A stretch of 64,000 bases of DNA from Luteitalea sp. TBR-22 (GTDB lineage: Bacteria; Acidobacteriota; Vicinamibacteria; Vicinamibacterales; Vicinamibacteraceae). Both the position numbers and the translations under genes were made by a program. The DNA is taken from contig NZ_AP024452.1 in the NCBI RefSeq assembly GCF_016865485.1, forward strand, positions 3,494,501 through 3,558,500, written 5' to 3'. Positions 1 to 64,000 of the stretch are shown piece after piece. Position 1 is the stretch's first letter. Each line of letters begins with the position of its first letter. The notes below the pieces were generated by a model. It was not told the origin of the DNA, did no database searches, and saw only the letters and a list, made by a program, of their open reading frames with translations.

Positions 1-1
1 C

Positions 2-394
2 CGTCCCCCGCTCGCCGGCCTGGTCGAGCACGTCGGGTACGTGGAAGAGGCCGACCGTCGCGGGTTCTACGAGGCGGCCCGCCTGCTCGTCATGCCCTCC
101 CTCGACGAGGGCTTCGGCCTGCCGGTCGTCGAGGCCATGGCCGCCGGCGTGCCCGTCGTCGCCTCGCGACGCGGCGCGCTGCCCGAGGTGTGTGGCGATG
201 CGGCGGTGCTGGTCGAGCCCGACGACCCGCGCGGCATGGCGCAGGCCATCGCCGACCTGCTGGCCTCGCCGGCCCGCCTGGAGCAACTGCGCCAGCGTGG
301 CGTCGCGCGTGCCGCGACGTTCTCGTGGGCCCGCTCGGCGCAACGCCTCTGGCAGGCATACGAGGACGCCGTGGCGCGGCGGAGGGCCCGCTGA
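2..394 (+). CDS. Glycosyltransferase family 4, C-terminal part (cut by window start)
   Basis: Only the last 130 residues are visible; the reading frame is open from base 2, so the start lies outside the window. The piece carries the GT4 donor-binding signature: an EGFGLP segment followed by VVEAMAAGVPVVAS, i.e. the E-x7-E pattern that contacts the nucleotide-sugar. After it comes the usual ALPEVCGDAA helix and a C-terminal helix ending in WSRSAQ-like residues. It should transfer a sugar from an activated donor to a growing polysaccharide or lipid-linked glycan in the cytoplasm. The stop overlaps the next start (ATGA at 394), so it is translationally coupled to the next glycosyltransferase and belongs to the same exopolysaccharide operon. 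Donor and acceptor cannot be told from sequence. Confidence 0.9.
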   Translation, partial: RPPLAGLVEHVGYVEEADRRGFYEAARLLVMPSLDEGFGLPVVEAMAAGVPVVASRRGALPEVCGDAAVLVEPDDPRGMAQAIADLLASPARLEQLRQRGVARAATFSWARSAQRLWQAYEDAVARRRAR

Positions 395-1503
395 TGCGCA
401 TCGGCGTGGACGCGCGCGAACTGGCCGGACGTCCGACCGGCGTGGGTCGCTACCTCCGCGAGTTGCTGGTCCGCTGGCAGGCGAGGCCGACCTGCGCAGG
501 CGCCGAACTGATCCTCTTCTCGCCCGGCGCGATTGCCGTCGAGGCGGCGCTGGGCACGGGAGGCGCCAGGGTCTCGTCACGCCTGGTGCCAGGAACGCCC
601 GGCACCCTGTGGGAACAGCATGCCCTGGCGCGCGCCGTCCGGGACGCCAAGGTCGACGTGCTGTTCTCGCCGGCCTACACGGCGCCCCTCCGGGTGAGCA
701 CGCCGGTCGTCCTGGCCATGCACGACGTGTCGTTCGCCGCGCACCCGGAGTGGTATGCGTGGCGCCATGGCCTGCGGCTGCGCCTGATGGCCCGATGGAG
801 CGCGCATCGCGCTGCCATCGTGCTCACGCTGACGCAGTTCTCGGCACGCGAAATCCAGGAGCACCTCGGCGTCGCGGCCGACCGCCTCCGGGTGGTGCCG
901 CTGGCCGTGGACTATCACGACGCGCCACCGCCACCGCCGGCGCCGCCGCCGGCGACACCGGTCGTGCTGTTCGTCGGCTCGATCTTCGAGCGGCGCCACC
1001 TCCCGATGCTGATCGAGGCGGTCGCCCTGGCGCGGCGTACCGTGCCGGCATTGCGGCTCGAGGTCATCGGCGAGAACCGGACGCACCCGCGCCAGGACCT
1101 GCAGGCGCTGGCCGACCGCCTCGGCCTCGCCGATGGGATACGGCTGCGCGATTACGTCGCCGACCCCGACCTCGAAGCGGCCTATGCCTCGGCAGGGGTC
1201 TTCGCCTTCCTGTCCGAGTACGAAGGCTTCGGCCTGACGCCCCTCGAAGCGATGCGCCATCGCGTGCCCACCGTGGTGCTCGACACGGCAGTGGCGCGTG
1301 AGGTGTACGGCCAGGGGGGCCGGTACGTCCAGCTCGGCGACACCATGGGATTGGCGCAGATCCTGGCGCGCCTCGTGAGCGAACCCGTCGACCGCATCGC
1401 GCAGGTGGCGGCCGGCGACGCCACCGTGCAGAAGTACCGCTGGGAGGACGCCACGCGCCTCGTGTGGCAGGCACTCGTCGATGCCGCGAGGCAACGCCCG
1501 TGA
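394..1503 (+). CDS. Glycosyltransferase family 4
   Basis: Protein of 369 residues. It opens with MRIGVDARELAGRPTGVGRY, the N-terminal Rossmann strand and Gly-rich acceptor loop common in GT4 enzymes of the mannosyltransferase type, and ends with EYEGFGLTPLEAM, the E-x7-E donor site. I chose the ATG at 394 because it overlaps the preceding stop and begins directly at the conserved strand; the frame stays open upstream but only as antisense-like read-through of the previous gene. A short proline-rich stretch (around residues 178-188) links the two Rossmann domains. It is a cytoplasmic retaining glycosyltransferase in the polysaccharide operon; sugar specificity is unknown. Confidence 0.92.
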   Translation: MRIGVDARELAGRPTGVGRYLRELLVRWQARPTCAGAELILFSPGAIAVEAALGTGGARVSSRLVPGTPGTLWEQHALARAVRDAKVDVLFSPAYTAPLRVSTPVVLAMHDVSFAAHPEWYAWRHGLRLRLMARWSAHRAAIVLTLTQFSAREIQEHLGVAADRLRVVPLAVDYHDAPPPPPAPPPATPVVLFVGSIFERRHLPMLIEAVALARRTVPALRLEVIGENRTHPRQDLQALADRLGLADGIRLRDYVADPDLEAAYASAGVFAFLSEYEGFGLTPLEAMRHRVPTVVLDTAVAREVYGQGGRYVQLGDTMGLAQILARLVSEPVDRIAQVAAGDATVQKYRWEDATRLVWQALVDAARQRP

Positions 1504-2327
1504 GCGTCGGCGTCTCGATCGTCGTCGTCACCTTCAACGCCCGCGAGGATGCGCTTGCGTGCCTGGCGTCGGTGCACGCGCACCCGCCGGCGCGGCCATG
1601 GGACGTCATCGTGGTGGACAACCACTCGGGCGACGGCACCGCTGACGCCATCGCGGCGCGCTGGCCGGAGGTGCCGCTGCGCCGGCTCCCCGAGAACCTC
1701 GGATTCGCCGCCGCCAACAACATCGGCATCCGCGCCACCGCGCACCCGTACGTGCTCCTGCTCAACAGCGACACCCTGGTCGGGGCGGGACAGCTCGAGG
1801 CGCTCTGCGCGGCGCTCGACGACGAGCCGGCCGCCGCAGCCGCCGGCCCGCGGCTGCTCGACGGGACCGGGCAACAGGAGCTGTCTTACGGCCCGATGAT
1901 CTCGCCGCTGGGCGAGGCCCGCCAGAAGGTGCGGAGCCGGCTGCTGGCCGCAGGTCCGGCGGCGGTGCGGGCCCGCATCGCCGCCGACATGCAGCGTCGC
2001 CAGTGGGTGGACTGGGTCAGCGGCGCCTGCCTGCTGGTGCGCCGCGCGGCGGCCGAGGCCGTCGGCCTGCTCGACGAGCGCTTCTTCATGTACTGCGAGG
2101 ACGTCGACTTCTGCGCGGCCCTGCGCGCCGCGGGCCACGGGATCCTCTACGCCCCGGACGTGAGCGTCACGCACCTGCGCGGGCGATCACGCGCCACGGC
2201 CCCGACCGCCACCACGCGGCGGTATCGCGACAGCCAGCTCGCCTTCTATCGCAAGCACCATCCGCGCTGGGCCCGCCTGCTCCGGTGGTACCTCGCGGCG
2301 CGCGACATCACCGGTCGGTCGAGCTGA
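1500..2327 (+). CDS. Glycosyltransferase family 2
   Basis: About 275 residues from a GTG that overlaps the previous stop (GTGA at 1500-1503). The N-terminus shows the GT-A fold: VSIVVVTFNAREDALACL, then VVDNHSGDGTAD and ENLGFAAANNIGI, with LLNSDT as the metal/nucleotide-binding acidic motif. A GACLLVRR segment followed by FFMYCEDVDFC is typical of rhamnosyltransferase-like members of the family. A longer start at 1464 exists but would overlap the upstream gene by 40 bases. It most likely adds one sugar to the repeat unit from a nucleotide-sugar donor. It sits in the middle of the glycosyltransferase run. The exact sugar cannot be deduced. Confidence 0.9.
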   Translation: MSVGVSIVVVTFNAREDALACLASVHAHPPARPWDVIVVDNHSGDGTADAIAARWPEVPLRRLPENLGFAAANNIGIRATAHPYVLLLNSDTLVGAGQLEALCAALDDEPAAAAAGPRLLDGTGQQELSYGPMISPLGEARQKVRSRLLAAGPAAVRARIAADMQRRQWVDWVSGACLLVRRAAAEAVGLLDERFFMYCEDVDFCAALRAAGHGILYAPDVSVTHLRGRSRATAPTATTRRYRDSQLAFYRKHHPRWARLLRWYLAARDITGRSS

Positions 2328-2422
2328 CGACGCGGCTCCGGGCTCGGGCATCACGGCATTCCCGCCCGGGCGGCTGCGCGCATCGCCGGGAGCCGTGCAG
2401 GCGAATGCTAGACTCGCCCCGA

Positions 2423-3538
2423 ATGCGTGTGGCCATCGACATCCGGAAGTTGCGCGACTACGGCATCGGCACGTACGTCCGCAACGTCGTCGCCGGCCTG
2501 GCGACGCTGGATACCGAGACCGAGTACGTCCTGATCAGCCGCCCCGACGATCTCGAGTTCGCCTGCACGGTCGGGCCGAACTTCCGTGGGGTGATCAGCA
2601 CTGCGGGCAACTACTCGCTGCGCGAGCAGTTCAACATCCCGTCACTGCTCCGGCGGGAGCGCGTCGACCTGTTCCACGCGCCGCATTACGTGCTGCCGCC
2701 GCTGCTCCCCTGCCCGTCGGTGGTGACGATCCACGACTGCATCCACCTGATGTTCCCGCAGTACCTGCCCAACAGGCTGGCCTACACGTACGCCCGCACG
2801 TTCATGTGGAGCGCCACGCACCGCTCCTCGCACGTGCTGACGGTGTCGGAAGCCTCCAAGCGCGACATCCTGCGGTTCTACCGGATCCCGCCGGGCAAGA
2901 TCACGGTGGCGCCCAATGCCATCGACGAACGCTTCAACCGCAGCCCGGCCGCCGAGGACATCGCCCGCGTGCAGGAGCGCTTCCAGCTGCACGATCCGTT
3001 CGTGCTGTACGTGGGCAACATCCGGCCCCACAAGAACATCGAGCGGCTGATCGAGGCGTTTGCGCTGGTCCGGACCGGCCCGCTGGCCAACACCAAGCTG
3101 CTCATCATCGGCGACGAGATCAGCAAGTACCCCACCCTGCGGCGGGCCGTGCACCGCCACAAGCTGCACAAGCACGTGCGGTTCCTCGGCTTTGTCGGCG
3201 ACCAGACCCTCGCCGCGCTGTACCGGCTGGCCACGGTGTTCGCCTTCCCGTCCCTGTACGAGGGCTTCGGCCTGCCGCCGCTGGAGGCCATGGCCAGCGG
3301 GACGCCGGTGGTCACCTCCAACGTCTCCTCGCTGCCCGAAGTGGTGGGCGACGCGGCCATCCTTGTCGATCCGCGCGAGCCGACCGCCATCGCGCACGGG
3401 CTGCGCCGGGCCCTGCTCGACCCGGCGCTGCGGCAGCAGATGCGCGAGCGCGGGCTGGTGCGGGCGACCCACTACTCCTGGACCCGCACGGCCGAGACCA
3501 TCCTGCGCATCTACCGCGAGACGGCGGCGGGCCGATGA
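2423..3538 (+). CDS. Glycosyltransferase family 4
   Basis: Protein of 371 residues starting at [20 protein letters not shown], a typical GT4 N-terminus. Further motifs are [39 protein letters not shown] and the donor site [19 protein letters not shown]. An in-frame ATG six codons upstream (2405) is possible, but the family conservation begins at 2423. A 95-base gap separates it from the family-2 enzyme, the only sizeable gap in the cluster, so a secondary promoter is conceivable. The stop overlaps the next ATG by four bases. Retaining glycosyltransferase, probably acting on an undecaprenyl-linked intermediate at the inner face of the membrane. Confidence 0.92.
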
Positions 3539-4665
3539 GCGACGGGCTGGCCGGGGCGCGCATCGCCCTCGTGCACGACTGGCTGACGGGCATGCGTGGC
3601 GGCGAGCGCGTGCTCGAGGTGCTGTGCGAGCAGTTCCCGGACGCGTCGCTGCACACGCTGCTGCACGTCCCGGGCAGCGTCTCGCCGACCATCGAACGCC
3701 ACCGGCCGCAGACCTCCTTCCTGCAGCAGGTCCCGGGCGTGGCGCGGCTGTACCGCCACCTGCTGCCGCTGTACCCGCGGGCCATCGAGGGCCTCGACGT
3801 CGGCGATGCCGACCTGGTGATCTCGACCAGTCACTGCGCGGCCAAGTCGGTCCCGACCCACCCGCCGACGCGCCACCTCTGCTACTGCTTCACGCCCGTG
3901 CGGTATGCGTGGGATCAGTTCGACCAGTACTTCGGCGTCGAACGGGTGGGACGGGTCAGGGCGGCGGTGATGCGGCACCTGCTCGACCGGTTCGCGCGCT
4001 GGGACCAGCGCACCAGCGGACGTCCGGACCGCTATGTGGCGATTTCTCAGTATGTTGCGCGGAGGATCCGGCGGTACTATAATCGACGGTCGGCCGTCGT
4101 CTATCCGCCGGTCGACACGACGTACTTCACGCCCGGCGAGAGTCGCCGCGAGGGGTACGCGCTGGTGGTCTCGGCGCTGGTGCCGTACAAGCGGGTGGAT
4201 GTCGCCGTGGCGGCGTGCCGGCAGCTCGGGGTGCCGCTCCGCATCGTCGGGCAGGGGCCGGAGTTCGGCGCCCTCTCCAGGATGGGCGGCACGGGCGTGA
4301 CGTTCCTGGGCGCCCTGCCGGACGCCGAGGTGCGTGACCTGTACCGGCGGGCAGCAGTGGTGCTCCTGCCCGGCGAGGAAGATTTCGGCCTGGTGCCCGT
4401 CGAGGCGCAGGCCTGTGGGACCCCGGTGGTGGCCTTCGGCCGCGGTGGCGCGACCGAGACGATCGTGGACGGCCAGACGGGCGCATTGACCGGCGAGGGC
4501 GTGGACGCCCTGGCCGGCGGGATCCGCCGGGTGCTCGACAGGCCCCCGGCTCCAGCTGCCTGCCGCGCGCAGGCGGAGCGGTTTGCGACAGAACGATTCG
4601 TCAAGGAACTGACCGACGCCGTGACCGACTTGCGACAAGCCGCCCCGGAGGCGGTGCGATGGTAA
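3535..4665 (+). CDS. Glycosyltransferase family 4 (WbaZ-like)
   Basis: Protein of 376 residues. It begins ARIALVHDWLTGMRGGERVLE, a signature of the WbaZ/RfaB-like subfamily, continues with ISTSHCAAKSV, CYCFTPVRYAWD and YVAISQYVARRIRRYY, and has the C-terminal donor site as GEEDFGLVPVEAQACGTPVVA. The start ATG overlaps the previous stop (ATGA, 3535-3538), indicating translational coupling. The 3' end overlaps the next gene by seven bases. Members of this subfamily often transfer mannose or related hexoses during O-antigen or exopolysaccharide assembly, but that is family knowledge and not visible here. The gene belongs to the polysaccharide operon running from before base 1 to 7047. Confidence 0.92.
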   Translation: MSDGLAGARIALVHDWLTGMRGGERVLEVLCEQFPDASLHTLLHVPGSVSPTIERHRPQTSFLQQVPGVARLYRHLLPLYPRAIEGLDVGDADLVISTSHCAAKSVPTHPPTRHLCYCFTPVRYAWDQFDQYFGVERVGRVRAAVMRHLLDRFARWDQRTSGRPDRYVAISQYVARRIRRYYNRRSAVVYPPVDTTYFTPGESRREGYALVVSALVPYKRVDVAVAACRQLGVPLRIVGQGPEFGALSRMGGTGVTFLGALPDAEVRDLYRRAAVVLLPGEEDFGLVPVEAQACGTPVVAFGRGGATETIVDGQTGALTGEGVDALAGGIRRVLDRPPAPAACRAQAERFATERFVKELTDAVTDLRQAAPEAVRW

Positions 4666-6101
4666 GGCGCTACAACCGCCTCCTCGTGGCGCTGCACGTG
4701 GCTGTCGACGCCGCGTCGGGCGTGATCGCCTTCCTGCTCGCCTACTGGGTCCGCTTCCACTCGGGCCTCATCGCCGTCACCAAGGGCTACCCGCCCTTCG
4801 AACAGTACCTGTGGCTGGCGCCGATCGTCGGCGGCCTGGTGCCCCTGGCCTTCAACCTGCACGGCGTGTATCGCCTCCGCCGGGGCCGGTCCCGCATCGA
4901 CGACTTCTTCGGCGTCCTGGTCGGCAGCGTCCTGGCCGTCGTCCTCGGCGTGGTGAGCACCCTTTACGTCCAGACCTACTACGTGCCCGATCCGTTGAAG
5001 GACCGGGGCGTCTTCGAGGTCAGCCAGCTGGTGTGGGGGCTGTTCCTCTGCCTGAACGTCGCGCTCACCTTCGTCACCCGCGTCGCCGTGCGCGACTGGC
5101 TGGAGCGCCGCTGGCGCGCCGGCATCGGCCTCAAGCGCGTGCTGGTGGCCGGCGCCGGCGACCTCGGCCGGCTCGTCGTCGACCGGATCCTGGAGCACCG
5201 GGAGCTGGGCCTGAAGGTCATCGGCTTCGTGGACGACAAGGCCGAGGGCGGCGCCAGCCTGGGGTACCGCGGCCTGCCGCTGCTCGGCACGCTGGAGGAG
5301 ACGCCGGAGATCCTGCAGCGCGAGAAGATCGACCACCTCTACATCGCCCTGCCGCTCGACGAGCACGTCAAGATGCTCGCCCTGGTCGAGAACGCCAACC
5401 GCGAGATCGTCGACATCCGCGTCGTCCCCGACCTGTTGCAGATCATCTCGCTGCGCGCCCGGCTCGAGGATCTCGACGGGCTGCCGATCATCAACATCCA
5501 CGACGTGCCGCTCCGCGGGCTCAATGCCGTGTTGAAGCGGACGATGGACGTGGTGCTGGCCGGCGCGAGCCTGATCGTGCTGGCCATCCCCATGGGCCTG
5601 CTGACGTTGATCATCCGCCTCACCTCGCCGGGCCCGGCGCTGTTCCGCCAGGAGCGCATGGGGCTGGACGGCAAGGCGTTCCACGTCTGGAAGTTCCGCT
5701 CGATGTACGACGGGGCCGAGCGCAACTCGGGCCCGGTCTGGGCGGTGGAAGACGACCCGCGCTGCACGCCGATCGGCCAGTTCCTGCGCCGCAGCAACCT
5801 CGACGAGCTGCCGCAGCTCTGGAACGTGCTGCGCGGCGACATGTCGCTGGTCGGCCCGCGGCCGGAGCGCCCGTTCTTCGTCGACCAGTTCAAGCAGCGC
5901 ATCCCGCAGTACATGCTGCGCCACAAGGTGCGCGCCGGCCTGACGGGCTGGGCGCAGGTCAACGGCTGGCGCGGCAACACGTCCATCGAGAAGCGCATCG
6001 AGTACGACCTCTACTACATCGAGAACTGGTCGTTGATGCTGGACCTCAAGATCATGTGGCTCACCGTGATCAAGGGGTTCTTCCACAAGCACGCGTACTG
6101 A
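4659..6101 (+). CDS. Undecaprenyl-phosphate sugar-1-phosphate transferase (priming enzyme, WcaJ/WbaP type)
   Basis: Protein of 480 residues. Several hydrophobic segments in the first 130 residues anchor it in the inner membrane; a middle CoA-binding-like Rossmann region follows ([11 protein letters not shown] near residue 163), and the catalytic bacterial sugar transferase domain starts at about residue 292 ([11 protein letters not shown]). Conserved catalytic pieces are [33 protein letters not shown] and [11 protein letters not shown]. It transfers a sugar-1-phosphate, commonly glucose-1-P or galactose-1-P, onto undecaprenyl phosphate and so starts the repeat unit that the upstream glycosyltransferases extend. 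GGAGG at 4646-4650 lies eight bases before the ATG. The gene overlaps its upstream neighbour by seven bases. Confidence 0.95.
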
Positions 6102-6111
6102 GATCCCACAC

Positions 6112-7047
<936 letters not shown>

Positions 7048-7068
7048 CGCGGCGGGGCCCGCCCCGGC

Positions 7069-7617
7069 TCAGGACGGTTGCGTGCCGGGGCGCTGTGCCG
7101 TGAGCAGGTAGTGCAGCGCGCTCACCACGGTGATCACGCCCGAGGCGATCGCGAACAGGCCCGGGACGGCCGATGGCGTCGCCAGCCAGTTGTAGAACAG
7201 GGTCACCACGCCGGTCGCCGCAAAGGTGGCCGTGGCCAGCTTCCCCCAGATCGACGGGTAGAACGTCCGCGGCCCGAGCGCCAGGTTCACGATCGACACC
7301 GTCAGCACGATCCCGACGTCGCGGCTCGCCACCACCACCGTCAGCCACAGCGGGATGCGATGCGTCAGGTGCGGGAGCGGGAACGTCAGCACCACGAACA
7401 TCGTGAGCAGCAACAGCTTGTCGGCAACCGGATCGAGCCACGCGCCGAGCGTCGTCGGGCCCGACCGTCGCGCCACGTAACCGTCGAGCAGGTCGGTCGC
7501 CGAGGCGACCACGAACACCGTGAGCGCCCAGCCGACCTGCCCGTACACGAGCAGGATCGCGAACACCGGGATCAGCAACATCCGCAGCAGCGTGAGCTGG
7601 TTTGCGAAGGTCAGCAC
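7069..7617 (-). CDS. pgsA: CDP-alcohol phosphatidyltransferase, probable phosphatidylglycerophosphate synthase
   Basis: Protein of 182 residues starting MLTFANQLTLLRMLLIPVF, the usual PgsA N-terminus (NxLTxxR). The CDP-alcohol phosphotransferase motif is complete: DLLDGYVARRSG, then GAWLDPVADK, with all four aspartates; the spacing between AR and the following Gly is seven residues where eight is common. Four to five hydrophobic segments place it in the inner membrane. It would make phosphatidylglycerophosphate from CDP-diacylglycerol and glycerol-3-phosphate; another CDP-alcohol acceptor cannot be excluded. The gene is convergent with uxs (21-base gap) and lies 15 bases after the TPR/SLH gene on the same strand, so it probably ends a minus-strand operon. 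Confidence 0.9.
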   Translation of the reverse strand: MLTFANQLTLLRMLLIPVFAILLVYGQVGWALTVFVVASATDLLDGYVARRSGPTTLGAWLDPVADKLLLLTMFVVLTFPLPHLTHRIPLWLTVVVASRDVGIVLTVSIVNLALGPRTFYPSIWGKLATATFAATGVVTLFYNWLATPSAVPGLFAIASGVITVVSALHYLLTAQRPGTQPS

Positions 7618-7632
7618 GGTTCTGATCCGGGG

Positions 7633-9045
7633 TCAGGGACGCTGGGCGCCACGCGGCACCGCACCGGCCAGCGGACCGAGCCCCTCGACGATGCGCGCGA
7701 GGCGATCGACGGCAGCCACGGCATCGGCACCGGTCATCGGGCGACTGATGCCGAAGGTCTGGCCTTCCAGTGGCGTCATGACGCCGCTGGCGACGGCCCG
7801 CGAAATCGGCACGTACAGCGTGTGCGCCGGGCGGACGTCGGCAAAGGCGAGGCGGGCCTCGCGCCAGCCCTTGGCCAGTTGCGGCGCCCTGGCATCCACC
7901 AGGTTGAGCACCCGCGCCACGGCGGCCGCGAACTCGCCGCGCGTCATCCCGGCGTTCGGCTGGAAGGTGTGGTTCGGGTAGACCTCCATCGCGCCGGCGC
8001 GGGCCGCCAGCAGGATTGAAGACTGCGCCCAGTGCTTCCGGCTGTCGGTGATGAGCACGGTGCCGCGCGCCGCCGCCTGCAGGATCTCCGGCACCTTGTA
8101 GGCGAGCAGCGCGGCAACCTCTCCCCTGGTCACGCGTGGCGACCCGCCGATGGCCTTGAACTCGGTGGGCAGCGAGGCTTCCTTCAGGCCGGTCTCGATC
8201 TCGGTGATGCGCGCGGTGAGGTCGGTCAGGCCGGGATCGAGTTCCAGCGCCTTCCGGAAGTCGGCCAGGGCCGCCACGGGCTCGGCTGCCGCCGCGTTCA
8301 CTTCGCCGCGGATCGCGTAGGCCCGGGCATCGGACGCGTCCAGCGCGAGCGCCCGGTCCACCAGCGTCCGGGCGCGATCGAGGTGGCCGAGCTTGAGCTC
8401 GACGTCGGCCAGATCCCGATGCAGGAAGCCGCTGTCGGGTGAGGCGCGCAGCGCGCGGTCATAGTGATCGCGCGCCTCGTCGAGGCGATTGCCGGCCAGG
8501 GCTGCCTGCGCCGACGCCACGTCGCTCTGCACCGCCCGGAACCGCAGGACCTCGACACGACGCAGCGCGACGGGCTGGCCCGGAGCCTCGGCGAGGGCGG
8601 ATTGGTAGGCGTCGAAGGCCTCCCCTTCCCTGCCGAGTTCGACAAGCGCCTCGCCTCGTCCCACCAGCGCCGGCACGTAATCGCCATTCGCGGTGAGCGC
8701 GCGGTCGAACCATTGCAGCGCATCGGCGTGGGCGGCCTGCGCCAGCCGCGCGTACCCGAGCGCCGCCTGGGAGGGATAGAACCGGGGCGCCTTCTTCAAC
8801 GACTCCCGCAGCGTCCGCTCCGCGCCCTTCGGGTCGCCGGACTGCAGTTGGGCCCACGCCCGCTCGTGGGCCTGCGCGGGCGGCGCCAGTCGGGCCAGGT
8901 CGGTCGGCACGAGCGGCTTGGGATAGTCGGGGAAGCGTTCGCTCCCGGGCGCCACGACGGGAGGCGGCGCGGGGCGCCCGCACCCGGCTGCGACGGTCAG
9001 CCCCACGGTCGCCGCCAGCAGCCAGCGGCGCAACACCGGCGTCAC
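7633..9045 (-). CDS. TPR protein with C-terminal S-layer homology (SLH) repeats, lipoprotein-like
   Basis: Protein of 470 residues from a GTG that overlaps the hflX stop (GTGA at 9045-9042). An N-terminal hydrophobic stretch ends in VAAGCGRPAPP, lipobox-like, so export and lipid anchoring are likely. Residues about 70-290 hold tetratricopeptide-like repeats (AQLQSGDPKGAERTLRESLKKAP, ALQWFDRALTANGDYVPAL, ALDASDARAYAIRGEV). The last 170 residues resemble three SLH modules, each with an MTRGEFA- or VTRGEVA-like helix. A longer in-frame reading through to 10491 is only an antisense shadow over hflX. The family links such domains to envelope or cell-wall attachment; the partner here is unknown. 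Coupling to hflX may just reflect gene packing. Confidence 0.82.
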   Translation of the reverse strand: MTPVLRRWLLAATVGLTVAAGCGRPAPPPVVAPGSERFPDYPKPLVPTDLARLAPPAQAHERAWAQLQSGDPKGAERTLRESLKKAPRFYPSQAALGYARLAQAAHADALQWFDRALTANGDYVPALVGRGEALVELGREGEAFDAYQSALAEAPGQPVALRRVEVLRFRAVQSDVASAQAALAGNRLDEARDHYDRALRASPDSGFLHRDLADVELKLGHLDRARTLVDRALALDASDARAYAIRGEVNAAAAEPVAALADFRKALELDPGLTDLTARITEIETGLKEASLPTEFKAIGGSPRVTRGEVAALLAYKVPEILQAAARGTVLITDSRKHWAQSSILLAARAGAMEVYPNHTFQPNAGMTRGEFAAAVARVLNLVDARAPQLAKGWREARLAFADVRPAHTLYVPISRAVASGVMTPLEGQTFGISRPMTGADAVAAVDRLARIVEGLGPLAGAVPRGAQRP

Positions 9046-10340
9046 AGCGAGAGGCCCTCCTGCAGGCGTTGCATCAACCGGCGCGGCACTTCCGCCTCGA
9101 TGCGGACACGGTCGCCATCGGCGTCGTGGCTGAGCACCCGGGCAACGCGATACAGCCGCTCGATGGCCTCGCGGTCCTCCTGCCGGCCCTGGTCGAACGA
9201 CAGCGTCACCCGACGCGTGTCGAGGGCCAGCGCGCGCGCCACCTCCGTGAGCAGATCGTCCACGCCGTCGCCGGTGGCGGCCGAGATCTGCAACGAGCCC
9301 TCGTAGGCCTGCCGCAGATGCTCGCGGGCCGCGGCATCGAGCCGGTCCACCTTGTTGAATACGAGCAACGTGGGCACCTCTGCCGCGTCCACCTCGCCGA
9401 GGACGCGGTCGACGGCGAGCATGTGCCGCTCGTAGTCCTCGATCGAGGCGTCCACTACGTGCAGCAGCAGGTCGGCGTCGGCGACCTCCTCGAGCGTGGC
9501 CCGGAAGGCGGCGACGAGCGTGTGCGGCAGTCGGTCGATGAAGCCGACCGTGTCCGAGAGCGCCGCGTGCTGCCGGTTGGGCAGCTTCAGTTCGCGGGTC
9601 AGCGGGTCGAGCGTGACGAACAACGCGTCGGAGGCGACCGCCGTGTCGTGCGTCAGGCGATTGAAGAGCGTCGTCTTGCCGGCGTTGGTGTACCCCACCA
9701 GCGCGACGGCAGGCAGCTCGGTCCGGCGTCGCCGGTCGCGCAGCTGGCCTCGCCGCCGGCGCACCTCGGCCAGTTCGTCGGCCAGCGCGCCGATGCGTAC
9801 CCGGATGCGGCGCCGGTCGGTCTCGAGCTTGGTCTCGCCGGGGCCGCGGGTGCCGATGCCGCCACCGAGCCGCGACAGCGCCGCCGACGCGCCGACCAGG
9901 CGCGGCAACAGGTAGCGCAACTGCGCCAGCTCGACCTGCAGCTTCCCTTCCCGGGTGCGCGCCCGCCGCGCGAAGATGTCGAGGATCAGCTGGGTCCGGT
10001 CGATGACGCGCCGCTCGAGCGCCTTCTCGATGTTGCGCAGCTGTGCCGGCGTCAGCTCGTGGTCGAAGATGACCAGCGACAGCTCCGCCTCGTCGCACGC
10101 GGCCTTGAGCTGCGCGAGCTTGCCCGAGCCGATCAGGGTGGCCGGATCGGGACGATCGCGCTCCTGCATGAATCGCAGGACGGGCACGACGTCGGCCGCG
10201 TCGGCAAGACCGGCCAGTTCCTCGAGCGCGTCCTCGACATGCGTCCGGCGCGCCTGGCCGGTGATCAGGCCGACCAACGCGGCGCGCTCGCGACCCGCCT
10301 GTGCGGGCCCCTGTTCCTGACGTTCCGTCACTGCAGGCAT
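9042..10340 (-). CDS. hflX: GTPase HflX
   Basis: Protein of 432 residues. The N-terminal HflX domain carries DPATLIGSGKLAQL and FDHELTPAQLRNIE, then the linker GGGIGTRGPGETKLE, all diagnostic. The G domain has G1 GYTNAGKTTLFN (near residue 216), G3 DTVGFIDRLP, G4 NKVD and a G5-like ISAATGDG. HflX is a ribosome-associated GTPase that splits or rescues stalled 70S ribosomes, for example after heat stress or antibiotics. The ATG at 10340 was chosen because translation upstream is not conserved and runs into the deacylase gene. It is 14 bases downstream of the YbaK-type gene and overlaps the TPR/SLH gene by four bases. Confidence 0.96.
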   Translation of the reverse strand: MPAVTERQEQGPAQAGRERAALVGLITGQARRTHVEDALEELAGLADAADVVPVLRFMQERDRPDPATLIGSGKLAQLKAACDEAELSLVIFDHELTPAQLRNIEKALERRVIDRTQLILDIFARRARTREGKLQVELAQLRYLLPRLVGASAALSRLGGGIGTRGPGETKLETDRRRIRVRIGALADELAEVRRRRGQLRDRRRRTELPAVALVGYTNAGKTTLFNRLTHDTAVASDALFVTLDPLTRELKLPNRQHAALSDTVGFIDRLPHTLVAAFRATLEEVADADLLLHVVDASIEDYERHMLAVDRVLGEVDAAEVPTLLVFNKVDRLDAAAREHLRQAYEGSLQISAATGDGVDDLLTEVARALALDTRRVTLSFDQGRQEDREAIERLYRVARVLSHDADGDRVRIEAEVPRRLMQRLQEGLSL

Positions 10341-10354
10341 GGTAGCACCCGCAG

Positions 10355-10828
10355 TCAGGGCGCGATCGCGACCGTGACGGGGGTGGCGTCGAGCACCCGG
10401 ACGAGCACCTCGGGATGGATGCTGACCAGCAGGCCGCGGCTGCCGCCGTTGATGTAGATGCGGGGCAGGTCGAGGATCGTCTGCTCCACATAGGTCGGCA
10501 GCGGCTGACGCGTGCCGAAGGGCGAGGTGCCGCCGAACTGGTAGCCGGTGGCCCGCTGCGCGACGGCGGCGTCGGCCGGGTCGACGCGCTTGACGCCCAG
10601 CACCCGCGCCAGGCCCTTGAGCGACACCTCGCGGTCGCCGTGCATGAGCACGAGGAGCAGCCGGCGGGTGTCGTCCTGCAGGACCAGCGTCTTGACGACG
10701 TGGTGCTCGTCGACGCCGAGTTCGCGCGCCGAGACGCTGGTGCCGCCGCGGTCCTCGTACCGGTAGGGATGCTCCTCGAAGGCGACGCCGGCCGCCCGCA
10801 AGGCCCTGATCGCCGGCGTCGTGCTCAC
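10355..10828 (-). CDS. YbaK/EbsC-type aminoacyl-tRNA deacylase (Cys-tRNA(Pro) deacylase-like)
   Basis: Protein of 157 residues covering one complete YbaK/ProX editing domain. Recognisable parts are the HPYRYEDRGGTSVSARELGV start, HHVVKTLVLQDD with the conserved Lys, LKGLARVLG, the TGYQFGGTSPFG loop and the C-terminal YINGGSRGLLV. This family hydrolyses mischarged aminoacyl-tRNAs, most often Cys-tRNA(Pro), in trans. The length and motif set match the YbaK/EbsC branch better than the prolyl-tRNA synthetase insertion domain. The start ATG overlaps the MFS gene stop (10825-10828), and hflX follows after 14 bases, so translation-quality genes stand together here. Substrate assignment rests on family knowledge. 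Confidence 0.9.
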   Translation of the reverse strand: MSTTPAIRALRAAGVAFEEHPYRYEDRGGTSVSARELGVDEHHVVKTLVLQDDTRRLLLVLMHGDREVSLKGLARVLGVKRVDPADAAVAQRATGYQFGGTSPFGTRQPLPTYVEQTILDLPRIYINGGSRGLLVSIHPEVLVRVLDATPVTVAIAP

Positions 10829-12033
10829 GTCTCCTCCACCGACGGCCAGGTGGCGCCCTCGACGCGGTCACGCAACACGTAGCTGACCGTCGCGGCCAGC
10901 ACCCCGAGCGTGATCACGCCCGCCGTGAAGACGCTCCGGATGCTGGTGCGGGCCAGCACACCGCTCAACACCGGGCTGAGCGACAGGCCGACCAGCGAGG
11001 CGCTGGTCAGCAGCCCGAAGCCGGTCGACCGCGACTCCTCCGGAATCACGTGCCCGGCGGCCGTGAACGACGCGGTCATCGCCACCCCGATCGCCAGGCC
11101 GAACACCAGCGTCGACACCATCAGCAGCCACACGGGCGCCCCGAACACGAACGGCAGCAGCCCGACCGCGGCGACGATCGCGGTGTAGCGCAGCACGGGC
11201 CGCGGGGCGTAGCGGTGCAGCAGCCGCTGGGTCGCCATGTTGCCCACGGCGCCCGCACAGGCCACGCCCGAGAACAGCAGGCCGGCGACCGGCGCGACGC
11301 GCTCGGCCGACACGCCGAGTTGCTGCAGGTAGAGCGGCAGGATCGGGCCGAAGCTCTTGTCCACGAGTTGCAGGGCGAGGATGACGCCCATCAGCAGCAC
11401 GAACTGCTGGAGCGAGGCGCCGCTGGCGAAACGGAGTCCGTTGACGGCGTCGGCCCGCCGCGGCTGGCGCGGCGCGCCGCCTTCGTCGAACCAGCGCCAC
11501 ACGAGCACGAAGGCGGCCAGGTAGAACAGCGACGACACGAAGAACGACGCGCGAATGCCGATCGCCACGGCGAGCACGCCGCCGAAGATCGGGCCGACGG
11601 CGGGTCCGAGCCGCTGGGCGGTCTGCACCGTCCCGATGGCGGTCGCCATGCGCTCGCGCGGCGCCGCCTGCGCCGCCATCGCCACGGCCAGCGCGCCGTA
11701 GCCGGCGAAGAACCCCTGCAGGACGCGCAGGCCGAAGACGTGCCACGGGCGGGTGACCAGCCCGAACAGCACCATCGTGATGACGAAGCAGGCCAGGGAG
11801 CGCAGGACGAGGAACTTGTTGCCGTAGCGGTCGGCGACGCGGCCCCAGAGCGGAGCCAGCAGCGCCGTCATGCCGGGCGTGACGCCGAGGCTGAGCCCCG
11901 ACCACAGGGCGATGTCGCCCGGGTCGCGCATGCCGAGTTGGCCGAAGTAGATCGGCAGGAACGGCATCACGAGCGTGAAGCCGGAGAAACCGATGAAGCA
12001 GGCCCCGGCGATGGCGAGCAGGTTGCGGTTCAC
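10825..12033 (-). CDS. MFS multidrug/sugar transporter
   Basis: Protein of 402 residues with about 12 hydrophobic segments in two six-helix halves. The MFS loop motif after helix 2 reads APLWGRVADRYGNK, and the second half has a degenerate copy. The N-terminus MNRNLLAIAGACFIGFSGFTLVMPFLPIYF is typical of the multidrug efflux (DHA1) branch. It is a proton-coupled inner-membrane transporter of unknown substrate; neighbouring genes do not suggest one. It is followed by a four-base overlap with the YbaK-type deacylase. Between it and the upstream acyl-CoA dehydrogenase lies a perfect nine-pair hairpin (12047-12068), so it may have its own promoter. Confidence 0.9.
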   Translation of the reverse strand: MNRNLLAIAGACFIGFSGFTLVMPFLPIYFGQLGMRDPGDIALWSGLSLGVTPGMTALLAPLWGRVADRYGNKFLVLRSLACFVITMVLFGLVTRPWHVFGLRVLQGFFAGYGALAVAMAAQAAPRERMATAIGTVQTAQRLGPAVGPIFGGVLAVAIGIRASFFVSSLFYLAAFVLVWRWFDEGGAPRQPRRADAVNGLRFASGASLQQFVLLMGVILALQLVDKSFGPILPLYLQQLGVSAERVAPVAGLLFSGVACAGAVGNMATQRLLHRYAPRPVLRYTAIVAAVGLLPFVFGAPVWLLMVSTLVFGLAIGVAMTASFTAAGHVIPEESRSTGFGLLTSASLVGLSLSPVLSGVLARTSIRSVFTAGVITLGVLAATVSYVLRDRVEGATWPSVEET

Positions 12034-12046
12034 GATGGGAGCCCGG

Positions 12047-12068
12047 GCCCCCGCGCCGACGCGGGGGC
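12047..12068 (-). terminator. GC-rich hairpin after the acyl-CoA dehydrogenase gene
   Basis: Perfect 9-bp stem (GCCCCCGCG / CGCGGGGGC) with a four-base loop, 16 bases beyond the acyl-CoA dehydrogenase stop. No T-tract follows, so it may slow RNA polymerase or protect the 3' end without being a full intrinsic terminator. Confidence 0.45.
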
Positions 12069-12084
12069 TGCAGGCGCGTGCGGT

Positions 12085-13302
12085 TCAGGCGTGCGCGGTC
12101 TGGGCCTGGTAGGCCGGCAGTTCGCAACGCGTCGGCTTGTCGGCGCGGTAGCCGAGCAGGTAGTCGGCCTGCATCAGCGCGTGGATCTCGCGCGTGCCCT
12201 CGTAGATCACGGCACCCTTGCAGTTGCGGTAGTAGCGGCCGACGGGATATTCGTCGGAGTAGCCGTTGGCCCCGTGGATCTGGACGGCATCGCCGGCGGC
12301 GCGCTCGGAAGCCACCGTCGACATCCACTTGGCCAGGCTCGTCTCCTTCGTGTTCCGGCGCCCGACGTTCTTGAGCCAGCCCGATCGCAGCCACAGCAGC
12401 CGCGACTGCTGGTAGTCGGCCTCCATGCGGGCGAGCATCTCCTTCACCAGTTGGTGCTGGCCGATCTCGACGCCGAACGTGTGGCGTTCCCTGGCGTACT
12501 TGACGCTGGCGTCACGGCACGCCCGTATCAAGCCGGTCGCGCCGGCAGCCACCGTATAGCGGCCCTGGTCGAGCGCGAACATGGCGATCTTGAAGCCCTC
12601 GCCCTCCCGTCCGAGCAGATTCTCGACGGGCACCTCCACCTCGTCCATCTTGAAGAACCCGGTGTTGCCCGCCAGGATGCCCCACTTGTGCGTCAGAGTG
12701 CCGCTCGAGAAGCCCTTGAACGCGCGCTCCACGATGAAGGCGCTGAGTCCGCTGGGGTCCTTGGCGCGCTTCTTCTCGAGGTCGCTCCAGGCGATGACCA
12801 GGAAGTGGTCGGCGACGTCGGCGAGAGAAATCCACATCTTCTCGCCCGACAGCACGTAGTGATCGCCCTTCTTCACGGCGACGGTCTGGATGCCGCGTGC
12901 GTCGCTGCCGGCCGCCGGCTCGGTGAGGCCGAAGGTCGCAATCTTCCGTCCCTGGGCTTGCGGCACGAGGTACTGCTGCTTCTGGGCCTCGGTACCCCAT
13001 GTGAGCAGTGACAGGCTGTTGAGGCCGACGTGCACCGACAGGATCACGCGCAGCGACGTGTCGACGTACTCGAGCTCCTCGCTCGCCACGCCGAGGCTGA
13101 TGTAGTCCATGCCGGCCCCGCCGTACTCGGTCGGGATGCACACGCCGAGGAGGCCGAGGTCGGCCATCTGCGGCAGGATGCGCGGGTCGAAGCGGTGGGC
13201 CCGGTCCAGTTCGGCGATGTGGGGCGCCACTTCGCGCGCTGCCCACTCGCGCACCGTCTGCTCGAGCAGCCGGTGCTCTTCGGTCAGGTCGAAATCGATC
13301 AT
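12085..13302 (-). CDS. Acyl-CoA dehydrogenase
   Basis: Protein of 405 residues with the full three-part acyl-CoA dehydrogenase fold: N-terminal helical domain (FDLTEEHRLLEQTVREWA), middle beta domain with FGLTEPAAGSDARGIQT and SGEKMWIS, and C-terminal helical domain. The catalytic base is the Glu in IYEGTREIHALM. PTEYGGAGMDY is the conserved FAD/substrate loop. It dehydrogenates an acyl-CoA to the 2-enoyl-CoA and passes electrons to ETF. Chain length is not evident; the sequence resembles short/branched-chain and glutaryl-type branches. No ETF, thiolase or hydratase gene is next to it, so it is a stand-alone gene with its own upstream gap of 128 bases. Confidence 0.94.
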   Translation of the reverse strand: MIDFDLTEEHRLLEQTVREWAAREVAPHIAELDRAHRFDPRILPQMADLGLLGVCIPTEYGGAGMDYISLGVASEELEYVDTSLRVILSVHVGLNSLSLLTWGTEAQKQQYLVPQAQGRKIATFGLTEPAAGSDARGIQTVAVKKGDHYVLSGEKMWISLADVADHFLVIAWSDLEKKRAKDPSGLSAFIVERAFKGFSSGTLTHKWGILAGNTGFFKMDEVEVPVENLLGREGEGFKIAMFALDQGRYTVAAGATGLIRACRDASVKYARERHTFGVEIGQHQLVKEMLARMEADYQQSRLLWLRSGWLKNVGRRNTKETSLAKWMSTVASERAAGDAVQIHGANGYSDEYPVGRYYRNCKGAVIYEGTREIHALMQADYLLGYRADKPTRCELPAYQAQTAHA

Positions 13303-13430
13303 GTCGGCACGTCCAGGAAACGAGGCCCCGGAAGCCCGCTGGTCAGGCCTCGTCGGGAGCGAGGCGGCATCGACGCCGCAATCAGGCCGATGCTACCTCA
13401 AACGGCCGACCTCGGGCGTGACGTGCAGGC

Positions 13431-14105
13431 TCACGCGCGGGCGGGCGCGGCGGCCTTCTTGCGGAGCAGGACTTCGCGCGTCTTGTTGAGCAGCAGGAAG
13501 CTCTCGGTCACGCTCAGCCCCGGAAACAGGCGGTCGAAGTCCCGGTTCTGGTACACCGTGCGCTTGCCGTGCGTGGCAGGACTGGTGCGGTAGATCAGGT
13601 GGTCGGTGTCGGCGATGACGTACCGCGTGTACACCGGTGCGGGCGCTGCCACCGTCGAGAAGAAACACAGCACCACGCCGCCGGGCTTGACCCACTGGAC
13701 GACCTGCTTGCCGAGCACCGTGGCCGCCGGCTTGTCGAGGTAATCGAGCACGTCCCAGCACAGGACGGCGTCCAGGCTCTCGGGCTCGAAGGCGAAACGC
13801 CGCTCGAGGAAGGCGGGCATCGCGTCGAGCGCCTGCTCGCGCGTCAGCCTGTCGATATCGGCGTACAGGTCCTCGACCCGCAGCTTGCACCCGAGTTGTT
13901 CGCCGAGGAAGGAGACGTTGCTGCCGACGACCGGTCCCAGGTCGGCGACCACCGGCGCCTCCCGATGCGTGAGCGCGGCGAGCAGCTTGGCCAGGACCTT
14001 GGTGCCCACGGGGGGGCCGCTCCGGCCAGGGTCGGCGTGGCCATCGGCGCGCTTGGCCCAGCCGAACAGGCGCGCACCCAGGGAGCGGTCGGGAGTGTCG
14101 GTCAC
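13431..14105 (-). CDS. Class I SAM-dependent methyltransferase-like protein
   Basis: About 224 residues from the GTG at 14105 (VTDTPDRSLGARLF). This start avoids overlap with the bactofilin gene, whose stop is at 14167; an ATG at 14222 would overlap it. A Rossmann pattern is visible: VVADLGPVVGSNVSFLGEQLG in place of motif I, an acidic residue at the end of strand 2 (RVEDLYADI), then LDAVLCWDVLDYL and WVKPGGVVLCFF, typical of methyltransferase motifs IV to VI. Motif I (DLGPVVG) deviates from the usual GxGxG, so SAM binding is probable but not certain. No substrate is suggested by the neighbours. It may be cotranscribed with the bactofilin gene (61-base gap). Confidence 0.72.
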   Translation of the reverse strand: MTDTPDRSLGARLFGWAKRADGHADPGRSGPPVGTKVLAKLLAALTHREAPVVADLGPVVGSNVSFLGEQLGCKLRVEDLYADIDRLTREQALDAMPAFLERRFAFEPESLDAVLCWDVLDYLDKPAATVLGKQVVQWVKPGGVVLCFFSTVAAPAPVYTRYVIADTDHLIYRTSPATHGKRTVYQNRDFDRLFPGLSVTESFLLLNKTREVLLRKKAAAPARA

Positions 14106-14166
14106 GGCTCGGACGGGACAGGAGGCGGCGACGGGCGCCAGGCGCGGCGCCGCGTCGCCAGGGGCC

Positions 14167-14679
14167 TCAGGCCTTGACGGGCGTCGCCTCCGGCTTGGCG
14201 GGGCTCTTGGGCGCGCCAGCACGGTTCATGTCGATGGCGCCCCGGAAGTGCGCCCCTTCCGCGATGGCGACCTTGGGGGACGTGATGTCGCCGTCGACCG
14301 ACCCGTTGTCGCGGATGTCGACCTTCTCCGACGCGTTGATGTTGCCGGTGACCTCACCCAGCACGACGACGGTCTTGGCAAAGACCTGCGCCTTGATCTT
14401 GGCGTTGGTCCCGATCGTCAGCACGTTGTTGTTCAGCTCGATCTTCCCCTCGACCTGTCCCTCGATCGTGAGGTCCTCGCTGCCACTGAGTTCGCCCTTG
14501 ATGATCACCGACTTGCCGATGTTGCCCATGCTCATGGGTGCACGTTCTCCTGGACCAGGCGTGGGCCGGGCCATGGCCGGGGCCGGATCGACTGCCGCAG
14601 CAGGCGGGGCGGCCGGGGCCGGCGGCGGGGTGGGCGGCGCGGCAGCTGGTTGCCGCGGCGCGTCATCGCGTTTCCACAT
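14167..14679 (-). CDS. Bactofilin (polymer-forming cytoskeletal protein)
   Basis: Protein of 170 residues. A proline/alanine-rich N-terminal tail (residues 1-50) precedes a bactofilin core from SMGNIGKSVIIKGELSGSED to about residue 150, with regular beta-helix strands such as LTIEGQVEGKIEL, LTIGTNAKIKAQV, VVVLGEVTGNINA and VDIRDNGSVDGDI. The C-terminus is again Pro/Ala/Lys-rich. This is the classical bactofilin layout: a right-handed beta-helix flanked by disordered tails. Bactofilins assemble nucleotide-free filaments that guide cell-shape or envelope enzymes. A strong promoter candidate lies about 50 bases upstream (14730-14758). No M23 peptidase partner is adjacent, unlike in many other genomes. 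Confidence 0.93.
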   Translation of the reverse strand: MWKRDDAPRQPAAAPPTPPPAPAAPPAAAVDPAPAMARPTPGPGERAPMSMGNIGKSVIIKGELSGSEDLTIEGQVEGKIELNNNVLTIGTNAKIKAQVFAKTVVVLGEVTGNINASEKVDIRDNGSVDGDITSPKVAIAEGAHFRGAIDMNRAGAPKSPAKPEATPVKA

Positions 14680-14729
14680 GTTGGTGTCTCCCGTCGGGGT
14701 CCGGTGCGCGTCGACCCCACGTCCGGCGG

Positions 14730-14758
14730 AGTATACGCAAGCCCTCTGATCGTGTCTA
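14730..14758 (-). promoter_or_regulatory. Sigma-70-type promoter for the bactofilin gene
   Basis: Read on the minus strand: TAGACA (five of six matches to the -35 consensus), 17 bases, then TATACT (five of six matches to the -10 consensus), ending about 50 bases before the bactofilin ATG. It is the best promoter match seen in this GC-rich window, in a divergent intergenic region. Confidence 0.65.
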
Positions 14759-14810
14759 GGTCTCGCAATTGCTGTGGTTTACGGGAACCGGCGGGTGATA
14801 CGATCGACGC

Positions 14811-16010
14811 GTGCCCGCCGCCTCCGCGCGCATCTACCTGGACCACAACGCCACCACGCCGGTCGACCCGCTCGTCATCGAGGCGGTCACCCGGGCCCTG
14901 CGTGACGACTACGGCAACGCGTCCAGCGTGCACCATTTCGGCCAGATGGCCAAGTCGCGCCTCGACGATGCCCGGCAGGAGATCGCCGCCCTGATCGGTG
15001 GCAGCCCGACGGAGGTCGTCTTCACGAGCGGCGGCACCGAGGCCGACAACTTCGCGCTGCGCGGCGCGGCCGAGGCCCTCGAGCCTCTGGGCAAGCGCCA
15101 CCTGGTGGTCTCGGCCATCGAGCACGAGGCGGTCCTGACCACCGCGCGCGCCCTCGAGCGCCGCGGCTGGCGCGTCAGCCGGGTCGCGGCGGGGCGCGAC
15201 GGCGTGGTGGATCCCGACGCGGTGGCGAGCGCCTTGACCGACGACACGGCGCTACTGAGCCTCATGCACGCCAACAACGAGGTCGGCACGCTGCAACCGG
15301 TGGCTGCCTGCGCAGCACTCGCCCACGCCCGCGGCATCCTCGTGCACACCGACGCGGTGCAGAGCGCCGGCAAGGCGCCCATCGACGTGACCGAGCTCGA
15401 CGTCGACCTGCTGAGCCTGTCGGCGCACAAGCTGTACGGCCCCAAGGGCGTCGGCGCGCTGTGGATTCGGCGTGGCACCCGACTGGTGTCGCCGATGACC
15501 GGTGGCAAGCAGGAGCGGAGTCGGCGCGCCGGCACGGAGAACGTGCCCGGCATCGTCGGCTTCGGCGTCGCGGCCCGCCTGGCGCGCGAGCGCCTCGCCA
15601 GCGACGCTGCGACGCAGGCCGCGCTTCGCAACCGGCTCGAGACGGAGATCCTGGCCCGCGTCCCAGGCACGCACGTCAACGGCGGGACGGTGCCGCGCGT
15701 CCCCAACACCAGCAGCATCGGGTTCGAGGGCGTCGAGGCCGAGTCGCTGCTCATCGCGCTCGATCTCGAAGGCATCGCCGTGTCGACCGGCTCGGCCTGC
15801 TCCTCGGGCACGCTGGAGCCGTCGCACGTGCTGAAGGCGATGGGCCTGTCCCTGCACGACACGCAGAATGCCCTGCGCTTCAGCCTCGGGCGGCACACCA
15901 CCGACGACGAGATCGGCCGCGTGCTCGACGTGGTGCCCGGCCTTGTCGAGCGGCTGCGTTCGCTGACGGACCGGCGCGCGCCGCTGGCCAGCATGCCCGG
16001 CGGGGCCTGA
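14811..16010 (+). CDS. Cysteine desulfurase (NifS/IscS family)
   Basis: Protein of 399 residues starting at a GTG just before IYLDHNATTPVDP. PLP-enzyme features are complete: FTSGGTEADNFAL, the MHANNEVGTLQPV loop, HTDAVQSAGK, the PLP lysine in SLSAHKLYGPKG, and the reactive cysteine in STGSACSSGTLEPSHVL. The short, mobile cysteine loop without insertion is of the NifS/IscS (group I) type. It takes sulfur from cysteine as an enzyme persulfide, releasing alanine. Only three bases separate its stop from mnmA, so the likely main partner is MnmA in tRNA thiolation; Fe-S assembly is also possible. No iscU or suf genes are in the window. Confidence 0.94.
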   Translation: MPAASARIYLDHNATTPVDPLVIEAVTRALRDDYGNASSVHHFGQMAKSRLDDARQEIAALIGGSPTEVVFTSGGTEADNFALRGAAEALEPLGKRHLVVSAIEHEAVLTTARALERRGWRVSRVAAGRDGVVDPDAVASALTDDTALLSLMHANNEVGTLQPVAACAALAHARGILVHTDAVQSAGKAPIDVTELDVDLLSLSAHKLYGPKGVGALWIRRGTRLVSPMTGGKQERSRRAGTENVPGIVGFGVAARLARERLASDAATQAALRNRLETEILARVPGTHVNGGTVPRVPNTSSIGFEGVEAESLLIALDLEGIAVSTGSACSSGTLEPSHVLKAMGLSLHDTQNALRFSLGRHTTDDEIGRVLDVVPGLVERLRSLTDRRAPLASMPGGA

Positions 16011-16013
16011 CGC

Positions 16014-17084
16014 ATGCGAATCGCGGTCGCCATGTCGGGCGGCGTCGACTCGTCGGTCGCTGCCGCACTGCTCGTCGACGAGGGCCACGAGGTGATCGGC
16101 CTGTCGATGCAGTTGTACGACCAGCAGGAGGGACAGGCCTCGTTCGGCACCTGCTGCACGATCGACGACCTCCATGACGCGCGGCGCGTCGCCGGTCGCC
16201 TCGGCATCCCGCACTACATCGTCAACTTCGAGTCGCACTTCCACGCGCAGGTCGTGGCGCCCTTCGTCGACGACTACGTGGCGGGACGGACGCCGATTCC
16301 GTGCACCCGCTGCAACAGCGAAGTGAAGTTCGCCACGCTCCTCGATCGGGTCGGCGCACTCGACGCCGACCGCCTCGCCACGGGCCACTACGTGCGGTCG
16401 GTGCGGCGCGAGGACGGCGGCTGGCGCCTGTTGCGCGGCGCCGACCGCGGCAAGGACCAGTCGTACTTCCTGTTCTCGCTGACGCAGGCGCAGCTGGGGC
16501 GGGCAATCTTCCCGGTCGGACATCTCGACAAGCCGTCGGTACGCGCCTACGCGTCGCGGCGCGAACTGCCCGTGGCGCTGAAGCCGGACTCGCAGGAGAT
16601 CTGTTTCGTGCCCGACCGCGACCAGGCGGCGTTCGTGGCACGTGCCGCAGGCGATCGCACGCCGCCCCCGGGCCGCATCGTCGACGTCGAGGGCCGGGCC
16701 CTCGGCACCCACGATGGCGTGCACCACTTCACGATCGGCCAGCGCAAGGGCCTGCGCCTGTCGGTGGGCGTGCCGCTCTACGTGGTGGCCATCGAGCCCG
16801 ACTCGCGCGACGTCGTCGTCGGCCCGCGCAGCGCGCTCGAAGCCACCACCTGCGAGGTGCAGGACGTCAACTGGGTGTCGGGACGCGTGCCCGACGGGGC
16901 GGTGCGCGCCGAGGTGCAGATCCGGCATCGCCACGCAGCCGCGCCGGCGACCATCCGCGCGCTCGATGCCTCGCACGCGCGTGTCGAGTTCGACGCGCCG
17001 CAGTACGCGATCACGCCCGGACAGGCCGCGGTGTTCTACGACGGCGACGAGGTGCTGGGAGGGGGCTGGATCACGCGGGGGTGA
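16014..17084 (+). CDS. mnmA: tRNA-specific 2-thiouridylase MnmA
   Basis: Protein of 356 residues. The PP-loop [15 protein letters not shown] binds ATP; the two catalytic cysteines appear in [13 protein letters not shown] and in QEICFVPDR. Other family markers are [27 protein letters not shown] and FTIGQRKGL. The enzyme activates U34 of tRNA-Lys, -Glu and -Gln with ATP and inserts sulfur at C2. It is directly behind a cysteine desulfurase gene (three-base gap), giving a dedicated sulfur-relay pair. A tRNA-Glu with a UUC anticodon, a substrate of this pathway, is encoded at the far end of the window. The stop lies inside a hairpin (17080-17102). Confidence 0.96.
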
Positions 17085-17102
17085 GGGCTGACGGCCCTCA
17101 CC
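17080..17102. terminator. Hairpin at the mnmA stop, between convergent genes
   Basis: Perfect 9-bp stem GGTGAGGGC / GCCCTCACC with a five-base loop; the mnmA stop codon lies within the left arm. There is no T-tract. Its position between convergent mnmA and trxB fits a bidirectional transcript end. Confidence 0.45.
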
Positions 17103-17113
17103 GCGCGTGAATT

Positions 17114-17138
17114 CCGAATGTCGCGATGCCGAATGTCG
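17114..17138. repeat. Short direct repeat CCGAATGTCG (two copies)
   Basis: Two exact copies of a 10-mer start at 17114 and 17129, a 15-bp period, in the 104-bp gap between convergent mnmA and trxB. No function is evident; see the related heptamer array at 30189. Confidence 0.5.
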
Positions 17139-17188
17139 GGAGGTCCGCCGGCCTTCCCGGACTTCCCGGCATGCAGCGCCTGGCGCCG

Positions 17189-18160
17189 TCAGGCGCTGGC
17201 GGTCGCGGCGGCGCCGTGGTGATACTCCGCGTCGCCGAGCTCGAGCCAGCGCTCTGCGTCGATCGCCGCCATGCACCCGGCGCCGGCCGACGTGATCGCC
17301 TGCCGATAGACCGGATCCTGCACGTCGCCGGCGGCGAACACGCCGGCCACGTTGGTACGCACGCCCGTGGTCACGAGATAACCGCCCTCGTCCATGTCGA
17401 GCTGGCCCTTGAACAGCGCGGTGTTCGGCGTGTGCCCGATGGCGACGAACACGCCATCGACGGCCAGCGTGTCGACGACGCCCGTCTTCGTGTCGCGCAG
17501 GCGGGCGCCGTTCACGTCGCCGCGCTCGTCGGCGACGATCTCCTCCACCTCGGTGTTCCAGCGGAAGGAGATCTTCGGGTTCGCAAATGCCTTGTCCTGC
17601 ATGATCTTCGACGCGCGAAGCGTGTCTCGCCGATGGATCACGGTGACGTGCGAGGCCAGCTTCGAGAGGTAGAGCGCTTCCTCGATGGCCGTGTCGCCGC
17701 CGCCGACGATGGCGACCGGGCGATTGCGGAAGAAGAAGCCGTCGCAGGTCGCGCACGTGCTCACGCCGCGGCCCATCAGCTTCATCTCCGACGGCAACCC
17801 GAGCAGCTTGGCCGACGCGCCGGTCGCCACGATCAGGGTGCGAGACCGGATCACCTGCCCGCCGTCCAGCGTCAGCGTGAACGGGCGCTGCGACAGGTCG
17901 ACGCGCTCGACCAGGCCCGACATGAACGCGGTCCCGAAGTGCTCGGCCTGCGCGCGCATGTCGGCCATGAGCTGCGGCCCCATGACGCCATCCTTGTGCC
18001 CCGGCCAGTTCTCCACCATGGTGGTGATGGTCAACTGGCCACCTGGCTGCAGGCCCTCGATGACCAGCGGATGCAGGTTGGCCCGCGCGGTGTACAGCGC
18101 CGCCGTCAGGCCAGCCGGGCCCGAGCCGATGATCACCACGTCGCGCACGTCGTCACTCAT
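17189..18160 (-). CDS. trxB: Thioredoxin reductase
   Basis: Protein of 323 residues. FAD-binding GSGPAGLTAALYTAR near the start, redox-active C136-A-T-C139 in CATCDGFFF, NADPH-binding GGGDTAIEEALYL and the C-terminal FAD motif VFAAGDVQD are all present. It reduces thioredoxin with NADPH in the cytosol. The ATG at 18160 begins directly before the first Rossmann strand; the 30 upstream in-frame codons are non-conserved and cross a large hairpin. The gene follows trxA on the same strand after 119 bases, but two hairpins lie in between (18191-18249 and 18257-18276), so the pair may be partly uncoupled. Confidence 0.96.
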   Translation of the reverse strand: MSDDVRDVVIIGSGPAGLTAALYTARANLHPLVIEGLQPGGQLTITTMVENWPGHKDGVMGPQLMADMRAQAEHFGTAFMSGLVERVDLSQRPFTLTLDGGQVIRSRTLIVATGASAKLLGLPSEMKLMGRGVSTCATCDGFFFRNRPVAIVGGGDTAIEEALYLSKLASHVTVIHRRDTLRASKIMQDKAFANPKISFRWNTEVEEIVADERGDVNGARLRDTKTGVVDTLAVDGVFVAIGHTPNTALFKGQLDMDEGGYLVTTGVRTNVAGVFAAGDVQDPVYRQAITSAGAGCMAAIDAERWLELGDAEYHHGAAATASA

Positions 18161-18190
18161 AGTCGCAATCCTGTTCCCTGACGCAGCAAA

Positions 18191-18249
18191 TGCGGAGTGC
18201 CATCCACGACAGCGCCCCCCGGGGGCGGTCGTGGATCCGGCATTCCGCA
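18191..18249. repeat. Long imperfect inverted repeat (25 pairs) between trxA and trxB
   Basis: Arms 18191-18217 and 18223-18249 pair over 11, 9 and 5 base pairs (one G-U), separated by two 2-base bulges, with a 5-base loop. This is by far the longest hairpin seen in the window. On the minus strand it is followed by only three Ts. It could be an RNA-stability element, a terminator-like block or a remnant of a palindromic repeat family. Confidence 0.75.
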
Positions 18250-18256
18250 CGTGTGG

Positions 18257-18276
18257 CGCGGCTCAGCCGAGCCGCG
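18257..18276 (-). terminator. Hairpin directly after trxA
   Basis: Perfect 8-bp stem CGCGGCTC / GAGCCGCG with a four-base loop, three bases after the trxA stop and eight bases before the large inverted repeat. No T-tract follows, so efficient intrinsic termination is uncertain. Confidence 0.45.
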
Positions 18277-18279
18277 TTC

Positions 18280-18609
18280 CTACATGTGCCGTTCGAGGAG
18301 ACGCTTCAGAGCATCCTTGGACTGCACGCCGATCGTCTGGTCGACCAACTGCCCGCCCTTGAACACCAGGAGCGCGGGGATCGACCGGATGCCGAAGTTG
18401 CCCGGCACGTTCGGGTTGCTGTCGACGTCGAGCTTGCCGATGACGGCCTTGCCGTTCAGCTCGTCGGCCAGCGCCTCGACGGCCGGCGCAATCATGCGGC
18501 AGGGTCCGCACCACTCCGCCCAGAAGTCGACGAGCACGGGTTGATCCGTGCTGCCGATCACCTGCATGAAATTCGCGTCGGTCAGCACCTGCACGTTCTC
18601 GGAAGCCAT
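18280..18609 (-). CDS. trxA: Thioredoxin
   Basis: Protein of 109 residues, the normal length. The active site is W33-C34-G35-P36-C37 inside VDFWAEWCGPCRMIAP; the cis-proline region reads IRSIPALLVFKGG. The buried Asp and the LDVDSNPNVP strand are as in classical thioredoxins. It is a cytosolic disulfide reductase recycled by TrxB, encoded just downstream. It lies 27 bases after the glycogen synthase stop, on the same strand, so read-through from glgA is likely unless a promoter hides in the 3' end of glgA. Confidence 0.96.
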   Translation of the reverse strand: MASENVQVLTDANFMQVIGSTDQPVLVDFWAEWCGPCRMIAPAVEALADELNGKAVIGKLDVDSNPNVPGNFGIRSIPALLVFKGGQLVDQTIGVQSKDALKRLLERHM

Positions 18610-18636
18610 CGTTGTGTCCTCTCGCCTGCCCCGCCC

Positions 18637-20643
18637 TCAGGCGGGCACCACCGTCCCGCCCGCCATGCGCGCCCTCGCCCGCCCGTAGGCCTCGAGGTAC
18701 GCGCGCGCCGACGCGGTCCAGGAAAAGTCGACTGCCATGCCCGCGCGCTGCAACTGCTGCCAGCGCTCGGGCTCGTTGTGAAAGACGTGCAACGCCCAGC
18801 GGAGCGTTCCAAGCAGCGCCTCACCACTCGCGTCATGGAACTTGAAGCCGTTGCCGGCTCCGGTCGCCGGTTCATAGTTCTCGACGGTGTCGTCGAGGCC
18901 ACCCGTGGCACGCACTACTGGTAGTGTGCCATACCTCAGGCTGTACATCTGGTTGAGTCCGCACGGCTCGAACCTGGACGGCATCATGAAGAGGTCGGCG
19001 CCCGCCTCGATGAGGTGCGACAGCGGCTCGTCGAAGCCGATCCGCACCCCGACGCGGTCAGGGTACCGGCGCGCCAGCGAACGCCACATCTCCTCGTACC
19101 AGGGTTCGCCCGTGCCGAGGATGACGAACGACGCCCCGAGATGCGGCAACTGCTCGGATGCCGACGCGATGATGTCGAGGCCCTTCTGGTCGACCATCCG
19201 CGAGATCATCGCGATGAGCGGCCGCTGCCGCGCGTCGTCGCCGCCCGAGAGGCCGTAGGTCTCGAGCAGCTGGCGCTTGGCTTCAGCCTTGCCGCTCATG
19301 TCGTCGAGCCCGAAGGGCCGGGGGATGTGCCGGTCGGTGGCCGGGTTCCACACCTCGGCGTCGATGCCGTTCAGGATGCCCACCAGGTCGGCGGCGCGGT
19401 GTCTGATGATGCCCTCGAATCCGAAGGCGAATTCGGGGGTCATCAACTCCTGCGCATACCGCGGGCTGACCGTCGTCACCAGGTCGGCGAACATGATGCC
19501 GCCCTTGAGCAGGCTGGCGTGCAGCCAGAACTCCAGGCCATCGGTGGTGAACAGTTCCCAGCCCAGCCCGAGCTGCGGCAGCCACTCCGACGAGCACGTG
19601 CCCTGGTAAGCGATGTTGTGAATCGTGAAGATCGTCGCGGCGCCGCCGAGGACGGGATCGGTGGCGTAGCGGGTCTTGACGTACACGGGCGCCAGCCCGC
19701 CCTGCCAGTCGTGCGCGTGCACGATGTCGACGGGCTGCCCTTCGAGGCGGGCGAACTCGAGGGCGGCGAGACAGAGGAACGCGAAGCGGCGCGGGTTGTC
19801 CCCGTAATCGTGGCTGCCCAGGCCGTACAGGGCGTCGCGATCGAAGAACGCCGGGTGGTCCACCAGGGCGACGCGCACGCCCGGGCTGGTTTCCTTCACG
19901 AACACGTCGGCGTGGTAGTGATGGCCGCCCATGGCGACGGCAAAGCTCGTCGTCGGCGAGCCCTCGACCGCGATGCCGCGATAGCGCGGGATGACGACGG
20001 TGACGTCGTGGCCCAGGCTCCCCAGCGCCTTCGGCAGCGCGGCGACGACGTCGGCAAGGCCGCCGGTCTTGGCAAAAGGCACGGCCTCACTGGCCACCAT
20101 CAGGATGCGCAAGGGACGACCGTGCCCGCCCAGCGTCGGCGCGGGACCTGCGGCCACGAGCTCGGACGCGGCTGGCTCGGCGGGCAACGGCGGGGCCGGG
20201 ACCACGTCGGGCGATGGCGCAACGACGTCGGACGACGGCGGCATGGGCACCACCGGGTCGACGGCTGAGGGCACGTCCCCGGCCGCCTGGACGGCCTCGG
20301 CCAACGTTCGGGCCTTGCGCACGCGAGGCGCCGCGGGAGCGGGCGTCGACTTGCCCCCCACCGCCCGCGGGGCCGGTTTGCGGGCGGTCGTGGACTTCCT
20401 GGCGGCGCCCTGCCGCGCCGACGTCGCCGCGCTCTTGCCCGACGAGCCGGTAGCCGGAGCCTTCGTCGACGCCGGGTCCACCTGGGCGGGCGCATCCGCC
20501 GCCTTCGGACGGCGCGCCCGTGACGAGGTGCTCGCCTTCTTCGGCATCACTTGATCCGCGGCGCCCGCGGCGTCAGGCGCCTGCGGCGGAGCGGGTGTCG
20601 GGTCGACGGAGGGAACCTTGCGCGATCGGGGAGCTTTGGCCAT
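18637..20643 (-). CDS. glgA: Glycogen synthase (GlgA) with a 176-residue basic, disordered N-terminal extension
   Basis: Protein of 668 residues. From residue about 177 it is a complete GT5 glycogen/starch synthase: ILMVASEAVPFAKTGGLADVVAALP (K192 of the KxGGL ADP-glucose site), HAHDWQGGLAPVY, FTIHNIAYQG, a C-terminal domain with ISRMVDQKGLDI, and MMPSRFEPCGLNQMY. It elongates alpha-1,4-glucan from ADP-glucose in the cytosol. The first 176 residues are rich in Ala, Pro, Lys, Arg, Ser and Thr with no recognisable fold, an addition absent from the standard family length of about 480 residues. The extension has no stop and the same base composition as the rest, so it looks translated; a start nearer residue 175 is not excluded. 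Confidence 0.93.
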   Translation of the reverse strand: MAKAPRSRKVPSVDPTPAPPQAPDAAGAADQVMPKKASTSSRARRPKAADAPAQVDPASTKAPATGSSGKSAATSARQGAARKSTTARKPAPRAVGGKSTPAPAAPRVRKARTLAEAVQAAGDVPSAVDPVVPMPPSSDVVAPSPDVVPAPPLPAEPAASELVAAGPAPTLGGHGRPLRILMVASEAVPFAKTGGLADVVAALPKALGSLGHDVTVVIPRYRGIAVEGSPTTSFAVAMGGHHYHADVFVKETSPGVRVALVDHPAFFDRDALYGLGSHDYGDNPRRFAFLCLAALEFARLEGQPVDIVHAHDWQGGLAPVYVKTRYATDPVLGGAATIFTIHNIAYQGTCSSEWLPQLGLGWELFTTDGLEFWLHASLLKGGIMFADLVTTVSPRYAQELMTPEFAFGFEGIIRHRAADLVGILNGIDAEVWNPATDRHIPRPFGLDDMSGKAEAKRQLLETYGLSGGDDARQRPLIAMISRMVDQKGLDIIASASEQLPHLGASFVILGTGEPWYEEMWRSLARRYPDRVGVRIGFDEPLSHLIEAGADLFMMPSRFEPCGLNQMYSLRYGTLPVVRATGGLDDTVENYEPATGAGNGFKFHDASGEALLGTLRWALHVFHNEPERWQQLQRAGMAVDFSWTASARAYLEAYGRARARMAGGTVVPA

Positions 20644-20756
20644 TGCGTGTGGATAGGGGCGCCGGGGACGGACGTGGCGCCACGACCAGTGTAGCGCAAC
20701 GGATCATCCCGGCCTTACGGATGCCCATCGCCGGGGCGACGTGACAACCACACGCA

Positions 20757-20784
20757 GAAAGGCCACAGGCGGGGACCTGTGGCC
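20757..20784 (-). terminator. Intrinsic terminator after the D,D-carboxypeptidase gene
   Basis: Perfect 9-bp stem GGCCACAGG / CCTGTGGCC with a six-base loop, 39 bases beyond the carboxypeptidase stop; on the minus strand it is followed by TTTC. The short T-run makes it a moderate Rho-independent terminator. Confidence 0.65.
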
Positions 20785-20823
20785 TGCCGTCAGCCTTCGA
20801 GGCTCAGTGGGTGAGCCGCGTGT

Positions 20824-21936
20824 TCAGTCCTGCTGTTCCGGGGTCTGGGTCGCCAGGATGGCCGGCGCCTTGCCGGCGAGCCAGTTGAAGAGGTGGCGTG
20901 TCTCCCAGAAGCGTCCCGGGTTGCTGCGAGCGCCGAGCACGACGACGGCGACCTGGTCGCCCTGGGGCAGGCGCAGCAGCGTGGCCAGACAGTAGCCCGA
21001 CTTGGAGATGAAGCCGGTCTTGCCCCCGCGCACGTCGACGTCGGTGCCGACGAGGTGGTTGGTGTTGTGCAGCGTCACCGTGCGGGTCGGCGCGGCAAAC
21101 TGGTACTCCTTCATCCGCATGATGGAGGCGATGCGCTCGTCGCCGGCGGCGAAGGAGATCAGCCGGGCCATGTCGAAGGCCGACGACACGTTCTCGGCGT
21201 AGAGCCCCGACGGATCGTAGTAATGCGTGCTGGACAGCCCGAGCTCTGCCGCCTTCTGGTTCATGCGCTCGACGAAGCCGACCGGACCGTACAGCGAGTG
21301 CCGGGCCAGCGTGCGCGCCGCGACGTTGTCCGAACCGATGAGCAACAGGTGAAGCAGCTGCTGGATCGACACCTCGTCGTTGCGACGCAGGTAGGTGGTC
21401 GATGCTCCACGCAGATCGTCGGGGTGCACGGTCACCCGACGCGCAAGATCCACCTCGTTCTCGAGAAACGCCACTGCGGTCATCACCTTGGTGATGCTGG
21501 CGATCGAGCGGGGCGTCTGCGCGTTGCTCTCGTAGAGCACCTGATGGGTGGCCGGGTTGTAGATGATCGCCGCGCCGGCCCGGACGTCCGGCACCAACTG
21601 CCCGTTGGCCCCGGCCTTGAACTGCGGCGTCTGGATCTCGACGAGTTGCCGGGCATACGCCGCCTGCCGTGCCCGCGCCATCGCGAGCCGACGCTGCCGG
21701 GACTTTGATGCCGAATAGCGTGTCGTACGGCTGCTGCGCGACCGCGACGCCTGTGCGCTCCTGGACCGGCTGGTCGAGGCACGAGAGGCCTGAGGCTTGG
21801 CGCTGCTGCGCTTGGCGGTGGTGCGAGACCTGGTGGCGCCATCGGCCCCGGTCACGCCGACCAGGCCACACACGCCGAGCGACAGGGCGAGCACGATCAC
21901 CGTGCGCAGCGAACGACGTCCGACGAGCTGGAGCAT
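20824..21936 (-). CDS. D-alanyl-D-alanine carboxypeptidase, S11 family, with Ser/Arg-rich N-terminal linker
   Basis: Protein of 370 residues. An N-terminal hydrophobic helix (residues 11-30) is a signal or anchor. It is followed by a Ser/Arg/Lys-rich, probably disordered stretch (residues 35-95). The penicillin-binding core has S147-I-T-K150, S202-D-N204 and K306-T-G308, the three active-site motifs of the S11 family. It trims the terminal D-Ala of peptidoglycan stem peptides in the periplasm. The very basic linker after the signal is unusual; it could bind anionic envelope polymers (inference). A promoter candidate with an overlapping palindrome lies upstream, and a terminator downstream, so the gene is probably monocistronic. 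Confidence 0.93.
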   Translation of the reverse strand: MLQLVGRRSLRTVIVLALSLGVCGLVGVTGADGATRSRTTAKRSSAKPQASRASTSRSRSAQASRSRSSRTTRYSASKSRQRRLAMARARQAAYARQLVEIQTPQFKAGANGQLVPDVRAGAAIIYNPATHQVLYESNAQTPRSIASITKVMTAVAFLENEVDLARRVTVHPDDLRGASTTYLRRNDEVSIQQLLHLLLIGSDNVAARTLARHSLYGPVGFVERMNQKAAELGLSSTHYYDPSGLYAENVSSAFDMARLISFAAGDERIASIMRMKEYQFAAPTRTVTLHNTNHLVGTDVDVRGGKTGFISKSGYCLATLLRLPQGDQVAVVVLGARSNPGRFWETRHLFNWLAGKAPAILATQTPEQQD

Positions 21937-21994
21937 TCCTTGGGTCCTTAGGAAGGGCGAGGGGCCTCTGTAAGGGACATCGTCAGTCTAGCAG

Positions 21995-22023
21995 ATTGTC
22001 TTTACAGGAGCCTTTCCTTGCAA
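21995..22023 (-). promoter_or_regulatory. Candidate sigma-70 promoter of the D,D-carboxypeptidase gene
   Basis: On the minus strand TTGCAA, 17 bases, GACAAT (four of six matches each), ending 58 bases before the ATG at 21936. It lies in one of the few AT-richer gaps. Confidence 0.45.
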
Positions 22024-22033
22024 GCACTTGCAA
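22018..22033. promoter_or_regulatory. Operator-like palindrome overlapping the -35 box
   Basis: The 16-base sequence TTGCAAGCACTTGCAA is a perfect inverted repeat of 7-base arms with a two-base centre. It overlaps the candidate -35 element of the carboxypeptidase promoter, a position typical of a repressor site. No cognate regulator can be named. Confidence 0.45.
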
Positions 22034-22124
22034 CCCATGCATCGCGAAAGTCGTGCCGCGATGTCCACGTGGCGGACATGGCGGCCGGACGTGGCCGTCG
22101 GCCGGTCGCGCCGACCTCCGCGCC

Positions 22125-23390
22125 TCAGGGCTGGGCGAGCGCCGCCGCGAGCAGGATGGCCTGCCGCAACCCGACAACGGCGTCGCGGGAATCGAAGGAT
22201 TCGTCGAGGGAATGCGAACCCTGCCCCGTTCCGCCGCCACCGATCGTGATGGCCGGGATGCCCAGATTCATCGGCACGTTCGCGTCCGTGGAGGACGTGT
22301 CGAGCACCACCGGTTGCTTCAGCGCCTCGAGGACCGACCGGGCCGCCAGGACGATGTCGGAGGTGTCGGCCGTCCGACCAGCCGGTCGGTCTCCCACCAG
22401 CCTCACGTCGGCTTTGACCTTGCTCGCATGCCGCCAGCGACCGTTCTCGGCGACCACGGCCGCCTCGATGGCACTGCGGACCCGCGTGTCCAGATCGGCA
22501 AGGCTCCTCGCCGACTCGGAACGCAGGTCCACCTCCATCCAGGCCTCGAAGGGGATGGAGTTCACCGACGTCCCGCCGCCGATCCGTCCGACGTTGAAGG
22601 TGGTCTTCGGCGTCGCGGGCACGTCGAGCGCGCCGATGGCGGCAACCGCCCGCCCGAGCGCGTGGATGGGGTTGGGCATCCCGAACGCACCGTAACTGTG
22701 GCCGCCGGGCCCCGTGAAGGTGACGCGATACCGCTTGCTGCCGACGCCGCCGTTGGTGATCTCGAGCCCCGCCCCATCGATCGACACGAAGCGGTCGATG
22801 CGTCCGAGGCCGCTGGGGCCGAACAGGTGCTTCACGCCCCGGAGGTCACCGAGCCCTTCCTCGCCGACGGTCGCCACGAAGGAGATGCGGCCCGGGGCCT
22901 TCACGCCGGCCTCTCCGATGGCCTTGACGACGCCGAGGAGCACGGCCAGCCCACGGCAGTCGTCGGTGATGCCCGGCCCCAGCAATCGCGTGCCCTCCCG
23001 CCGGACCTTCACGACGGTGCCGTCGGGGAACACCGTATCGAGGTGCGCGCTGAACACCAGGTGCGGTCCGGCCGCGCTCGTGCCGTCGCGTTCCCCGATG
23101 ACGTTGCCGACCGCGTCGACGCGGACCCGTCGCAGGCCCAGATCCGCGAAGGCCCGCCGCACGACCTCTGCTCGGGCCTGCTCCTTGAAAGGCGGGGCCG
23201 GCACCTCACAGAGGGCCACCTGTTGGTCGATCACCCAGGGCTCGAGCGTGTCGGCCGCGGCGACGGCGGCCGCGACGTCGGCCTGCCCCAGTAGCCGCGT
23301 GGCGAGCGTTGCCGCCCCTTGTTGCGCCTGCGCCCCGCTGCCGAGGAAGAACACCACGCCGAGCGCCATGACCTGTCGCCTGACCGTCAT
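22125..23390 (-). CDS. Secreted M20-family metallopeptidase
   Basis: Protein of 421 residues from the ATG at 23390, giving an N-terminal signal peptide (MTVRRQVMALGVVFFLGSGAQAQ). M20/M28-type metal ligands are visible: His-x-Asp in FSAHLDTVFP, the bridging Asp in GPGITDDCRG, the catalytic Glu pair in TVGEEGLGD, a metal Asp in VSIDGAG and the terminal His in GQGSHSLDES. The central dimerisation domain begins near YRVTFTGPGGHSYGAFG. It should act in the periplasm or outside as a di- or aminopeptidase, or amidohydrolase. A start nine codons upstream would place charged residues before the signal, so it was not chosen. Confidence 0.9.
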   Translation of the reverse strand: MTVRRQVMALGVVFFLGSGAQAQQGAATLATRLLGQADVAAAVAAADTLEPWVIDQQVALCEVPAPPFKEQARAEVVRRAFADLGLRRVRVDAVGNVIGERDGTSAAGPHLVFSAHLDTVFPDGTVVKVRREGTRLLGPGITDDCRGLAVLLGVVKAIGEAGVKAPGRISFVATVGEEGLGDLRGVKHLFGPSGLGRIDRFVSIDGAGLEITNGGVGSKRYRVTFTGPGGHSYGAFGMPNPIHALGRAVAAIGALDVPATPKTTFNVGRIGGGTSVNSIPFEAWMEVDLRSESARSLADLDTRVRSAIEAAVVAENGRWRHASKVKADVRLVGDRPAGRTADTSDIVLAARSVLEALKQPVVLDTSSTDANVPMNLGIPAITIGGGGTGQGSHSLDESFDSRDAVVGLRQAILLAAALAQP

Positions 23391-23684
23391 GCTTGTGTGC
23401 ACTCGCGGATCATACATGGGGGGCGGCGCGTCCCGCTGCCCCTACTCCAACTTTTCGCAGGGCAGATACGAATTTGTGAAGTTTATGGCCCTTCGAGAGA
23501 CCACGAAACGCGTTCCGGCGTCACACGATGGTGACATCCGGCTGGCACAATCCCGAGAAGTGACAAGGAATGCAGGCCGTTGTCGGCCTCGTGGCAAGCT
23601 GGCCAATGGCGGCACGACACGTGCATGGATGATCGACATCTGGCGCGGGGGTGCGCCGGAGCGGGTCAAGGGCGGGGGGCGGTC

Positions 23685-23921
23685 ATGAGCATCGTGAAGC
23701 TGTTGGGATTCGAGACGCTGTCCTGTGGATGCCTGGTCGGGCACTATCGGGATGCCGGCACCATCAGCGTGGTGACGTACGTCGAAGAGAAGAGCACCAG
23801 CTGTGGCGACCAGAGCCATCGCCGCAACCACGCCGTGATGGCGCGTCGCCGACGGGCGGTCGCCACCGCCTCGACCACCACCGTCGTGCCGGCGCCGGCC
23901 TACCGCGCCCCGGCTCGTTGA
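23685..23921 (+). CDS. Small hypothetical protein with Cys and His residues
   Basis: Predicted 78 residues: MSIVKLLGFETLSCGCLVGHYRD, then ISVVTYVEEKSTSCGDQSHRRNHAV, then a basic and Ala/Thr-rich tail. A G-rich stretch (GGGGGG, about 5-10 bases before the ATG) can act as ribosome-binding site. The CGC pair, a third Cys and His residues in SCGDQSHRRNH could bind a metal, but no known zinc-finger pattern is complete. The gene stands alone between the divergent M20 peptidase and the LysR gene. I do not recognise a family, so function is not assigned. Codon use is like its neighbours. Confidence 0.55.
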   Translation: MSIVKLLGFETLSCGCLVGHYRDAGTISVVTYVEEKSTSCGDQSHRRNHAVMARRRRAVATASTTTVVPAPAYRAPAR

Positions 23922-24079
23922 CGCTCCGGCACCGGCCGGCCTGACCACCGGCCCGGTCTCGGGGCGCGTCGGCCCGCGCCGTGGTCCGACGCGCCGCGTC
24001 GCCGCGGCCGCGCCGCCGCGGGGCGTGGATTCCTGATTGCTCCCCCTTCTGGTACGCTGCGGCCACCCTCCCGCCGCTC

Positions 24080-25021
24080 ATGGACCTGCGCCAACTCGAG
24101 ATCATCCGCGCCATCGCGGAAACCGGTTCGTTCACTGCCGCCGGCGTGAAGCTCAACGTGTCGCAGTCGGCCATCAGCCGGCAGGTGCTGCTGCTCGAGG
24201 AGGAACTGAACGAAGCGGTGTTCCTGCGGATCGGGCGGCGCATCCGCATCACCCCGGCCGGCGAAGCCCTGCTGCAGCTGAGCCATCGGGTGTTCCTGGA
24301 CCTCAAGGAAACCGTCGCGCGGATCACCGATACGCAAGCCTCGCTGATCGGACCGGTGCGGCTGGCCGGTGGCATGACGGTCAGCCTGTACGTCTTTCCC
24401 GCCCTCCTTCGCGACTTCCGGAAGCACCACCCGGACGCCGAGATCAAGATCACCGCCGGGGCCACCGACAAGTGCCTGACGGGTCTGCGCTCGGGGCTGG
24501 CCGACGTGGCCCTGCTCACGCTGCCCATCAACGACCCGGATCTGGTGACCGTGCCGGCCCTGCAGGAGGAACTGCTGGTCGTCTCCTCGCCGAACCACCC
24601 GCTGGCGAGCAAGGCCCGCGTGACGCCCGCCGACCTCCGCGATCAGCCCTTCGTGCTGTTCGAGACCGGCTCCAACACCCGCCGTGTCGTCGACGAATTC
24701 TTCCTGCGCAACCAGATCGCGCCGCAGATCGTGACCGAGACGGAGAACGTCGAGATCATCAAGGCGCTGGTACGCGCCGGGCTCGGCCTGTCGATCATCT
24801 CGTACCAGAGCGTCGCACGCGAGGTCGCCTCCGGACAGTTCTTCTGTGCCCGCATCGTCGGCCAGACCCTCATCCGCGAGACCGGCTGGGTCTACGTCCG
24901 CGCCAATCGCGTGCCGCGGGCCGTGCAGGAAGTACTGGCATCCTTCGAGCGCGTGAAGCCGAGGCTGCGGGTGATCCCGCCCCCGGGCCGGGACCGCATC
25001 GGCCCTGACGTGCACGCCTGA
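24080..25021 (+). CDS. LysR-type transcriptional regulator
   Basis: Protein of 313 residues. The N-terminal winged helix-turn-helix reads MDLRQLEIIRAIAETGSFTAAGVKLNVSQSAISRQ, the standard LysR DNA-binding module, followed by the linker helix and a periplasmic-binding-protein-like effector domain (from IGPVRLAGG to about residue 295). The start at 24080 is the first Met of the conserved domain; the in-frame 33 codons before it are unrelated. LysR proteins usually control a divergent neighbour plus themselves; here the nearest upstream gene on the opposite strand is the M20 peptidase, with the small unknown gene between. The next gene downstream on the same strand is the hom operon after 339 bases. 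Effector unknown. Confidence 0.93.
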   Translation: MDLRQLEIIRAIAETGSFTAAGVKLNVSQSAISRQVLLLEEELNEAVFLRIGRRIRITPAGEALLQLSHRVFLDLKETVARITDTQASLIGPVRLAGGMTVSLYVFPALLRDFRKHHPDAEIKITAGATDKCLTGLRSGLADVALLTLPINDPDLVTVPALQEELLVVSSPNHPLASKARVTPADLRDQPFVLFETGSNTRRVVDEFFLRNQIAPQIVTETENVEIIKALVRAGLGLSIISYQSVAREVASGQFFCARIVGQTLIRETGWVYVRANRVPRAVQEVLASFERVKPRLRVIPPPGRDRIGPDVHA

Positions 25022-25360
25022 GCGAAACGCGGACCAGCCCAGTCGCGCATAACGCCCCCGCATTCGACCGATAACATCATTCTATTTCCCTTGATGTGCG
25101 CATAAGCAGTAGTGTGCGCCCAGCACGCGGACACGCGTGCCGCACCACACAAGCCAGTACGCACGTCCCTCCTTGGGCCGGACGACTCGCACCCGTCCGG
25201 CCCCTTTTTCGCTTCAAGGGCCGGGGCCGGACGTCGGAAGCCGCGCGCTCGGGCTGGAACGCCCGGCCTTCGGCGTCCGGCGTCCGCCGTCGGCGTTTGT
25301 CCGTCATACCTCGCTGCATCCAGCCATGCGCATATCCGCATTACCTGTAGAATTCACCGG
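25022..25360 (+). other. 339-bp leader region before hom, no confident gene
   Basis: Several short overlapping frames cross this stretch, but none has a convincing ribosome-binding site or recognisable product. It contains a strong hairpin plus T-tract (25175-25209), a second copy of the hairpin's left arm at 25224-25233, and GC-poor patches at 25065-25095. It could be simply the LysR 3' end plus the hom promoter, or a regulatory leader for the threonine operon. No T-box or lysine-riboswitch consensus was found by eye. Confidence 0.5.
25175..25209 (+). terminator. Intrinsic terminator or attenuator upstream of hom
   Basis: A perfect 10-bp stem GGGCCGGACG / CGTCCGGCCC with a nine-base loop is followed by CTTTTT. 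It is the clearest Rho-independent terminator of the window. It lies 154 bases after the LysR stop and 151 bases before the hom ATG, so it either ends LysR transcription or attenuates the threonine operon. Confidence 0.75.
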
Positions 25361-26611
25361 ATGGCTCTGTCCGTGGGGTTGCTCGGATTCGGTACCGTCG
25401 GCCAGTCGGTGGCGCGGTTGCTCGTGGAACGGACCGACGGCCTGTTGACGCTCACGCACGTCTTCAATCGCAACGTCGCCCGCAAGCAGGTCGACTGGGT
25501 GCCCTCCTCGGTCACCTGGACCGAGCGCATCGAGGACGTCCTCGACGCGGGCCCGGACGTCATCGTCGAGGTGACCGGTGGCCTCGAACCGGCGCGGAGC
25601 TGGCATGAACGGGCGATCGAGGCAGGCATCCCGGTCGTCACGGCCAACAAGCAGCTGATTGCCACGCACGGCCAGGCGCTGCTCGCCCAGGCGGCCCGAC
25701 GCGGCGTCGACCTGTTGTTCGAGGCCGCCGTCGGCGGCGGCATTCCCGTCGTGCGGGGCCTGCGCGAGGGCATCGCCGGCGACCGCCTGACGACGGTGTC
25801 GGGCATCCTCAACGGGACCTGCAACTACATCCTGACGCGCATGGAGTCGGCGGGCCTGCCGTTCGACGCCGCGCTCGCCGAGGCCCAGCAACTCGGCTTC
25901 GCGGAGGCCGACCCGACAGACGACCTCGAGGGTTACGACGCGCGCGCCAAGCTCTGCATCCTCGCCCGCGTCGGTCTCGGACTGGACCTCGCCCCGGCCA
26001 GCGTACCGGCCGAGTCCATCCGGACCATCAGCGACGACGACTTCGTGTACGCGCGCCGACTGCAGGCGACGATCCGGCAGGTCTCGCGCGTGTCGGTGGT
26101 CGATGGCTCGGTGGAGGCGCGGGTCGGCCCGGCACTCGTGCCGCTCACCTCGCCGCTGGCGCGCGTCATCGGCAGCCAGAACCTCATCGTCGCCGGCGGC
26201 GTGTATGGCAAGGAGACGACCTTCTCGGGCTATGGCGCCGGCGGCTTCCCGACGGCGGTCGCCGTGGTGTCTGACCTGCTGGCCATCGCGCGGCGGGCCG
26301 GCGGCGCGCCGGCCTCGTGGCCCGCGACCGCGGCGCCCGCCTCGGTCAGCAACCTGACGGTCGCGCCGTACTACCTGCGCCTGGTCGTGCGCGACCAGCC
26401 CGGCATCATCGCCAGCCTCGCGTCGATCTTCTCGGCGCACGGGATCAACATCGACGCCGTCCTGCAGGAGCCGGGCAACACGAAGGAACGCCTGCCGTTC
26501 GTGATCACGCTCGAAGCCTGTCCGACCAGCGCCATGGCGCGGGCCTTGCGTGAGATCGAGACGTTGCCGTTCCACGTGACCCCGCCCCTCTGCCTGCCCG
26601 TCCTCGCATGA
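25361..26611 (+). CDS. hom: Homoserine dehydrogenase
   Basis: Protein of 416 residues. The NAD(P)-binding GLLGFGTVGQSVARLL starts the protein; catalytic-domain motifs are VTANKQLIA, AAVGGGIPVVRGLREG, SGILNGTCNYIL and AEADPTDDLEGYDA. A C-terminal ACT domain (residues about 340-410, LVVRDQPGIIASLASIFSAHGINI) indicates feedback regulation, typically by threonine. It reduces aspartate semialdehyde to homoserine. The start ATG at 25361 is directly before the conserved strand. The stop overlaps the thrB ATG by four bases; hom, thrB, thrC and lysC form one operon. Confidence 0.96.
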   Translation: MALSVGLLGFGTVGQSVARLLVERTDGLLTLTHVFNRNVARKQVDWVPSSVTWTERIEDVLDAGPDVIVEVTGGLEPARSWHERAIEAGIPVVTANKQLIATHGQALLAQAARRGVDLLFEAAVGGGIPVVRGLREGIAGDRLTTVSGILNGTCNYILTRMESAGLPFDAALAEAQQLGFAEADPTDDLEGYDARAKLCILARVGLGLDLAPASVPAESIRTISDDDFVYARRLQATIRQVSRVSVVDGSVEARVGPALVPLTSPLARVIGSQNLIVAGGVYGKETTFSGYGAGGFPTAVAVVSDLLAIARRAGGAPASWPATAAPASVSNLTVAPYYLRLVVRDQPGIIASLASIFSAHGINIDAVLQEPGNTKERLPFVITLEACPTSAMARALREIETLPFHVTPPLCLPVLA

Positions 26612-27534
26612 CCGCTGCCCGCCCGCTCTCCACGGTCGTCGTGCCGGCATCGACGTCGAACCTCGGCCCGGGGTTCGACGCCCTGGGCCTCGCGCTGGAG
26701 TTGTACCTGCGCGCCGACGTCACCGCGATCACCGACGACGGTCGCGGCCAGGTCCGGTGCACCTTCACCGGCGCGGTCCCACCGGGCGACAACTTCATCG
26801 CCACCGGCTTCGAGGCCGTCCGCGCGGCGCTCGGCCTGGCGACCGTGCCCTCGGTGGACGTGACGGTCACCTGCGACATCCCGCCGTGCGCCGGCCTGGG
26901 CAGCAGCGCCGCTGCCCTGGTGGCTGGCGGACGACTGGCCGCGCTGGTGATGCCCGGCGTGACCGACTCGCTGCTCATCGACGTCATCACGGCGATCGAG
27001 GGACACCCCGACAACGTCACCGCGGCGATTCTCGGCGGCCTGGTGGCCGGCTGCGTGCGACCGGACGGGCACGTCGTCGCGGTTGCCTCACGCTGGCCCG
27101 AGGCGGTGCGCCTGGTCGTCGCCACGCCTTCCAGCGCGCTGCTCACCAAGACCGCGCGGGCCGTGCTGCCGGCGCAGGTGTCGCGAGGCGACGCGATCTT
27201 CAACGTGCAGCGCGTCGCCCTGCTGATGCAGGCGGTCGCCACCGGGCGCACCGACGTGCTGCGCGACGCCTTCGAGGACCGCCTCCACCAGCCGTACCGC
27301 GCGGCGCTCGTGCCCGGCCTCGAGGCCGTGCTTGCCCTCGAGGTGCCGGGCAAGCTCGGCGCCTTCCTCTCCGGCGCGGGGCCGTCCGTCGCGGTGTGCG
27401 TCGGCGGCGATCCTGCCCCGGTCGTCGAGGCGCTGCGCGGCGCCTACGCCACGATCGACCCTGCCGTCACCATTCGCGTGCTCGACATCCACCAGCCGGC
27501 GCACGCCACGCCGCTGGCCGTGTCCCACGGGTAA
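26608..27534 (+). CDS. thrB: Homoserine kinase
   Basis: Protein of 308 residues of the GHMP kinase family. The opening VVVPASTSNLGPGFDALGLALEL and the ATP-binding PPCAGLGSSAAALVAG motif are diagnostic for homoserine kinase. GAFLSGAGPSVAVCV near the C-terminus is the third GHMP motif. It phosphorylates homoserine with ATP for threonine synthase. Translationally coupled to hom by an ATGA overlap; thrC follows after 12 bases. Confidence 0.95.
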   Translation: MTAARPLSTVVVPASTSNLGPGFDALGLALELYLRADVTAITDDGRGQVRCTFTGAVPPGDNFIATGFEAVRAALGLATVPSVDVTVTCDIPPCAGLGSSAAALVAGGRLAALVMPGVTDSLLIDVITAIEGHPDNVTAAILGGLVAGCVRPDGHVVAVASRWPEAVRLVVATPSSALLTKTARAVLPAQVSRGDAIFNVQRVALLMQAVATGRTDVLRDAFEDRLHQPYRAALVPGLEAVLALEVPGKLGAFLSGAGPSVAVCVGGDPAPVVEALRGAYATIDPAVTIRVLDIHQPAHATPLAVSHG

Positions 27535-27546
27535 GGAACTCCCATC

Positions 27547-28803
27547 GTGTCCACGCTGATCGGTTTGCAATGCCACGTGTGCCACGCCGCGTTCCCCGCG
27601 GAGGCCACCTACGTCTGCGACCAGTGCTTCGGCCCGCTCGAGCCGGTGTACGACTACGAGAAGGCCCGCGCCACGCTGACGCGCGAGGCCATCGCCGCCC
27701 GCCCCCGCAACATCTGGCGCTACCGCGAGCTGCTGCCGATCACCGGCGAGCCCCTCACCGGCTTCGGCTCGGGGTTCACGCCGCTCGTCCCGGCGCCGCG
27801 CCTGGCCGCGCGCCTCGGTGTCCGTGAGCTCTACGTCAAGGACGATGGCGTCAACCATCCGACGCTCTCGTACAAGGACCGCGTGGTGTCGGTGGCGGCG
27901 ACGCGCGCCGTCGAACTCGGCTTCGACACGTTCGGGTGCGCGTCCACCGGCAACCTCGGCAACAGCGTGGCGGCGCACGCGGCGCGCCTCGGCCTGAAGT
28001 GCTTCGTCTTCATCCCCGACGACCTCGAGCCCTACAAGGTGCTCGGCTCGGCGGTGTACCACCCGACGCTGCTCGCCGTGCGCGGCAACTACGACGACGT
28101 GAACCGGCTCTGCTCGCAGGTGGCCGACAAGCACGGATGGGGCTTTGCCAACATCAACCTGCGGAGTTACTACGCCGAGGGCGCCAAGACGATGGGGTTC
28201 GAGATCGTCGAGCAGCTCGGGTGGCGCTTTCCGCAGCACGTCGTGTCGCCGGTCGCCGGGGGCACGCTGCTGCCGCGCATCTTCCGCGGCTTCCGCGAGC
28301 TGCAGCAACTCGGCCTGGCCGACGGCGAGCTGCCGAAGATGTACGGCGCGCAGGCGGCCGGATCGGCCCCGGTGGTCCGGGCGCTGCATCAGGGCCTGGA
28401 CTACCCCGACCCCGTCAAGCCGTCGACGATTGCCAAGTCGATCGCGATCGGCAACCCCGCCGACGGGTTCCAGGTGCTCGAGGTCTTGCGCGAGTCGGGC
28501 GGCTGGGGTGAGATGGTGACCGACGAGGAGATCCTCGACGGCATCAACCTGCTGGCCGACACGGAAGGCATCTTCACCGAGCCGGCCGGCGGCACGACCG
28601 TCGCCGTGACGCGCAAGCTGATTGCCCAGGGGCGCATCCCCGCCGATGAATCCATCGTGGTCTGCATCACCGGCAACGGCTACAAGACGGCCGACATCAT
28701 GACCGAGCGCGTGGCCAGGGCCGTCCGCATCAGCCGCTCACTCGACGACGTCGATGCCTACCTCGCGGGAACGCTCGCGGGCGTGGGCGAGGAAGGCGCA
28801 TGA
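27547..28803 (+). CDS. thrC: Threonine synthase
   Basis: Protein of 418 residues starting at a GTG. The first 35 residues contain two CxxC pairs (CHVCHAA and CDQCFGP), a zinc-ribbon-like element seen in one branch of threonine synthases. The PLP lysine is K110 in SYKDRVVSVA; the phosphate loop reads CASTGNLGNSVAAHAA. It forms threonine from O-phosphohomoserine in the cytosol. The downstream lysC start overlaps its stop by four bases. The enzyme belongs to the plant-like/type I group by length. Confidence 0.95.
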   Translation: MSTLIGLQCHVCHAAFPAEATYVCDQCFGPLEPVYDYEKARATLTREAIAARPRNIWRYRELLPITGEPLTGFGSGFTPLVPAPRLAARLGVRELYVKDDGVNHPTLSYKDRVVSVAATRAVELGFDTFGCASTGNLGNSVAAHAARLGLKCFVFIPDDLEPYKVLGSAVYHPTLLAVRGNYDDVNRLCSQVADKHGWGFANINLRSYYAEGAKTMGFEIVEQLGWRFPQHVVSPVAGGTLLPRIFRGFRELQQLGLADGELPKMYGAQAAGSAPVVRALHQGLDYPDPVKPSTIAKSIAIGNPADGFQVLEVLRESGGWGEMVTDEEILDGINLLADTEGIFTEPAGGTTVAVTRKLIAQGRIPADESIVVCITGNGYKTADIMTERVARAVRISRSLDDVDAYLAGTLAGVGEEGA

Positions 28804-30140
28804 GTCGCTTCGTACGCTCGAAGCTCCTGGTCCAGAAGTACGGCGGCAGTTCGGTCGCCACGCCCGAGCACATCCGCAACGTCGCCGACCGCATCATCGC
28901 CTGCCAGGCCGAGGCCAGGCACATGGTGGTGGCGGTCTCCGCGATGGGCAAGACCACCGATCAGCTGATCGGCATGGCCAACCAGGTGTCCCGCCACCCG
29001 GCCGGACGCGAGATGGACCAGTTGCTGGCCTGTGGCGAGACGATTGCCGTGTCGCTGCTCAGCCTCGCGCTGCAGGATCGCGGCGTGCCAGCCGTGTCGC
29101 TGACCGCGGCGCAGTGCGGCATCCGCACCGACGGCTCGTTCAACAAGGCGCGCATCGCCAACGTGGAGACTGGCCGCCTGGTGCACGAGCTCGAGAGCGG
29201 CCGCGTGGTGATCGTCGCCGGCTTCCAGGGCGTGACGAGCGACCACGAGGTCACCACGCTCGGGCGTGGCGGCGGCGACATCACCGGCGCCGCCCTGGCG
29301 GCGGCGTTGCAGGCGCCCGTCTGCGAGATCTGCACCGACGTGGACGGGGTGTACACGGCCGACCCGAACGCCGTCGAGGGCGCCAGAATGGTGCCCGAGC
29401 TGAGTTACGAAGAGGCCATCGAGCTGGCGGCCAGCGGCGCCAAGGTGCTGCACCCCCGGGCGGCCGAGATCTGCATGCAGTACGACGTGCCCATCCATGT
29501 GCGGTCGACGTTCCATCGACGCCAGGGCACGTGGATTCGTGGAGGAGTGATGGAGAACGCCGCAGTCGTCGGGATCACGTCGGACAAGAAGATCGCCAAG
29601 GTCACCCTCCTGGAGGTGCGCGACGAACCCGGGCTGGCGGCGGCGATCTTCCGCGACCTCGCGCGGGAGGACGTCAACGTCCGCCTGATCATCCAGGCCG
29701 CGCCGAGCCACGACCGGAACCGCATCACGTTCGTGACCGACAACGACCAGGTCGACCGCATCGAGGAACTCGCGCGGACCTGGCGGAAGAAGAAGATCGT
29801 CGGCGAAGTCCAGGTCGATCTCGACGTGGCCAAGATCGCCATCGTCGGCTCGCGCATCGCGTCGACGCCCGGCCTCGCGGCGCGGATGTTCACGGCCCTC
29901 GCGAAGGTGGGCGTCAACATCGACTGCATCAGCACCTCGGAGATGAAGGTGAGCTGCGTGATCACCCGCAGCGACCTCGACAACGCGGTGCGCGCGGTGC
30001 ACGGGGAGTTCTTCGGCACCGCCCGGCCGGCGGCCCCGCGGGCCACGACGCCGACGCGTCGGCCGTCGACCAGCCGCCCGGCGCGGAAGGTCGCCGCCAA
30101 GCCGGCCACGACGGCGAGCAAGCGCCGCAGCGCGCGCTGA
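28800..30140 (+). CDS. lysC: Aspartate kinase
   Basis: Protein of 446 residues. The kinase domain has VQKYGGSSVATPEHI, then GGGDITGAALAAALQA and CTDVDGVYTADPN. Two ACT-like repeats follow from about residue 260 (VTLLEVRDEPGLAAAIFRDL and KIAIVGSRIASTPGLAARMF), so feedback control by lysine and/or threonine is expected. A 40-residue basic Ala/Thr/Arg-rich tail after residue 405 is an addition to the family. It phosphorylates aspartate, the first step toward threonine, methionine and lysine. It is the last gene of the hom-thrB-thrC-lysC operon, followed by a bidirectional terminator. Confidence 0.95.
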   Translation: MSRFVRSKLLVQKYGGSSVATPEHIRNVADRIIACQAEARHMVVAVSAMGKTTDQLIGMANQVSRHPAGREMDQLLACGETIAVSLLSLALQDRGVPAVSLTAAQCGIRTDGSFNKARIANVETGRLVHELESGRVVIVAGFQGVTSDHEVTTLGRGGGDITGAALAAALQAPVCEICTDVDGVYTADPNAVEGARMVPELSYEEAIELAASGAKVLHPRAAEICMQYDVPIHVRSTFHRRQGTWIRGGVMENAAVVGITSDKKIAKVTLLEVRDEPGLAAAIFRDLAREDVNVRLIIQAAPSHDRNRITFVTDNDQVDRIEELARTWRKKKIVGEVQVDLDVAKIAIVGSRIASTPGLAARMFTALAKVGVNIDCISTSEMKVSCVITRSDLDNAVRAVHGEFFGTARPAAPRATTPTRRPSTSRPARKVAAKPATTASKRRSAR

Positions 30141-30155
30141 CACGCCCGGACGAGA

Positions 30156-30191
30156 AAAGGGCCGCCTGCGCACTGCGCACGGCGGCCCTTT
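30156..30191. terminator. Bidirectional terminator between lysC and the VWFA-related gene
   Basis: Perfect 11-bp stem AAAGGGCCGCC / GGCGGCCCTTT with a 14-base loop, bordered by an A-run on the left and T-run on the right, so it can terminate transcription in both directions. It begins 15 bases after the lysC stop. Confidence 0.75.
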
Positions 30192-30223
30192 GACGTTTGA
30201 CGTTTGACGTTTGACGTTTGACG
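30189..30223. repeat. Tandem heptamer array TTTGACG, five copies
   Basis: Five exact head-to-tail copies of TTTGACG; the first overlaps the T-run of the terminator. A degenerate stretch rich in ACGT tetramers continues to about 30266. It lies in the gap between convergent genes and does not look coding. Confidence 0.9.
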
Positions 30224-30265
30224 GTCTGCGCTTGGCGCTTGACGTCACACGTTACACGTCGAACG

Positions 30266-31567
30266 TCACTTGCTCTTGTCGTCGTCCTTCGGCGTCTTGA
30301 GCGCGTAGCCCTTGCGCGCCCACACGTTGACACCCGGGCGGGTGACCTTCACTTCGATGGCCCGCCGCTTGCGGGTCGGGTCGGGATTGCTCGAGTAGTA
30401 GCCGAGCACGTAGTAGTCGCTCGTCTCGGCGTCGATCTTCTTGAGCGCGCGCTCGAAGTCGTTCTGGTTGACCACGGCGGTGCCGCCGGTCTCCTCGGCG
30501 AGCACGCGCAGGCTGTCCTGCGTCTTGCGAACGTGGTTGCCCCATTCCACCATGTCGACCTCGTCGTCCATCTCGGCGCCGCCGACCAGGCCGCGCGGGT
30601 CGATCGTGTAGATGGTGGCGTTGGCGCGATTGGCCGCGCGCGTGAGGTCGGCCAGCTCGCGCGCGAGGTCGGCATCGGCGAACTGCTGCCCCTGCCGGTT
30701 GGTCACGGCCGCAGGGTCACGCGGGTCCATCCCGGTCTGGTTGTAGCCGTAGAGCGCGTCGCGCTGCAGCCGTCCCTGCGGGAAGGGGTCGAAGTCGAAC
30801 CCGTTGCTCACGAAGATGAGCGCCTTCCGGCGGTTCTGCACCTTCTCGAGTTCCCGCATCAGGTCGAAGGCCGTGCTGAAGGCCACGTGCGCGCGGTAGC
30901 GGAGTTCCTGGTTGCCCTGCTGGCCGTTGGGCTGCTCGAGGATGTCCTTCGGCTTCAGGCCGCTGCCGCTGATCTTCTTGATCGACTCGTCGAGGCGCTT
31001 GCGGTCATAGGTCAGGTCCACCGAGATCGAGGACGGGCCGGTGGACACGATGCCGAACATGTCGCCGTCGTGAATCAACTGCGTCGAGATCTTCTTGAAC
31101 AGGTCGCGGATGCGCGGCGTCTGCCGGAAGTCGAGGTGCAGGTCGTCGACAAACAGCATGAAGATGCGCCCGGCCGCGTCGTTCACGGGACGCGGTGGCG
31201 GCAGCACCATGCCTTCCTCGACGGGCGCCGGCGGTGGCGCAGCGAGGTTGAAGTAGCGGCCGCCGTGCACCAGCGTGAGGGAGGCCACCGTCTGCTGGAC
31301 GCCGTCCTCGACCACCACGAAGTCTTCCTTCTTCAGGTCGGCGAGGAACTGCCCGGCGCCGTCACGCGGGATGACGTCGGTGCTGACGAGGCTGGTGACG
31401 GTGCTGAAGTCGGCGCGCGGCTGTTCCGGCGGCGCCGCCGGTGCCGGCGCCTGCGGGGGGGCCTGGGGCGGTGCGGCCGGCGGGGCTTGCTGCGCGGAAA
31501 GGGTCGCCACGCCGAGCAGGGCCGCCGCCAACAGCGTGCCGAGTCGGCTCAGTCGTACAGGCATCAT
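30266..31567 (-). CDS. Secreted VWFA-related Acidobacterial-domain protein
   Basis: Protein of 433 residues. A signal peptide (residues 1-25, ending ATLSAQ) is followed by a Pro/Ala-rich linker (26-50). The body matches the VWFA-related domain family (TIGR03436 type) common in Acidobacteria: VTSLVSTDVIPRDGAG, FVVVEDGVQQTVA, IFMLFVDDLHLDF in the place of the metal-ion site, ALIFVSNGFDFD, NATIYTIDPRGL, then ETGGTAVVNQNDFERALKKIDAETSDYYVLGYYSS. Export and adhesion-like or protein-interaction roles are assumed for the family, but no function is established. It overlaps the upstream small gene by four bases (ATGA), so both are cotranscribed. It is convergent with lysC. Confidence 0.92.
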   Translation of the reverse strand: MMPVRLSRLGTLLAAALLGVATLSAQQAPPAAPPQAPPQAPAPAAPPEQPRADFSTVTSLVSTDVIPRDGAGQFLADLKKEDFVVVEDGVQQTVASLTLVHGGRYFNLAAPPPAPVEEGMVLPPPRPVNDAAGRIFMLFVDDLHLDFRQTPRIRDLFKKISTQLIHDGDMFGIVSTGPSSISVDLTYDRKRLDESIKKISGSGLKPKDILEQPNGQQGNQELRYRAHVAFSTAFDLMRELEKVQNRRKALIFVSNGFDFDPFPQGRLQRDALYGYNQTGMDPRDPAAVTNRQGQQFADADLARELADLTRAANRANATIYTIDPRGLVGGAEMDDEVDMVEWGNHVRKTQDSLRVLAEETGGTAVVNQNDFERALKKIDAETSDYYVLGYYSSNPDPTRKRRAIEVKVTRPGVNVWARKGYALKTPKDDDKSK

Positions 31568-32010
31568 TCGATTATAGGGGCCGCTGTGGCGCCGGGCGTG
31601 TCGGGCCGGTCGCCTGCGGCACGCTCCTGCGCGCCGCCCTGCCCGCCGCGCCGGCGCTTCCGCTTGCCGGCGGCGGCCTTGTCGGCCGGAGGTTCAGACG
31701 CGGGCGGGCGCCGTTCGGCCTTGCCGGGCGGACGGCCCCGACGTGCCTGCGGCTCGATCGGCGGCGGCAGGCGCCGCTGCTCGATCTCCTTGAGCAGCGC
31801 CGGCCAGTCGAACGACACGTCCGGATAGCGCTGCTCGAGGGCACGCTGGGTCCCTGGATCGAGGGGGCCTCGCCCGAACGACTGCCCCTGCGGCATGGCG
31901 CAGAAGTAGAGGACACGCAAGCGCGTCTCCCCGCGACCATCAGGACGCTGGTGCAACAGGTACAGGGTATCGAGGCCGCGCTTGTCCCGGGCCAGTCGGA
32001 TCAGCGGCAC
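31564..32010 (-). CDS. Hypothetical protein with basic Pro/Ala-rich tail
   Basis: Predicted 148 residues. The first 90 residues look globular (MPLIRLARDKRGLDTLYLLHQ, TRLRVLYFCAMPQGQSFGRG, TQRALEQRYPDVSFDWPALLKEIE); the rest is Arg/Lys/Pro/Ala-rich and probably disordered. I do not recognise a family. Its stop overlaps the VWFA-related gene start, and its start is 13 bases after the H1-like tailed gene, so all three form one minus-strand operon. Two consecutive genes of this operon thus end in long basic low-complexity tails. Confidence 0.75.
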   Translation of the reverse strand: MPLIRLARDKRGLDTLYLLHQRPDGRGETRLRVLYFCAMPQGQSFGRGPLDPGTQRALEQRYPDVSFDWPALLKEIEQRRLPPPIEPQARRGRPPGKAERRPPASEPPADKAAAGKRKRRRGGQGGAQERAAGDRPDTPGATAAPIIE

Positions 32011-32023
32011 GCGTGTCTCGTCC

Positions 32024-33670
32024 TTACTTCCGCTTCGGCTTGGCCGCAGCGCTGCGCGCCGGCGCCTTCACCGCGGGACGACGAGGCGACGGCCGGCCGC
32101 CCTTGACGGTCTTGGCTGCCGGGGAGGCGGGACGTGCGGCCGGTCGCGCCGCCTTGGCCGTGGGACGGGCCGACGGACGCGCCTTGGTTGCCGGGCGGGC
32201 GACCGCGGCGCGGCTCCCCTTCGGCGTGACGACCGCTCGCGACGAACGCGCGGGCGCCGACTTCTTGGCCGACGCCTTGGTCGCGCCCGACGCCTGAGGA
32301 CGGGCCGCCGCCTTGGCCTTGCCGGGCTTGGCCGTCACGGCGCGCGCGGGCTTGACCGGCTTGGCCGGCTTGGCCGCGGGGCGAGCGGCCGCCGCTTTGC
32401 GTGCGGCCGGGGCCACCGCCCTGCCGGCCGATGGCTTGGCCACCTTGGCGGGCTTGGCCGACTTGGGCGTGGCCGACCTGGCCGGGATCGACTTGGCCGG
32501 GGCCGGCTTGGCCGGGGCCGGCTTGGCGGCAACCGGCTTGCCGACCGCGCCCCTGGTTGGCGCGGGCTTGCCAGCGGCGGCCTTGCCGGTGCCGCTCGGC
32601 CTGGCGACGGCGGCCTTCTCGGGGACCTGGCGGGCCACAGCCGGCTTGCCAGCGGCGGGCTTGGGGGTCGCGGGCTTGGCTGGCGCCGCCTTGGCGGGCT
32701 CCGGCTTGACCGCGGGCACCTTCGGCGTCGCCTTCGATACGGGTACGGGCGCGGGCGACGCCACCGGATCGACGACTGGCGCAGGAACGGGTACGGGGGC
32801 CGGCGCGGACCTGGCCGCCGCCTCTGCCGCGGCCGCCATCCGTGCGGGCGCACGCTTCTCGGCCGCTTCCTTGATGGCCGCCTTCGCCCGTGCGGCAGCC
32901 TCCGACAGGACGACCGGCGGCGCGGGCGCCTTCTTGCCTGACGCATCGACGGCCGGTGCCGGTGCCCCTGCAGGTGCGGGCGCCGGCGTCGCCGCCTTGG
33001 CCGGCTTGGCCATCTTGGCCTTGGACGGCTTGGCCTTCAGCGGCGGGAGACGCAGGGGTTCCGCGGCGGCAGCCGCAGCCGCCTCGGCGATGGCGCGGCG
33101 GCTGTCGATGGGCGTTTCGTCGCGGCGCGGGTTCTGGATGGCCGACTCGACGGCAGCCTCGATGTCGCTGGCCCGGCGGGTCTTGATCGAGACGATGTCG
33201 ACCAGCGGCGTGTCGGTCGGCACACCGGGCTCGGCAGGCAGTGCCGGGTCGCGGAACACGCGCTCGAGTCGGATCTGGTCGCCTCCCAGGGATCCGTACG
33301 ACCAGATTTCGGCGGGAGCGATCGAGTGCTGGGCGCAGAGGCGGCGGGTGGCGTCGATGCAGGCAACCGGCACGTAGAGCCGGAACTGCGCGCGGGCCTT
33401 GGCAAACAGGACCCACTGGTACATGGCCTCGAGGTTGTTGACCGACTCGCCGGTCTCGACCTCGATCACCGCATGCGGCTTGCCGGCGGCGTCCCGGGGC
33501 GTGAGGATGAGGTCCGGGTAGGCCTGGCCCGTGCCCGTCTTGATGGACACGCGACGTTCGTCCCCGACGTTCACCTCGACGACGAATTTCTCGCCGAACG
33601 AGAGTTCCAACGCCCGGATGACTCGGTCGTGCTCGAACTGTTCGCGTACCGGACGGATCAGAATCGCCAC
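32024..33670 (-). CDS. Possible PD-(D/E)XK-type domain fused to a histone-H1-like Lys/Ala/Pro tail
   Basis: Protein of 548 residues. The GTG at 33670 was chosen because GGAGG stands about five bases before it; an ATG 20 codons upstream lacks this. Residues 1-190 look globular: REQFEHDRVIRALELSFGEKF, then P52-D53 in AYPDLIL and E70-V-E72 in AVIEVETGES, an arrangement like the PD-(D/E)XK nuclease core with E in place of the last Lys. Residues about 200-548 are almost only Ala, Lys, Pro, Arg, Ser, Thr and Val with many KPA/KPAKA units, as in H1-like DNA-binding tails. Role unknown; DNA binding by the tail is an inference. First gene of the operon with 31564 and 30266. Confidence 0.8.
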   Translation of the reverse strand: MAILIRPVREQFEHDRVIRALELSFGEKFVVEVNVGDERRVSIKTGTGQAYPDLILTPRDAAGKPHAVIEVETGESVNNLEAMYQWVLFAKARAQFRLYVPVACIDATRRLCAQHSIAPAEIWSYGSLGGDQIRLERVFRDPALPAEPGVPTDTPLVDIVSIKTRRASDIEAAVESAIQNPRRDETPIDSRRAIAEAAAAAAAEPLRLPPLKAKPSKAKMAKPAKAATPAPAPAGAPAPAVDASGKKAPAPPVVLSEAAARAKAAIKEAAEKRAPARMAAAAEAAARSAPAPVPVPAPVVDPVASPAPVPVSKATPKVPAVKPEPAKAAPAKPATPKPAAGKPAVARQVPEKAAVARPSGTGKAAAGKPAPTRGAVGKPVAAKPAPAKPAPAKSIPARSATPKSAKPAKVAKPSAGRAVAPAARKAAAARPAAKPAKPVKPARAVTAKPGKAKAAARPQASGATKASAKKSAPARSSRAVVTPKGSRAAVARPATKARPSARPTAKAARPAARPASPAAKTVKGGRPSPRRPAVKAPARSAAAKPKRK

Positions 33671-33859
33671 ACAGCCTCCGCGGCCCCACAATGGGTGCCG
33701 GCGTGCCCCGCGCCTGCCACGCGGCGGCAAACGGGGAATGCTAGCATGGATATGTAACCAATCGCCAGCGAGTTGCGCTCGGCGGTCCCTATTCTGCCAC
33801 AGGCCATCCGGAATCCCTAACGCCCTGTTTTCAGGCTACTTAGCCCCATTGTCTCGACC

Positions 33860-34888
33860 GTGAACGACCGATTCCTCCGCGCCTGCCGGCGCCAGCCCGT
33901 CGACGCCACCCCCGTCTGGTTCATGCGCCAGGCCGGACGATACATGCCGGAATATCGGGCACTTCGCCAGCAGTACAGCCTCCTGGAGCTCTGCCGCACC
34001 CCCGATCTCGCCGCCCAGGTCACCCTCCAGCCGGTCGAGGCCATCGAGGTCGATGCCGCCATCCTGTTCTCGGACCTGCTCTTGCCGCTCGAGCCGATGG
34101 GGCTGACCTTCGATTTCGTGAAGGGCGAGGGCCCCGCCTTCGACGACCCCATCCGATCGGCGGCCGACGTCGAGCGGCTGCGCCCCATCGACCCCGAAAC
34201 GTCACTCGGGCACGTCCTGCAGACCATCCGGCAGCTCAAACCCCAGCTCGACGTGCCGCTCATCGGCTTTGTCGGCGCCCCCTTCACCCTGGCGTCCTAC
34301 GCCATCGAGGGCGGCCCCTCGAAGGACTTCGCCCGCACCAAGGCGATGATGTACGCCGAGCCCGAGGCGTGGCACACGCTCTGCGGACGCCTCGCCGACA
34401 TGGCCGGGACCTACCTCCGCGCCCAGATTGCGGCCGGTGTCGATGCCGTCCAGGTCTTCGATTCGTGGGTCGGCCAACTCGGCCCTGCCGATTACCGCGA
34501 GTTCGCCCTGCCCCACACCCGGCGGGTCTTCGACGCCATCGCCGACCTCGACGTACCGTCGATTCATTTCGGCGTCGGCACGGCGATGCTGCTCGAGGAC
34601 ATGGCCACCGCCGGCAGCGACGTCGTCGGCGCCGACTGGCGCACGCCGCTCGACCGCGCCTGGCAGCTCATCGGCACCGACAAGGGGATCCAGGGCAACC
34701 TCGACCCCACCCTGCTGCTCGGCCCGTGGTCGCGGGTCCGCGCCGCGGTCGAGGACATCGTGAGCCGCGCCGGCGGACGGCCGGGCCACATCTTCAACCT
34801 CGGCCATGGCGTCCTGCCCATGACGTCGCCCGAGGTCATCCAGCGGGTCGCCCGGCTGGTGCACTCGCTCACCTCGACCGCGCGATGA
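33860..34888 (+). CDS. hemE: Uroporphyrinogen decarboxylase
   Basis: Protein of 342 residues from a GTG. The signature VWFMRQAGRYMPEYRALRQ occurs near residue 20; ILFSDLLLPLEPMGL and GFVGAPFTLASYAIEGG are further family motifs. The enzyme removes four carboxyl groups from uroporphyrinogen III to give coproporphyrinogen III in the cytosol. The stop overlaps the ATG of the protoporphyrinogen oxidase gene by four bases. No hemH or hemN lies between them, which differs from the common hemE-hemH-hemY order. Confidence 0.96.
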   Translation: MNDRFLRACRRQPVDATPVWFMRQAGRYMPEYRALRQQYSLLELCRTPDLAAQVTLQPVEAIEVDAAILFSDLLLPLEPMGLTFDFVKGEGPAFDDPIRSAADVERLRPIDPETSLGHVLQTIRQLKPQLDVPLIGFVGAPFTLASYAIEGGPSKDFARTKAMMYAEPEAWHTLCGRLADMAGTYLRAQIAAGVDAVQVFDSWVGQLGPADYREFALPHTRRVFDAIADLDVPSIHFGVGTAMLLEDMATAGSDVVGADWRTPLDRAWQLIGTDKGIQGNLDPTLLLGPWSRVRAAVEDIVSRAGGRPGHIFNLGHGVLPMTSPEVIQRVARLVHSLTSTAR

Positions 34889-36279
34889 CGGGCGGGGCTC
34901 CACGGGTGCTGGTGCTCGGCGGCGGGATCGCCGGGCTCAGCGCCGCGTGGGAGTGCCATCGGCAGGGCGTCGGCGCCGTCGTCCTCGAGGCCCAGACGCG
35001 GGCAGGCGGGGTCATTCGCACCGACGTCGTCGAGGACGTGGTCCTCGATACCGGTCCGGACGCGTTCCTGGTGAGCAAGCCGGGGGCAATGACCCTCTGC
35101 CGTGAACTCGGCATCGAGGGACGCCTGATTGCGATGTCGCCGCCACGCGGGGCGTTCGTCCTGCGCGACGGCCAGTTGCACGCCCTGCCGGAGGGCGGCG
35201 CCTTCGGCATCGCGACGCGGCCTGGCCCGTTCCTGCGCTCGACGCTGCTCTCCCCCGCCGGCAAGTTGCGCGTCGCGCTCGAGCCGCTCGTGCCACGGCG
35301 GCGGACCGGTGGGGACGAGAGCGCCGGGGCGTTCTTCCGGCGCCGATTCGGCGCGGAGGCGGCCGAGCGGATCGCCCAGCCCCTGCTCGGCGGCATCCAC
35401 GCCGGCGATCTCGACAGGCTCTCGGTGGAGGCCGTGCTGCCGCAACTGGCGCACGTCGAGCGCGACGGCCGGAGCGTCCTCCTGGCCCTCCGACGCCAGG
35501 GCCAGCGCGCCACCGAGGGCGGCGCCTTCCGCAGTTTCCCCAACGGCATGGCCTTCCTCGTCGAGGCCCTCGTGGACGCGCTCCCGGCTGGCACGGTGCG
35601 CCTGGGTGTCGGCGCCACCGCCATCGCCCGGGCCGGACACGGCTGGCAGGTAGGAACCACGACCGGCGACCGGCTCGAGGCCGACCTCCTGCTGCTGGCC
35701 GCGCCGGCGGGCGTGGTCGCCGGCTGGCTGGGCCCGGTCGCGCCGGAGGCGGCCGGCCTGGCGTCGGGCATCCCGTACGTCTCGAGCGCCGGCGTGCTTG
35801 CGGTGTACGCGCGCACGGCAATTGCGCGCCCGATGCACGGCAGTGGCTACGTCTCCACGCCGGGTCCCGGTCGTGAACCGCTGCTGGCCACCAGTTGGTT
35901 GAGCAACAAGTGGGCGGGGCGTGCCCCTGCCGACCGGGTGGTGCTCAGGGGCTTCTTCGGAGGTGCGTTCGACGAGGCGGCGCTCGCGCAGTCCGACGAG
36001 ACACTGGTCGGCATCGCGCACCAGACGTGGCAGCGGCGGTTCGGCGTCGAGGCGCCCCCCCTGCTCACGCGCGTGGTCCGCTGGACACGAACCAGCCCGC
36101 AGCACGAGGTCGGCCACGGCGCCCGAGTCCGCCGCATCGACGAGGTGCTCGGCGCGCTGCCCTCGATTGCCGTCTGCGGCAGCGGCTTCCGTGCCGTCGG
36201 CATCCCAGACGTCGCCACCGACGCCCGTGCGGCCATCCGGACCCTGCTCGACCGCTGGCGCGCGCGCGGCGAAGGGTAG
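34885..36279 (+). CDS. hemY: Protoporphyrinogen/coproporphyrinogen oxidase (HemY type)
   Basis: Protein of 464 residues. FAD-binding VLVLGGGIAGLSAAWE is followed by VLEAQTRAGGVIRT, the NAD(P)-binding-like dinucleotide motif of the family; DTGPDAFLV, RFGAEAAERIAQPLLGGIHAGD and the C-terminal AVCGSGFRAVGIPD are typical for oxygen-dependent HemY. It oxidises protoporphyrinogen IX or, in Gram-positive-type pathways, coproporphyrinogen III. Start by ATGA overlap with hemE. The symbol hemG is used for an unrelated protein in enterobacteria, so hemY is preferred here. Confidence 0.93.
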   Translation: MTGGAPRVLVLGGGIAGLSAAWECHRQGVGAVVLEAQTRAGGVIRTDVVEDVVLDTGPDAFLVSKPGAMTLCRELGIEGRLIAMSPPRGAFVLRDGQLHALPEGGAFGIATRPGPFLRSTLLSPAGKLRVALEPLVPRRRTGGDESAGAFFRRRFGAEAAERIAQPLLGGIHAGDLDRLSVEAVLPQLAHVERDGRSVLLALRRQGQRATEGGAFRSFPNGMAFLVEALVDALPAGTVRLGVGATAIARAGHGWQVGTTTGDRLEADLLLLAAPAGVVAGWLGPVAPEAAGLASGIPYVSSAGVLAVYARTAIARPMHGSGYVSTPGPGREPLLATSWLSNKWAGRAPADRVVLRGFFGGAFDEAALAQSDETLVGIAHQTWQRRFGVEAPPLLTRVVRWTRTSPQHEVGHGARVRRIDEVLGALPSIAVCGSGFRAVGIPDVATDARAAIRTLLDRWRARGEG

Positions 36280-36291
36280 AATTCTCGCCGC

Positions 36292-37023
36292 ATGTTCGCG
36301 ACCCGATCGCTCCGACTTCCTGCTGCCCTGGCGTGCAGCGCGTTCTTCTCCCTCGGCTGCCAGCAGGCCTCGACGCCTGCCGCGTCGACCCCGACGGCCT
36401 CCGCGAGCCCGGCGGAGGCGGACGCGACCACCGCGCTGCGCACGCCGCAGGAGGTCGCGGCCCTGCCGGCGCTGACACCCGAACTGCAGCAGTTGCTGAC
36501 CCGCATCCGCGAGGCCGACAAGGGGCAGCTCGCGATCTCCGAGGAAGATGGGCGGTTCCTGCGGTTGATGATCGTGGCCAACCGGACGAAGAAGGCAATC
36601 GAGATCGGCGGCGCGAGCGGCTACAGCGCCATCTGGATGGGGCTTGGCCTGCGCGAGACCGGAGGGACGCTCACCACCATCGAGTACGACCCGGTCCGCT
36701 CGAAGGAACTGCAGGCCAACATCGCGGCGGCCGGCCTCGGCGACGTGGTGAAGGTGGTGGCCGGCGACGCCTTCAAGGCCGTGCCGGCCGAGCCGGGCAC
36801 GTTCGACTTCGTGTTCATCGACGCGTGGAAGCCCGATTACCAGAAGTACTTCGACATGACGTTCCCGCGCGTCCGACGCGGCGGCCTCATCCTGGCCCAC
36901 AACGTGATCAACAAGGGTGCGGACATGCAGGACTTCCTGGGCACGGTGAACGGCCGGGCCGACCTGCTCACCTCGATCGTCGCGCCCGGCAGCGAGGGCG
37001 TGTCGATCAGCCTGAAGCGCTGA
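36292..37023 (+). CDS. O-methyltransferase domain protein with N-terminal export signal
   Basis: Protein of 243 residues. The first 23 residues (MFATRSLRLPAALACSAFFSLGC) look like a lipoprotein signal, although position -3 of the lipobox is Ser; a Thr/Ala/Pro/Ser-rich linker follows up to about residue 60. The rest is a class I SAM methyltransferase of the catechol/caffeoyl-CoA O-methyltransferase type: AIEIGGASGYSAIWMGLGL (motif I), TIEYDP, VFIDAWKPDYQKYF and GGLILAHNV. SAM is not known in the periplasm, so either the signal is not used or the domain has lost activity. It is 12 bases behind hemY and 13 before the arginase gene. Confidence 0.85.
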   Translation: MFATRSLRLPAALACSAFFSLGCQQASTPAASTPTASASPAEADATTALRTPQEVAALPALTPELQQLLTRIREADKGQLAISEEDGRFLRLMIVANRTKKAIEIGGASGYSAIWMGLGLRETGGTLTTIEYDPVRSKELQANIAAAGLGDVVKVVAGDAFKAVPAEPGTFDFVFIDAWKPDYQKYFDMTFPRVRRGGLILAHNVINKGADMQDFLGTVNGRADLLTSIVAPGSEGVSISLKR

Positions 37024-37036
37024 CGAGGAGACGGCG

Positions 37037-37945
37037 ATGGCCGACATCCACCTGATCGGAGTGCCGCTGGACCTCGGCGGCGGGCGGCGCGGGGTGGACA
37101 TGGGGCCGTCGGCGGTGCGCATCGCGGGCATCGCCGATCGGCTCACCGCCCTCGGCCACCACGTCCTGGATCGGGGCGACATCGTGACGCCCACACCGGA
37201 GACGCGCGAAGAAGGCGACCCGAAGAAGAAGTACGTGCACGACATCCAGTCGGTATGCGACGCGCTCTACGAGCGGGCGCTGGCCTCGCACCTGGAGCAC
37301 GCGTTCCCGATCGTGATCGGCGGCGATCACAGCCTGGGCGCCGGGTCGGTCGCGGCGACGGCGGCGTTCGCGCGCCGGCAGGGCCAGCCAATCGGTCTGC
37401 TGTGGGTCGACGCGCACGCCGACATGAACACGCCGGCGACGACGGTGTCGGGCAACGTGCACGGGATGCCACTGGCGGCCCTGCTCGGCGAGGATCCGCG
37501 CGAACTGGCGCTCGTGGGTGGGTACGAACCGAAGGTCCTCCCGCAGCACACGGTGCTGGTTGGCATCAGGAACCTCGACGAGCGCGAGAAGGAAGAGGTG
37601 CGCGCGGCGGGCGTGCACGTCTTCACCATGAAGGACATCGACAGGCAGGGCGTCGCCGCGGTCATGGAGCAGGCCATCGCGATCGCCTCGGCGGGCACGG
37701 CGGGCATCCACGTCTCGTTCGACCTCGACGTGTGTGACCCTGCGGTCGCCCCCGGTGTCGGCACGCCGGTGCGCGGCGGCCTGGACTACCGCGAGGCGCA
37801 CATGGTGATGGAGATGCTGGCCGATGCCCGGCGCGTCATGGCCCTCGATCTCGTCGAGGTCAACCCGGTGCTCGACGTACAGAACACGACGGCCGTGCTC
37901 GCCGCGGAACTGGCCGCCTCGGCGCTCGGCCAGAAGATCCTCTAG
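37037..37945 (+). CDS. rocF: Arginase
   Basis: Protein of 302 residues. It has all manganese-site motifs of the ureohydrolase family: GGDHSLGAGS, VDAHADMNTP and SFDLDVCDPAVAPG, and the VPLDLGGGRRGVDMGPSAVR start common to arginases rather than agmatinases. It hydrolyses arginine to ornithine and urea. GAGGAGACG precedes the ATG as ribosome-binding site. No urease or ornithine aminotransferase is nearby, so its pathway role is not clear from context. Confidence 0.93.
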   Translation: MADIHLIGVPLDLGGGRRGVDMGPSAVRIAGIADRLTALGHHVLDRGDIVTPTPETREEGDPKKKYVHDIQSVCDALYERALASHLEHAFPIVIGGDHSLGAGSVAATAAFARRQGQPIGLLWVDAHADMNTPATTVSGNVHGMPLAALLGEDPRELALVGGYEPKVLPQHTVLVGIRNLDEREKEEVRAAGVHVFTMKDIDRQGVAAVMEQAIAIASAGTAGIHVSFDLDVCDPAVAPGVGTPVRGGLDYREAHMVMEMLADARRVMALDLVEVNPVLDVQNTTAVLAAELAASALGQKIL

Positions 37946-38001
37946 CCGCGCTATAGTGCAGTGTTCGCCTGCCGTTGGGCAGGCCTTTCTGGAGGAATCG
38001 A

Positions 38002-38541
38002 ATGCGTCGTGCGATCCTGACCCTGACCGCGGCTGCTGCCGTTGTCGTTGCCCCGCTGGCCCTGCCCTCCACCGCCTTCGCTCAGAAGGTGGTGTCGTCA
38101 ACGCCCGGAAAGGGCGGCAGCCCCCACGAGACCGTCGAGTACAAGGTGGGTGCCGCCACCGTGACCATCGTCTACGGTCGCCCGTACCTGAAGGGCCGCA
38201 GCCTCGACGCGCTGGCGCCCGCAGGCAAGGTCTACCGCACCGGAGCCGACGAGGCGACGACCCTGAAGACCGACAAGGCGCTGCAGATCGGCACCCTCGC
38301 CGTGCCGGCAGGCACCTACACGCTCTACACGCTGCCCGGCTCGCCCTGGCAGCTGATCGTCAACAAGCAGACCGGTCAGTGGGGCACCGAGTACACGCAG
38401 GGCCAGGACCTTGGCCGCACGCCGATGACGGCCGGTACGCTGTCGAGCCCGGCCGAGCAGTTGACCATCGCCGTGGTGGGCAGCAACCTCGAGATCCACT
38501 GGGGCACGATGAAGCAGGCCGTCGCCATCAGCGCGAAGTAG
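38002..38541 (+). CDS. Secreted DUF2911 protein
   Basis: Protein of 179 residues. The ATG at 38002 has GGAGG at 37991-37995; a start nine codons earlier lacks one. A signal peptide ending in STAFAQ (residues 1-24) is followed by the DUF2911 domain: VEYKVGAATVTIVYGRPYLKGR, GKVYRTGADEATTL, VPAGTYTLYTLPG, WQLIVNKQTGQWG, and a C-terminal LTIAVVGSNLEIHWGTM. The family is common in Bacteroidota and Acidobacteriota and of unknown function. The gene is single, 56 bases after arginase, and convergent with the FlhB-C gene. Confidence 0.92.
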   Translation: MRRAILTLTAAAAVVVAPLALPSTAFAQKVVSSTPGKGGSPHETVEYKVGAATVTIVYGRPYLKGRSLDALAPAGKVYRTGADEATTLKTDKALQIGTLAVPAGTYTLYTLPGSPWQLIVNKQTGQWGTEYTQGQDLGRTPMTAGTLSSPAEQLTIAVVGSNLEIHWGTMKQAVAISAK

Positions 38542-38623
38542 GCGCCTGGCACAGCGGCGCGGTGATCCCCCGACCGGGTCGAAAGGGACACCGCGCTCTA
38601 CCGTCGATGCCGCACGGCGGCAG

Positions 38624-38644
38624 GGCCGGGTGACCCACCCGGCC
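38624..38644. terminator. Hairpin between convergent genes
   Basis: Perfect 9-bp stem GGCCGGGTG / CACCCGGCC with a three-base loop, between the DUF2911 and FlhB-C genes. No T-tract on either side. Confidence 0.4.
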
Positions 38645-38658
38645 GCATTCGGCCGCGA

Positions 38659-38934
38659 TCAGCGCCGGGCCGCGGTCCGTAACAGGAACGCGATGACTTC
38701 CGCGACGGCGCGATAGAGTTCCGGCGGGATGGCCGTCTCCGGCGGCAGCCGGGTGAGCAGAGTCACGAGGTCGGGGCTCTCGTGAATCGGGATGCCGTGC
38801 TCCCGGGCCAGCGCGATGATCCGTTCGGCGAGCGCGCCCTCCCCTGTCGCCACGACCTCCGGCGCCGCCGTCTCCCCAGGCACGTAGCGCAGCGCGGCCG
38901 CGCGCCGGCGCGGCGCCATCGGGGAGTCGGTCAT
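38659..38934 (-). CDS. Stand-alone FlhB C-terminal-domain protein
   Basis: Protein of 91 residues, starting by ATGA overlap with the FliK-like gene. It corresponds to the cytoplasmic C-terminal part of FlhB/YscU export switches: ALRYVPGETAAPEVVATGEGALAERIIALAREHGIPIHESPDL, ending in YRAVAEVIAFLL. The membrane domain and the autocleavage NPTH motif are absent. Such FlhB-C-only proteins are known paired with a FliK-like gene outside flagellar clusters. Its function is not established; no other flagellar or type III secretion gene is in the window. Confidence 0.85.
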   Translation of the reverse strand: MTDSPMAPRRRAAALRYVPGETAAPEVVATGEGALAERIIALAREHGIPIHESPDLVTLLTRLPPETAIPPELYRAVAEVIAFLLRTAARR

Positions 38935-40118
38935 GCGCGGGCATCCAGGATGGTGCGCTGCGTCGGCAGGTCCGGCAGTTCGTCGGGCGAACACGCCCGC
39001 ACCGGATCCACCACGACCCGCGACAGGGCATGCGCGAAGCCAGCACTCTCCAGGGCCACACCCAGATCGGCCAGGCCCGCCTCGAGGCGATCGGCAGCGT
39101 CGAGCCCTTCGACGATGAACTCGGTGCGCACCTCGGAACCCACCACGCCGAGCCTCACCTGCACCCGACCAAGCCCCTCGAGCGTGAGGTCGAGGCGCAC
39201 CTGACGCCAGGGCGCCGGGTCGTCCGCGCCTCCCTGCTCGGGCGCTTCGCGTGCGACACGCATCCGCAGTCGCATCTCCGCGTCCTGTCCGTCCACCTGC
39301 AGCGGGATGCGGAGGTCGACCACGCCGTCGCGGGCAAGGTGCGCCGCCGTCCGCGCCTGCTCGGCCAGCAGGGCGTCCTGCAGCGTGCGGACCGCCTCCC
39401 GCGCGCCGTCGAGCCCCGCAGGCCCCTCCGCCAGCAGCGCGGACACCAGCGCCAGGCGCGAGCGGACGTCGTGCGACGCCAGTGTCTCGGCGTTCGATCG
39501 CGCGTGTCGCACCACGTCGGCGAGGCGACGCTCGAGCAGGACGCCGCCGTCGGCCACCCGTTCGGCGAGCGCCCGTGCCACGGCCTCTGCGGCCTGCGCG
39601 GCCTCGGGCGTTCCTGCGGGGGGCGTCGGGATCGGCACCGGCGCCAGGGATCGCACCAGCGCATGCGCCTGCGCGTCGCTGATCACGCCTGACGAGACCA
39701 GTGCCGGGAGCCACCGGGCCACGCCGAGCGCCGCGGCCCGCACGTCGGGGGCATCCCGGGCCGCGAGGACGGCCGCCGCGAAGCCGTATGTCGCCTGGGA
39801 GACCGGTGCACCGGCCGGTACATCGACCGGTGGGGCGCTGGACGGCCCGTCCGGCGCTGCCGCTTCGGCACCGATCAAACGCAGCAACGGCTGGTCGCCC
39901 CCCTGCACCACCTCGAGCCGCAGCCGCGTGCCCTGGGGGTAGTGCATCGGCGCGCCGGTGGCGACCTGGGAGCCCAGGAGCGACAGCAGGGTGGCGCCGT
40001 CGGCGTTGGTGCCGAGCACCGTCGCCATGATGCGGACGCCCGGCGCGAAGGCCCCGGGCACCTGCACCGGGGTCACGACCTCCGAGGGCAACAAGGGCGG
40101 CAGGAGAGTGATCTGCAT
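38931..40118 (-). CDS. FliK-like protein (flagellar hook-length control domain)
   Basis: Protein of 395 residues. Most of it is Ala/Pro/Arg-rich with scattered helices. The C-terminal part (about residues 295-380) resembles the FliK C-terminal domain: VRLDLTLEGLGRVQVRLGVVGSEVRTEFIVEGLDAADRLEAGLADLGVALESAGF. It overlaps the FlhB-C gene by four bases, so the two are likely a functional unit, as FliK binds FlhB-C in flagella. No flagellar genes surround them. The gene is divergent from ppk with a 92-base gap. Confidence 0.75.
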   Translation of the reverse strand: MQITLLPPLLPSEVVTPVQVPGAFAPGVRIMATVLGTNADGATLLSLLGSQVATGAPMHYPQGTRLRLEVVQGGDQPLLRLIGAEAAAPDGPSSAPPVDVPAGAPVSQATYGFAAAVLAARDAPDVRAAALGVARWLPALVSSGVISDAQAHALVRSLAPVPIPTPPAGTPEAAQAAEAVARALAERVADGGVLLERRLADVVRHARSNAETLASHDVRSRLALVSALLAEGPAGLDGAREAVRTLQDALLAEQARTAAHLARDGVVDLRIPLQVDGQDAEMRLRMRVAREAPEQGGADDPAPWRQVRLDLTLEGLGRVQVRLGVVGSEVRTEFIVEGLDAADRLEAGLADLGVALESAGFAHALSRVVVDPVRACSPDELPDLPTQRTILDARA

Positions 40119-40210
40119 GGACGCCGTTCGGCGGCAGGCACGCGCGTCACCGACGGGCTGCGGGACGCCGCTTTGTTATCATCGGCTCGAAATCGCCCGG
40201 GCGCGAGTCC

Positions 40211-42379
40211 ATGAACGCCACACCCCCGACCAAGGTTCGTCCCTCACGCGGCCGCGCAGGCAAGCGGCGCGTCCGTTTGCCGGCGCAGCGCACGGACTGG
40301 TCGCAGTGCGACCCCGGCAACCTCGAGCACCCTTCGCTCTACATCAACCGGGAGCTGAGCTGGCTGGAGTTCAACCAGCGCGTGCTGAATCAGGCGCTCG
40401 ACCCTTCGCACCCGCTGCTCGAGCGCGTCAAGTTCCTCGCCATCGTCGCCACCAACCTCGACGAGTTCTTCATGGTGCGGGTGGCGACCCTGCTGAAGAA
40501 GTACCGGGCCGGCATCGAGGACGTCAGCCCCGACGGCCTGAACACCGAGCAGCAGCTCGCGGCGACCCGGGCGCGCGCCGCCGAGATGATGGCGTCGCTG
40601 ACGCGGTGCTGGCGTGAACAGCTGCGGCCCGCCCTGGCCGCCGAACAGGTCCGCATCCTCGAGCCCGACGAGTACACCGACCAGCTGCGGGCGCATCTGG
40701 CCGACTACTTCCGCGCCGAGATCCTCCCCGTCCTGACCCCGCTCGCCTTCGATCCGGGTCACCCGTTCCCGTACATCTCGAACCTGAGCCGGAATTTCGC
40801 GGTCGTGGTCAAGCACGGCGGGCGGACCAAGTTCGCGCGCGTGAAGATCCCGGCCACGCTGGATCGCTTCATCCCGGTGCCGGCCGATCCCGCGGGCAAC
40901 GGCGGCGCCACGTTCGTGTTCCTGGAGGACGTGGTGCGCGCCAACCTGCAGCTGCTGTTCCCGGGCACGGAGCTGCAGTCGGCGCACCTGTTCCGGATCA
41001 TCCGCGACACCGACATGGTGATCCAGGAGGACGAGGCCGACGACCTGCTCGAGACCGTCGACCGGAGCCTGAAGCAGCTACGGTACGGCGCGCTGTGCCT
41101 GCTCGAGGTCGAGGACACGATGCCGCGGCGGGTGCTCAACATCCTCGTCGAGAACTTCGAGATCGACGAGGACATCGTGTCGCGCACGCGCGAGCGGATG
41201 GACTGGGACGACTGGCACCAGTTGACGAAGTTGCACCTGCCTCACCTGAAGGACGCGCCGTTCTCACCGCGCAGCATCTGGTCGGGCTACACCGAGATCT
41301 TCGACGACCTCCGCGAGGAGGACGTCCTGGTGCACCATCCGTTCGACAGCTTCTCGTCGGTGGAGGCGTTCCTGCGCGCCGCCGTGGAGGATCCGCAGGT
41401 CATCGCAATCAAGATGACGCTGTACCGGATCGGATCCAACTCGCCGCTGGTCGACATGCTCGTGGAGGCGGCCGAGCAGGGCAAGCAGGTGGCCGTGCTG
41501 GTCGAGCTCAAGGCTCGGTTCGACGAGAAGAACAACATCGCGTGGGCCAACCGCATGGAAGCGGCCGGCATCCACGTGGTGTACGGCGTGGTGAGCCTCA
41601 AGACGCACGCGAAGCTGTGCCTCATCGTGCGCAAGGAGCAGGAAGGCATCCGCCGCTACGCGCACGTCGGGACGGGCAACTACAACCGGGCGACGGCGGC
41701 CGTCTACACCGACATCGGCCTGTTCACCTCCGACTACGCCATCGTCGACGACATCTCCGAGGTGTTCAACTACCTCACGGGCTATTCGAACCGGCGGGCG
41801 TACGACCAGCTGCTGGTCGCGCCGGTCGGGCTGCGCACGCAGCTGAAGGCGCTGATCGACCGCGAATGCGAGCACCAGCGCAACGGTCGCCCGGCGCGGC
41901 TGATCTTCAAGCTCAACGCCGTGGCCGACCCGGGCATGGTGCGCAACCTCTATCGCGCCAGCCAGTGCGGCGTGCGCGCCGACCTCATCGTGCGGGGCGT
42001 GTGCTGCCTGCGCCCGGGCATCCCCGGGATCTCCGACACGATCACCGTGCGATCGATCGTCGGACGCTTCCTCGAGCACTCGCGCATCTACTACTTCGAG
42101 AACGGCGGTGACCCCGAGGTGTACATCGGCAGCGCCGACCTGATGGAACGCAACCTCGATCGTCGCGTCGAGGTGCTCTGCCCCGTGCATCAACCCGACC
42201 TGAAGGCGCACTTGCGCGACGTGGTGCTCGAGACGCTGCTCTCCGACACCGACCGTGCCCGCGTGCTGCGCACCGACGGCTCGTACGTGCCCGTCTCGGT
42301 GCCGGCCGGCGGCGACCCGGTCAACGCGCAGCGCCGCCTGCTCGACGTGTACTCGCTCCTCTCCTCGTCGGTGCTCTGA
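40211..42379 (+). CDS. ppk: Polyphosphate kinase 1
   Basis: Protein of 722 residues, normal PPK1 size. Four-domain features are visible: N-terminal YINRELSWLEFNQRVL, middle LKKYRAGIEDVSPDG and FSSVEAFLRAAVEDPQVIAIKMTLYRIG, and the phospholipase-D-like catalytic halves with VVSLKTHAKLCLIVR (catalytic His) and RSIVGRFLEHSRIYYF. HVGTGNYNRATA is the ATP loop. It makes long-chain polyphosphate from ATP reversibly, on the inner membrane. A basic 35-residue N-terminal extension precedes the conserved part. The stop overlaps the next ATG (TGATG). Confidence 0.97.
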   Translation: MNATPPTKVRPSRGRAGKRRVRLPAQRTDWSQCDPGNLEHPSLYINRELSWLEFNQRVLNQALDPSHPLLERVKFLAIVATNLDEFFMVRVATLLKKYRAGIEDVSPDGLNTEQQLAATRARAAEMMASLTRCWREQLRPALAAEQVRILEPDEYTDQLRAHLADYFRAEILPVLTPLAFDPGHPFPYISNLSRNFAVVVKHGGRTKFARVKIPATLDRFIPVPADPAGNGGATFVFLEDVVRANLQLLFPGTELQSAHLFRIIRDTDMVIQEDEADDLLETVDRSLKQLRYGALCLLEVEDTMPRRVLNILVENFEIDEDIVSRTRERMDWDDWHQLTKLHLPHLKDAPFSPRSIWSGYTEIFDDLREEDVLVHHPFDSFSSVEAFLRAAVEDPQVIAIKMTLYRIGSNSPLVDMLVEAAEQGKQVAVLVELKARFDEKNNIAWANRMEAAGIHVVYGVVSLKTHAKLCLIVRKEQEGIRRYAHVGTGNYNRATAAVYTDIGLFTSDYAIVDDISEVFNYLTGYSNRRAYDQLLVAPVGLRTQLKALIDRECEHQRNGRPARLIFKLNAVADPGMVRNLYRASQCGVRADLIVRGVCCLRPGIPGISDTITVRSIVGRFLEHSRIYYFENGGDPEVYIGSADLMERNLDRRVEVLCPVHQPDLKAHLRDVVLETLLSDTDRARVLRTDGSYVPVSVPAGGDPVNAQRRLLDVYSLLSSSVL

Positions 42380-43071
42380 TGGTCGAGATGTACCGCGGCC
42401 CCGAGTCGACGCGGCAGCCCGCCACCTATCGGGTCGCGCGAGCCGGGGTCGGCGTCGCCGAGCTCCTCGGCGGCGCCGGGTGGGATCACGCGATGGCCAT
42501 CACGTGGGGACCCGAGGGACTGGCGACCACGTTCCGGGCGGTGTGGCACGACGAGGGCATCGCCGTGCGCTGGGACGTGCAGGATCGGGCGCCGTGGGCG
42601 ACACGCACGCGACGCGACGACTGCCTGTGGGACACCGAAGTGGTCGAGGTGTTCCTCGACCCGACCCGGTCGGGCGAGGACTACGCCGAACTCGAGGTCA
42701 CGCCGGCCAACGTCGTCTGCGACCTGCACATCGAGCGCCTCGCCCCGGAGCGACGCGTGCACCTGGAGTGGGACTTCGAGGGGCTGCAGACGCGCGTCCA
42801 CCGCGCGCCCGGGTCGGACGACTGGACGGCGATCGCCTGGATGCCGTTTGCCGACTTCGCCTCGCTGTCGGCGCGCGTCGCCGCCTGCCTGCCGGTCACC
42901 GCCGGCGACAGCTGGCATTTCAACGCGTTTCGCATCAAGCGGCCCGGCGGTCCCGAACGACCGGAGGACGGCGCGGTGTACGCGGCCTGGTCGGTGCCCG
43001 ACGGTCCGACGTTCCACGCGCCCTCGTTCTTCCGGCCGCTCGTGTTCGCCCCCGCACCGGAGGACACATGA
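42379..43071 (+). CDS. CBM9/DOMON-like carbohydrate-binding protein
   Basis: Protein of 230 residues without a signal peptide. The beta-sandwich pattern is like carbohydrate-binding family 9 domains: TTFRAVWHDEGIAVRWDVQDRAPW, LWDTEVVEVFLDPTRSG, YAELEVTPANVVCDL and WHFNAFRIKRPGG. DTEVVEVFLDP is the usual core motif. It follows ppk by a one-base TGATG overlap and precedes the DinB gene by an ATGA overlap. The ligand is not known, and the absence of a signal peptide suggests a cytosolic role. No catalytic motif is evident. Confidence 0.8.
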   Translation: MVEMYRGPESTRQPATYRVARAGVGVAELLGGAGWDHAMAITWGPEGLATTFRAVWHDEGIAVRWDVQDRAPWATRTRRDDCLWDTEVVEVFLDPTRSGEDYAELEVTPANVVCDLHIERLAPERRVHLEWDFEGLQTRVHRAPGSDDWTAIAWMPFADFASLSARVAACLPVTAGDSWHFNAFRIKRPGGPERPEDGAVYAAWSVPDGPTFHAPSFFRPLVFAPAPEDT

Positions 43072-43628
43072 ACGCCGCCGAGCAGTACGCCCGGATTCGC
43101 GAGGGCCTCGAGCAGGCAGATGCGCGCGCCGCGGCGCTGGCAGCCCGCTGCACGCCCGAGGCGTGGGCGCGCCGCACGCCCGAGGGCGGATGGTCGCCCT
43201 CGGAGTGCGTGCAGCACCTGGTGCTGTCTGTCGATGCGATGCTGGCGCGGATCGATGCCGCCATCGCCGACGGACATGCGCGCGGCATCACCGGCGACGG
43301 ACCGTTCTCGCCAGGACTGCTGGGCCGCCTGCTGATCTGGGTGCTCGAGCCGCCGTATCGCCGGCTGCGCAGCAGGACCGGACCGGCGTTCGTCCCCGCC
43401 GCCACGCGCACGCCCGACGCCGACGTGGCAGCCCTTCGTGCCGCGCACGATCGCGTACGCGAGAGCCTGGCGCGCGCGTCGGGGCTGGCGCTCGACCGCC
43501 TGTCGATCTTGTCGCCCTTCGACGCGCGCGCCTCCTACAACCTGTACGCGGCGTTCGCCATCCTGCCGGTCCACGCCCGGCGCCACCTGTGGCAGGCCGA
43601 ACAGGCCATCGCCGCGCATCGCACCTGA
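43068..43628 (+). CDS. DinB-family (DUF664-like) protein
   Basis: Protein of 186 residues, mostly helical. A DinB-like first helix pair is seen (MNAAEQYARIREGLEQADARAAAL, then WSPSECVQHLVLSVDAML with the first metal His) and a late FAILPVHARRHLWQAEQAI with two further His, forming the three-His site of DinB/YfiT hydrolases. GGAGG-like bases precede the ATG, which overlaps the upstream stop. Family members include metal-dependent thiol transferases and damage-induced proteins; no specific reaction can be assigned. It closes the ppk operon and is convergent with the DUF4397 gene. Confidence 0.85.
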   Translation: MNAAEQYARIREGLEQADARAAALAARCTPEAWARRTPEGGWSPSECVQHLVLSVDAMLARIDAAIADGHARGITGDGPFSPGLLGRLLIWVLEPPYRRLRSRTGPAFVPAATRTPDADVAALRAAHDRVRESLARASGLALDRLSILSPFDARASYNLYAAFAILPVHARRHLWQAEQAIAAHRT

Positions 43629-43638
43629 CCCGCCCGGA

Positions 43639-44364
43639 TCAGGGACGCCCGAGGTTGGTGTAGTCCTTCACCACCACGTCGAGGGTGTTGCTGCCCGGGG
43701 CGCCGACGATGAAGAACAGGAACGCGGCGTCGGGCCCGATGTTGACGTGTGCGGGTCCGATGACGGGCGCGACCGTCCCGGAGACCGCCGCCACCAGTTG
43801 CCAGTTGCCCGTCGGCACGGTCGAGACGGCGCCTTCCCTGTTGGTCAACTGCCGCACCAGGAACGCGGTCTGGCTGAACGAACCGTAGTCGGCGCCGAGG
43901 TAGACGTCGACGGCCGGCGCCGCGGCCGTGTGGAACACGTGGACGCGCGACTTGTTGTTCACGGTCGGCGTGAGGTCCACGGTGTACTTGCTCGCGGTCG
44001 GCGCGCCGGCCGCCGTCAGGTGCGCGATGATCGCGGCATCCTCGTTGGGGTTCAGCGTGATGTTGGCCGGTCCGATGATCGCCGGCAGGCCGCACGGCCG
44101 CGAGGGATTGGCCGGGTGGACGGCGACGCTGATCGTGCCGGCGGGCAACGCCAGTGGCCCGACGATCTGCCGGTACCGGAAGCCCGGCAACGCACACGCG
44201 CCGTTGACCGACACGTCGACGGGCAGGTCGGCCGCTGCGCCGACGGCGCCGCCGGGAATGCCATGGACCACGACCACGCGCGCCGGCTGCGATTGCGCCA
44301 ACGCCGGCGCAGCCGCGCCGAGGACACACAGGCCAGCCGTAAGGATGTGCAGGACTCGCTTCAT
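43639..44364 (-). CDS. Secreted DUF4397-domain protein
   Basis: Protein of 241 residues with a signal peptide (MKRVLHILTAGLCVLGAAAPALAQ). The mature part contains DUF4397-type repeats: RVVVVHGIPGGAVGAAADLPVDVSVNG, LPAGTISVAVHPAN, and a second copy RVHVFHTAAAPAVDVYLGADYGS. GAGGAGG at eight to fourteen bases before the ATG supports the start. The family is found in extracytoplasmic proteins of unknown function. It has a 154-base divergent gap to the next plus-strand gene. Confidence 0.88.
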   Translation of the reverse strand: MKRVLHILTAGLCVLGAAAPALAQSQPARVVVVHGIPGGAVGAAADLPVDVSVNGACALPGFRYRQIVGPLALPAGTISVAVHPANPSRPCGLPAIIGPANITLNPNEDAAIIAHLTAAGAPTASKYTVDLTPTVNNKSRVHVFHTAAAPAVDVYLGADYGSFSQTAFLVRQLTNREGAVSTVPTGNWQLVAAVSGTVAPVIGPAHVNIGPDAAFLFFIVGAPGSNTLDVVVKDYTNLGRP

Positions 44365-44518
44365 GGACTGTCTCCTCCTCTGAAAGGGGGCGGCCGGGCC
44401 CTCGCACGGCCCGCACGCCTGCCGCCCGTTTCCCTGTGTGACTCTCGCCGTTGCGCACAGGTCCCGACGCGTGATGGGCGGGCACCGATGACGCGATCGG
44501 ATCGTCAAAGGAGGCGAC

Positions 44519-44740
44519 GTGGTCGTGCAGCAGCAACTCCCCCCGAAGCTCTCGTCTCGTGATCTCGTCCTGCGGCAGACCGGGCAGGGCTGGCGTGTGG
44601 AAGACGCCACGGGCCGTCAGGTGTGCGAGACGCTGTCGTCCATGGCAGAGGCCCGGCTCATCGGTCGCACCTTCGCGGTGGGACGCGCGCGGGTCTGGGT
44701 CTACCGGCAGGAACGCTGGTCATTGCTCGACGGCGACTGA
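44519..44740 (+). CDS. Small hypothetical protein (73 residues)
   Basis: Starts at a GTG at 44519 with a perfect AAAGGAGG four bases before it, one of the strongest ribosome-binding sites here. The protein (VVQQQLPPKLSSRDLVLRQTGQ ... VETLSSMAEARLIGRTFAV ... ERWSLLDGD) is soluble and has no known motif; the predicted fold would be a small alpha/beta unit. A second possible GTG lies a codon later. It is single between the DUF4397 gene and the BACON lipoprotein gene. I do not recognise a family. Confidence 0.65.
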   Translation: MVVQQQLPPKLSSRDLVLRQTGQGWRVEDATGRQVCETLSSMAEARLIGRTFAVGRARVWVYRQERWSLLDGD

Positions 44741-44769
44741 CGCATAGCGTTCAACGCGACGTGGTCTGC

Positions 44770-44789
44770 GGCTTGCACTGAAGCAAGCC
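44770..44789 (+). terminator. Small hairpin after the 73-residue gene
   Basis: Seven-pair stem GGCTTGC / GCAAGCC with a six-base loop, 29 bases after the stop. No T-tract. Confidence 0.35.
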
Positions 44790-44828
44790 CGACGCGTCCC
44801 ACGCCCGTCGTGCGGCGCGCGCCACACC

Positions 44829-46160
44829 ATGACGCGCAGCACCTGCTGTACAGTCCGCGACACACTGTATTCACGACCAACAGGACGGCCGGCGGTCCGC
44901 TGGCGTGTCGCGCCGTCGCTCGTGCTGGCCCTGCTCACCGTCGGGTGCGGCGGTTCCTCCTCCACACAGACCACCGCTCCCACGGCGATCACGCGCTGTG
45001 CCGTGGGCCTCGCCACCGGCGCCTCCGCGCCGGTGCTGGCCGCCGAGGGCGGCACGGCGAGCGTGTCGGTCACGGTCAACCGCGAATGCACCTGGGAGGC
45101 GCGCAGTACCGCCGACTGGCTCGCCGTGACGTCGCCGTCCAGTGGGCAGGGCAATGCCACGCTCGCAGTGACCGCAGCGCCCAACCCGGCCGGCCTGCCA
45201 CGCGTGGCGGTGGTCAACGTGAACGACAGCCGCCTCGAGGTGCAGCAGGCCGCCGCGGCGTGTCGCCTGCTCCTCGATTCGCCTGGACGGCGGTTCGCGG
45301 CCGACGGCGGCAGCGCGCGGGTGGACGTGCAGGTGCCCGATGGCTGCGCGTGGGCGGCGGTCACCGACGTCACCTGGCTGGCCCTCGACGGCAGCGCCCG
45401 CGGCACCGGACGAGGCTCACTGGTGGTGACCGTGGCCGCCAACGAGGGCTCGCCGCGCACCGCGACCGTCAGGGTCGGCAGCGTGGAGTGGATCGCCGCG
45501 CAGGACGCGCCCGTGCCGACGATGCCCGGCCCCGGCGTCCCGCCGACCACGCCGGCGCCATCACCAGCACCGGCTCCGGGTCCGCCGGCGCCGCCGGTCG
45601 TGGGCGACCCTGCCCCGCCTGGCCCGTCACCGACACCGTCACCCGCGCCGCCGACTCCTGCGCCCGCGCCGGCGCCCGGCCCGACACCTTCGCCTGCGCC
45701 TCCTGGCGATCCAGCACCGCCCACGCCAGCGCCGCCCACGCCCGCGCCGCCTGCCCCCGCGCCACCAGCACCGCCGCCGACACCGGGACCGCCGTCGCCG
45801 CCAGCTCCGCCAACGCCTGCGCCCCCAGCACCGGAGCCCACGCCTCCGGAGCCCACGCCGACGCCGCCCACCCCGTCCCCTGACCCCGGCCCTCCCCCGA
45901 CGGCGCCCGTCGTCGAGGAGGTTCGCCTGGAAGGGCGGGTCTCGAACCGCGCGGGTACCTGCCCGACGCTGACGTTCCAGGTCGACGGTCGCCTCGTCAG
46001 GACGTCGACGGCCACCCACTTCATCGCGGATCGATGCGAACGGGTGGTCAACGGCGCGAGTGTCGACGTACGCGGCACGCGGCGCCCCGACGGCGCCATC
46101 GACGCCACCAGGGTCCAGGTCGCCAATGGCAATGGGCAGGACGATGGGGCGGTGCCGTGA
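44829..46160 (+). CDS. Secreted BACON-repeat lipoprotein with long Pro-rich linker and DUF5666-like end
   Basis: Protein of 443 residues. An N-terminal membrane segment ending in LLTVGCGGSSS (lipoprotein-like) is followed by two BACON-type domains (CAVGLATGASAPVLAAEGGTASVSVTVNRECTW and CRLLLDSPGRRFAADGGSARVDVQVPDGCAWAAV). Residues about 227-360 are a Pro/Ala/Thr repeat of the PAPPTPAP kind, clearly non-globular. The C-terminal 80 residues resemble DUF5666 (VRLEGRVSNRAGTCPTLTFQVDGRLVRT and VNGASVDVRGTRRPDG). BACON domains are thought to bind glycans or mucin. The stop overlaps the GTG of the next gene, a beta-barrel protein, so both are likely envelope partners. Confidence 0.85.
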   Translation: MTRSTCCTVRDTLYSRPTGRPAVRWRVAPSLVLALLTVGCGGSSSTQTTAPTAITRCAVGLATGASAPVLAAEGGTASVSVTVNRECTWEARSTADWLAVTSPSSGQGNATLAVTAAPNPAGLPRVAVVNVNDSRLEVQQAAAACRLLLDSPGRRFAADGGSARVDVQVPDGCAWAAVTDVTWLALDGSARGTGRGSLVVTVAANEGSPRTATVRVGSVEWIAAQDAPVPTMPGPGVPPTTPAPSPAPAPGPPAPPVVGDPAPPGPSPTPSPAPPTPAPAPAPGPTPSPAPPGDPAPPTPAPPTPAPPAPAPPAPPPTPGPPSPPAPPTPAPPAPEPTPPEPTPTPPTPSPDPGPPPTAPVVEEVRLEGRVSNRAGTCPTLTFQVDGRLVRTSTATHFIADRCERVVNGASVDVRGTRRPDGAIDATRVQVANGNGQDDGAVP

Positions 46161-47371
46161 GCCGACGGTGGCCGTCGGGATCAGGCACGGACCGGTTCCT
46201 CCGCGTGGCGATCGTCGGGCTTTCCGGCTGGATGGTCCTCGCGTCGGCCGCGGCGCGTGCGCAGGCCCCGCTGGCCGACGTCCTGACGTTCCTGTTCACC
46301 AACCAGGCGGTGCCTACCGGTGACTTCGCGCGCGACGCGGCCGCCGCGCTGGCCGCGCGCGAGACCGTCGGCCGCCAGTTGCAGGGGGAACTCGCGCTCC
46401 AGCCGGTGAGCCCGGCCTCGCCAGGCTTCGTCTACCGGCTCAATCCGGGACTCGGTACGCCGGAGCGCGCGAGCGAGCACTTCGGGCCGTTCTTCACCGA
46501 GCGCAGCCTGACCACCGGCGCCGGGCGACTGACGTTCGGCGCGACGTGGACGCGCCGCGTCGTCACCCGACTCGGCGGGCGCCCGCTGCGCGACGCGACG
46601 CTGGTCACCAGCGGCAACCAGTTCCGCGACGAACCGGCGCCGTTCGACGTCGAGACGCTGTCGCTGGCCATCGAGAGCCGAACGCTCACGCTGACGGCAC
46701 TCGCCGGCGTGCATGAGCGGGTCGACGTCGGCGTGGTGGTGCCCGTGGTGTCGCTCGACGTGCAGGGCCGTCGCGTGAACACCTATCGCGGCACGTCGGT
46801 GGAGCAGGCCAGCGCCGACGCGACGGCCAGCGGGTTAGGTGACGTCGCGTTGCGGAGCAAGGTACGTCTCGTCGGCACGCGAGGCAGCGGCCTGGCCGGC
46901 GTCGTCGACGTCCGCCTTCCCACCGGCCGGGAAGCCGACCTTCTCGGCGCGGGCCGCACTGCCCTCCTCGCCAGCATCGTCGCCTCGGCCGAGGCGGCGC
47001 GGGTGGCCGTCCACGGCAGCGCAGGCGTGGCGCGCGGGGGCGCGGTCGACGGCTGGCAGTACCAGGTGGCCACGACGATCGCGGCGACGCGAACGCTGAC
47101 CATCGTGGGCGAACTGCTCGGGCGCCGCCTCGACGCGCCGGGCCGCATCGTGCTGGCCGCCGCGCCGCATCCGTCGATCGCGGGCGTGGACACGCTGCGC
47201 CTCGTGCCCGAGGGCGAGACGTCGCACACCTTGCAGGCGGCGCTCGGCGCCAAGTGGAACCTGACCGGGACGTGGCTGATTGGCGCGCACGCGTTCGTGC
47301 CGGTCGCCGGCAACGGCTTGCGCATCGCGCCGACGCTGACCGTGGGCATCGAATACTCGATCGGTCGGTGA
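46157..47371 (+). CDS. Predicted outer-membrane beta-barrel protein
   Basis: About 404 residues from the GTG overlapping the previous stop (46157-46160). A signal-like hydrophobic segment (VAIVGLSGWMVLASAAARAQ) is followed by alternating beta-strand segments such as GRLTFGATWTRRVVTR, LTLTALAGVHERVDVGVVVPVVS, VALRSKVRLVGTRG and GLAGVVDVRLPTG. The C-terminus ends GIEYSIGR with no terminal Phe. This pattern matches MetA-pathway-type or transporter-like barrels common in Acidobacteria. It is probably coupled with the BACON lipoprotein. Cargo unknown. An upstream start at 46034 would overlap the lipoprotein gene by 127 bases. Confidence 0.75.
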   Translation: MSRRWPSGSGTDRFLRVAIVGLSGWMVLASAAARAQAPLADVLTFLFTNQAVPTGDFARDAAAALAARETVGRQLQGELALQPVSPASPGFVYRLNPGLGTPERASEHFGPFFTERSLTTGAGRLTFGATWTRRVVTRLGGRPLRDATLVTSGNQFRDEPAPFDVETLSLAIESRTLTLTALAGVHERVDVGVVVPVVSLDVQGRRVNTYRGTSVEQASADATASGLGDVALRSKVRLVGTRGSGLAGVVDVRLPTGREADLLGAGRTALLASIVASAEAARVAVHGSAGVARGGAVDGWQYQVATTIAATRTLTIVGELLGRRLDAPGRIVLAAAPHPSIAGVDTLRLVPEGETSHTLQAALGAKWNLTGTWLIGAHAFVPVAGNGLRIAPTLTVGIEYSIGR

Positions 47372-47422
47372 TGCCGTCGCGTCACACCGCCGACGCCGCC
47401 CCTGGGACAGGTCAGTACAGGC

Positions 47423-48502
47423 TTACCTGCTCTGCACCGAGTCGATCCGCCAGCCGTCGCGGTCGGCGCGGGAGAGCCGGAACCGCCACTGGCGAGGCTC
47501 CACACGCGGCGAGGCGTCGCCGACCCGCGGGACCCAGGCTTGCGATCCGCTGCAGGTGGCGCTGGCGGCCCGGGCCGCGCGATCGAGCATGACGCGGCAG
47601 TCGCCGAGTTCCACCTGCTGCGACCGGAGGCCCGCGAACGCCCGTTCGAGCGCGCGCGCATCGACGCCCGGCCAGACGGCGCGTGCCGCCGACGCATCGA
47701 GGCGCGAATAGGCCCGGCCGTACCGGTGAAGGACGTCGCGAATCGACGGCTCGTCGTCGGTCGGGATTGTGGTCCGAGCCTCAGGGATCGGCGTCGGCAC
47801 GATCGACGCGGGCGCCGCGTCATCGACGGCGCCACCAGCGAGCACCGTGGCGGCATACGCGGCGCGGGTCGAGTCGGACACGGGCGGCGCCGCATCGGTC
47901 GCCATCGTCGCTGCGGTGGGGGCTGGCGTGAGGGGCGGCGCGGGAGACGCCTCGAGGGCGCGCGTGTCGAGGACCGCACGGGCCTGAACGGGACGAACAC
48001 CCGGCGCAGCGGTCCCGTTCCTCGTGCCGCTGGCTGGCTCGGCAATCGCCACCGCGGCGCCCGAACGGACGCGCGAGGGTGCGGCGATCGCCCTGGATGT
48101 CACGGGCCGCGCAATGCTGCTCGTGTCGGCCTCCGCCCGGGCCATCGAGGCCTGTTGTGGCCCGGACAGCACGTCGGCGAGCGGCGCGGCGGGACTGGTG
48201 GCGATCGGCAGGATGACCGGCTCACGCGGCGCCAGCAGGCCCATGGCGACCACCGCAGCGGCGGCGAGCGGGACGATGGCACTCAGGCGGCGGGGACGAA
48301 TCGAGGTGGTCGACGACAACCAGGGACGCACCTCGACCGACCGGTGCAGGTCCTGGCCTGTCCCGTCGCCACGTGCGAATGCCTCGACGTCGATCGAGGC
48401 GATCGACGCGAGGTCGTCTGGGCTCGGGGGCCACGCCCACTCGGGCGCAGCCCCCTCGGTCGGAGCCGGCAGCTCACGACCGGGGTCGGTCACGTGGTTC
48501 AC
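47423..48502 (-). CDS. Single-pass membrane protein with Ala/Pro-rich middle and NTF2-like end
   Basis: Protein of 359 residues. A cytosolic N-terminal segment (PPSPDDLASIASIDVEAFARGDG) precedes one transmembrane helix (IVPLAAAAVVAMGLLAP, about residues 75-92), a 150-residue Ala/Pro/Ser/Thr-rich linker and a C-terminal domain beginning EPSIRDVLHRYGRAYSRLDASAARAVWPGV, like SnoaL/NTF2-fold associated helices, ending WRFRLSRADRDGWRIDSVQSR. The topology is typical of a signal-sensing or scaffold protein. It starts at the ATG at 48502, whose stop-overlap with the DUF3618 gene (48499) suggests cotranscription. No specific function known. Confidence 0.75.
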   Translation of the reverse strand: MNHVTDPGRELPAPTEGAAPEWAWPPSPDDLASIASIDVEAFARGDGTGQDLHRSVEVRPWLSSTTSIRPRRLSAIVPLAAAAVVAMGLLAPREPVILPIATSPAAPLADVLSGPQQASMARAEADTSSIARPVTSRAIAAPSRVRSGAAVAIAEPASGTRNGTAAPGVRPVQARAVLDTRALEASPAPPLTPAPTAATMATDAAPPVSDSTRAAYAATVLAGGAVDDAAPASIVPTPIPEARTTIPTDDEPSIRDVLHRYGRAYSRLDASAARAVWPGVDARALERAFAGLRSQQVELGDCRVMLDRAARAASATCSGSQAWVPRVGDASPRVEPRQWRFRLSRADRDGWRIDSVQSR

Positions 48503-49731
48503 ATGCCCGCCCCCATGGCGCCGATGCTGCTCGACGAGGCACCGGGGGCCGGCGTCGCACCGGCGTCCTCGCTCGTCGCCTTGTCGGCCATCTCCTGGAC
48601 CTTCTCACGCACCTGCGACGTGAGTTGCTGGGCCGACTCGCTGGCCTTGTCGACCAACGCGTCGCGCGTCGCGCCGAGCGTGCGGTCCTCGACGCGTGAG
48701 CGCGGCACGCTCAGTCCGAGCACCGCGCCGGCAGCCAGCGCCGCGACGCCGACCGCCATCGGGTTCTCCTGCATCCAGCGCTCGAACTGCGTCGAGGTCT
48801 GGACGCGGGCCGTGTCCCAGCGCCTGGAGACGGCGCGCGACACCTCGCCAGCCTTGGCCTGCGCGTCACGTACGGTCTCGCTCACCTGCTCGCCGACCGA
48901 CGATGCCGTCTCGCGTGCCTGACGCCGCATCTCGCGCGCCTTGTCGGCCACCGCCGCCGTGGTGCCGCCAGCGTACGAATCGCCATCGGCAGACCACGTG
49001 GACATGTCGTCACTGACCATGCCACTCCGGCGCGTCCAGAGCATGTAGCCGATGCTCGCCGCCGCAATCGCCGCCGGCACGGGGTTCTCGCGCAGCATCC
49101 CGCCCCACGCCCCGCGACGATCACGCCACGCGTCACCGTCCTGGTCGCGTCGCGCCGTCGTCCCGTATTCGCCGCGTACCATCATGTCGTCATCGTCCCA
49201 GTCGTACATGTCGTCCCTGCTCCAGGTCTTGGCGCCGGAAGAGCGGCGCATCATCCACCACACCAGGCCCACGCCGGCACTGGCCAGGCCCACGGACATC
49301 GGGTGCTGGCGGGCCTGCTCCACGAGCGGCGCCGCCGCTTCCTGCGCTCGACGTGCGGCCTGCGACGCGCTGTCGCCTGCCGTGCCGACCAGGTGCTGCA
49401 CGCGCCCCACCGTCGCCTCTCGCACGCTGGCCCTGGCCTGTTGTGCGAGGTGCTGCGGGCTGAGGCGTTCCTGCAGTTCGTTGATCGTCTGGCTCATGTC
49501 CTCGCGCGTGCGCTCGATCTGTTCGCGGATGACGTCGGGATCGTCCGAGCCCGCGCCAATCGGCGGTGTCGCGCCCGACGCGATGGCGCCGCCCGCCATC
49601 GTCGCGTCGAGTTGATCGGCGCGCAGCCCCGGACGGGCGCCCGCCGGAGGCACGTCGACGTCGTCGATCTCGCTCGCCGCCAGCGGGACGGGCGCGGGCA
49701 GGTCCGGCGCCATCGGCATGGGCGGCGGCAT
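48499..49731 (-). CDS. DUF3618-type membrane protein with three hydrophobic repeats
   Basis: Protein of 410 residues from the ATG at 49731, which overlaps the previous stop (TGATG); a GTG 24 bases upstream would overlap more. The DUF3618 core is DPDVIREQIERTREDMSQTINELQERLSP. Three similar modules each contain a NP-x-[AS]-[VIA] turn and a short membrane helix: HPMSVGLASAGVGLVWWMMR, NPVPAAIAAASIGYMLWTRR, NPMAVGVAALAAGAVLGLSV. Charged and Asp-rich segments (DDMYDWDDDDMM) separate them. Members are associated with stress-related membrane proteins; reaction unknown. Second gene in the order third-membrane-protein, holin-X-like, DUF3618. Confidence 0.8.
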   Translation of the reverse strand: MPPPMPMAPDLPAPVPLAASEIDDVDVPPAGARPGLRADQLDATMAGGAIASGATPPIGAGSDDPDVIREQIERTREDMSQTINELQERLSPQHLAQQARASVREATVGRVQHLVGTAGDSASQAARRAQEAAAPLVEQARQHPMSVGLASAGVGLVWWMMRRSSGAKTWSRDDMYDWDDDDMMVRGEYGTTARRDQDGDAWRDRRGAWGGMLRENPVPAAIAAASIGYMLWTRRSGMVSDDMSTWSADGDSYAGGTTAAVADKAREMRRQARETASSVGEQVSETVRDAQAKAGEVSRAVSRRWDTARVQTSTQFERWMQENPMAVGVAALAAGAVLGLSVPRSRVEDRTLGATRDALVDKASESAQQLTSQVREKVQEMADKATSEDAGATPAPGASSSSIGAMGAGM

Positions 49732-50123
49732 CACCGGGTTTCGTTCTTCAGCCACTGTGCGGTCTCCTTCAGCGAATCCACGGTCTCGACGGGTGTCAGC
49801 GGCTGCCTGAGCTGACGAAGCCCGGCCCGCACCAGCACGTAGCCGACGCCGGCCAGCAGCACGGCCGTGAGGCCTGCGGCCGCCCACGCATCGAGCCCGA
49901 GCTGCACGAGCAGCAACACCACCGTGGTGACCAATGTGAGCAACGCGGCGTTGGCGACCAGCCCGCCCGCGCCGAGCATCGCGCCCGCGCGTCCGACCTG
50001 CGCGGTCTTCTGCGACAGTTCCGTCCTCGCCAACTGCACTTCCTGGCGGATCAGGAGCGACGTCTTCTGCGACAGGTCGGCGAACAGCTCACCGATCGTT
50101 CGCTCCGTGCGTGGTGCGTCCAT
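49731..50123 (-). CDS. Holin-X-like (PF07332) small membrane protein
   Basis: Protein of 130 residues. N-terminal amphipathic segment TIGELFADLSQKTSLLIRQEVQLARTEL, with the LIRQEVxLARxEL motif of the Actino-bacterial holin-X/Pho-holin family, followed by two membrane helices (LGAGGLVANAALLTLVTTVVLLLVQLGL and AWAAAGLTAVLLAGVGYVL). Family proteins are in the inner membrane and unrelated to a phage context here. The ATG overlaps the DUF3618 gene start by one base. It is 26 bases after the third membrane gene. Confidence 0.85.
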   Translation of the reverse strand: MDAPRTERTIGELFADLSQKTSLLIRQEVQLARTELSQKTAQVGRAGAMLGAGGLVANAALLTLVTTVVLLLVQLGLDAWAAAGLTAVLLAGVGYVLVRAGLRQLRQPLTPVETVDSLKETAQWLKNETR

Positions 50124-50149
50124 CGCGTTCTCCTTGCTGGGTAGCGAGG

Positions 50150-50878
50150 TCAGCTGGTGATCCCCGGCGCCGGGTCGAGGCCGAGGCTGCCGCCGATACC
50201 GGAATCACCGGAACGCGACGGGCCGCCGATTGGCGCGGTGAACCCCGTCTGCCCCGGCAGGGGCGTCGTCAGGCGACTCGCGCCCTCACCGAAACCCGAG
50301 TCGTGATGGGGCACGTCCCCGTCGCCGAGCTCATAGGCGCTCGAGCTCTTCAGGAACCTGGCCAGGCCGAGACCCAGCAGGAAGGCACCGCCGACGAACG
50401 CGCCCGGATTGCGCCGTGCGAAGCGCTCGACGTCGCGCACCATCTCGGCGGGATCCTTGTCGCGCATGCGGTCGGCGAACAGTTGAATCTGGTCCACCGC
50501 CGTGTCCGCGTACGATGCAAGCGTCTGGTTCTCGGCGCGCATGTGCTCGCTCGCCTGCCGGATGGCGTTGGCCACCGAGCCCAGCCCGTCGGCCGCGCGC
50601 ACCTTCTGCTCGTTCACACGGCTCGAGGCCGTCTGCTTGACCTGATCCATCACGCCGACGGCGCGGGGATACGCGCGTGACGCGTTCGAGTCACTGTCCT
50701 GATTGGTGCTGCCGGTCCCGAACCCGGCGCCGAGGCCGGTTTCACCGGCCAGCATGCCCGTCGACTGGCTGTCGGAGAATGATGACGCGCCGGTCCCGAC
50801 CTCGGCGCCGCGGCCCTTGCGGCTGCTCGTGCCGGTCTCCGGCAGGTTGGCTCCCGGAATCGCCCTGTGTGTTGCCAT
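50150..50878 (-). CDS. Membrane-anchored hypothetical protein of the DUF3618/holin-X cluster
   Basis: Protein of 242 residues from the ATG at 50878 with AGGAG about ten bases upstream. The N-terminal 80 residues are Gly/Ser/Thr-rich and disordered. An amphipathic helix region (AVGVMDQVKQTASSRVNEQKVRAADGLGSVANAIRQASEHMRAENQTLASYADTAVDQIQLFADRMRDK) leads to one short membrane helix after a RRNPGAFVGG turn (GAFLLGLGLARFLKSS), the same turn-helix module as in the DUF3618 protein. The C-terminus is Gly-rich. First gene of the three-gene membrane cluster; role unknown. Confidence 0.75.
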   Translation of the reverse strand: MATHRAIPGANLPETGTSSRKGRGAEVGTGASSFSDSQSTGMLAGETGLGAGFGTGSTNQDSDSNASRAYPRAVGVMDQVKQTASSRVNEQKVRAADGLGSVANAIRQASEHMRAENQTLASYADTAVDQIQLFADRMRDKDPAEMVRDVERFARRNPGAFVGGAFLLGLGLARFLKSSSAYELGDGDVPHHDSGFGEGASRLTTPLPGQTGFTAPIGGPSRSGDSGIGGSLGLDPAPGITS

Positions 50879-51049
50879 TCGCTGCGTCTCCTGTCGTTCG
50901 CATACGTCCCGCACGCCCGATCGCGCCGGAACGTGACTGCATGCCCATGACAGAAGGAAGAACTGTGCCACCCGTCACAGGCTCGGCCTGCGGCGGCGCG
51001 AGCCCATGTGCAGCGATGCCTGATCGAAGGACAGGCAGTGGTCTCGTGA

Positions 51050-53065
51050 CTACCTGAAGAGACCGCGCAGTCGGCGAGCCAGTTCGGCCGTCCAGCCTTC
51101 GATGGTGCGCGCAATTCGCTGCCGCAGTGTGCCCCGATGAATCGGGCATCGTTGGTCAGGTGCCTCGTCGCCGCGCTTGAGATACTCGGTGTACACGGGG
51201 CATCCCTGGACGGGACGCTTGTACGAGACGCGGCAGAAGGTCTCCTCGCGCAGTCCCGCTGGCCGCTCGAACGCCTCGGGTCGCCGTACGCGCGCGGCGC
51301 GCCGCATGAAATCGGCCCAGATGGGCAGCGCGTACCGTGACCCGTAGGCCTCGCGCCCGATCGTCGCCGGCTGATCGAAGCCGACCCAGACCCCCACGAC
51401 GATCGACGACGAGAAGCCCACGAACCAGGCGTCCTTGAAGTCGTCGGTCGTGCCCGTCTTGCCACCGGCCGGGAAGCGCACGCCCATGCGCCGTGCCGAG
51501 GCGGCCGTGCCGCGGTCCACCACGTCCTGCAGCAGCGAGACCATCTGGAACGCCACCTCGGGCGCGATCACGTTCTCGCGCACCACCGGCGTCGCGAACG
51601 CCACGCTGCGGTCGTCGTCGAGGATGCGCAGGATGGCCCGCGGCCGCACCGAGTGCCCGCCATTGGGAAACATCGCGAAGGCGGTGGTCAGTTCGAGGGG
51701 GGTGACCAAACCGGTGCCGAGCGCAAGGGAGGGCACGTTGGGCAGGTCGCGCAAGCCGGCGTCACCGGCAACGCGCATCACCCGTCGCGTGCCGACCCGT
51801 TGCTGCAGCAAGCTGGCGGCCCGGTTGTCGGACACGACGAGGGCGGCGCGCAGGGTGAGCTCCGGACGCACCTCGCCCGAGGCATTCTCCGGCGCCCATT
51901 CGTCGGGGCCCTGCGGCGTGATTCGATCGAGCCCGTCGAGCACGCTGAGCGGCGAGTACCCCTGCTCGAGCGCAGCGGCGAACACGAAGGGCTTGAAGGC
52001 CGACCCCGGCTGCCGACGACTGCGCGTCGCGCGATTGAACGGCGAGGCCGCCGGGTCGCGGCCGCCCACCAGCGCGAGGACGTCGCCGGTGGCGGGGTCC
52101 ATGGCGACGAGCGCGGCCTGGAGATCCCGCTTGCCGAAGCGGCCGAGGCCCTCGCGGACGACGCGGTCGGCCGCTTCCTGCAGCGACGGCACGATCGTGG
52201 TGTCGACGCGCCAGTCGGGCGGGTGATCGCCACCGAGCGAATCGCGGAACAGTTGCCGCACGTAGGCTCGGGCATAGGCGTCGCTGGCGGTGCTCGTCGG
52301 CTGGTACGGCCGCACCCGGATGCGTTGCCGGCGCGCCGCGCGCTCTTCCGCGTCGGTGATGAACCCCGCCTCGCGCATCCGCCCGAGGACGACATGGCTG
52401 CGCGCCACCGCGCCGTCCAGGTTGGACCAGGGCGACAGTGCCGCCGGGGCCCGCGCCAGACCGGCGATGAAGGCGCTCTCGGCCAGCGACAGATCCTTCG
52501 CGCTCTTGCCGAAGACACGCTGCGCCATCGGCTCGACGCCGTACACGCCGGCGCTGAGGTAGATGCGATTGAGGTAGAGCTCGAGGATCTGGGCCTTGGT
52601 CAGCTGCAGTTCCATCTGCAGCGAGATGACCGCCTCCCGGATCTTGCGGGTGTAGCTCTTGCGATTGGACAGGAACAGCGTTCGCGCTAGCTGCTGCGTG
52701 ATCGTGCTCGCCCCCTCGCTGCGGCCGGTCAGCGTGTTGCGGTACACGGCACGTCCGAGCCCGATCGGGTCGAGGCCGATGTGGCGGTAGAAGCGGTGGT
52801 CCTCGACGGCGACGAAGGCGTGCTGCAACGCCGGGGCGATGCTGGCCAGCGGCACGTCGCGGCGCTGCTCGTCGAGGCGGAACCAGCGCTTGCCGTCGGC
52901 CGTGTGGAACCACGTATCCCCGACACCCCGGGTCAGGCGATGCACGGCCCAGGTCTGCTTCCAGATCCACGCGGTCGCCACGACGCCGGTCAGCAGCGCC
53001 ATCACCACCACGACCTGCACCACACGCGGCTGCGCCGCGAACCACCTGTGCGCCCGGCCGATCAC
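51050..53065 (-). CDS. Class A penicillin-binding protein (PBP1A type)
   Basis: Protein of 671 residues. One N-terminal membrane helix (residues 15-35) is followed by a GT51 transglycosylase domain with E88 in VEDHRFYRHIGLDP and GASTITQQLARTLFLSN, then a transpeptidase domain with SAFKPF (SxxK), SDN and KTGTTDDFKDAWFVGF. It polymerises and cross-links peptidoglycan in the periplasm. The C-terminus has Cys residues (EETFCRVSYKRPVQGCPVY and APDQRCPIH), as in many PBP1A relatives. It is alone between the membrane cluster and the giant secreted protein. The preceding gene's stop is 41 bases away. Confidence 0.96.
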   Translation of the reverse strand: MIGRAHRWFAAQPRVVQVVVVMALLTGVVATAWIWKQTWAVHRLTRGVGDTWFHTADGKRWFRLDEQRRDVPLASIAPALQHAFVAVEDHRFYRHIGLDPIGLGRAVYRNTLTGRSEGASTITQQLARTLFLSNRKSYTRKIREAVISLQMELQLTKAQILELYLNRIYLSAGVYGVEPMAQRVFGKSAKDLSLAESAFIAGLARAPAALSPWSNLDGAVARSHVVLGRMREAGFITDAEERAARRQRIRVRPYQPTSTASDAYARAYVRQLFRDSLGGDHPPDWRVDTTIVPSLQEAADRVVREGLGRFGKRDLQAALVAMDPATGDVLALVGGRDPAASPFNRATRSRRQPGSAFKPFVFAAALEQGYSPLSVLDGLDRITPQGPDEWAPENASGEVRPELTLRAALVVSDNRAASLLQQRVGTRRVMRVAGDAGLRDLPNVPSLALGTGLVTPLELTTAFAMFPNGGHSVRPRAILRILDDDRSVAFATPVVRENVIAPEVAFQMVSLLQDVVDRGTAASARRMGVRFPAGGKTGTTDDFKDAWFVGFSSSIVVGVWVGFDQPATIGREAYGSRYALPIWADFMRRAARVRRPEAFERPAGLREETFCRVSYKRPVQGCPVYTEYLKRGDEAPDQRCPIHRGTLRQRIARTIEGWTAELARRLRGLFR

Positions 53066-53106
53066 CGCGCTAGTGTCTCACCCGCGACCGGCGACGCGGT
53101 ACCGGC

Positions 53107-56100
53107 TCAGCGAAGGCGCGTCGCGACGAGGTTGGTCCCCGAGGCCCAGTGCTCGCCGCCGCCGTCGGCGTACATCGCCCGCTCCACCACGATCGGCGCC
53201 GGCCGAGCGCCGAGGCTTTCGATGAGCGCGCCGAACCGCTTGCCGATGGCGCCGGGGAACTCGTCGCGCACGCTGATCCCGAACCGGCTGCGCGCCGCGA
53301 CCGGATACGTGCGTGTCGCCACGGGCGACCCGTCGTCGAACAGCAGCGTCACCTTCACCTGCGCGGCGTCCGCCCCGGGATTGGCCACGAGGTAGTACGT
53401 GACGCGCCGAGCCGCGTCGTCGGACACCTCGCCGTCGGCGACCGCCCACGCGATGCCGGTCGCCGTCGTGCCTGGCGCGTTGTGGGCCTCGGTCCAGGCG
53501 CGGTTGTCGCCGGGCCACCACATCGACCGTTCGACGACGATCGGCACGCCGTTGGTGGACTCGACGACCATCGACACGGCCGTGTCGGCCAGTGCCGCAG
53601 CAGCCTGATCCACCCAGATCGTGTAGCGCTGCAGGGCGCCGACGCGATGGGTGTGACGCACCGTGCTGCCATCCGGCAGGAGGTACGTGACGGCGATCTC
53701 CGCAGGCTGCTCCGACGGGTTGGCGACCAGGAGGAACAGATCGAAGAAGGGCCCGGTCGCGCCCTCGGCCAGGTACCACGCCAGGGCAGCCGCGGTGACG
53801 CCCGCGCTCTCGTGGCCGGCGCGGAACACCTGCGCACCTCGCGTGTAGTACATCGCGCGCTCGACGATCACGCCGGCCGTCGCCTCGATGACCGCCGACA
53901 CGTCGGTGTCGGCGAGCCAGCGCGCCTGACCGTCGCCGAACACCTCCTGGTCCACCCAGATGTTCATGCGCGTGCGCGCCGGAATGGTGTAGGCCTTCTC
54001 CAGTGGCGGCCCCGCCGGACGCAGGTAGCGCACGCGGACGTCCACCGGCGCGGCCGAGGGATTCTGCAGCAGGTAGAAGAGGTCGAACCCGCTGTGCGTC
54101 GCGCCCTCGGCCAGGTACCAGCGGGCCGACGGCCCGGGCAGGCTGGTCTCGGCATGCGCGCCGTAGGTGACGCCCGCCGGGTCGTGCCACGACACGGTGC
54201 GATCCACCGCGAGCGGCGCGTCCGAGGAGACCACGGTGCCGAAGGCATGCCCGGCGAGGCCTTCGATGGCTCCGGCGTCCACGGCGCGCGAGGCGAGCGC
54301 CGGCACGGTGACCTGCTGCGTGACGGTGAGGCCGTCGTCGCGGAGGAACTCGAGCGTCGTCGCGGCGGCGCGGGCGCCGACGTTGGCGAGCACTAGGCGC
54401 GTGTCGAAGAAGTCGCTGGCGACGCCTTCGGCGAGGTACCGGGTGAACGTCGCGGGCGTCGCGGCGTCGGGCACGAAGGTCGCGGTGACGGTCGTCGCCG
54501 CCGCGAGGGTGAGGCTGCACGTCGACGTGCCGGTGCAGGGCCCACCGGACCAGCCCTCGAAGCGACTGCCTGCGGCAGGCGATGCCGAGAGCGTGACCAC
54601 GGTGCCTGCGGTCAGCGAGGCGGTGCACGTCGTGCCACAGGCCATCCCACCGGGCGAGCTCGCCACCACGCCGCTGCCTGCGCCGGCCTTCACGACGGTG
54701 AGCGGCACCGGACCTGCCGCGCCGCCGCCCTCGAGCTGCTCGACCCAGTAGGTCAGCAACTGGCGCAGGGCCTGCGGCGCGTGGGTGGGCGGGCCGTGAC
54801 CGGCCTGGTCCGTGGTGTTGACGCCGTGGCACGACTTGCACACGCGCACCTCGCCCGGCCGCATCGTGATCCAGAGGCGCTCGCGCACCACCGGCACGCC
54901 GGCAGCGTCGGTCAACTGCCAGGAGAGCGCACGACGGGCCGGCACGAAGGCCGCCACCGAGCCATCGGCCGCGATCGCCACGCTCCCCGGGGGCGCGCCG
55001 GGCGTGATGGGGTTGCGCACGCGGGGATCGTGCAGGAACTGCCCCAGCACCCGCCGCCCGGGTCGCGGCGACGCCGTCCCGCCGATGCCGCGCAGCTGAT
55101 CGGCCTGCACGAGCTGCAGGAAGGCGACGTCGTAGACCTTGCCCGCCGCGCCGATCGTCTGCGCGCCGCCGCCATGCACGCGCAGGTTGAACGGCTGCTG
55201 CCTGTCGCTGTGATCGCGCGTCGTGACGTCGTGGCTGACGATCAGCGCGAGGTCGTTGGCCTTCAGCCACGCTTCCAGCCGGGCCGGGGTGATGCCCTGC
55301 TCCGCCAGGACCTGCTGCTCCTCGGCAGGCAGCGGCGCCCTGTGGCTGGCTGGCCGCGTGCGCGGCCTCACCTCGACGGGATCGAGTTCCCACAACGGCC
55401 CCGAGTAGGTGACGAGCACGTCGGGACTCCAGTAGGAGAGGGTCTTGGTGATGCCGGGCGTGAGGCGCACGTCCGGCACGAAGACGCCACCGGCCTGCTT
55501 CAGCAGGGTGAGCCGGAAGTCGTAGCGCGACCCGGGCGCGGCGGTCGTGCCGGTGTTCTGGTCGCGGCGCGTCTCCGGCGTGTGCACCGCCACGAGCCGT
55601 CCGTCCGACAGCGGCAGCGGGTTGCGATACAGGCCGGAATGGTTCGGCGACGGCGTGTCCGTGTACGAGCTCGTGTCGCGGTGGGTGACGTACGTAATCG
55701 TCATCGCATCCGGATTGTGCTCGGGTGGTCCGTAGGTGCTGATGATCTGCCCGCTGGCGTGGGTCGAGAACTCCGGCGCGTCGATGCCGTAGTAGGTGCC
55801 GGGCGCCGCCGGCGACTCCTTGATCTGGATGAAGCCGTTGATCGTGTTGGCGTTCAGGCGGGGCGACTGCGAGTGGTGGTAGACCAGGTTGGGATCGTCG
55901 TCGAAGCTCGCGTCGAAGTAGCCGAGGAACTCGTGACGGCCGACGTGGTTGAGCGTCTCTTCGCCGCTGCCGTCCTCCTCCACCATCCACGGGAAGAAGT
56001 CGTTGAACGAGTGCCCGACGATGTTGGTGCCAGCGAGGAGGTCCGTGCGCGAGCCGCGCGGCTCCGGGAAGACCTCCGCCCGCGATGACAGGCGGGCGGC

Positions 56101-56919
56101 GCCGGCCGATTCGTCGGCGTAGTTGAACGTGCCGTAGGTGCCGTACGCGGTCGAGGCACGGGAGTCGGCATCGGCCTGCTGGTCGCGCTGCAGGTGGTCC
56201 CAGCGGATGTACACCAGACGTCCGAAGCTGTCGATCTGCGGCGAGAACGACCCCGACGGCGAGTGCTGCACGAGGAACAGGTCGCCGCTGGCCGGGTCGA
56301 GGCTCCAGATGCCACTGACCACCGGCGCCTCCTCGTACTCGTCGAGCTGCGGGTACAGGTGGGACTCGCCGCCGCGTGGTCGGTCCGACGTGAACAGGAT
56401 GCGGTCGTCGGTGCCGTAGATCGGGCTGACGTTGTTGTACGCGGTCGGCTGCCGCGGCACCTTGGTGATCACCGGTGTGTCGGCGGGCCCGAGGCCGGTG
56501 ATCTCGTACAGCTGCCACCGCCAGTCGGGGCTGTAGGCGTAGCGCTGCTCCGAGCCGCCCACCACCATGCTGAAGACGGCCCGCGTGCCGCTCCAGTGCA
56601 CGCTCGGCTCGCGCACCGCGATCGCCGTCGCGCCCTGCAGGCCCGTCGCGCCGAAGCCGGCGGCTGCCGTGAGGTTCTTCAGCGCGCCATCAGGGTAGCG
56701 GATCCAGAGGTCGCCGCCGCGGGCGACCGCGTCGAGCGACGCGCGGTGGTTCCCGAACACGGCGCCGACGGTCGTGAAGTCCTGCGGCACCGGCACCTGC
56801 GTCACGAAGAGGATCGGGTACGGGGTGGATGGCGGCGGTCCCTGCGCCACGACCGTCAGCCCGAGGGCCGTCGCAACCCCCACCACCGCCACGCCCCATC
56901 GCCGGTGCCTGCCTCGCAT
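53107..56919 (-). CDS. Giant secreted protein: beta-propeller-like part, CxxCH site and repeated C-terminal modules
   Basis: Protein of 1270 residues. The ATG at 56919 starts a signal peptide (RWGVAVVGVATALGLTVVAQG). Residues about 30-650 resemble PD40/hydrazine-synthase-alpha middle-domain-like proteins: DLWIRYPDGALKNLTAA, RILFTSDRPRGGESHLYPQ, SGSFSPQIDSFGRLVYIRWDHL. A single cytochrome-c type CKSCHG lies at 694-698, so one covalent haem is expected. A Cys-rich InlB-B-like repeat (about 733-800: GMACGTTCTASL, GPCTGTSTCSLTL) is followed by a region with several repeats starting YLAEGAT-FFDLF-L-NPS up to the C-terminus. Each repeat has ATFVERAM- or MYYTRG-like cores. No ribosome-binding site better than GGGAG is seen. 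Function not established; extracellular redox or binding role inferred. Confidence 0.85.
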   Translation of the reverse strand: MRGRHRRWGVAVVGVATALGLTVVAQGPPPSTPYPILFVTQVPVPQDFTTVGAVFGNHRASLDAVARGGDLWIRYPDGALKNLTAAAGFGATGLQGATAIAVREPSVHWSGTRAVFSMVVGGSEQRYAYSPDWRWQLYEITGLGPADTPVITKVPRQPTAYNNVSPIYGTDDRILFTSDRPRGGESHLYPQLDEYEEAPVVSGIWSLDPASGDLFLVQHSPSGSFSPQIDSFGRLVYIRWDHLQRDQQADADSRASTAYGTYGTFNYADESAGAARLSSRAEVFPEPRGSRTDLLAGTNIVGHSFNDFFPWMVEEDGSGEETLNHVGRHEFLGYFDASFDDDPNLVYHHSQSPRLNANTINGFIQIKESPAAPGTYYGIDAPEFSTHASGQIISTYGPPEHNPDAMTITYVTHRDTSSYTDTPSPNHSGLYRNPLPLSDGRLVAVHTPETRRDQNTGTTAAPGSRYDFRLTLLKQAGGVFVPDVRLTPGITKTLSYWSPDVLVTYSGPLWELDPVEVRPRTRPASHRAPLPAEEQQVLAEQGITPARLEAWLKANDLALIVSHDVTTRDHSDRQQPFNLRVHGGGAQTIGAAGKVYDVAFLQLVQADQLRGIGGTASPRPGRRVLGQFLHDPRVRNPITPGAPPGSVAIAADGSVAAFVPARRALSWQLTDAAGVPVVRERLWITMRPGEVRVCKSCHGVNTTDQAGHGPPTHAPQALRQLLTYWVEQLEGGGAAGPVPLTVVKAGAGSGVVASSPGGMACGTTCTASLTAGTVVTLSASPAAGSRFEGWSGGPCTGTSTCSLTLAAATTVTATFVPDAATPATFTRYLAEGVASDFFDTRLVLANVGARAAATTLEFLRDDGLTVTQQVTVPALASRAVDAGAIEGLAGHAFGTVVSSDAPLAVDRTVSWHDPAGVTYGAHAETSLPGPSARWYLAEGATHSGFDLFYLLQNPSAAPVDVRVRYLRPAGPPLEKAYTIPARTRMNIWVDQEVFGDGQARWLADTDVSAVIEATAGVIVERAMYYTRGAQVFRAGHESAGVTAAALAWYLAEGATGPFFDLFLLVANPSEQPAEIAVTYLLPDGSTVRHTHRVGALQRYTIWVDQAAAALADTAVSMVVESTNGVPIVVERSMWWPGDNRAWTEAHNAPGTTATGIAWAVADGEVSDDAARRVTYYLVANPGADAAQVKVTLLFDDGSPVATRTYPVAARSRFGISVRDEFPGAIGKRFGALIESLGARPAPIVVERAMYADGGGEHWASGTNLVATRLR

Positions 56920-57156
56920 CGATGCTCCCACCGGCCACGGCCGGCCCGTCCCGTCACCGCGCCGCCCTCCGTCGCCGACGCGGCGACAGACAAGCCTGCA
57001 GGCCGGGTGACACAACTGTCATCTCGGCCTGTGCGGACACTGGGGGCACCTGATGCGTAAGCACGAACCGTACCGACGCGGTGGCGACCGTCCCGCACCG
57101 AGCCTGCTGCGGAACGGCCAACCGCCAGGTCGCCGGGCGGACGCGGTGCGAAGCGC

Positions 57157-58680
57157 TTACCTGACGACCTGGTCGGCCCCCAGATCAGGCGCGATGCCGG
57201 ACGGCCGGGCATGGCCATCGATGTCGAGGGGTCCGTAGGTGCTCGGCGTGCCTTTGGCGAGCGCCGCGCCGGCGTTGTCTCTTCGCAGGTGCAGGTCACC
57301 GAACGCCGGGGCCACGAACATCGCAGGCGTGGCCGTCGTGAGGTTGGTCCGGCGCGATGCCGAGGCGCCGTCGCGTGCCCTCACCGCGCCATCGAGCAGG
57401 TTGTTCCAGATGAGGACGTAGCGCGTGTCGGGGTGGGCGAACTCGATGCCGACGCTGCTGGTGCCGCTCAGCAGGATGCTGTTGTGCGCGACCACGGCCC
57501 GGGGGGCATCGAGGATCGAGATCGCCGGCCCGCGGGCCCCCGACGTGCCGGCCCTCGTGATCATGTTGTTGCGTACCAGCCCACCGGCATGCTGGTTCGG
57601 GCGACGCGGGTCGAGTCCGTAGACGATTTCGCGTGCGCCCCTCACGAACACGTTGCGCTCGACGAGCGAGTCCTCGGCCCCCTGCCACATCAGGATGGCC
57701 GATCCTGGCATCCTGCCGCTGGCGGGATAGGTGAACACGCTGTCGCTCACCACCCACCCGTAGCCGCCGCGCACGTCGATGCCGACCGGCAGCGTACCCA
57801 CGACTTCCGGCACCTCGAAGCGGCAGCGGGTGATCCAGCCCTCGTGCGCGCCGTCGCCGGAGGCATGCCGCGTCGAGAGCACGAAGGCGCCGCCACCGAG
57901 CACCCGGAGCCGCTGGAGGCGCGGCCGGTGGACCTCGTCGCCGAAGCGGAACGCCAGGCCGGTGCCTGCGTCGATGGTCAGGTCGGCCACCCTGAAGCTG
58001 TCCGACCGGGTCACCGACAGCAACGGTTGATCCCACCCGTCTGGCGCCAGCAGGGTCACGTCCTCGCGCCGGCCGGTGCGGCCACGAATCTCGAGGTCGT
58101 CGACGCCGGCCACGGCGAGGGGCTCGGCCAGCGCGTACGTCCCGGGCTCGAGCAGGACCGTGCTCGACGACGGCGCGGTGCGCAGCGCGTCCTGGAGTTC
58201 CTGCGCCGTCGAGACGGTGAGGGTCGTCCGCGTCGATGGCGGCGGTTCCGAGCCGGGATCGGGCGGCGGGTCGACGGGTTCCTCGGTGGGCGGCGGCGGG
58301 GGTGGTGGCGGGGGCGGCGGCGAGGGGTCGCCGAGGTCGACGCGAATGGCGTTCGAGAAGGTGCTCGACACCCCGCGCCTGTCGATCGCTCGCACGACGA
58401 AGTAGTAGGTGCCCGGGGCGAGGTCGGCGACCTGGTGCGAGGTGACACCGAAGCTCACGGGCACCGAGTTCGGGTAGATGCCCGGCACGGTTCCGTACTG
58501 CAGCACGTAGGAGACGTCTGACCCGGTCGTCGGTGGATCCCAGCTGAGCTTGACGCCCTGCGCGAAGCCGGGCGCGCTTCCGACGCACCACAGGAGGAGG
58601 AGAACGCTGGCGCAACGGGCGACCGTGTCGTTGACACACGACCGCGCACACGCCTGGAAGAGGCTCGAGAAGAATGGCAT
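57157..58680 (-). CDS. Secreted right-handed beta-helix protein with fibronectin-III-like domain
   Basis: Protein of 507 residues. The N-terminus is a signal-like stretch (ASVLLLLWCVGSAPGFAQ). A fibronectin-III-like domain follows (VKLSWDPPTTGSDVSYVLQYGT ... TYYFVVRAIDRRGVSSTFSNAIRV). After a proline-rich tract (about residues 120-150) a pectate-lyase-like parallel beta-helix begins: STAQELQDALRTAPSSSTVLLEPGTYALAEPLAV, LEIRGRTG, RVADLTIDAGTG, GITRCRFEV, SLVERNVFV, NNMITRAGTS and VAHNSILL. The C-terminus GLGADQVVR is typical of this group. Function is probably binding or cleavage of an extracellular polysaccharide; no catalytic residues can be assigned. The genes 53107 and 57157 stand in the same direction, 237 bases apart. 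Confidence 0.85.
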   Translation of the reverse strand: MPFFSSLFQACARSCVNDTVARCASVLLLLWCVGSAPGFAQGVKLSWDPPTTGSDVSYVLQYGTVPGIYPNSVPVSFGVTSHQVADLAPGTYYFVVRAIDRRGVSSTFSNAIRVDLGDPSPPPPPPPPPPPTEEPVDPPPDPGSEPPPSTRTTLTVSTAQELQDALRTAPSSSTVLLEPGTYALAEPLAVAGVDDLEIRGRTGRREDVTLLAPDGWDQPLLSVTRSDSFRVADLTIDAGTGLAFRFGDEVHRPRLQRLRVLGGGAFVLSTRHASGDGAHEGWITRCRFEVPEVVGTLPVGIDVRGGYGWVVSDSVFTYPASGRMPGSAILMWQGAEDSLVERNVFVRGAREIVYGLDPRRPNQHAGGLVRNNMITRAGTSGARGPAISILDAPRAVVAHNSILLSGTSSVGIEFAHPDTRYVLIWNNLLDGAVRARDGASASRRTNLTTATPAMFVAPAFGDLHLRRDNAGAALAKGTPSTYGPLDIDGHARPSGIAPDLGADQVVR

Positions 58681-58858
58681 GGAGGGAGTCCGAGCGGCGC
58701 CCGGGACGAAGGCGCCGATCGTCCTTGCAGAGTGGCAAGACCTGTGCCGCGCCCGTACGGCAATGACGACAATGTGACTCGACGCGGCGCGCGGGCCCGT
58801 GTCTGCAGACCTTACGCGACCGGCGCGTAAGTTCTGCCGGACGGCCGCCGGCGGGCGC

Positions 58859-59614
58859 TCAGCCCCGCCCCATGTAGGGCATCCCGGTGGCCATTACCGT
58901 GAGAAACGGCACATTGGCGGTCACCGGCAGCCCGGCCATGTAGCGCACGGCGTCGACCACGTGCTGCACGTCGAGCAGGGGCTCGACGGCCAGGCTGCCA
59001 TTGGGCTGCAACACGCCCTTGGCATAGCCGCGCGCCATGTCGGTCGCGGCATTGCCGATGTCGATTTGCCCGCAGGCGATGTCGAACGCGCGACCCTCGA
59101 GCGCCGTCGCCCGGGTCAGCCCGGTGACCGCGTGCTTGGTGGCGGCGTACGGAGCGGAGTGGGGGCGCGGGACGTGCGCCGAGATGGACCCGTTGTTGAT
59201 GATGCGGCCGCCGCGCGGCGATTGCGCCTTCATCAGCCGCACCGCTTCCTGCGTGCACAGGAACACGCCGGTGAGGTTGACCTCGACCACGGCCCGCCAC
59301 TGCTCCACCGTGAGGTCTTCGAGCGGCACGGCCGGCGCCGACACCCCCGCGTTGTTGAACAGCAGGTCGAGTCGCCCCCAGGCCTCACGCACCGCACCGA
59401 ACACGCGACGCACCGCGGCCGGATCGGTGACGTCGGCCGGCAGGACCCGGGCACGCCCGGCGGCCCCCTCGGCCAGCGCGGCCGTCTCCTCGAGCGCGGT
59501 GGCGCGTCGACCGACCAGTGCCACGTGCCATCCATCGCGGAGCAGGCCGACCGAGACGGCCTGCCCGATCCCACTACCCGCGCCCGTCACCAGGGCGATG
59601 CGTGCTGGTGCCAT
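58859..59614 (-). CDS. SDR-family oxidoreductase
   Basis: Protein of 251 residues. Start ATG at 59614; upstream in-frame residues overlap the divergent DenD-like gene and were excluded. The classical SDR motifs are present: TGAGSGIG for NAD(P) binding, NNAGVS after DLLF, a serine in NNGSISAH, and Y-A-A-T-K in [10 protein letters not shown]. The loop [18 protein letters not shown] is a substrate-loop variant. It reduces or oxidises a small alcohol or ketone; substrate unknown. Divergent to the DenD-like dehydrogenase with 61 bases between starts, so the two may share a regulatory region and a pathway. Confidence 0.9.
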
Positions 59615-59675
59615 CACGCCGCGAACGGTAGCATGAGCCGGCGCGTCCGGAGCGGCGCGCGGAGAGCCTACGTCC

Positions 59676-60629
59676 ATGACCGTCCTCGTCACCGGCGGCG
59701 CCGGGTTCCTCGGTTCGCGACTGATCACGGCCCTGCTCGGCGGCGGCACGGCTCACCCGGTCCCGGACCGCGTCCTGTGCGTCGATCGCGTCGCCAGCCC
59801 GCTCGCCGACCCGCGCGTCACGTCGTGCGTGGGCAGCGTGACCGACCCCGGCTTCCTGGCCACGCTGGCCGATCCCGCCCTGACGACGATCTGGCACATG
59901 GCGGCGGTGCTGAGCGGACAGTCGGAGGCGGAGCCGGCGCTGGCCGAGGAGGTCAACGTCGGCGGCATGCGGGCCCTGCTCGACATGTGCCGTGCCCTGC
60001 CGCGCCCGCCGCGGTTCGTCTTCGCGAGCACGATTGCCGTGTTCGGCGGCCCGCTGCCCGACGTGGTCCCGGACGACTTCGTGTTGCGTCCGGCGACGAC
60101 CTACGGCGTCACCAAGGCGATCGCGGAACTGCTGCTGCTCGAGGCGACGCGCCGCGGGATCGTCGACGGCGTGGCCGTGCGGGTGCCGACCGTCGCCGTG
60201 CGCCCGGGCGCGCCCAACTCCGCCATGTCGAGTTTCGTGAGCGGCATCGTCCGCGAGCCACTCGCCGGCGTCGACTCGGCGTGTCCGGTCCCGCTCGACA
60301 CGCGGATGTGGGTGGCCTCGCCGGCGACGACGACGGCCAACCTCGCGGCGATGGGCGCGGTCGCCGGCGATGCCATCGGCGCGGTTCGGACGCTGAACCT
60401 GCCGGGCCTCACGGTGACGCCCGCCGACCTGCTCGACGCGCTCGAACGGGCGGCTGGCCCGGCGGTGCGGGCACGGGTGGCCCTGACGCACGATGAGGCG
60501 GTAGCCCGGATGATGCGATCGTGGCCGGGCGCCTTCGACGTCACCCGGGCGCTGCGTCTCGGCCTGGTCGACGATGCCGACGCCGACGCCATCGTGGCGC
60601 AGTTCATCGCGGAGCGCGCCTCGCGCTGA
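59676..60629 (+). CDS. DenD-like NAD-dependent dehydrogenase (D-erythronate dehydrogenase family)
   Basis: Protein of 317 residues of the extended SDR family. It begins [21 protein letters not shown]; the catalytic pair is YGVTK, with a Ser/Thr in [38 protein letters not shown] is the characteristic segment of DenD-type enzymes, which oxidise D-erythronate at C2 in sugar-acid breakdown. No kinase or isomerase of that pathway (OtnK, OtnC) is adjacent, so the substrate is a family-based inference. Its start is 61 bases from the divergent SDR gene. Confidence 0.82.
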
Positions 60630-60642
60630 GCGCCGGGGCCGG

Positions 60643-62562
60643 TCACCGCCAGCGGATGTCGTCGGGCGACAGGAGCGGACGCACCGTGGCCTCGGGGGCG
60701 TGCGCGTGGACGTCGAGGGCCGTGAGCGGGCCGAACCGCAGGCCAGCGCGCTGCTCGATCGTCGTCAGCGGCACCTGGAAGGTCTCGTAGGCGCCGAACA
60801 CCGCCTCGCGGTGCGGCAGGAACCCGCGCTGCGACAGGAGGTACCCCGACACGCTGAGGCGCTGCGTCTCGTCGTGCACGAAGACGATCACCTTCCAGCA
60901 CTCGACCGGCACCGCCACGCCCTCGAACACCGGGTCGTCGTCGCGCAGCACGGGGCCGGTGAAGACCGAGATCTTCTGGTCGTCCTCGCGGGCGTTCTGG
61001 AGCGCGTAATCCTCGAGCCCGAGCCAGATGCCGGCGTTGAAGGGTTGCATCTGCGGCACGGCGTTGGCCAGGTGCATGGAGTCGGCATTGCCCTCCTCGG
61101 CCTCGGCGCGCGTCTCGCCCCAGGCCGGGTCCTCGCGGCGCGTCATGTGGCCGCGGCTGAAACGCGGCGCGTTGCCGTACACCGGTCCCTCGAGCTGCCG
61201 GGCCTCCGGGATGCGCGGATCGAGGCGCCAGTCCCGCCGACGGAGATGGGGCACGCTGCGGGCGCCGTCGATGTTGACGGCGCTGACGTAACAGAGCCGG
61301 CGGGCGCGGCTCATCACCACCGAGAAGTGCCGGTACGGAATCTCCCGCCATGGTCGGCCCTGCCACTCCACTTCGAGGACGTCGGCGTCCTGCACGATGG
61401 TCGGCAGCGGCGCGGTGGGCACGGCCGCGCCCAGGAAGTCGTCGCGGTAGCCGTCGCGCGTCTCGTAGCCGGCGATCGCGGGATGGACGACGGGCGGCTC
61501 GGCTGGCACCTCGGGGGACGGCGGCGGCGTGGCCGGCACCGTCACCATCGGCCGGATCGCCGTGATGGCATCGAGCACGTAGCCGCCGCGCACCGCGTAG
61601 TTGGCGCGCTCGAGGGTGCCGGAGAAGTGGACGCCGAGCGCGCCGCCGGTCTCGAGATCGAGCACGGCCGATCCCGAACTGCCTCCGAGGGTCGTCGCGT
61701 CGTGGGAGAAGGCCCACGCGCCCGTCGGCATCGCCGAGATGCGCCCGGGTGAGAAACGCTTGACGCCGTAGATGCCGCCGAACAGCCGCCGGGCGACGTC
61801 GGCGCTGGGCGTGCCGAGCGGGTCTTCCGCCGGATAGCCGACCACGGCGACGTCGCGGCCCCAGTCGAGGGGCACGTCGGCGAACGGGATGGGCGGGGGC
61901 AGCGCGCCGGAACCGGGCGAGAGCCTGAGCAGCGCGAGGTCCGGCGCCTGCGCATCGGCCAGGTCGGCCAGGTAGAGCACCTGATCGACGCCGACCTCGA
62001 ACTCCTCGGTCGCCCCGTCGGCCACGTACTCCTCCCGCAGGTCGACGCGGGCCGCCATGGTGTCCTGCCCGAAGGCCCGCCGGAACACGAGGTGGGTCTG
62101 CTCGCGCGCCGTGAACTCCTCGGCGACGTGCGCGTTGGTCACCACCAGGTGCTCGGCGACGATCCATGCCGTGCCCGCCTGGTGCAGGCGCGGATGGCCG
62201 GTCAGCTCGATGCGCCCGACGCTGGCCAGCCGTGACTCGAACCGCGCCCGCGTGGCCTCGAGCCGGCGACGCAACTCCGGCGATTCCGGCAGCTGGATGC
62301 GATTGCGCTGGACGAGCATCGCAGGGCGGCCATGCGCCACCACGACCGCCTCCACCTGGATCTGGCCGTCGAGTTCCTCCGCGTTGCGGGCTTCCGCCGG
62401 CCAGCCGGGCTCGCCCTCGACGAAGGTGCGCACCGACGCCATGCTCACGCCGATGCGGGCAGCCGGCACGGGTCGCTCGTTCCGCCCCGCCATGGCGAGG
62501 AGTTCGTGTGCGATGGGTTGGTCGGCCAGCAGCACGGCGCGCGCACGTTCGCGAAGGGACAT
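60643..62562 (-). CDS. Trypsin-like serine protease fused to a NUC1/EndoG-type DNA/RNA nuclease
   Basis: Protein of 639 residues without signal peptide. Residues 1-110 are helical and unassigned (possible regulatory or effector-associated domain). Residues about 110-345 are a trypsin-like fold with catalytic triad H145 (TNAHV), D208 (APDLALLRL) and S296 (TLGGSSGSAV). A Pro-rich hinge (345-360) leads to a beta-beta-alpha-metal nuclease of the DNA/RNA non-specific endonuclease family: catalytic H472 in SRGHM (variant of DRGH), metal N509 in QPFNAGIW and E517 eight residues later, as in Serratia nuclease. It probably acts inside the cell, with the protease controlling or releasing the nuclease (inference). 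The nitrilase gene is 65 bases upstream on the same strand. Confidence 0.9.
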   Translation of the reverse strand: MSLRERARAVLLADQPIAHELLAMAGRNERPVPAARIGVSMASVRTFVEGEPGWPAEARNAEELDGQIQVEAVVVAHGRPAMLVQRNRIQLPESPELRRRLEATRARFESRLASVGRIELTGHPRLHQAGTAWIVAEHLVVTNAHVAEEFTAREQTHLVFRRAFGQDTMAARVDLREEYVADGATEEFEVGVDQVLYLADLADAQAPDLALLRLSPGSGALPPPIPFADVPLDWGRDVAVVGYPAEDPLGTPSADVARRLFGGIYGVKRFSPGRISAMPTGAWAFSHDATTLGGSSGSAVLDLETGGALGVHFSGTLERANYAVRGGYVLDAITAIRPMVTVPATPPPSPEVPAEPPVVHPAIAGYETRDGYRDDFLGAAVPTAPLPTIVQDADVLEVEWQGRPWREIPYRHFSVVMSRARRLCYVSAVNIDGARSVPHLRRRDWRLDPRIPEARQLEGPVYGNAPRFSRGHMTRREDPAWGETRAEAEEGNADSMHLANAVPQMQPFNAGIWLGLEDYALQNAREDDQKISVFTGPVLRDDDPVFEGVAVPVECWKVIVFVHDETQRLSVSGYLLSQRGFLPHREAVFGAYETFQVPLTTIEQRAGLRFGPLTALDVHAHAPEATVRPLLSPDDIRWR

Positions 62563-62627
62563 GCCCCTAGAACGCCCGCGCCGCCCGCCGCGCACAGCGT
62601 GGCCGACAGACAGCCGCCGGCCCCGCC

Positions 62628-63416
62628 TCAGTCGATCGCCACGTCGACCAGCAGCAGGGCGTCCGCGTCGGCCCCGTAGGGTCCCTGCAGCACCGACGTC
62701 CCGCTCGGCGCGACGACCAGGGAGCAGCCGATGCACGCGTGCCCCGCCCACGCCCCTGCGGTGATCGGCCCGACGTTGCTCGCCCCGGCGACCCACACAT
62801 GCTCGTCGCGCGCGACCGCGCCGTAGCACCGACGCCACAGCTCGCCGTACGGCGTCGCGGCGTTGTCGTGGTCGGGCGGCACGGCCCACGCGCACGGCGA
62901 CAGCAGGAGGCGCGCGCCCATGCGGGCCAGCGTGCGGCTGATCACCTCGCCCTCGGCGAAGGCGTCGGCGCAGATCAGCAGGCCGAGGCGTCCCCACGGT
63001 GACTCGGTCACGCCGAGGCGGTCGCCGCGGGCGTAGGTGCCGGCGGCGATGTCGAGCTCGTTGATCTTGCGATGGTGCAGGCGAACGACGCCGGTGTCGT
63101 CGATGAGCACGGCCGCGTTGTAGACAGCGGCCTCGGCCCGCTCGACGATGCCAGAGCAGACCCAGACGCCGGCGCGGCGCGCGGCGGCGCGGAAGGCGGC
63201 GCAGGTCGGGCCGTCGGGGATGGCGTCGGCGAGGCGGGCCGAATCGGGCGCCATCCAGCCGAGAGGCAATGCCTCAGGGAGCAGGACGAGGTCGGCGCCG
63301 GCCGCGGCGGCCTCGTCGATGCGCGCGAGTGCGCGGGCGAGTGTCGCTTCACGCTCGCCGGGCACGATGCGCAGTTGCGCGAGGGCGAGGCGCAGGTGTG
63401 TGGGCCGGGACGTCAC
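62628..63416 (-). CDS. Nitrilase-superfamily carbon-nitrogen hydrolase
   Basis: Protein of 262 residues with the complete catalytic triad E48 (LLPEALPLG), K117 (HHRKINELD) and C149 (LLICADAF). Length and the short C-terminus place it among the nitrilase-superfamily amidases. The glutamate-lysine-cysteine site hydrolyses an amide or nitrile; the substrate is not evident. It stands upstream of the protease-nuclease gene on the same strand with a 65-base gap, so cotranscription is possible. Upstream on the other side lies tRNA-Glu in the opposite direction. Confidence 0.9.
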   Translation of the reverse strand: MTSRPTHLRLALAQLRIVPGEREATLARALARIDEAAAAGADLVLLPEALPLGWMAPDSARLADAIPDGPTCAAFRAAARRAGVWVCSGIVERAEAAVYNAAVLIDDTGVVRLHHRKINELDIAAGTYARGDRLGVTESPWGRLGLLICADAFAEGEVISRTLARMGARLLLSPCAWAVPPDHDNAATPYGELWRRCYGAVARDEHVWVAGASNVGPITAGAWAGHACIGCSLVVAPSGTSVLQGPYGADADALLLVDVAID

Positions 63417-63496
63417 CGAGGCAGGGTACCTCGCCTGTGGTACCCTTGGGGGTCGGCCGGCCCTCCCGGGCCCGTGCCCTCAGCAGCACCCCCTCC

Positions 63497-63572
63497 GTCC
63501 CCATCGTCCAGAGGCCCAGGACGCGGCCCTTTCAAGGCTGAAACGCGGGTTCGAATCCCGCTGGGGACGCCA
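63497..63572 (+). tRNA. tRNA-Glu (anticodon UUC), CCA encoded
   Basis: 76 bases fold into a complete cloverleaf: acceptor stem GTCCCCA/TGGGGAC, D stem GTCC/GGAC, anticodon stem CGGCC/GGCTG with loop CTTTCAA (anticodon TTC, Glu), four-base variable region, T stem GCGGG/CCCGC with loop TTCGAAT, discriminator G and an encoded CCA. It is a likely substrate of MnmA encoded at 16014. Confidence 0.97.
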
Positions 63573-63631
63573 ACTCCCTTCGGGCCGCTCCTGTCACACG
63601 AGTGACGGATCATTCCGACGACAGGCGTGAC

Positions 63632-63766
63632 ATGGCCGCCCCACAGGGGTTGGCGATGCGCTCGCGAGTCCCCCGGAGCGTGATCACCCCGGGCTCTCTA
63701 CAGACGTCCGTCGGCTGGTTCACGCTCACCACCGACGACGAGTTCCGCGACTTGCGCGCGAAGTAG
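63632..63766 (+). CDS. Doubtful 44-residue open frame downstream of tRNA-Glu
   Basis: A frame of 44 codons (MAAPQGLAMRSRV ... GWFTLTTDDEFRDLRAK) follows the tRNA after 59 bases. There is no good ribosome-binding site and no recognised family. It might be a fragment of a larger gene placed behind the tRNA, or chance. Confidence 0.2.
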   Translation: MAAPQGLAMRSRVPRSVITPGSLQTSVGWFTLTTDDEFRDLRAK

Positions 63767-63771
63767 CGCGC

Positions 63772-64000
63772 TTACCGCTTCTTCGCGGCCCGCTTGGTGA
63801 CCCGCGGCTGATCGCCCTGATCGCCGTATCCGGGCTTGACGGCTTTCTTCGCCACCCGCCGCCGGTCCGCCGCCAACGACTGCCCCAGGTCGTCCGACTC
63901 CTTGAAGGTGCCCTCGGCGCTGCGCTTGACCAGCCGCTTGTCCCGGCCGGTATCGATGAGCGTGCGCTTGGTGGATGCGCGCTTGGTCGTCTTCTTCGCC
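63772..64000 (-). CDS. Small basic conserved hypothetical protein, C-terminal part (cut by window end)
   Basis: The last 75 codons of a minus-strand gene are visible; the start lies beyond base 64000. The sequence is very rich in Lys and Arg: AKKTTKRASTKRT, then LIDTGRDKRLVKRSAEGTFKESDD-LGQSLAADRRRVAKK, then KPGYGDQGDQPRVTKRAAKKR. The middle block (LIDTG-DKR-VKR ... FKESDD ... DRRR) looks like a small conserved family I have no function for. The flanking Lys/Ala stretches resemble nucleic-acid-binding tails. It stands tail to tail with the tRNA-side sequence. Confidence 0.75.
   Translation of the reverse strand, partial: AKKTTKRASTKRTLIDTGRDKRLVKRSAEGTFKESDDLGQSLAADRRRVAKKAVKPGYGDQGDQPRVTKRAAKKR

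Follow-up and report, generated by a model that had tools for sequence, protein, structure and literature searches.

The gene described here occupies positions 32024–33670 on the minus strand of the window (the whole 64,000 nt stretch of the Luteitalea sp. TBR-22 genome that was analysed), and consists of an open frame of 548 codons followed by a stop codon (32024–32026). Translation begins at a GTG codon at 33670, preceded by a putative ribosome-binding site (GGAGG with a 4 nt spacer; 33671–33679, minus strand). An alternative, longer TTG start is also present; the conserved part of related proteins begins at the position equivalent to the GTG, and in most relatives a GTG lies no more than a few codons away. 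The 548 aa product can be divided into three parts, all encoded on the minus strand: a conserved N-terminal domain (residues 1–143; 33242–33670), supported by invariant columns and profile comparison and containing E10, E13, P52-D53, E70-V-E72, E81 and E121; a linker (residues 144–205; 33056–33241), assigned from pairwise identities; and an Ala/Lys/Pro/Arg tail (residues 206–548; 32027–33055) that ends in KPKRK, recognised from the distribution of Lys codons among the frames and from the basic tails of other family members. A preliminary description of this DNA gave the same frame, a PD at residues 52–53, an E-x-E at 70–72 and an Ala/Lys/Pro-rich tail of about 350 residues; with numbering from the GTG both motifs fall at those positions, the second as E-V-E, and the tail measures 343 aa. 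Opposite the tail, on the plus strand, lies an Ala/Gly/Leu-rich open frame of 354 aa (32313–33377), probably a by-product of the codon composition of the tail.

Synteny was compared in 21 loci, comprising the window and 20 others chosen on long contigs. Directly 3′ of the gene, starting 13 nt past its stop codon, is ORF148 (31564–32010, minus strand; 148 aa), and this co-oriented arrangement is seen in 17 of the 21 loci, with gaps of −4 to +57 nt. The two genes are probably co-transcribed. Further downstream, in the same direction, is a gene for a VWA-domain protein (TIGR03436, acidobact_VWFA; 30266–31567, minus strand; NCBIfam E 1.4e-51), and a matching gene is downstream and co-oriented in all 21 loci. 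On the other side, hemE (uroporphyrinogen decarboxylase; 33860–34888, plus strand; Pfam URO-D E 6.3e-133) is divergent, as it is in 13 of the 21 loci, and an arginase-family gene is found divergently upstream in 17 of the 21.

The ORF148 protein has a conserved N-terminal domain of about 75 aa and a tail of variable length. Ten residues are invariant across the 17 sequences (D9, R11, G12, Y35, G46, R47, P63, F67, D68 and W69), forming the motifs D-x-RG, GR and FDW, and no family match was found in Pfam, NCBIfam, PADLOC or PHROGs. ORF148 was detected in 16 of 199 genomes of the phylum, all from the same order as the source genome, while two genomes (G009 and G011) carry the gene with no ORF148 match. 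The idea that an acidic ORF148 tail complements the basic tail of its neighbour does not hold in general, as the net charges range from −21 to +10.

The source genome (a single contig of 6.47 Mb) carries one copy of the gene. In a set of 100 genomes that includes it, the N-terminal domain was found in 78, and in 64 of the 78 genomes of high quality, with one match per genome except in one case where two pieces were located on two contigs. At the level of the class, 97 of 149 genomes gave a match, every one of them in the source order or nearer, and in a sample of the phylum the 22 matching genomes of 247 all belonged to that order (Vicinamibacterales). The domain is missing from all four searched genomes of one genus (g45 in group f8; G065, G072, G078 and G089), which suggests a lineage-specific loss. 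Searches of plasmids and phages returned no member of the family, nor did a scan of IMG/VR with two peptide patterns, and a contig scan using patterns of close relatives only returned four acidobacterial loci. Synteny across the 21 loci argues for vertical inheritance within one order, as does the lack of any member in the plasmid, phage and IMG/VR searches. A defence system or mobile element was considered and is not supported, given that PADLOC gave no match, that phages, plasmids and IMG/VR yielded no member, and that the neighbours are conserved in the 21 loci. Vertical inheritance in a non-mobile context speaks for a housekeeping role, yet 14 of the 78 high-quality genomes do without the gene. 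No publication on the family was found among the matches listed for a few word combinations in open-access literature.

Conservation of the N-terminal domain was assessed in 91 members from the fetched loci, all distinct within their first 120 residues. In the first ~150 residues, members share a median of 52% identity in pairwise comparison, with a minimum of 34%. Sixteen of 141 columns are invariant and six of these are acidic (E10, D53, E70, E72, E81 and E121), an enrichment over the 17 of 141 columns in which the commonest residue is acidic (P = 0.005, with shared ancestry ignored). D53, E70 and E72 are thus present in every member, the latter two within the context I-E-V-E-T in the window protein, and P52 is found in 90 of 91. 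Near the N-terminus, E10 is retained throughout and E13 in 90 of 91. E81 and W86 occur in all members, Q or E at position 85 in 89, and K or R at positions 91 and 93 in 84 and 85, respectively. No column of the domain shows an invariant Lys.

The full protein matched no family in Pfam (none at E ≤ 1), NCBIfam, PADLOC or PHROGs. When 31 members were scanned against Pfam, five families were hit by one member each (best E 0.064), none of them a PD-(D/E)XK family at E ≤ 1. Neither phmmer nor a profile search revealed similarity to any PDB sequence, the latter giving one unrelated chance match (E 1.4). Kinship to TAL effectors was examined and rejected: among the 30 matches listed by phmmer for a 197-residue query (the Cys before the start plus residues 1–196), 26 bore TAL-effector names and three others, at the same place, the name 'TOD', with E down to 1.8e-7, but the score is summed over many repeats aligned to query residues 112 to ~158 and no single stretch passes alone.

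In profile-profile comparison by hhalign, the 31-member profile aligned to Uma2 (PF05685) with E 0.0034 and to HSDR_N_2 (PF13588) with E 0.018, and the 91-member profile with E 0.0012 and 0.02, at scores of 22.7–25.9 and 18.7–22.2 and probabilities of 2–20%. Both are presumably families of the PD-(D/E)XK superfamily, and in the printed alignments the conserved D and E are in register with theirs. As yardsticks, Uma2 scores 19.9 against HSDR_N_2, and Mrr 46 against HSDR_N_2. With the 91-member profile, 22 control families scored 17.9 or less, compared with 25.9 for Uma2 and 18.7–20.6 for HSDR_N_2; the controls were ORF families from the neighbouring loci, including some spurious frames, and a 23rd was excluded as it proved to be the present family. 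Of 60 column shuffles of the 31-member profile in each test, one scored as high as the real alignment to Uma2; for HSDR_N_2, none did so with the 30-row set and one with the 19-row set. Mrr_cat and NucS_C were also tried, the second half of the domain being NucS-like by eye, and were set aside with scores within or below those of shuffles (the NucS profile was built on 13 mostly weak matches). MmcB (PF06319) matched in 1 of 297 phylum genomes, too few for a profile. The source genome itself has a single Uma2 match, elsewhere, at 5.42 Mb.

Two AlphaFold2 models were built from five sequences each and are of low confidence, with a mean pLDDT of 53 for the window protein and 47 when the protein of a related locus (L033) was the query. 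In both, a helix and two strands are followed by a second group consisting of helix, strand, helix and two more strands. As modelled, this order fits a PD-(D/E)XK core except for the strand between the two groups that should carry E-x-E, which is unformed in both; the first model has just bridge residues at 65 and 72. E10 and E13 lie just before a helix at 14–25 in one of these poor models, and E13 is inside a helix at 11–24 in the other, while D53 of motif II is at a predicted strand (53–59 or 54–58). The acidic residues near the predicted first helix, the PD and the E-x-(E) follow one another in the order expected for the PD-(D/E)XK superfamily, of which Uma2 and HSDR_N_2 are the nearest families among those compared. 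The present family differs from these two in having no Pfam match, Glu in place of the motif III Lys in 91 of 91 members, a basic tail, and a distribution confined to one order among the genomes searched.

Structural searches gave weak matches, and with models of this quality they are not counted as evidence. The best Foldseek match of the first model had E 0.11, and although BsaXI and several tRNA-splicing endonucleases were near the top (TM about 0.2), matches at E 0.11 or worse are not taken as evidence. VIA-align reached best Z values of 3.1 and 5.0 for the two models, with most rows being unrelated folds. XisH, YaeQ, SfsA, PaqCI and a CdiA-CT domain, which we take to be restriction-like, appeared among the weak rows, tied with unrelated ones. 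XisH and SfsA came up at this low level with both models.

Taken with these results, the N-terminal domain is probably PD-(D/E)XK-like, the odds having been lowered slightly because the E-x-E strand is unformed in the models. The PD-(D/E)XK core proposed in the preliminary description is plausible: it gains from the register with Uma2 and HSDR_N_2, and loses from the lack of any match in the family libraries and of any signal from Mrr_cat or NucS_C. The structure prediction proposed there as a check was likewise divided, the element order fitting, and the E-x-E strand remaining unformed at pLDDT 53 and 47. Alternatively, the region may have another small alpha/beta fold, with PD and E-V-E present by coincidence or for structural reasons, and with a tail that still binds nucleic acid or polyphosphate. 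The weak profile statistics, with shuffles able to match the real score, the silence of Mrr and NucS, the missing E-x-E strand, and the predominance of GTPase, Argonaute, CARF and other Rossmann-like folds in the VIA-align rows of the second model all speak for such a domain. It would leave unexplained why the D and E line up with those of two PD-(D/E)XK families at scores above those of 22 controls, and why XisH and SfsA, presumably PD-(D/E)XK proteins, recur with both models, and we regard it as fairly unlikely.

Motif III, (D/E)-x-K, is present only in its first part: E70 is there, but at position 72 all 91 members have Glu and none has Lys, bearing out the earlier remark that the last Lys is replaced. 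In the superfamily, this Lys has moved to the second helix in some families, often as Arg, and motif III is altered in others, e.g., (D/E)X(D/N/S/C/G) in DUF506 (PMC1913061, in excerpt). Motif IV calls for a polar or charged residue in the second core helix, which is sometimes such a migrated Lys or Arg; the positions considered for it are E81, Q/E at 85, W86 and K/R at 91 and 93. The last two may be candidates for the migrated residue, although they come late in the second helix and need not replace the Lys. Because position 72 is never Lys, and with the published variants of motif III in mind, the domain is classed here as PD-(D/E)XK-like and not as a member of the superfamily. A parallel may be seen in the restriction endonucleases of the BamHI type, with which the family shares both E-x-E and its spacing. 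BamHI, with D-(x16)-E-x-E, is active.

A catalytically dead domain would turn the protein into an architectural nucleoid protein or tether, its N-terminal domain attached to cargo or to a partner, perhaps the protein made from ORF148, while its tail binds DNA. This would account for the motif III Lys being found in 0 of 91 members and for the domain having no invariant Lys at all, and also for the fact that, besides the domain, the constant feature of the family is a tail that varies tenfold in length and is always positively charged. The strictly kept acidic set speaks against decay, since D53, E70 and E72 would not be expected to persist in 91 of 91 members at a dead site, and the activity of BamHI with E-x-E points the same way. 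Such a dead domain is considered unlikely, even with the precedent of AlgP and PhaF, in which a domain joined to a KPAA tail is thought to tether the granule to the nucleoid (PMC9239181, in excerpt).

The tail, from about residue 206 to 548, is of low complexity and basic. Its reading frame holds 48 Lys codons (AAG/AAA), compared with 0–2 in each of the five other frames, and runs for 343 codons with no stop. Of the 91 members, 84 run through to a stop codon, and every one of these has a Lys/Ala/Pro-rich, basic, H1-like C-terminus, with lengths of 38–407 aa (counted from residue 146) and net charges of +13 to +67; the seven that run off the fetched stretch were excluded. Compared with three close relatives, the window protein is 83–86% identical in the domain, 81–83% in the linker and 42–47% in the tail. 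What appears to be kept in the tail is composition and not sequence, as might be expected of a disordered segment. An untranslated tail, the case the preliminary description named as telling against it, or a neutral stretch of low complexity produced by high GC content, might explain the low identity of the tail relative to the domain, but is hardly credible in view of the 48 in-frame Lys codons, the 343 codons free of stops and the basic tail of 84 out of 84 members.

Comparable tails are known from proteins with other N-terminal parts, which in PhaF is a granule-binding phasin, in AlgP a predicted helical domain and in HupB an HU domain. Like the present protein, AlgP and PhaF have a Lys/Ala/Pro-rich C-terminal tail, and for AlgP, binding of DNA by KPAA peptides has been reported, as has a need for the C-terminus in the spacing of granules (PMC9239181, in excerpt). 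HupB also ends in a Lys/Ala/Pro-rich tail, described as indispensable for its association with the nucleoid (PMC5676037, in excerpt). The chlamydial protein Hc2 has Lys-rich repeats of variable size that are comparable to the tail described here (PMC2848022, in excerpt). By analogy with AlgP and HupB, the tail may tether the protein to the nucleoid.

The gene belongs to a real and conserved family that has no profile match and combines two known kinds of part. The explanation we favour, with a probability of roughly 0.45, is that it encodes a nucleic-acid protein that is anchored to the nucleoid, binds metal, is inherited vertically and has an unusual E-x-E site. The basic, H1-like tail would hold the protein on the nucleoid with no sequence preference, while the N-terminal domain, having a PD-(D/E)XK-like fold, would bind metal through E10/E13, D53, E70 and E72 and would act on, or recognise, nucleic acid via its non-canonical E-x-E site. 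The reading frame, the conservation, the constancy of the tail, the synteny and the confinement to one order among the genomes searched are direct observations, from which the fold, metal binding, DNA tethering, co-transcription and function are to be distinguished as inferred. The suggestion made earlier of a DNA-attached enzyme or nucleoid protein fits these findings and is partly supported, having been strengthened by the conserved acidic set and the basic tail. As the gene is vertically inherited and probably co-transcribed with ORF148, a role in chromosome maintenance or nucleic-acid processing fits better than one in defence or in a mobile element. A more specific proposal, that the gene forms an order-specific chromosome-maintenance module, in which a metal-dependent E-x-E nuclease is permanently moored to the nucleoid by its H1-like tail and works with the ORF148 protein, is unlikely.

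What makes the family of interest is that it is order-wide and matches no profile, that its putative acidic site is strictly kept, and that each complete member examined carries an H1-like tail. Should both the fold and the tethering be correct, a fold for nucleic-acid chemistry would be joined to an H1-like chromatin tail, a combination matched by none of the known proteins compared; likewise, no nuclease made 'chromatin-bound' by such a built-in part turned up in the families compared. The gene would then offer a direct entry into chromosome handling by these Acidobacteria, with the conserved neighbour ORF148 as a second handle.

Tails of this composition are uncommon in the sampled part of the source genome. 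A scan of the six-frame ORFs of 464 kb (the window plus 400 kb of the same genome, as twenty 20 kb stretches) found five with such a C-terminus: the gene described here, with by far the longest, an aspartokinase (~38 residues) and three candidate ORFs (38–43 residues). The aspartokinase, with AA_kinase and ACT domains, is encoded within the window (28800–30140, plus strand) and carries a short basic C-terminal tail of Ala, Lys, Arg and Thr. A basic extension also ends the aspartokinase gene in the loci of four relatives (L068–L071).
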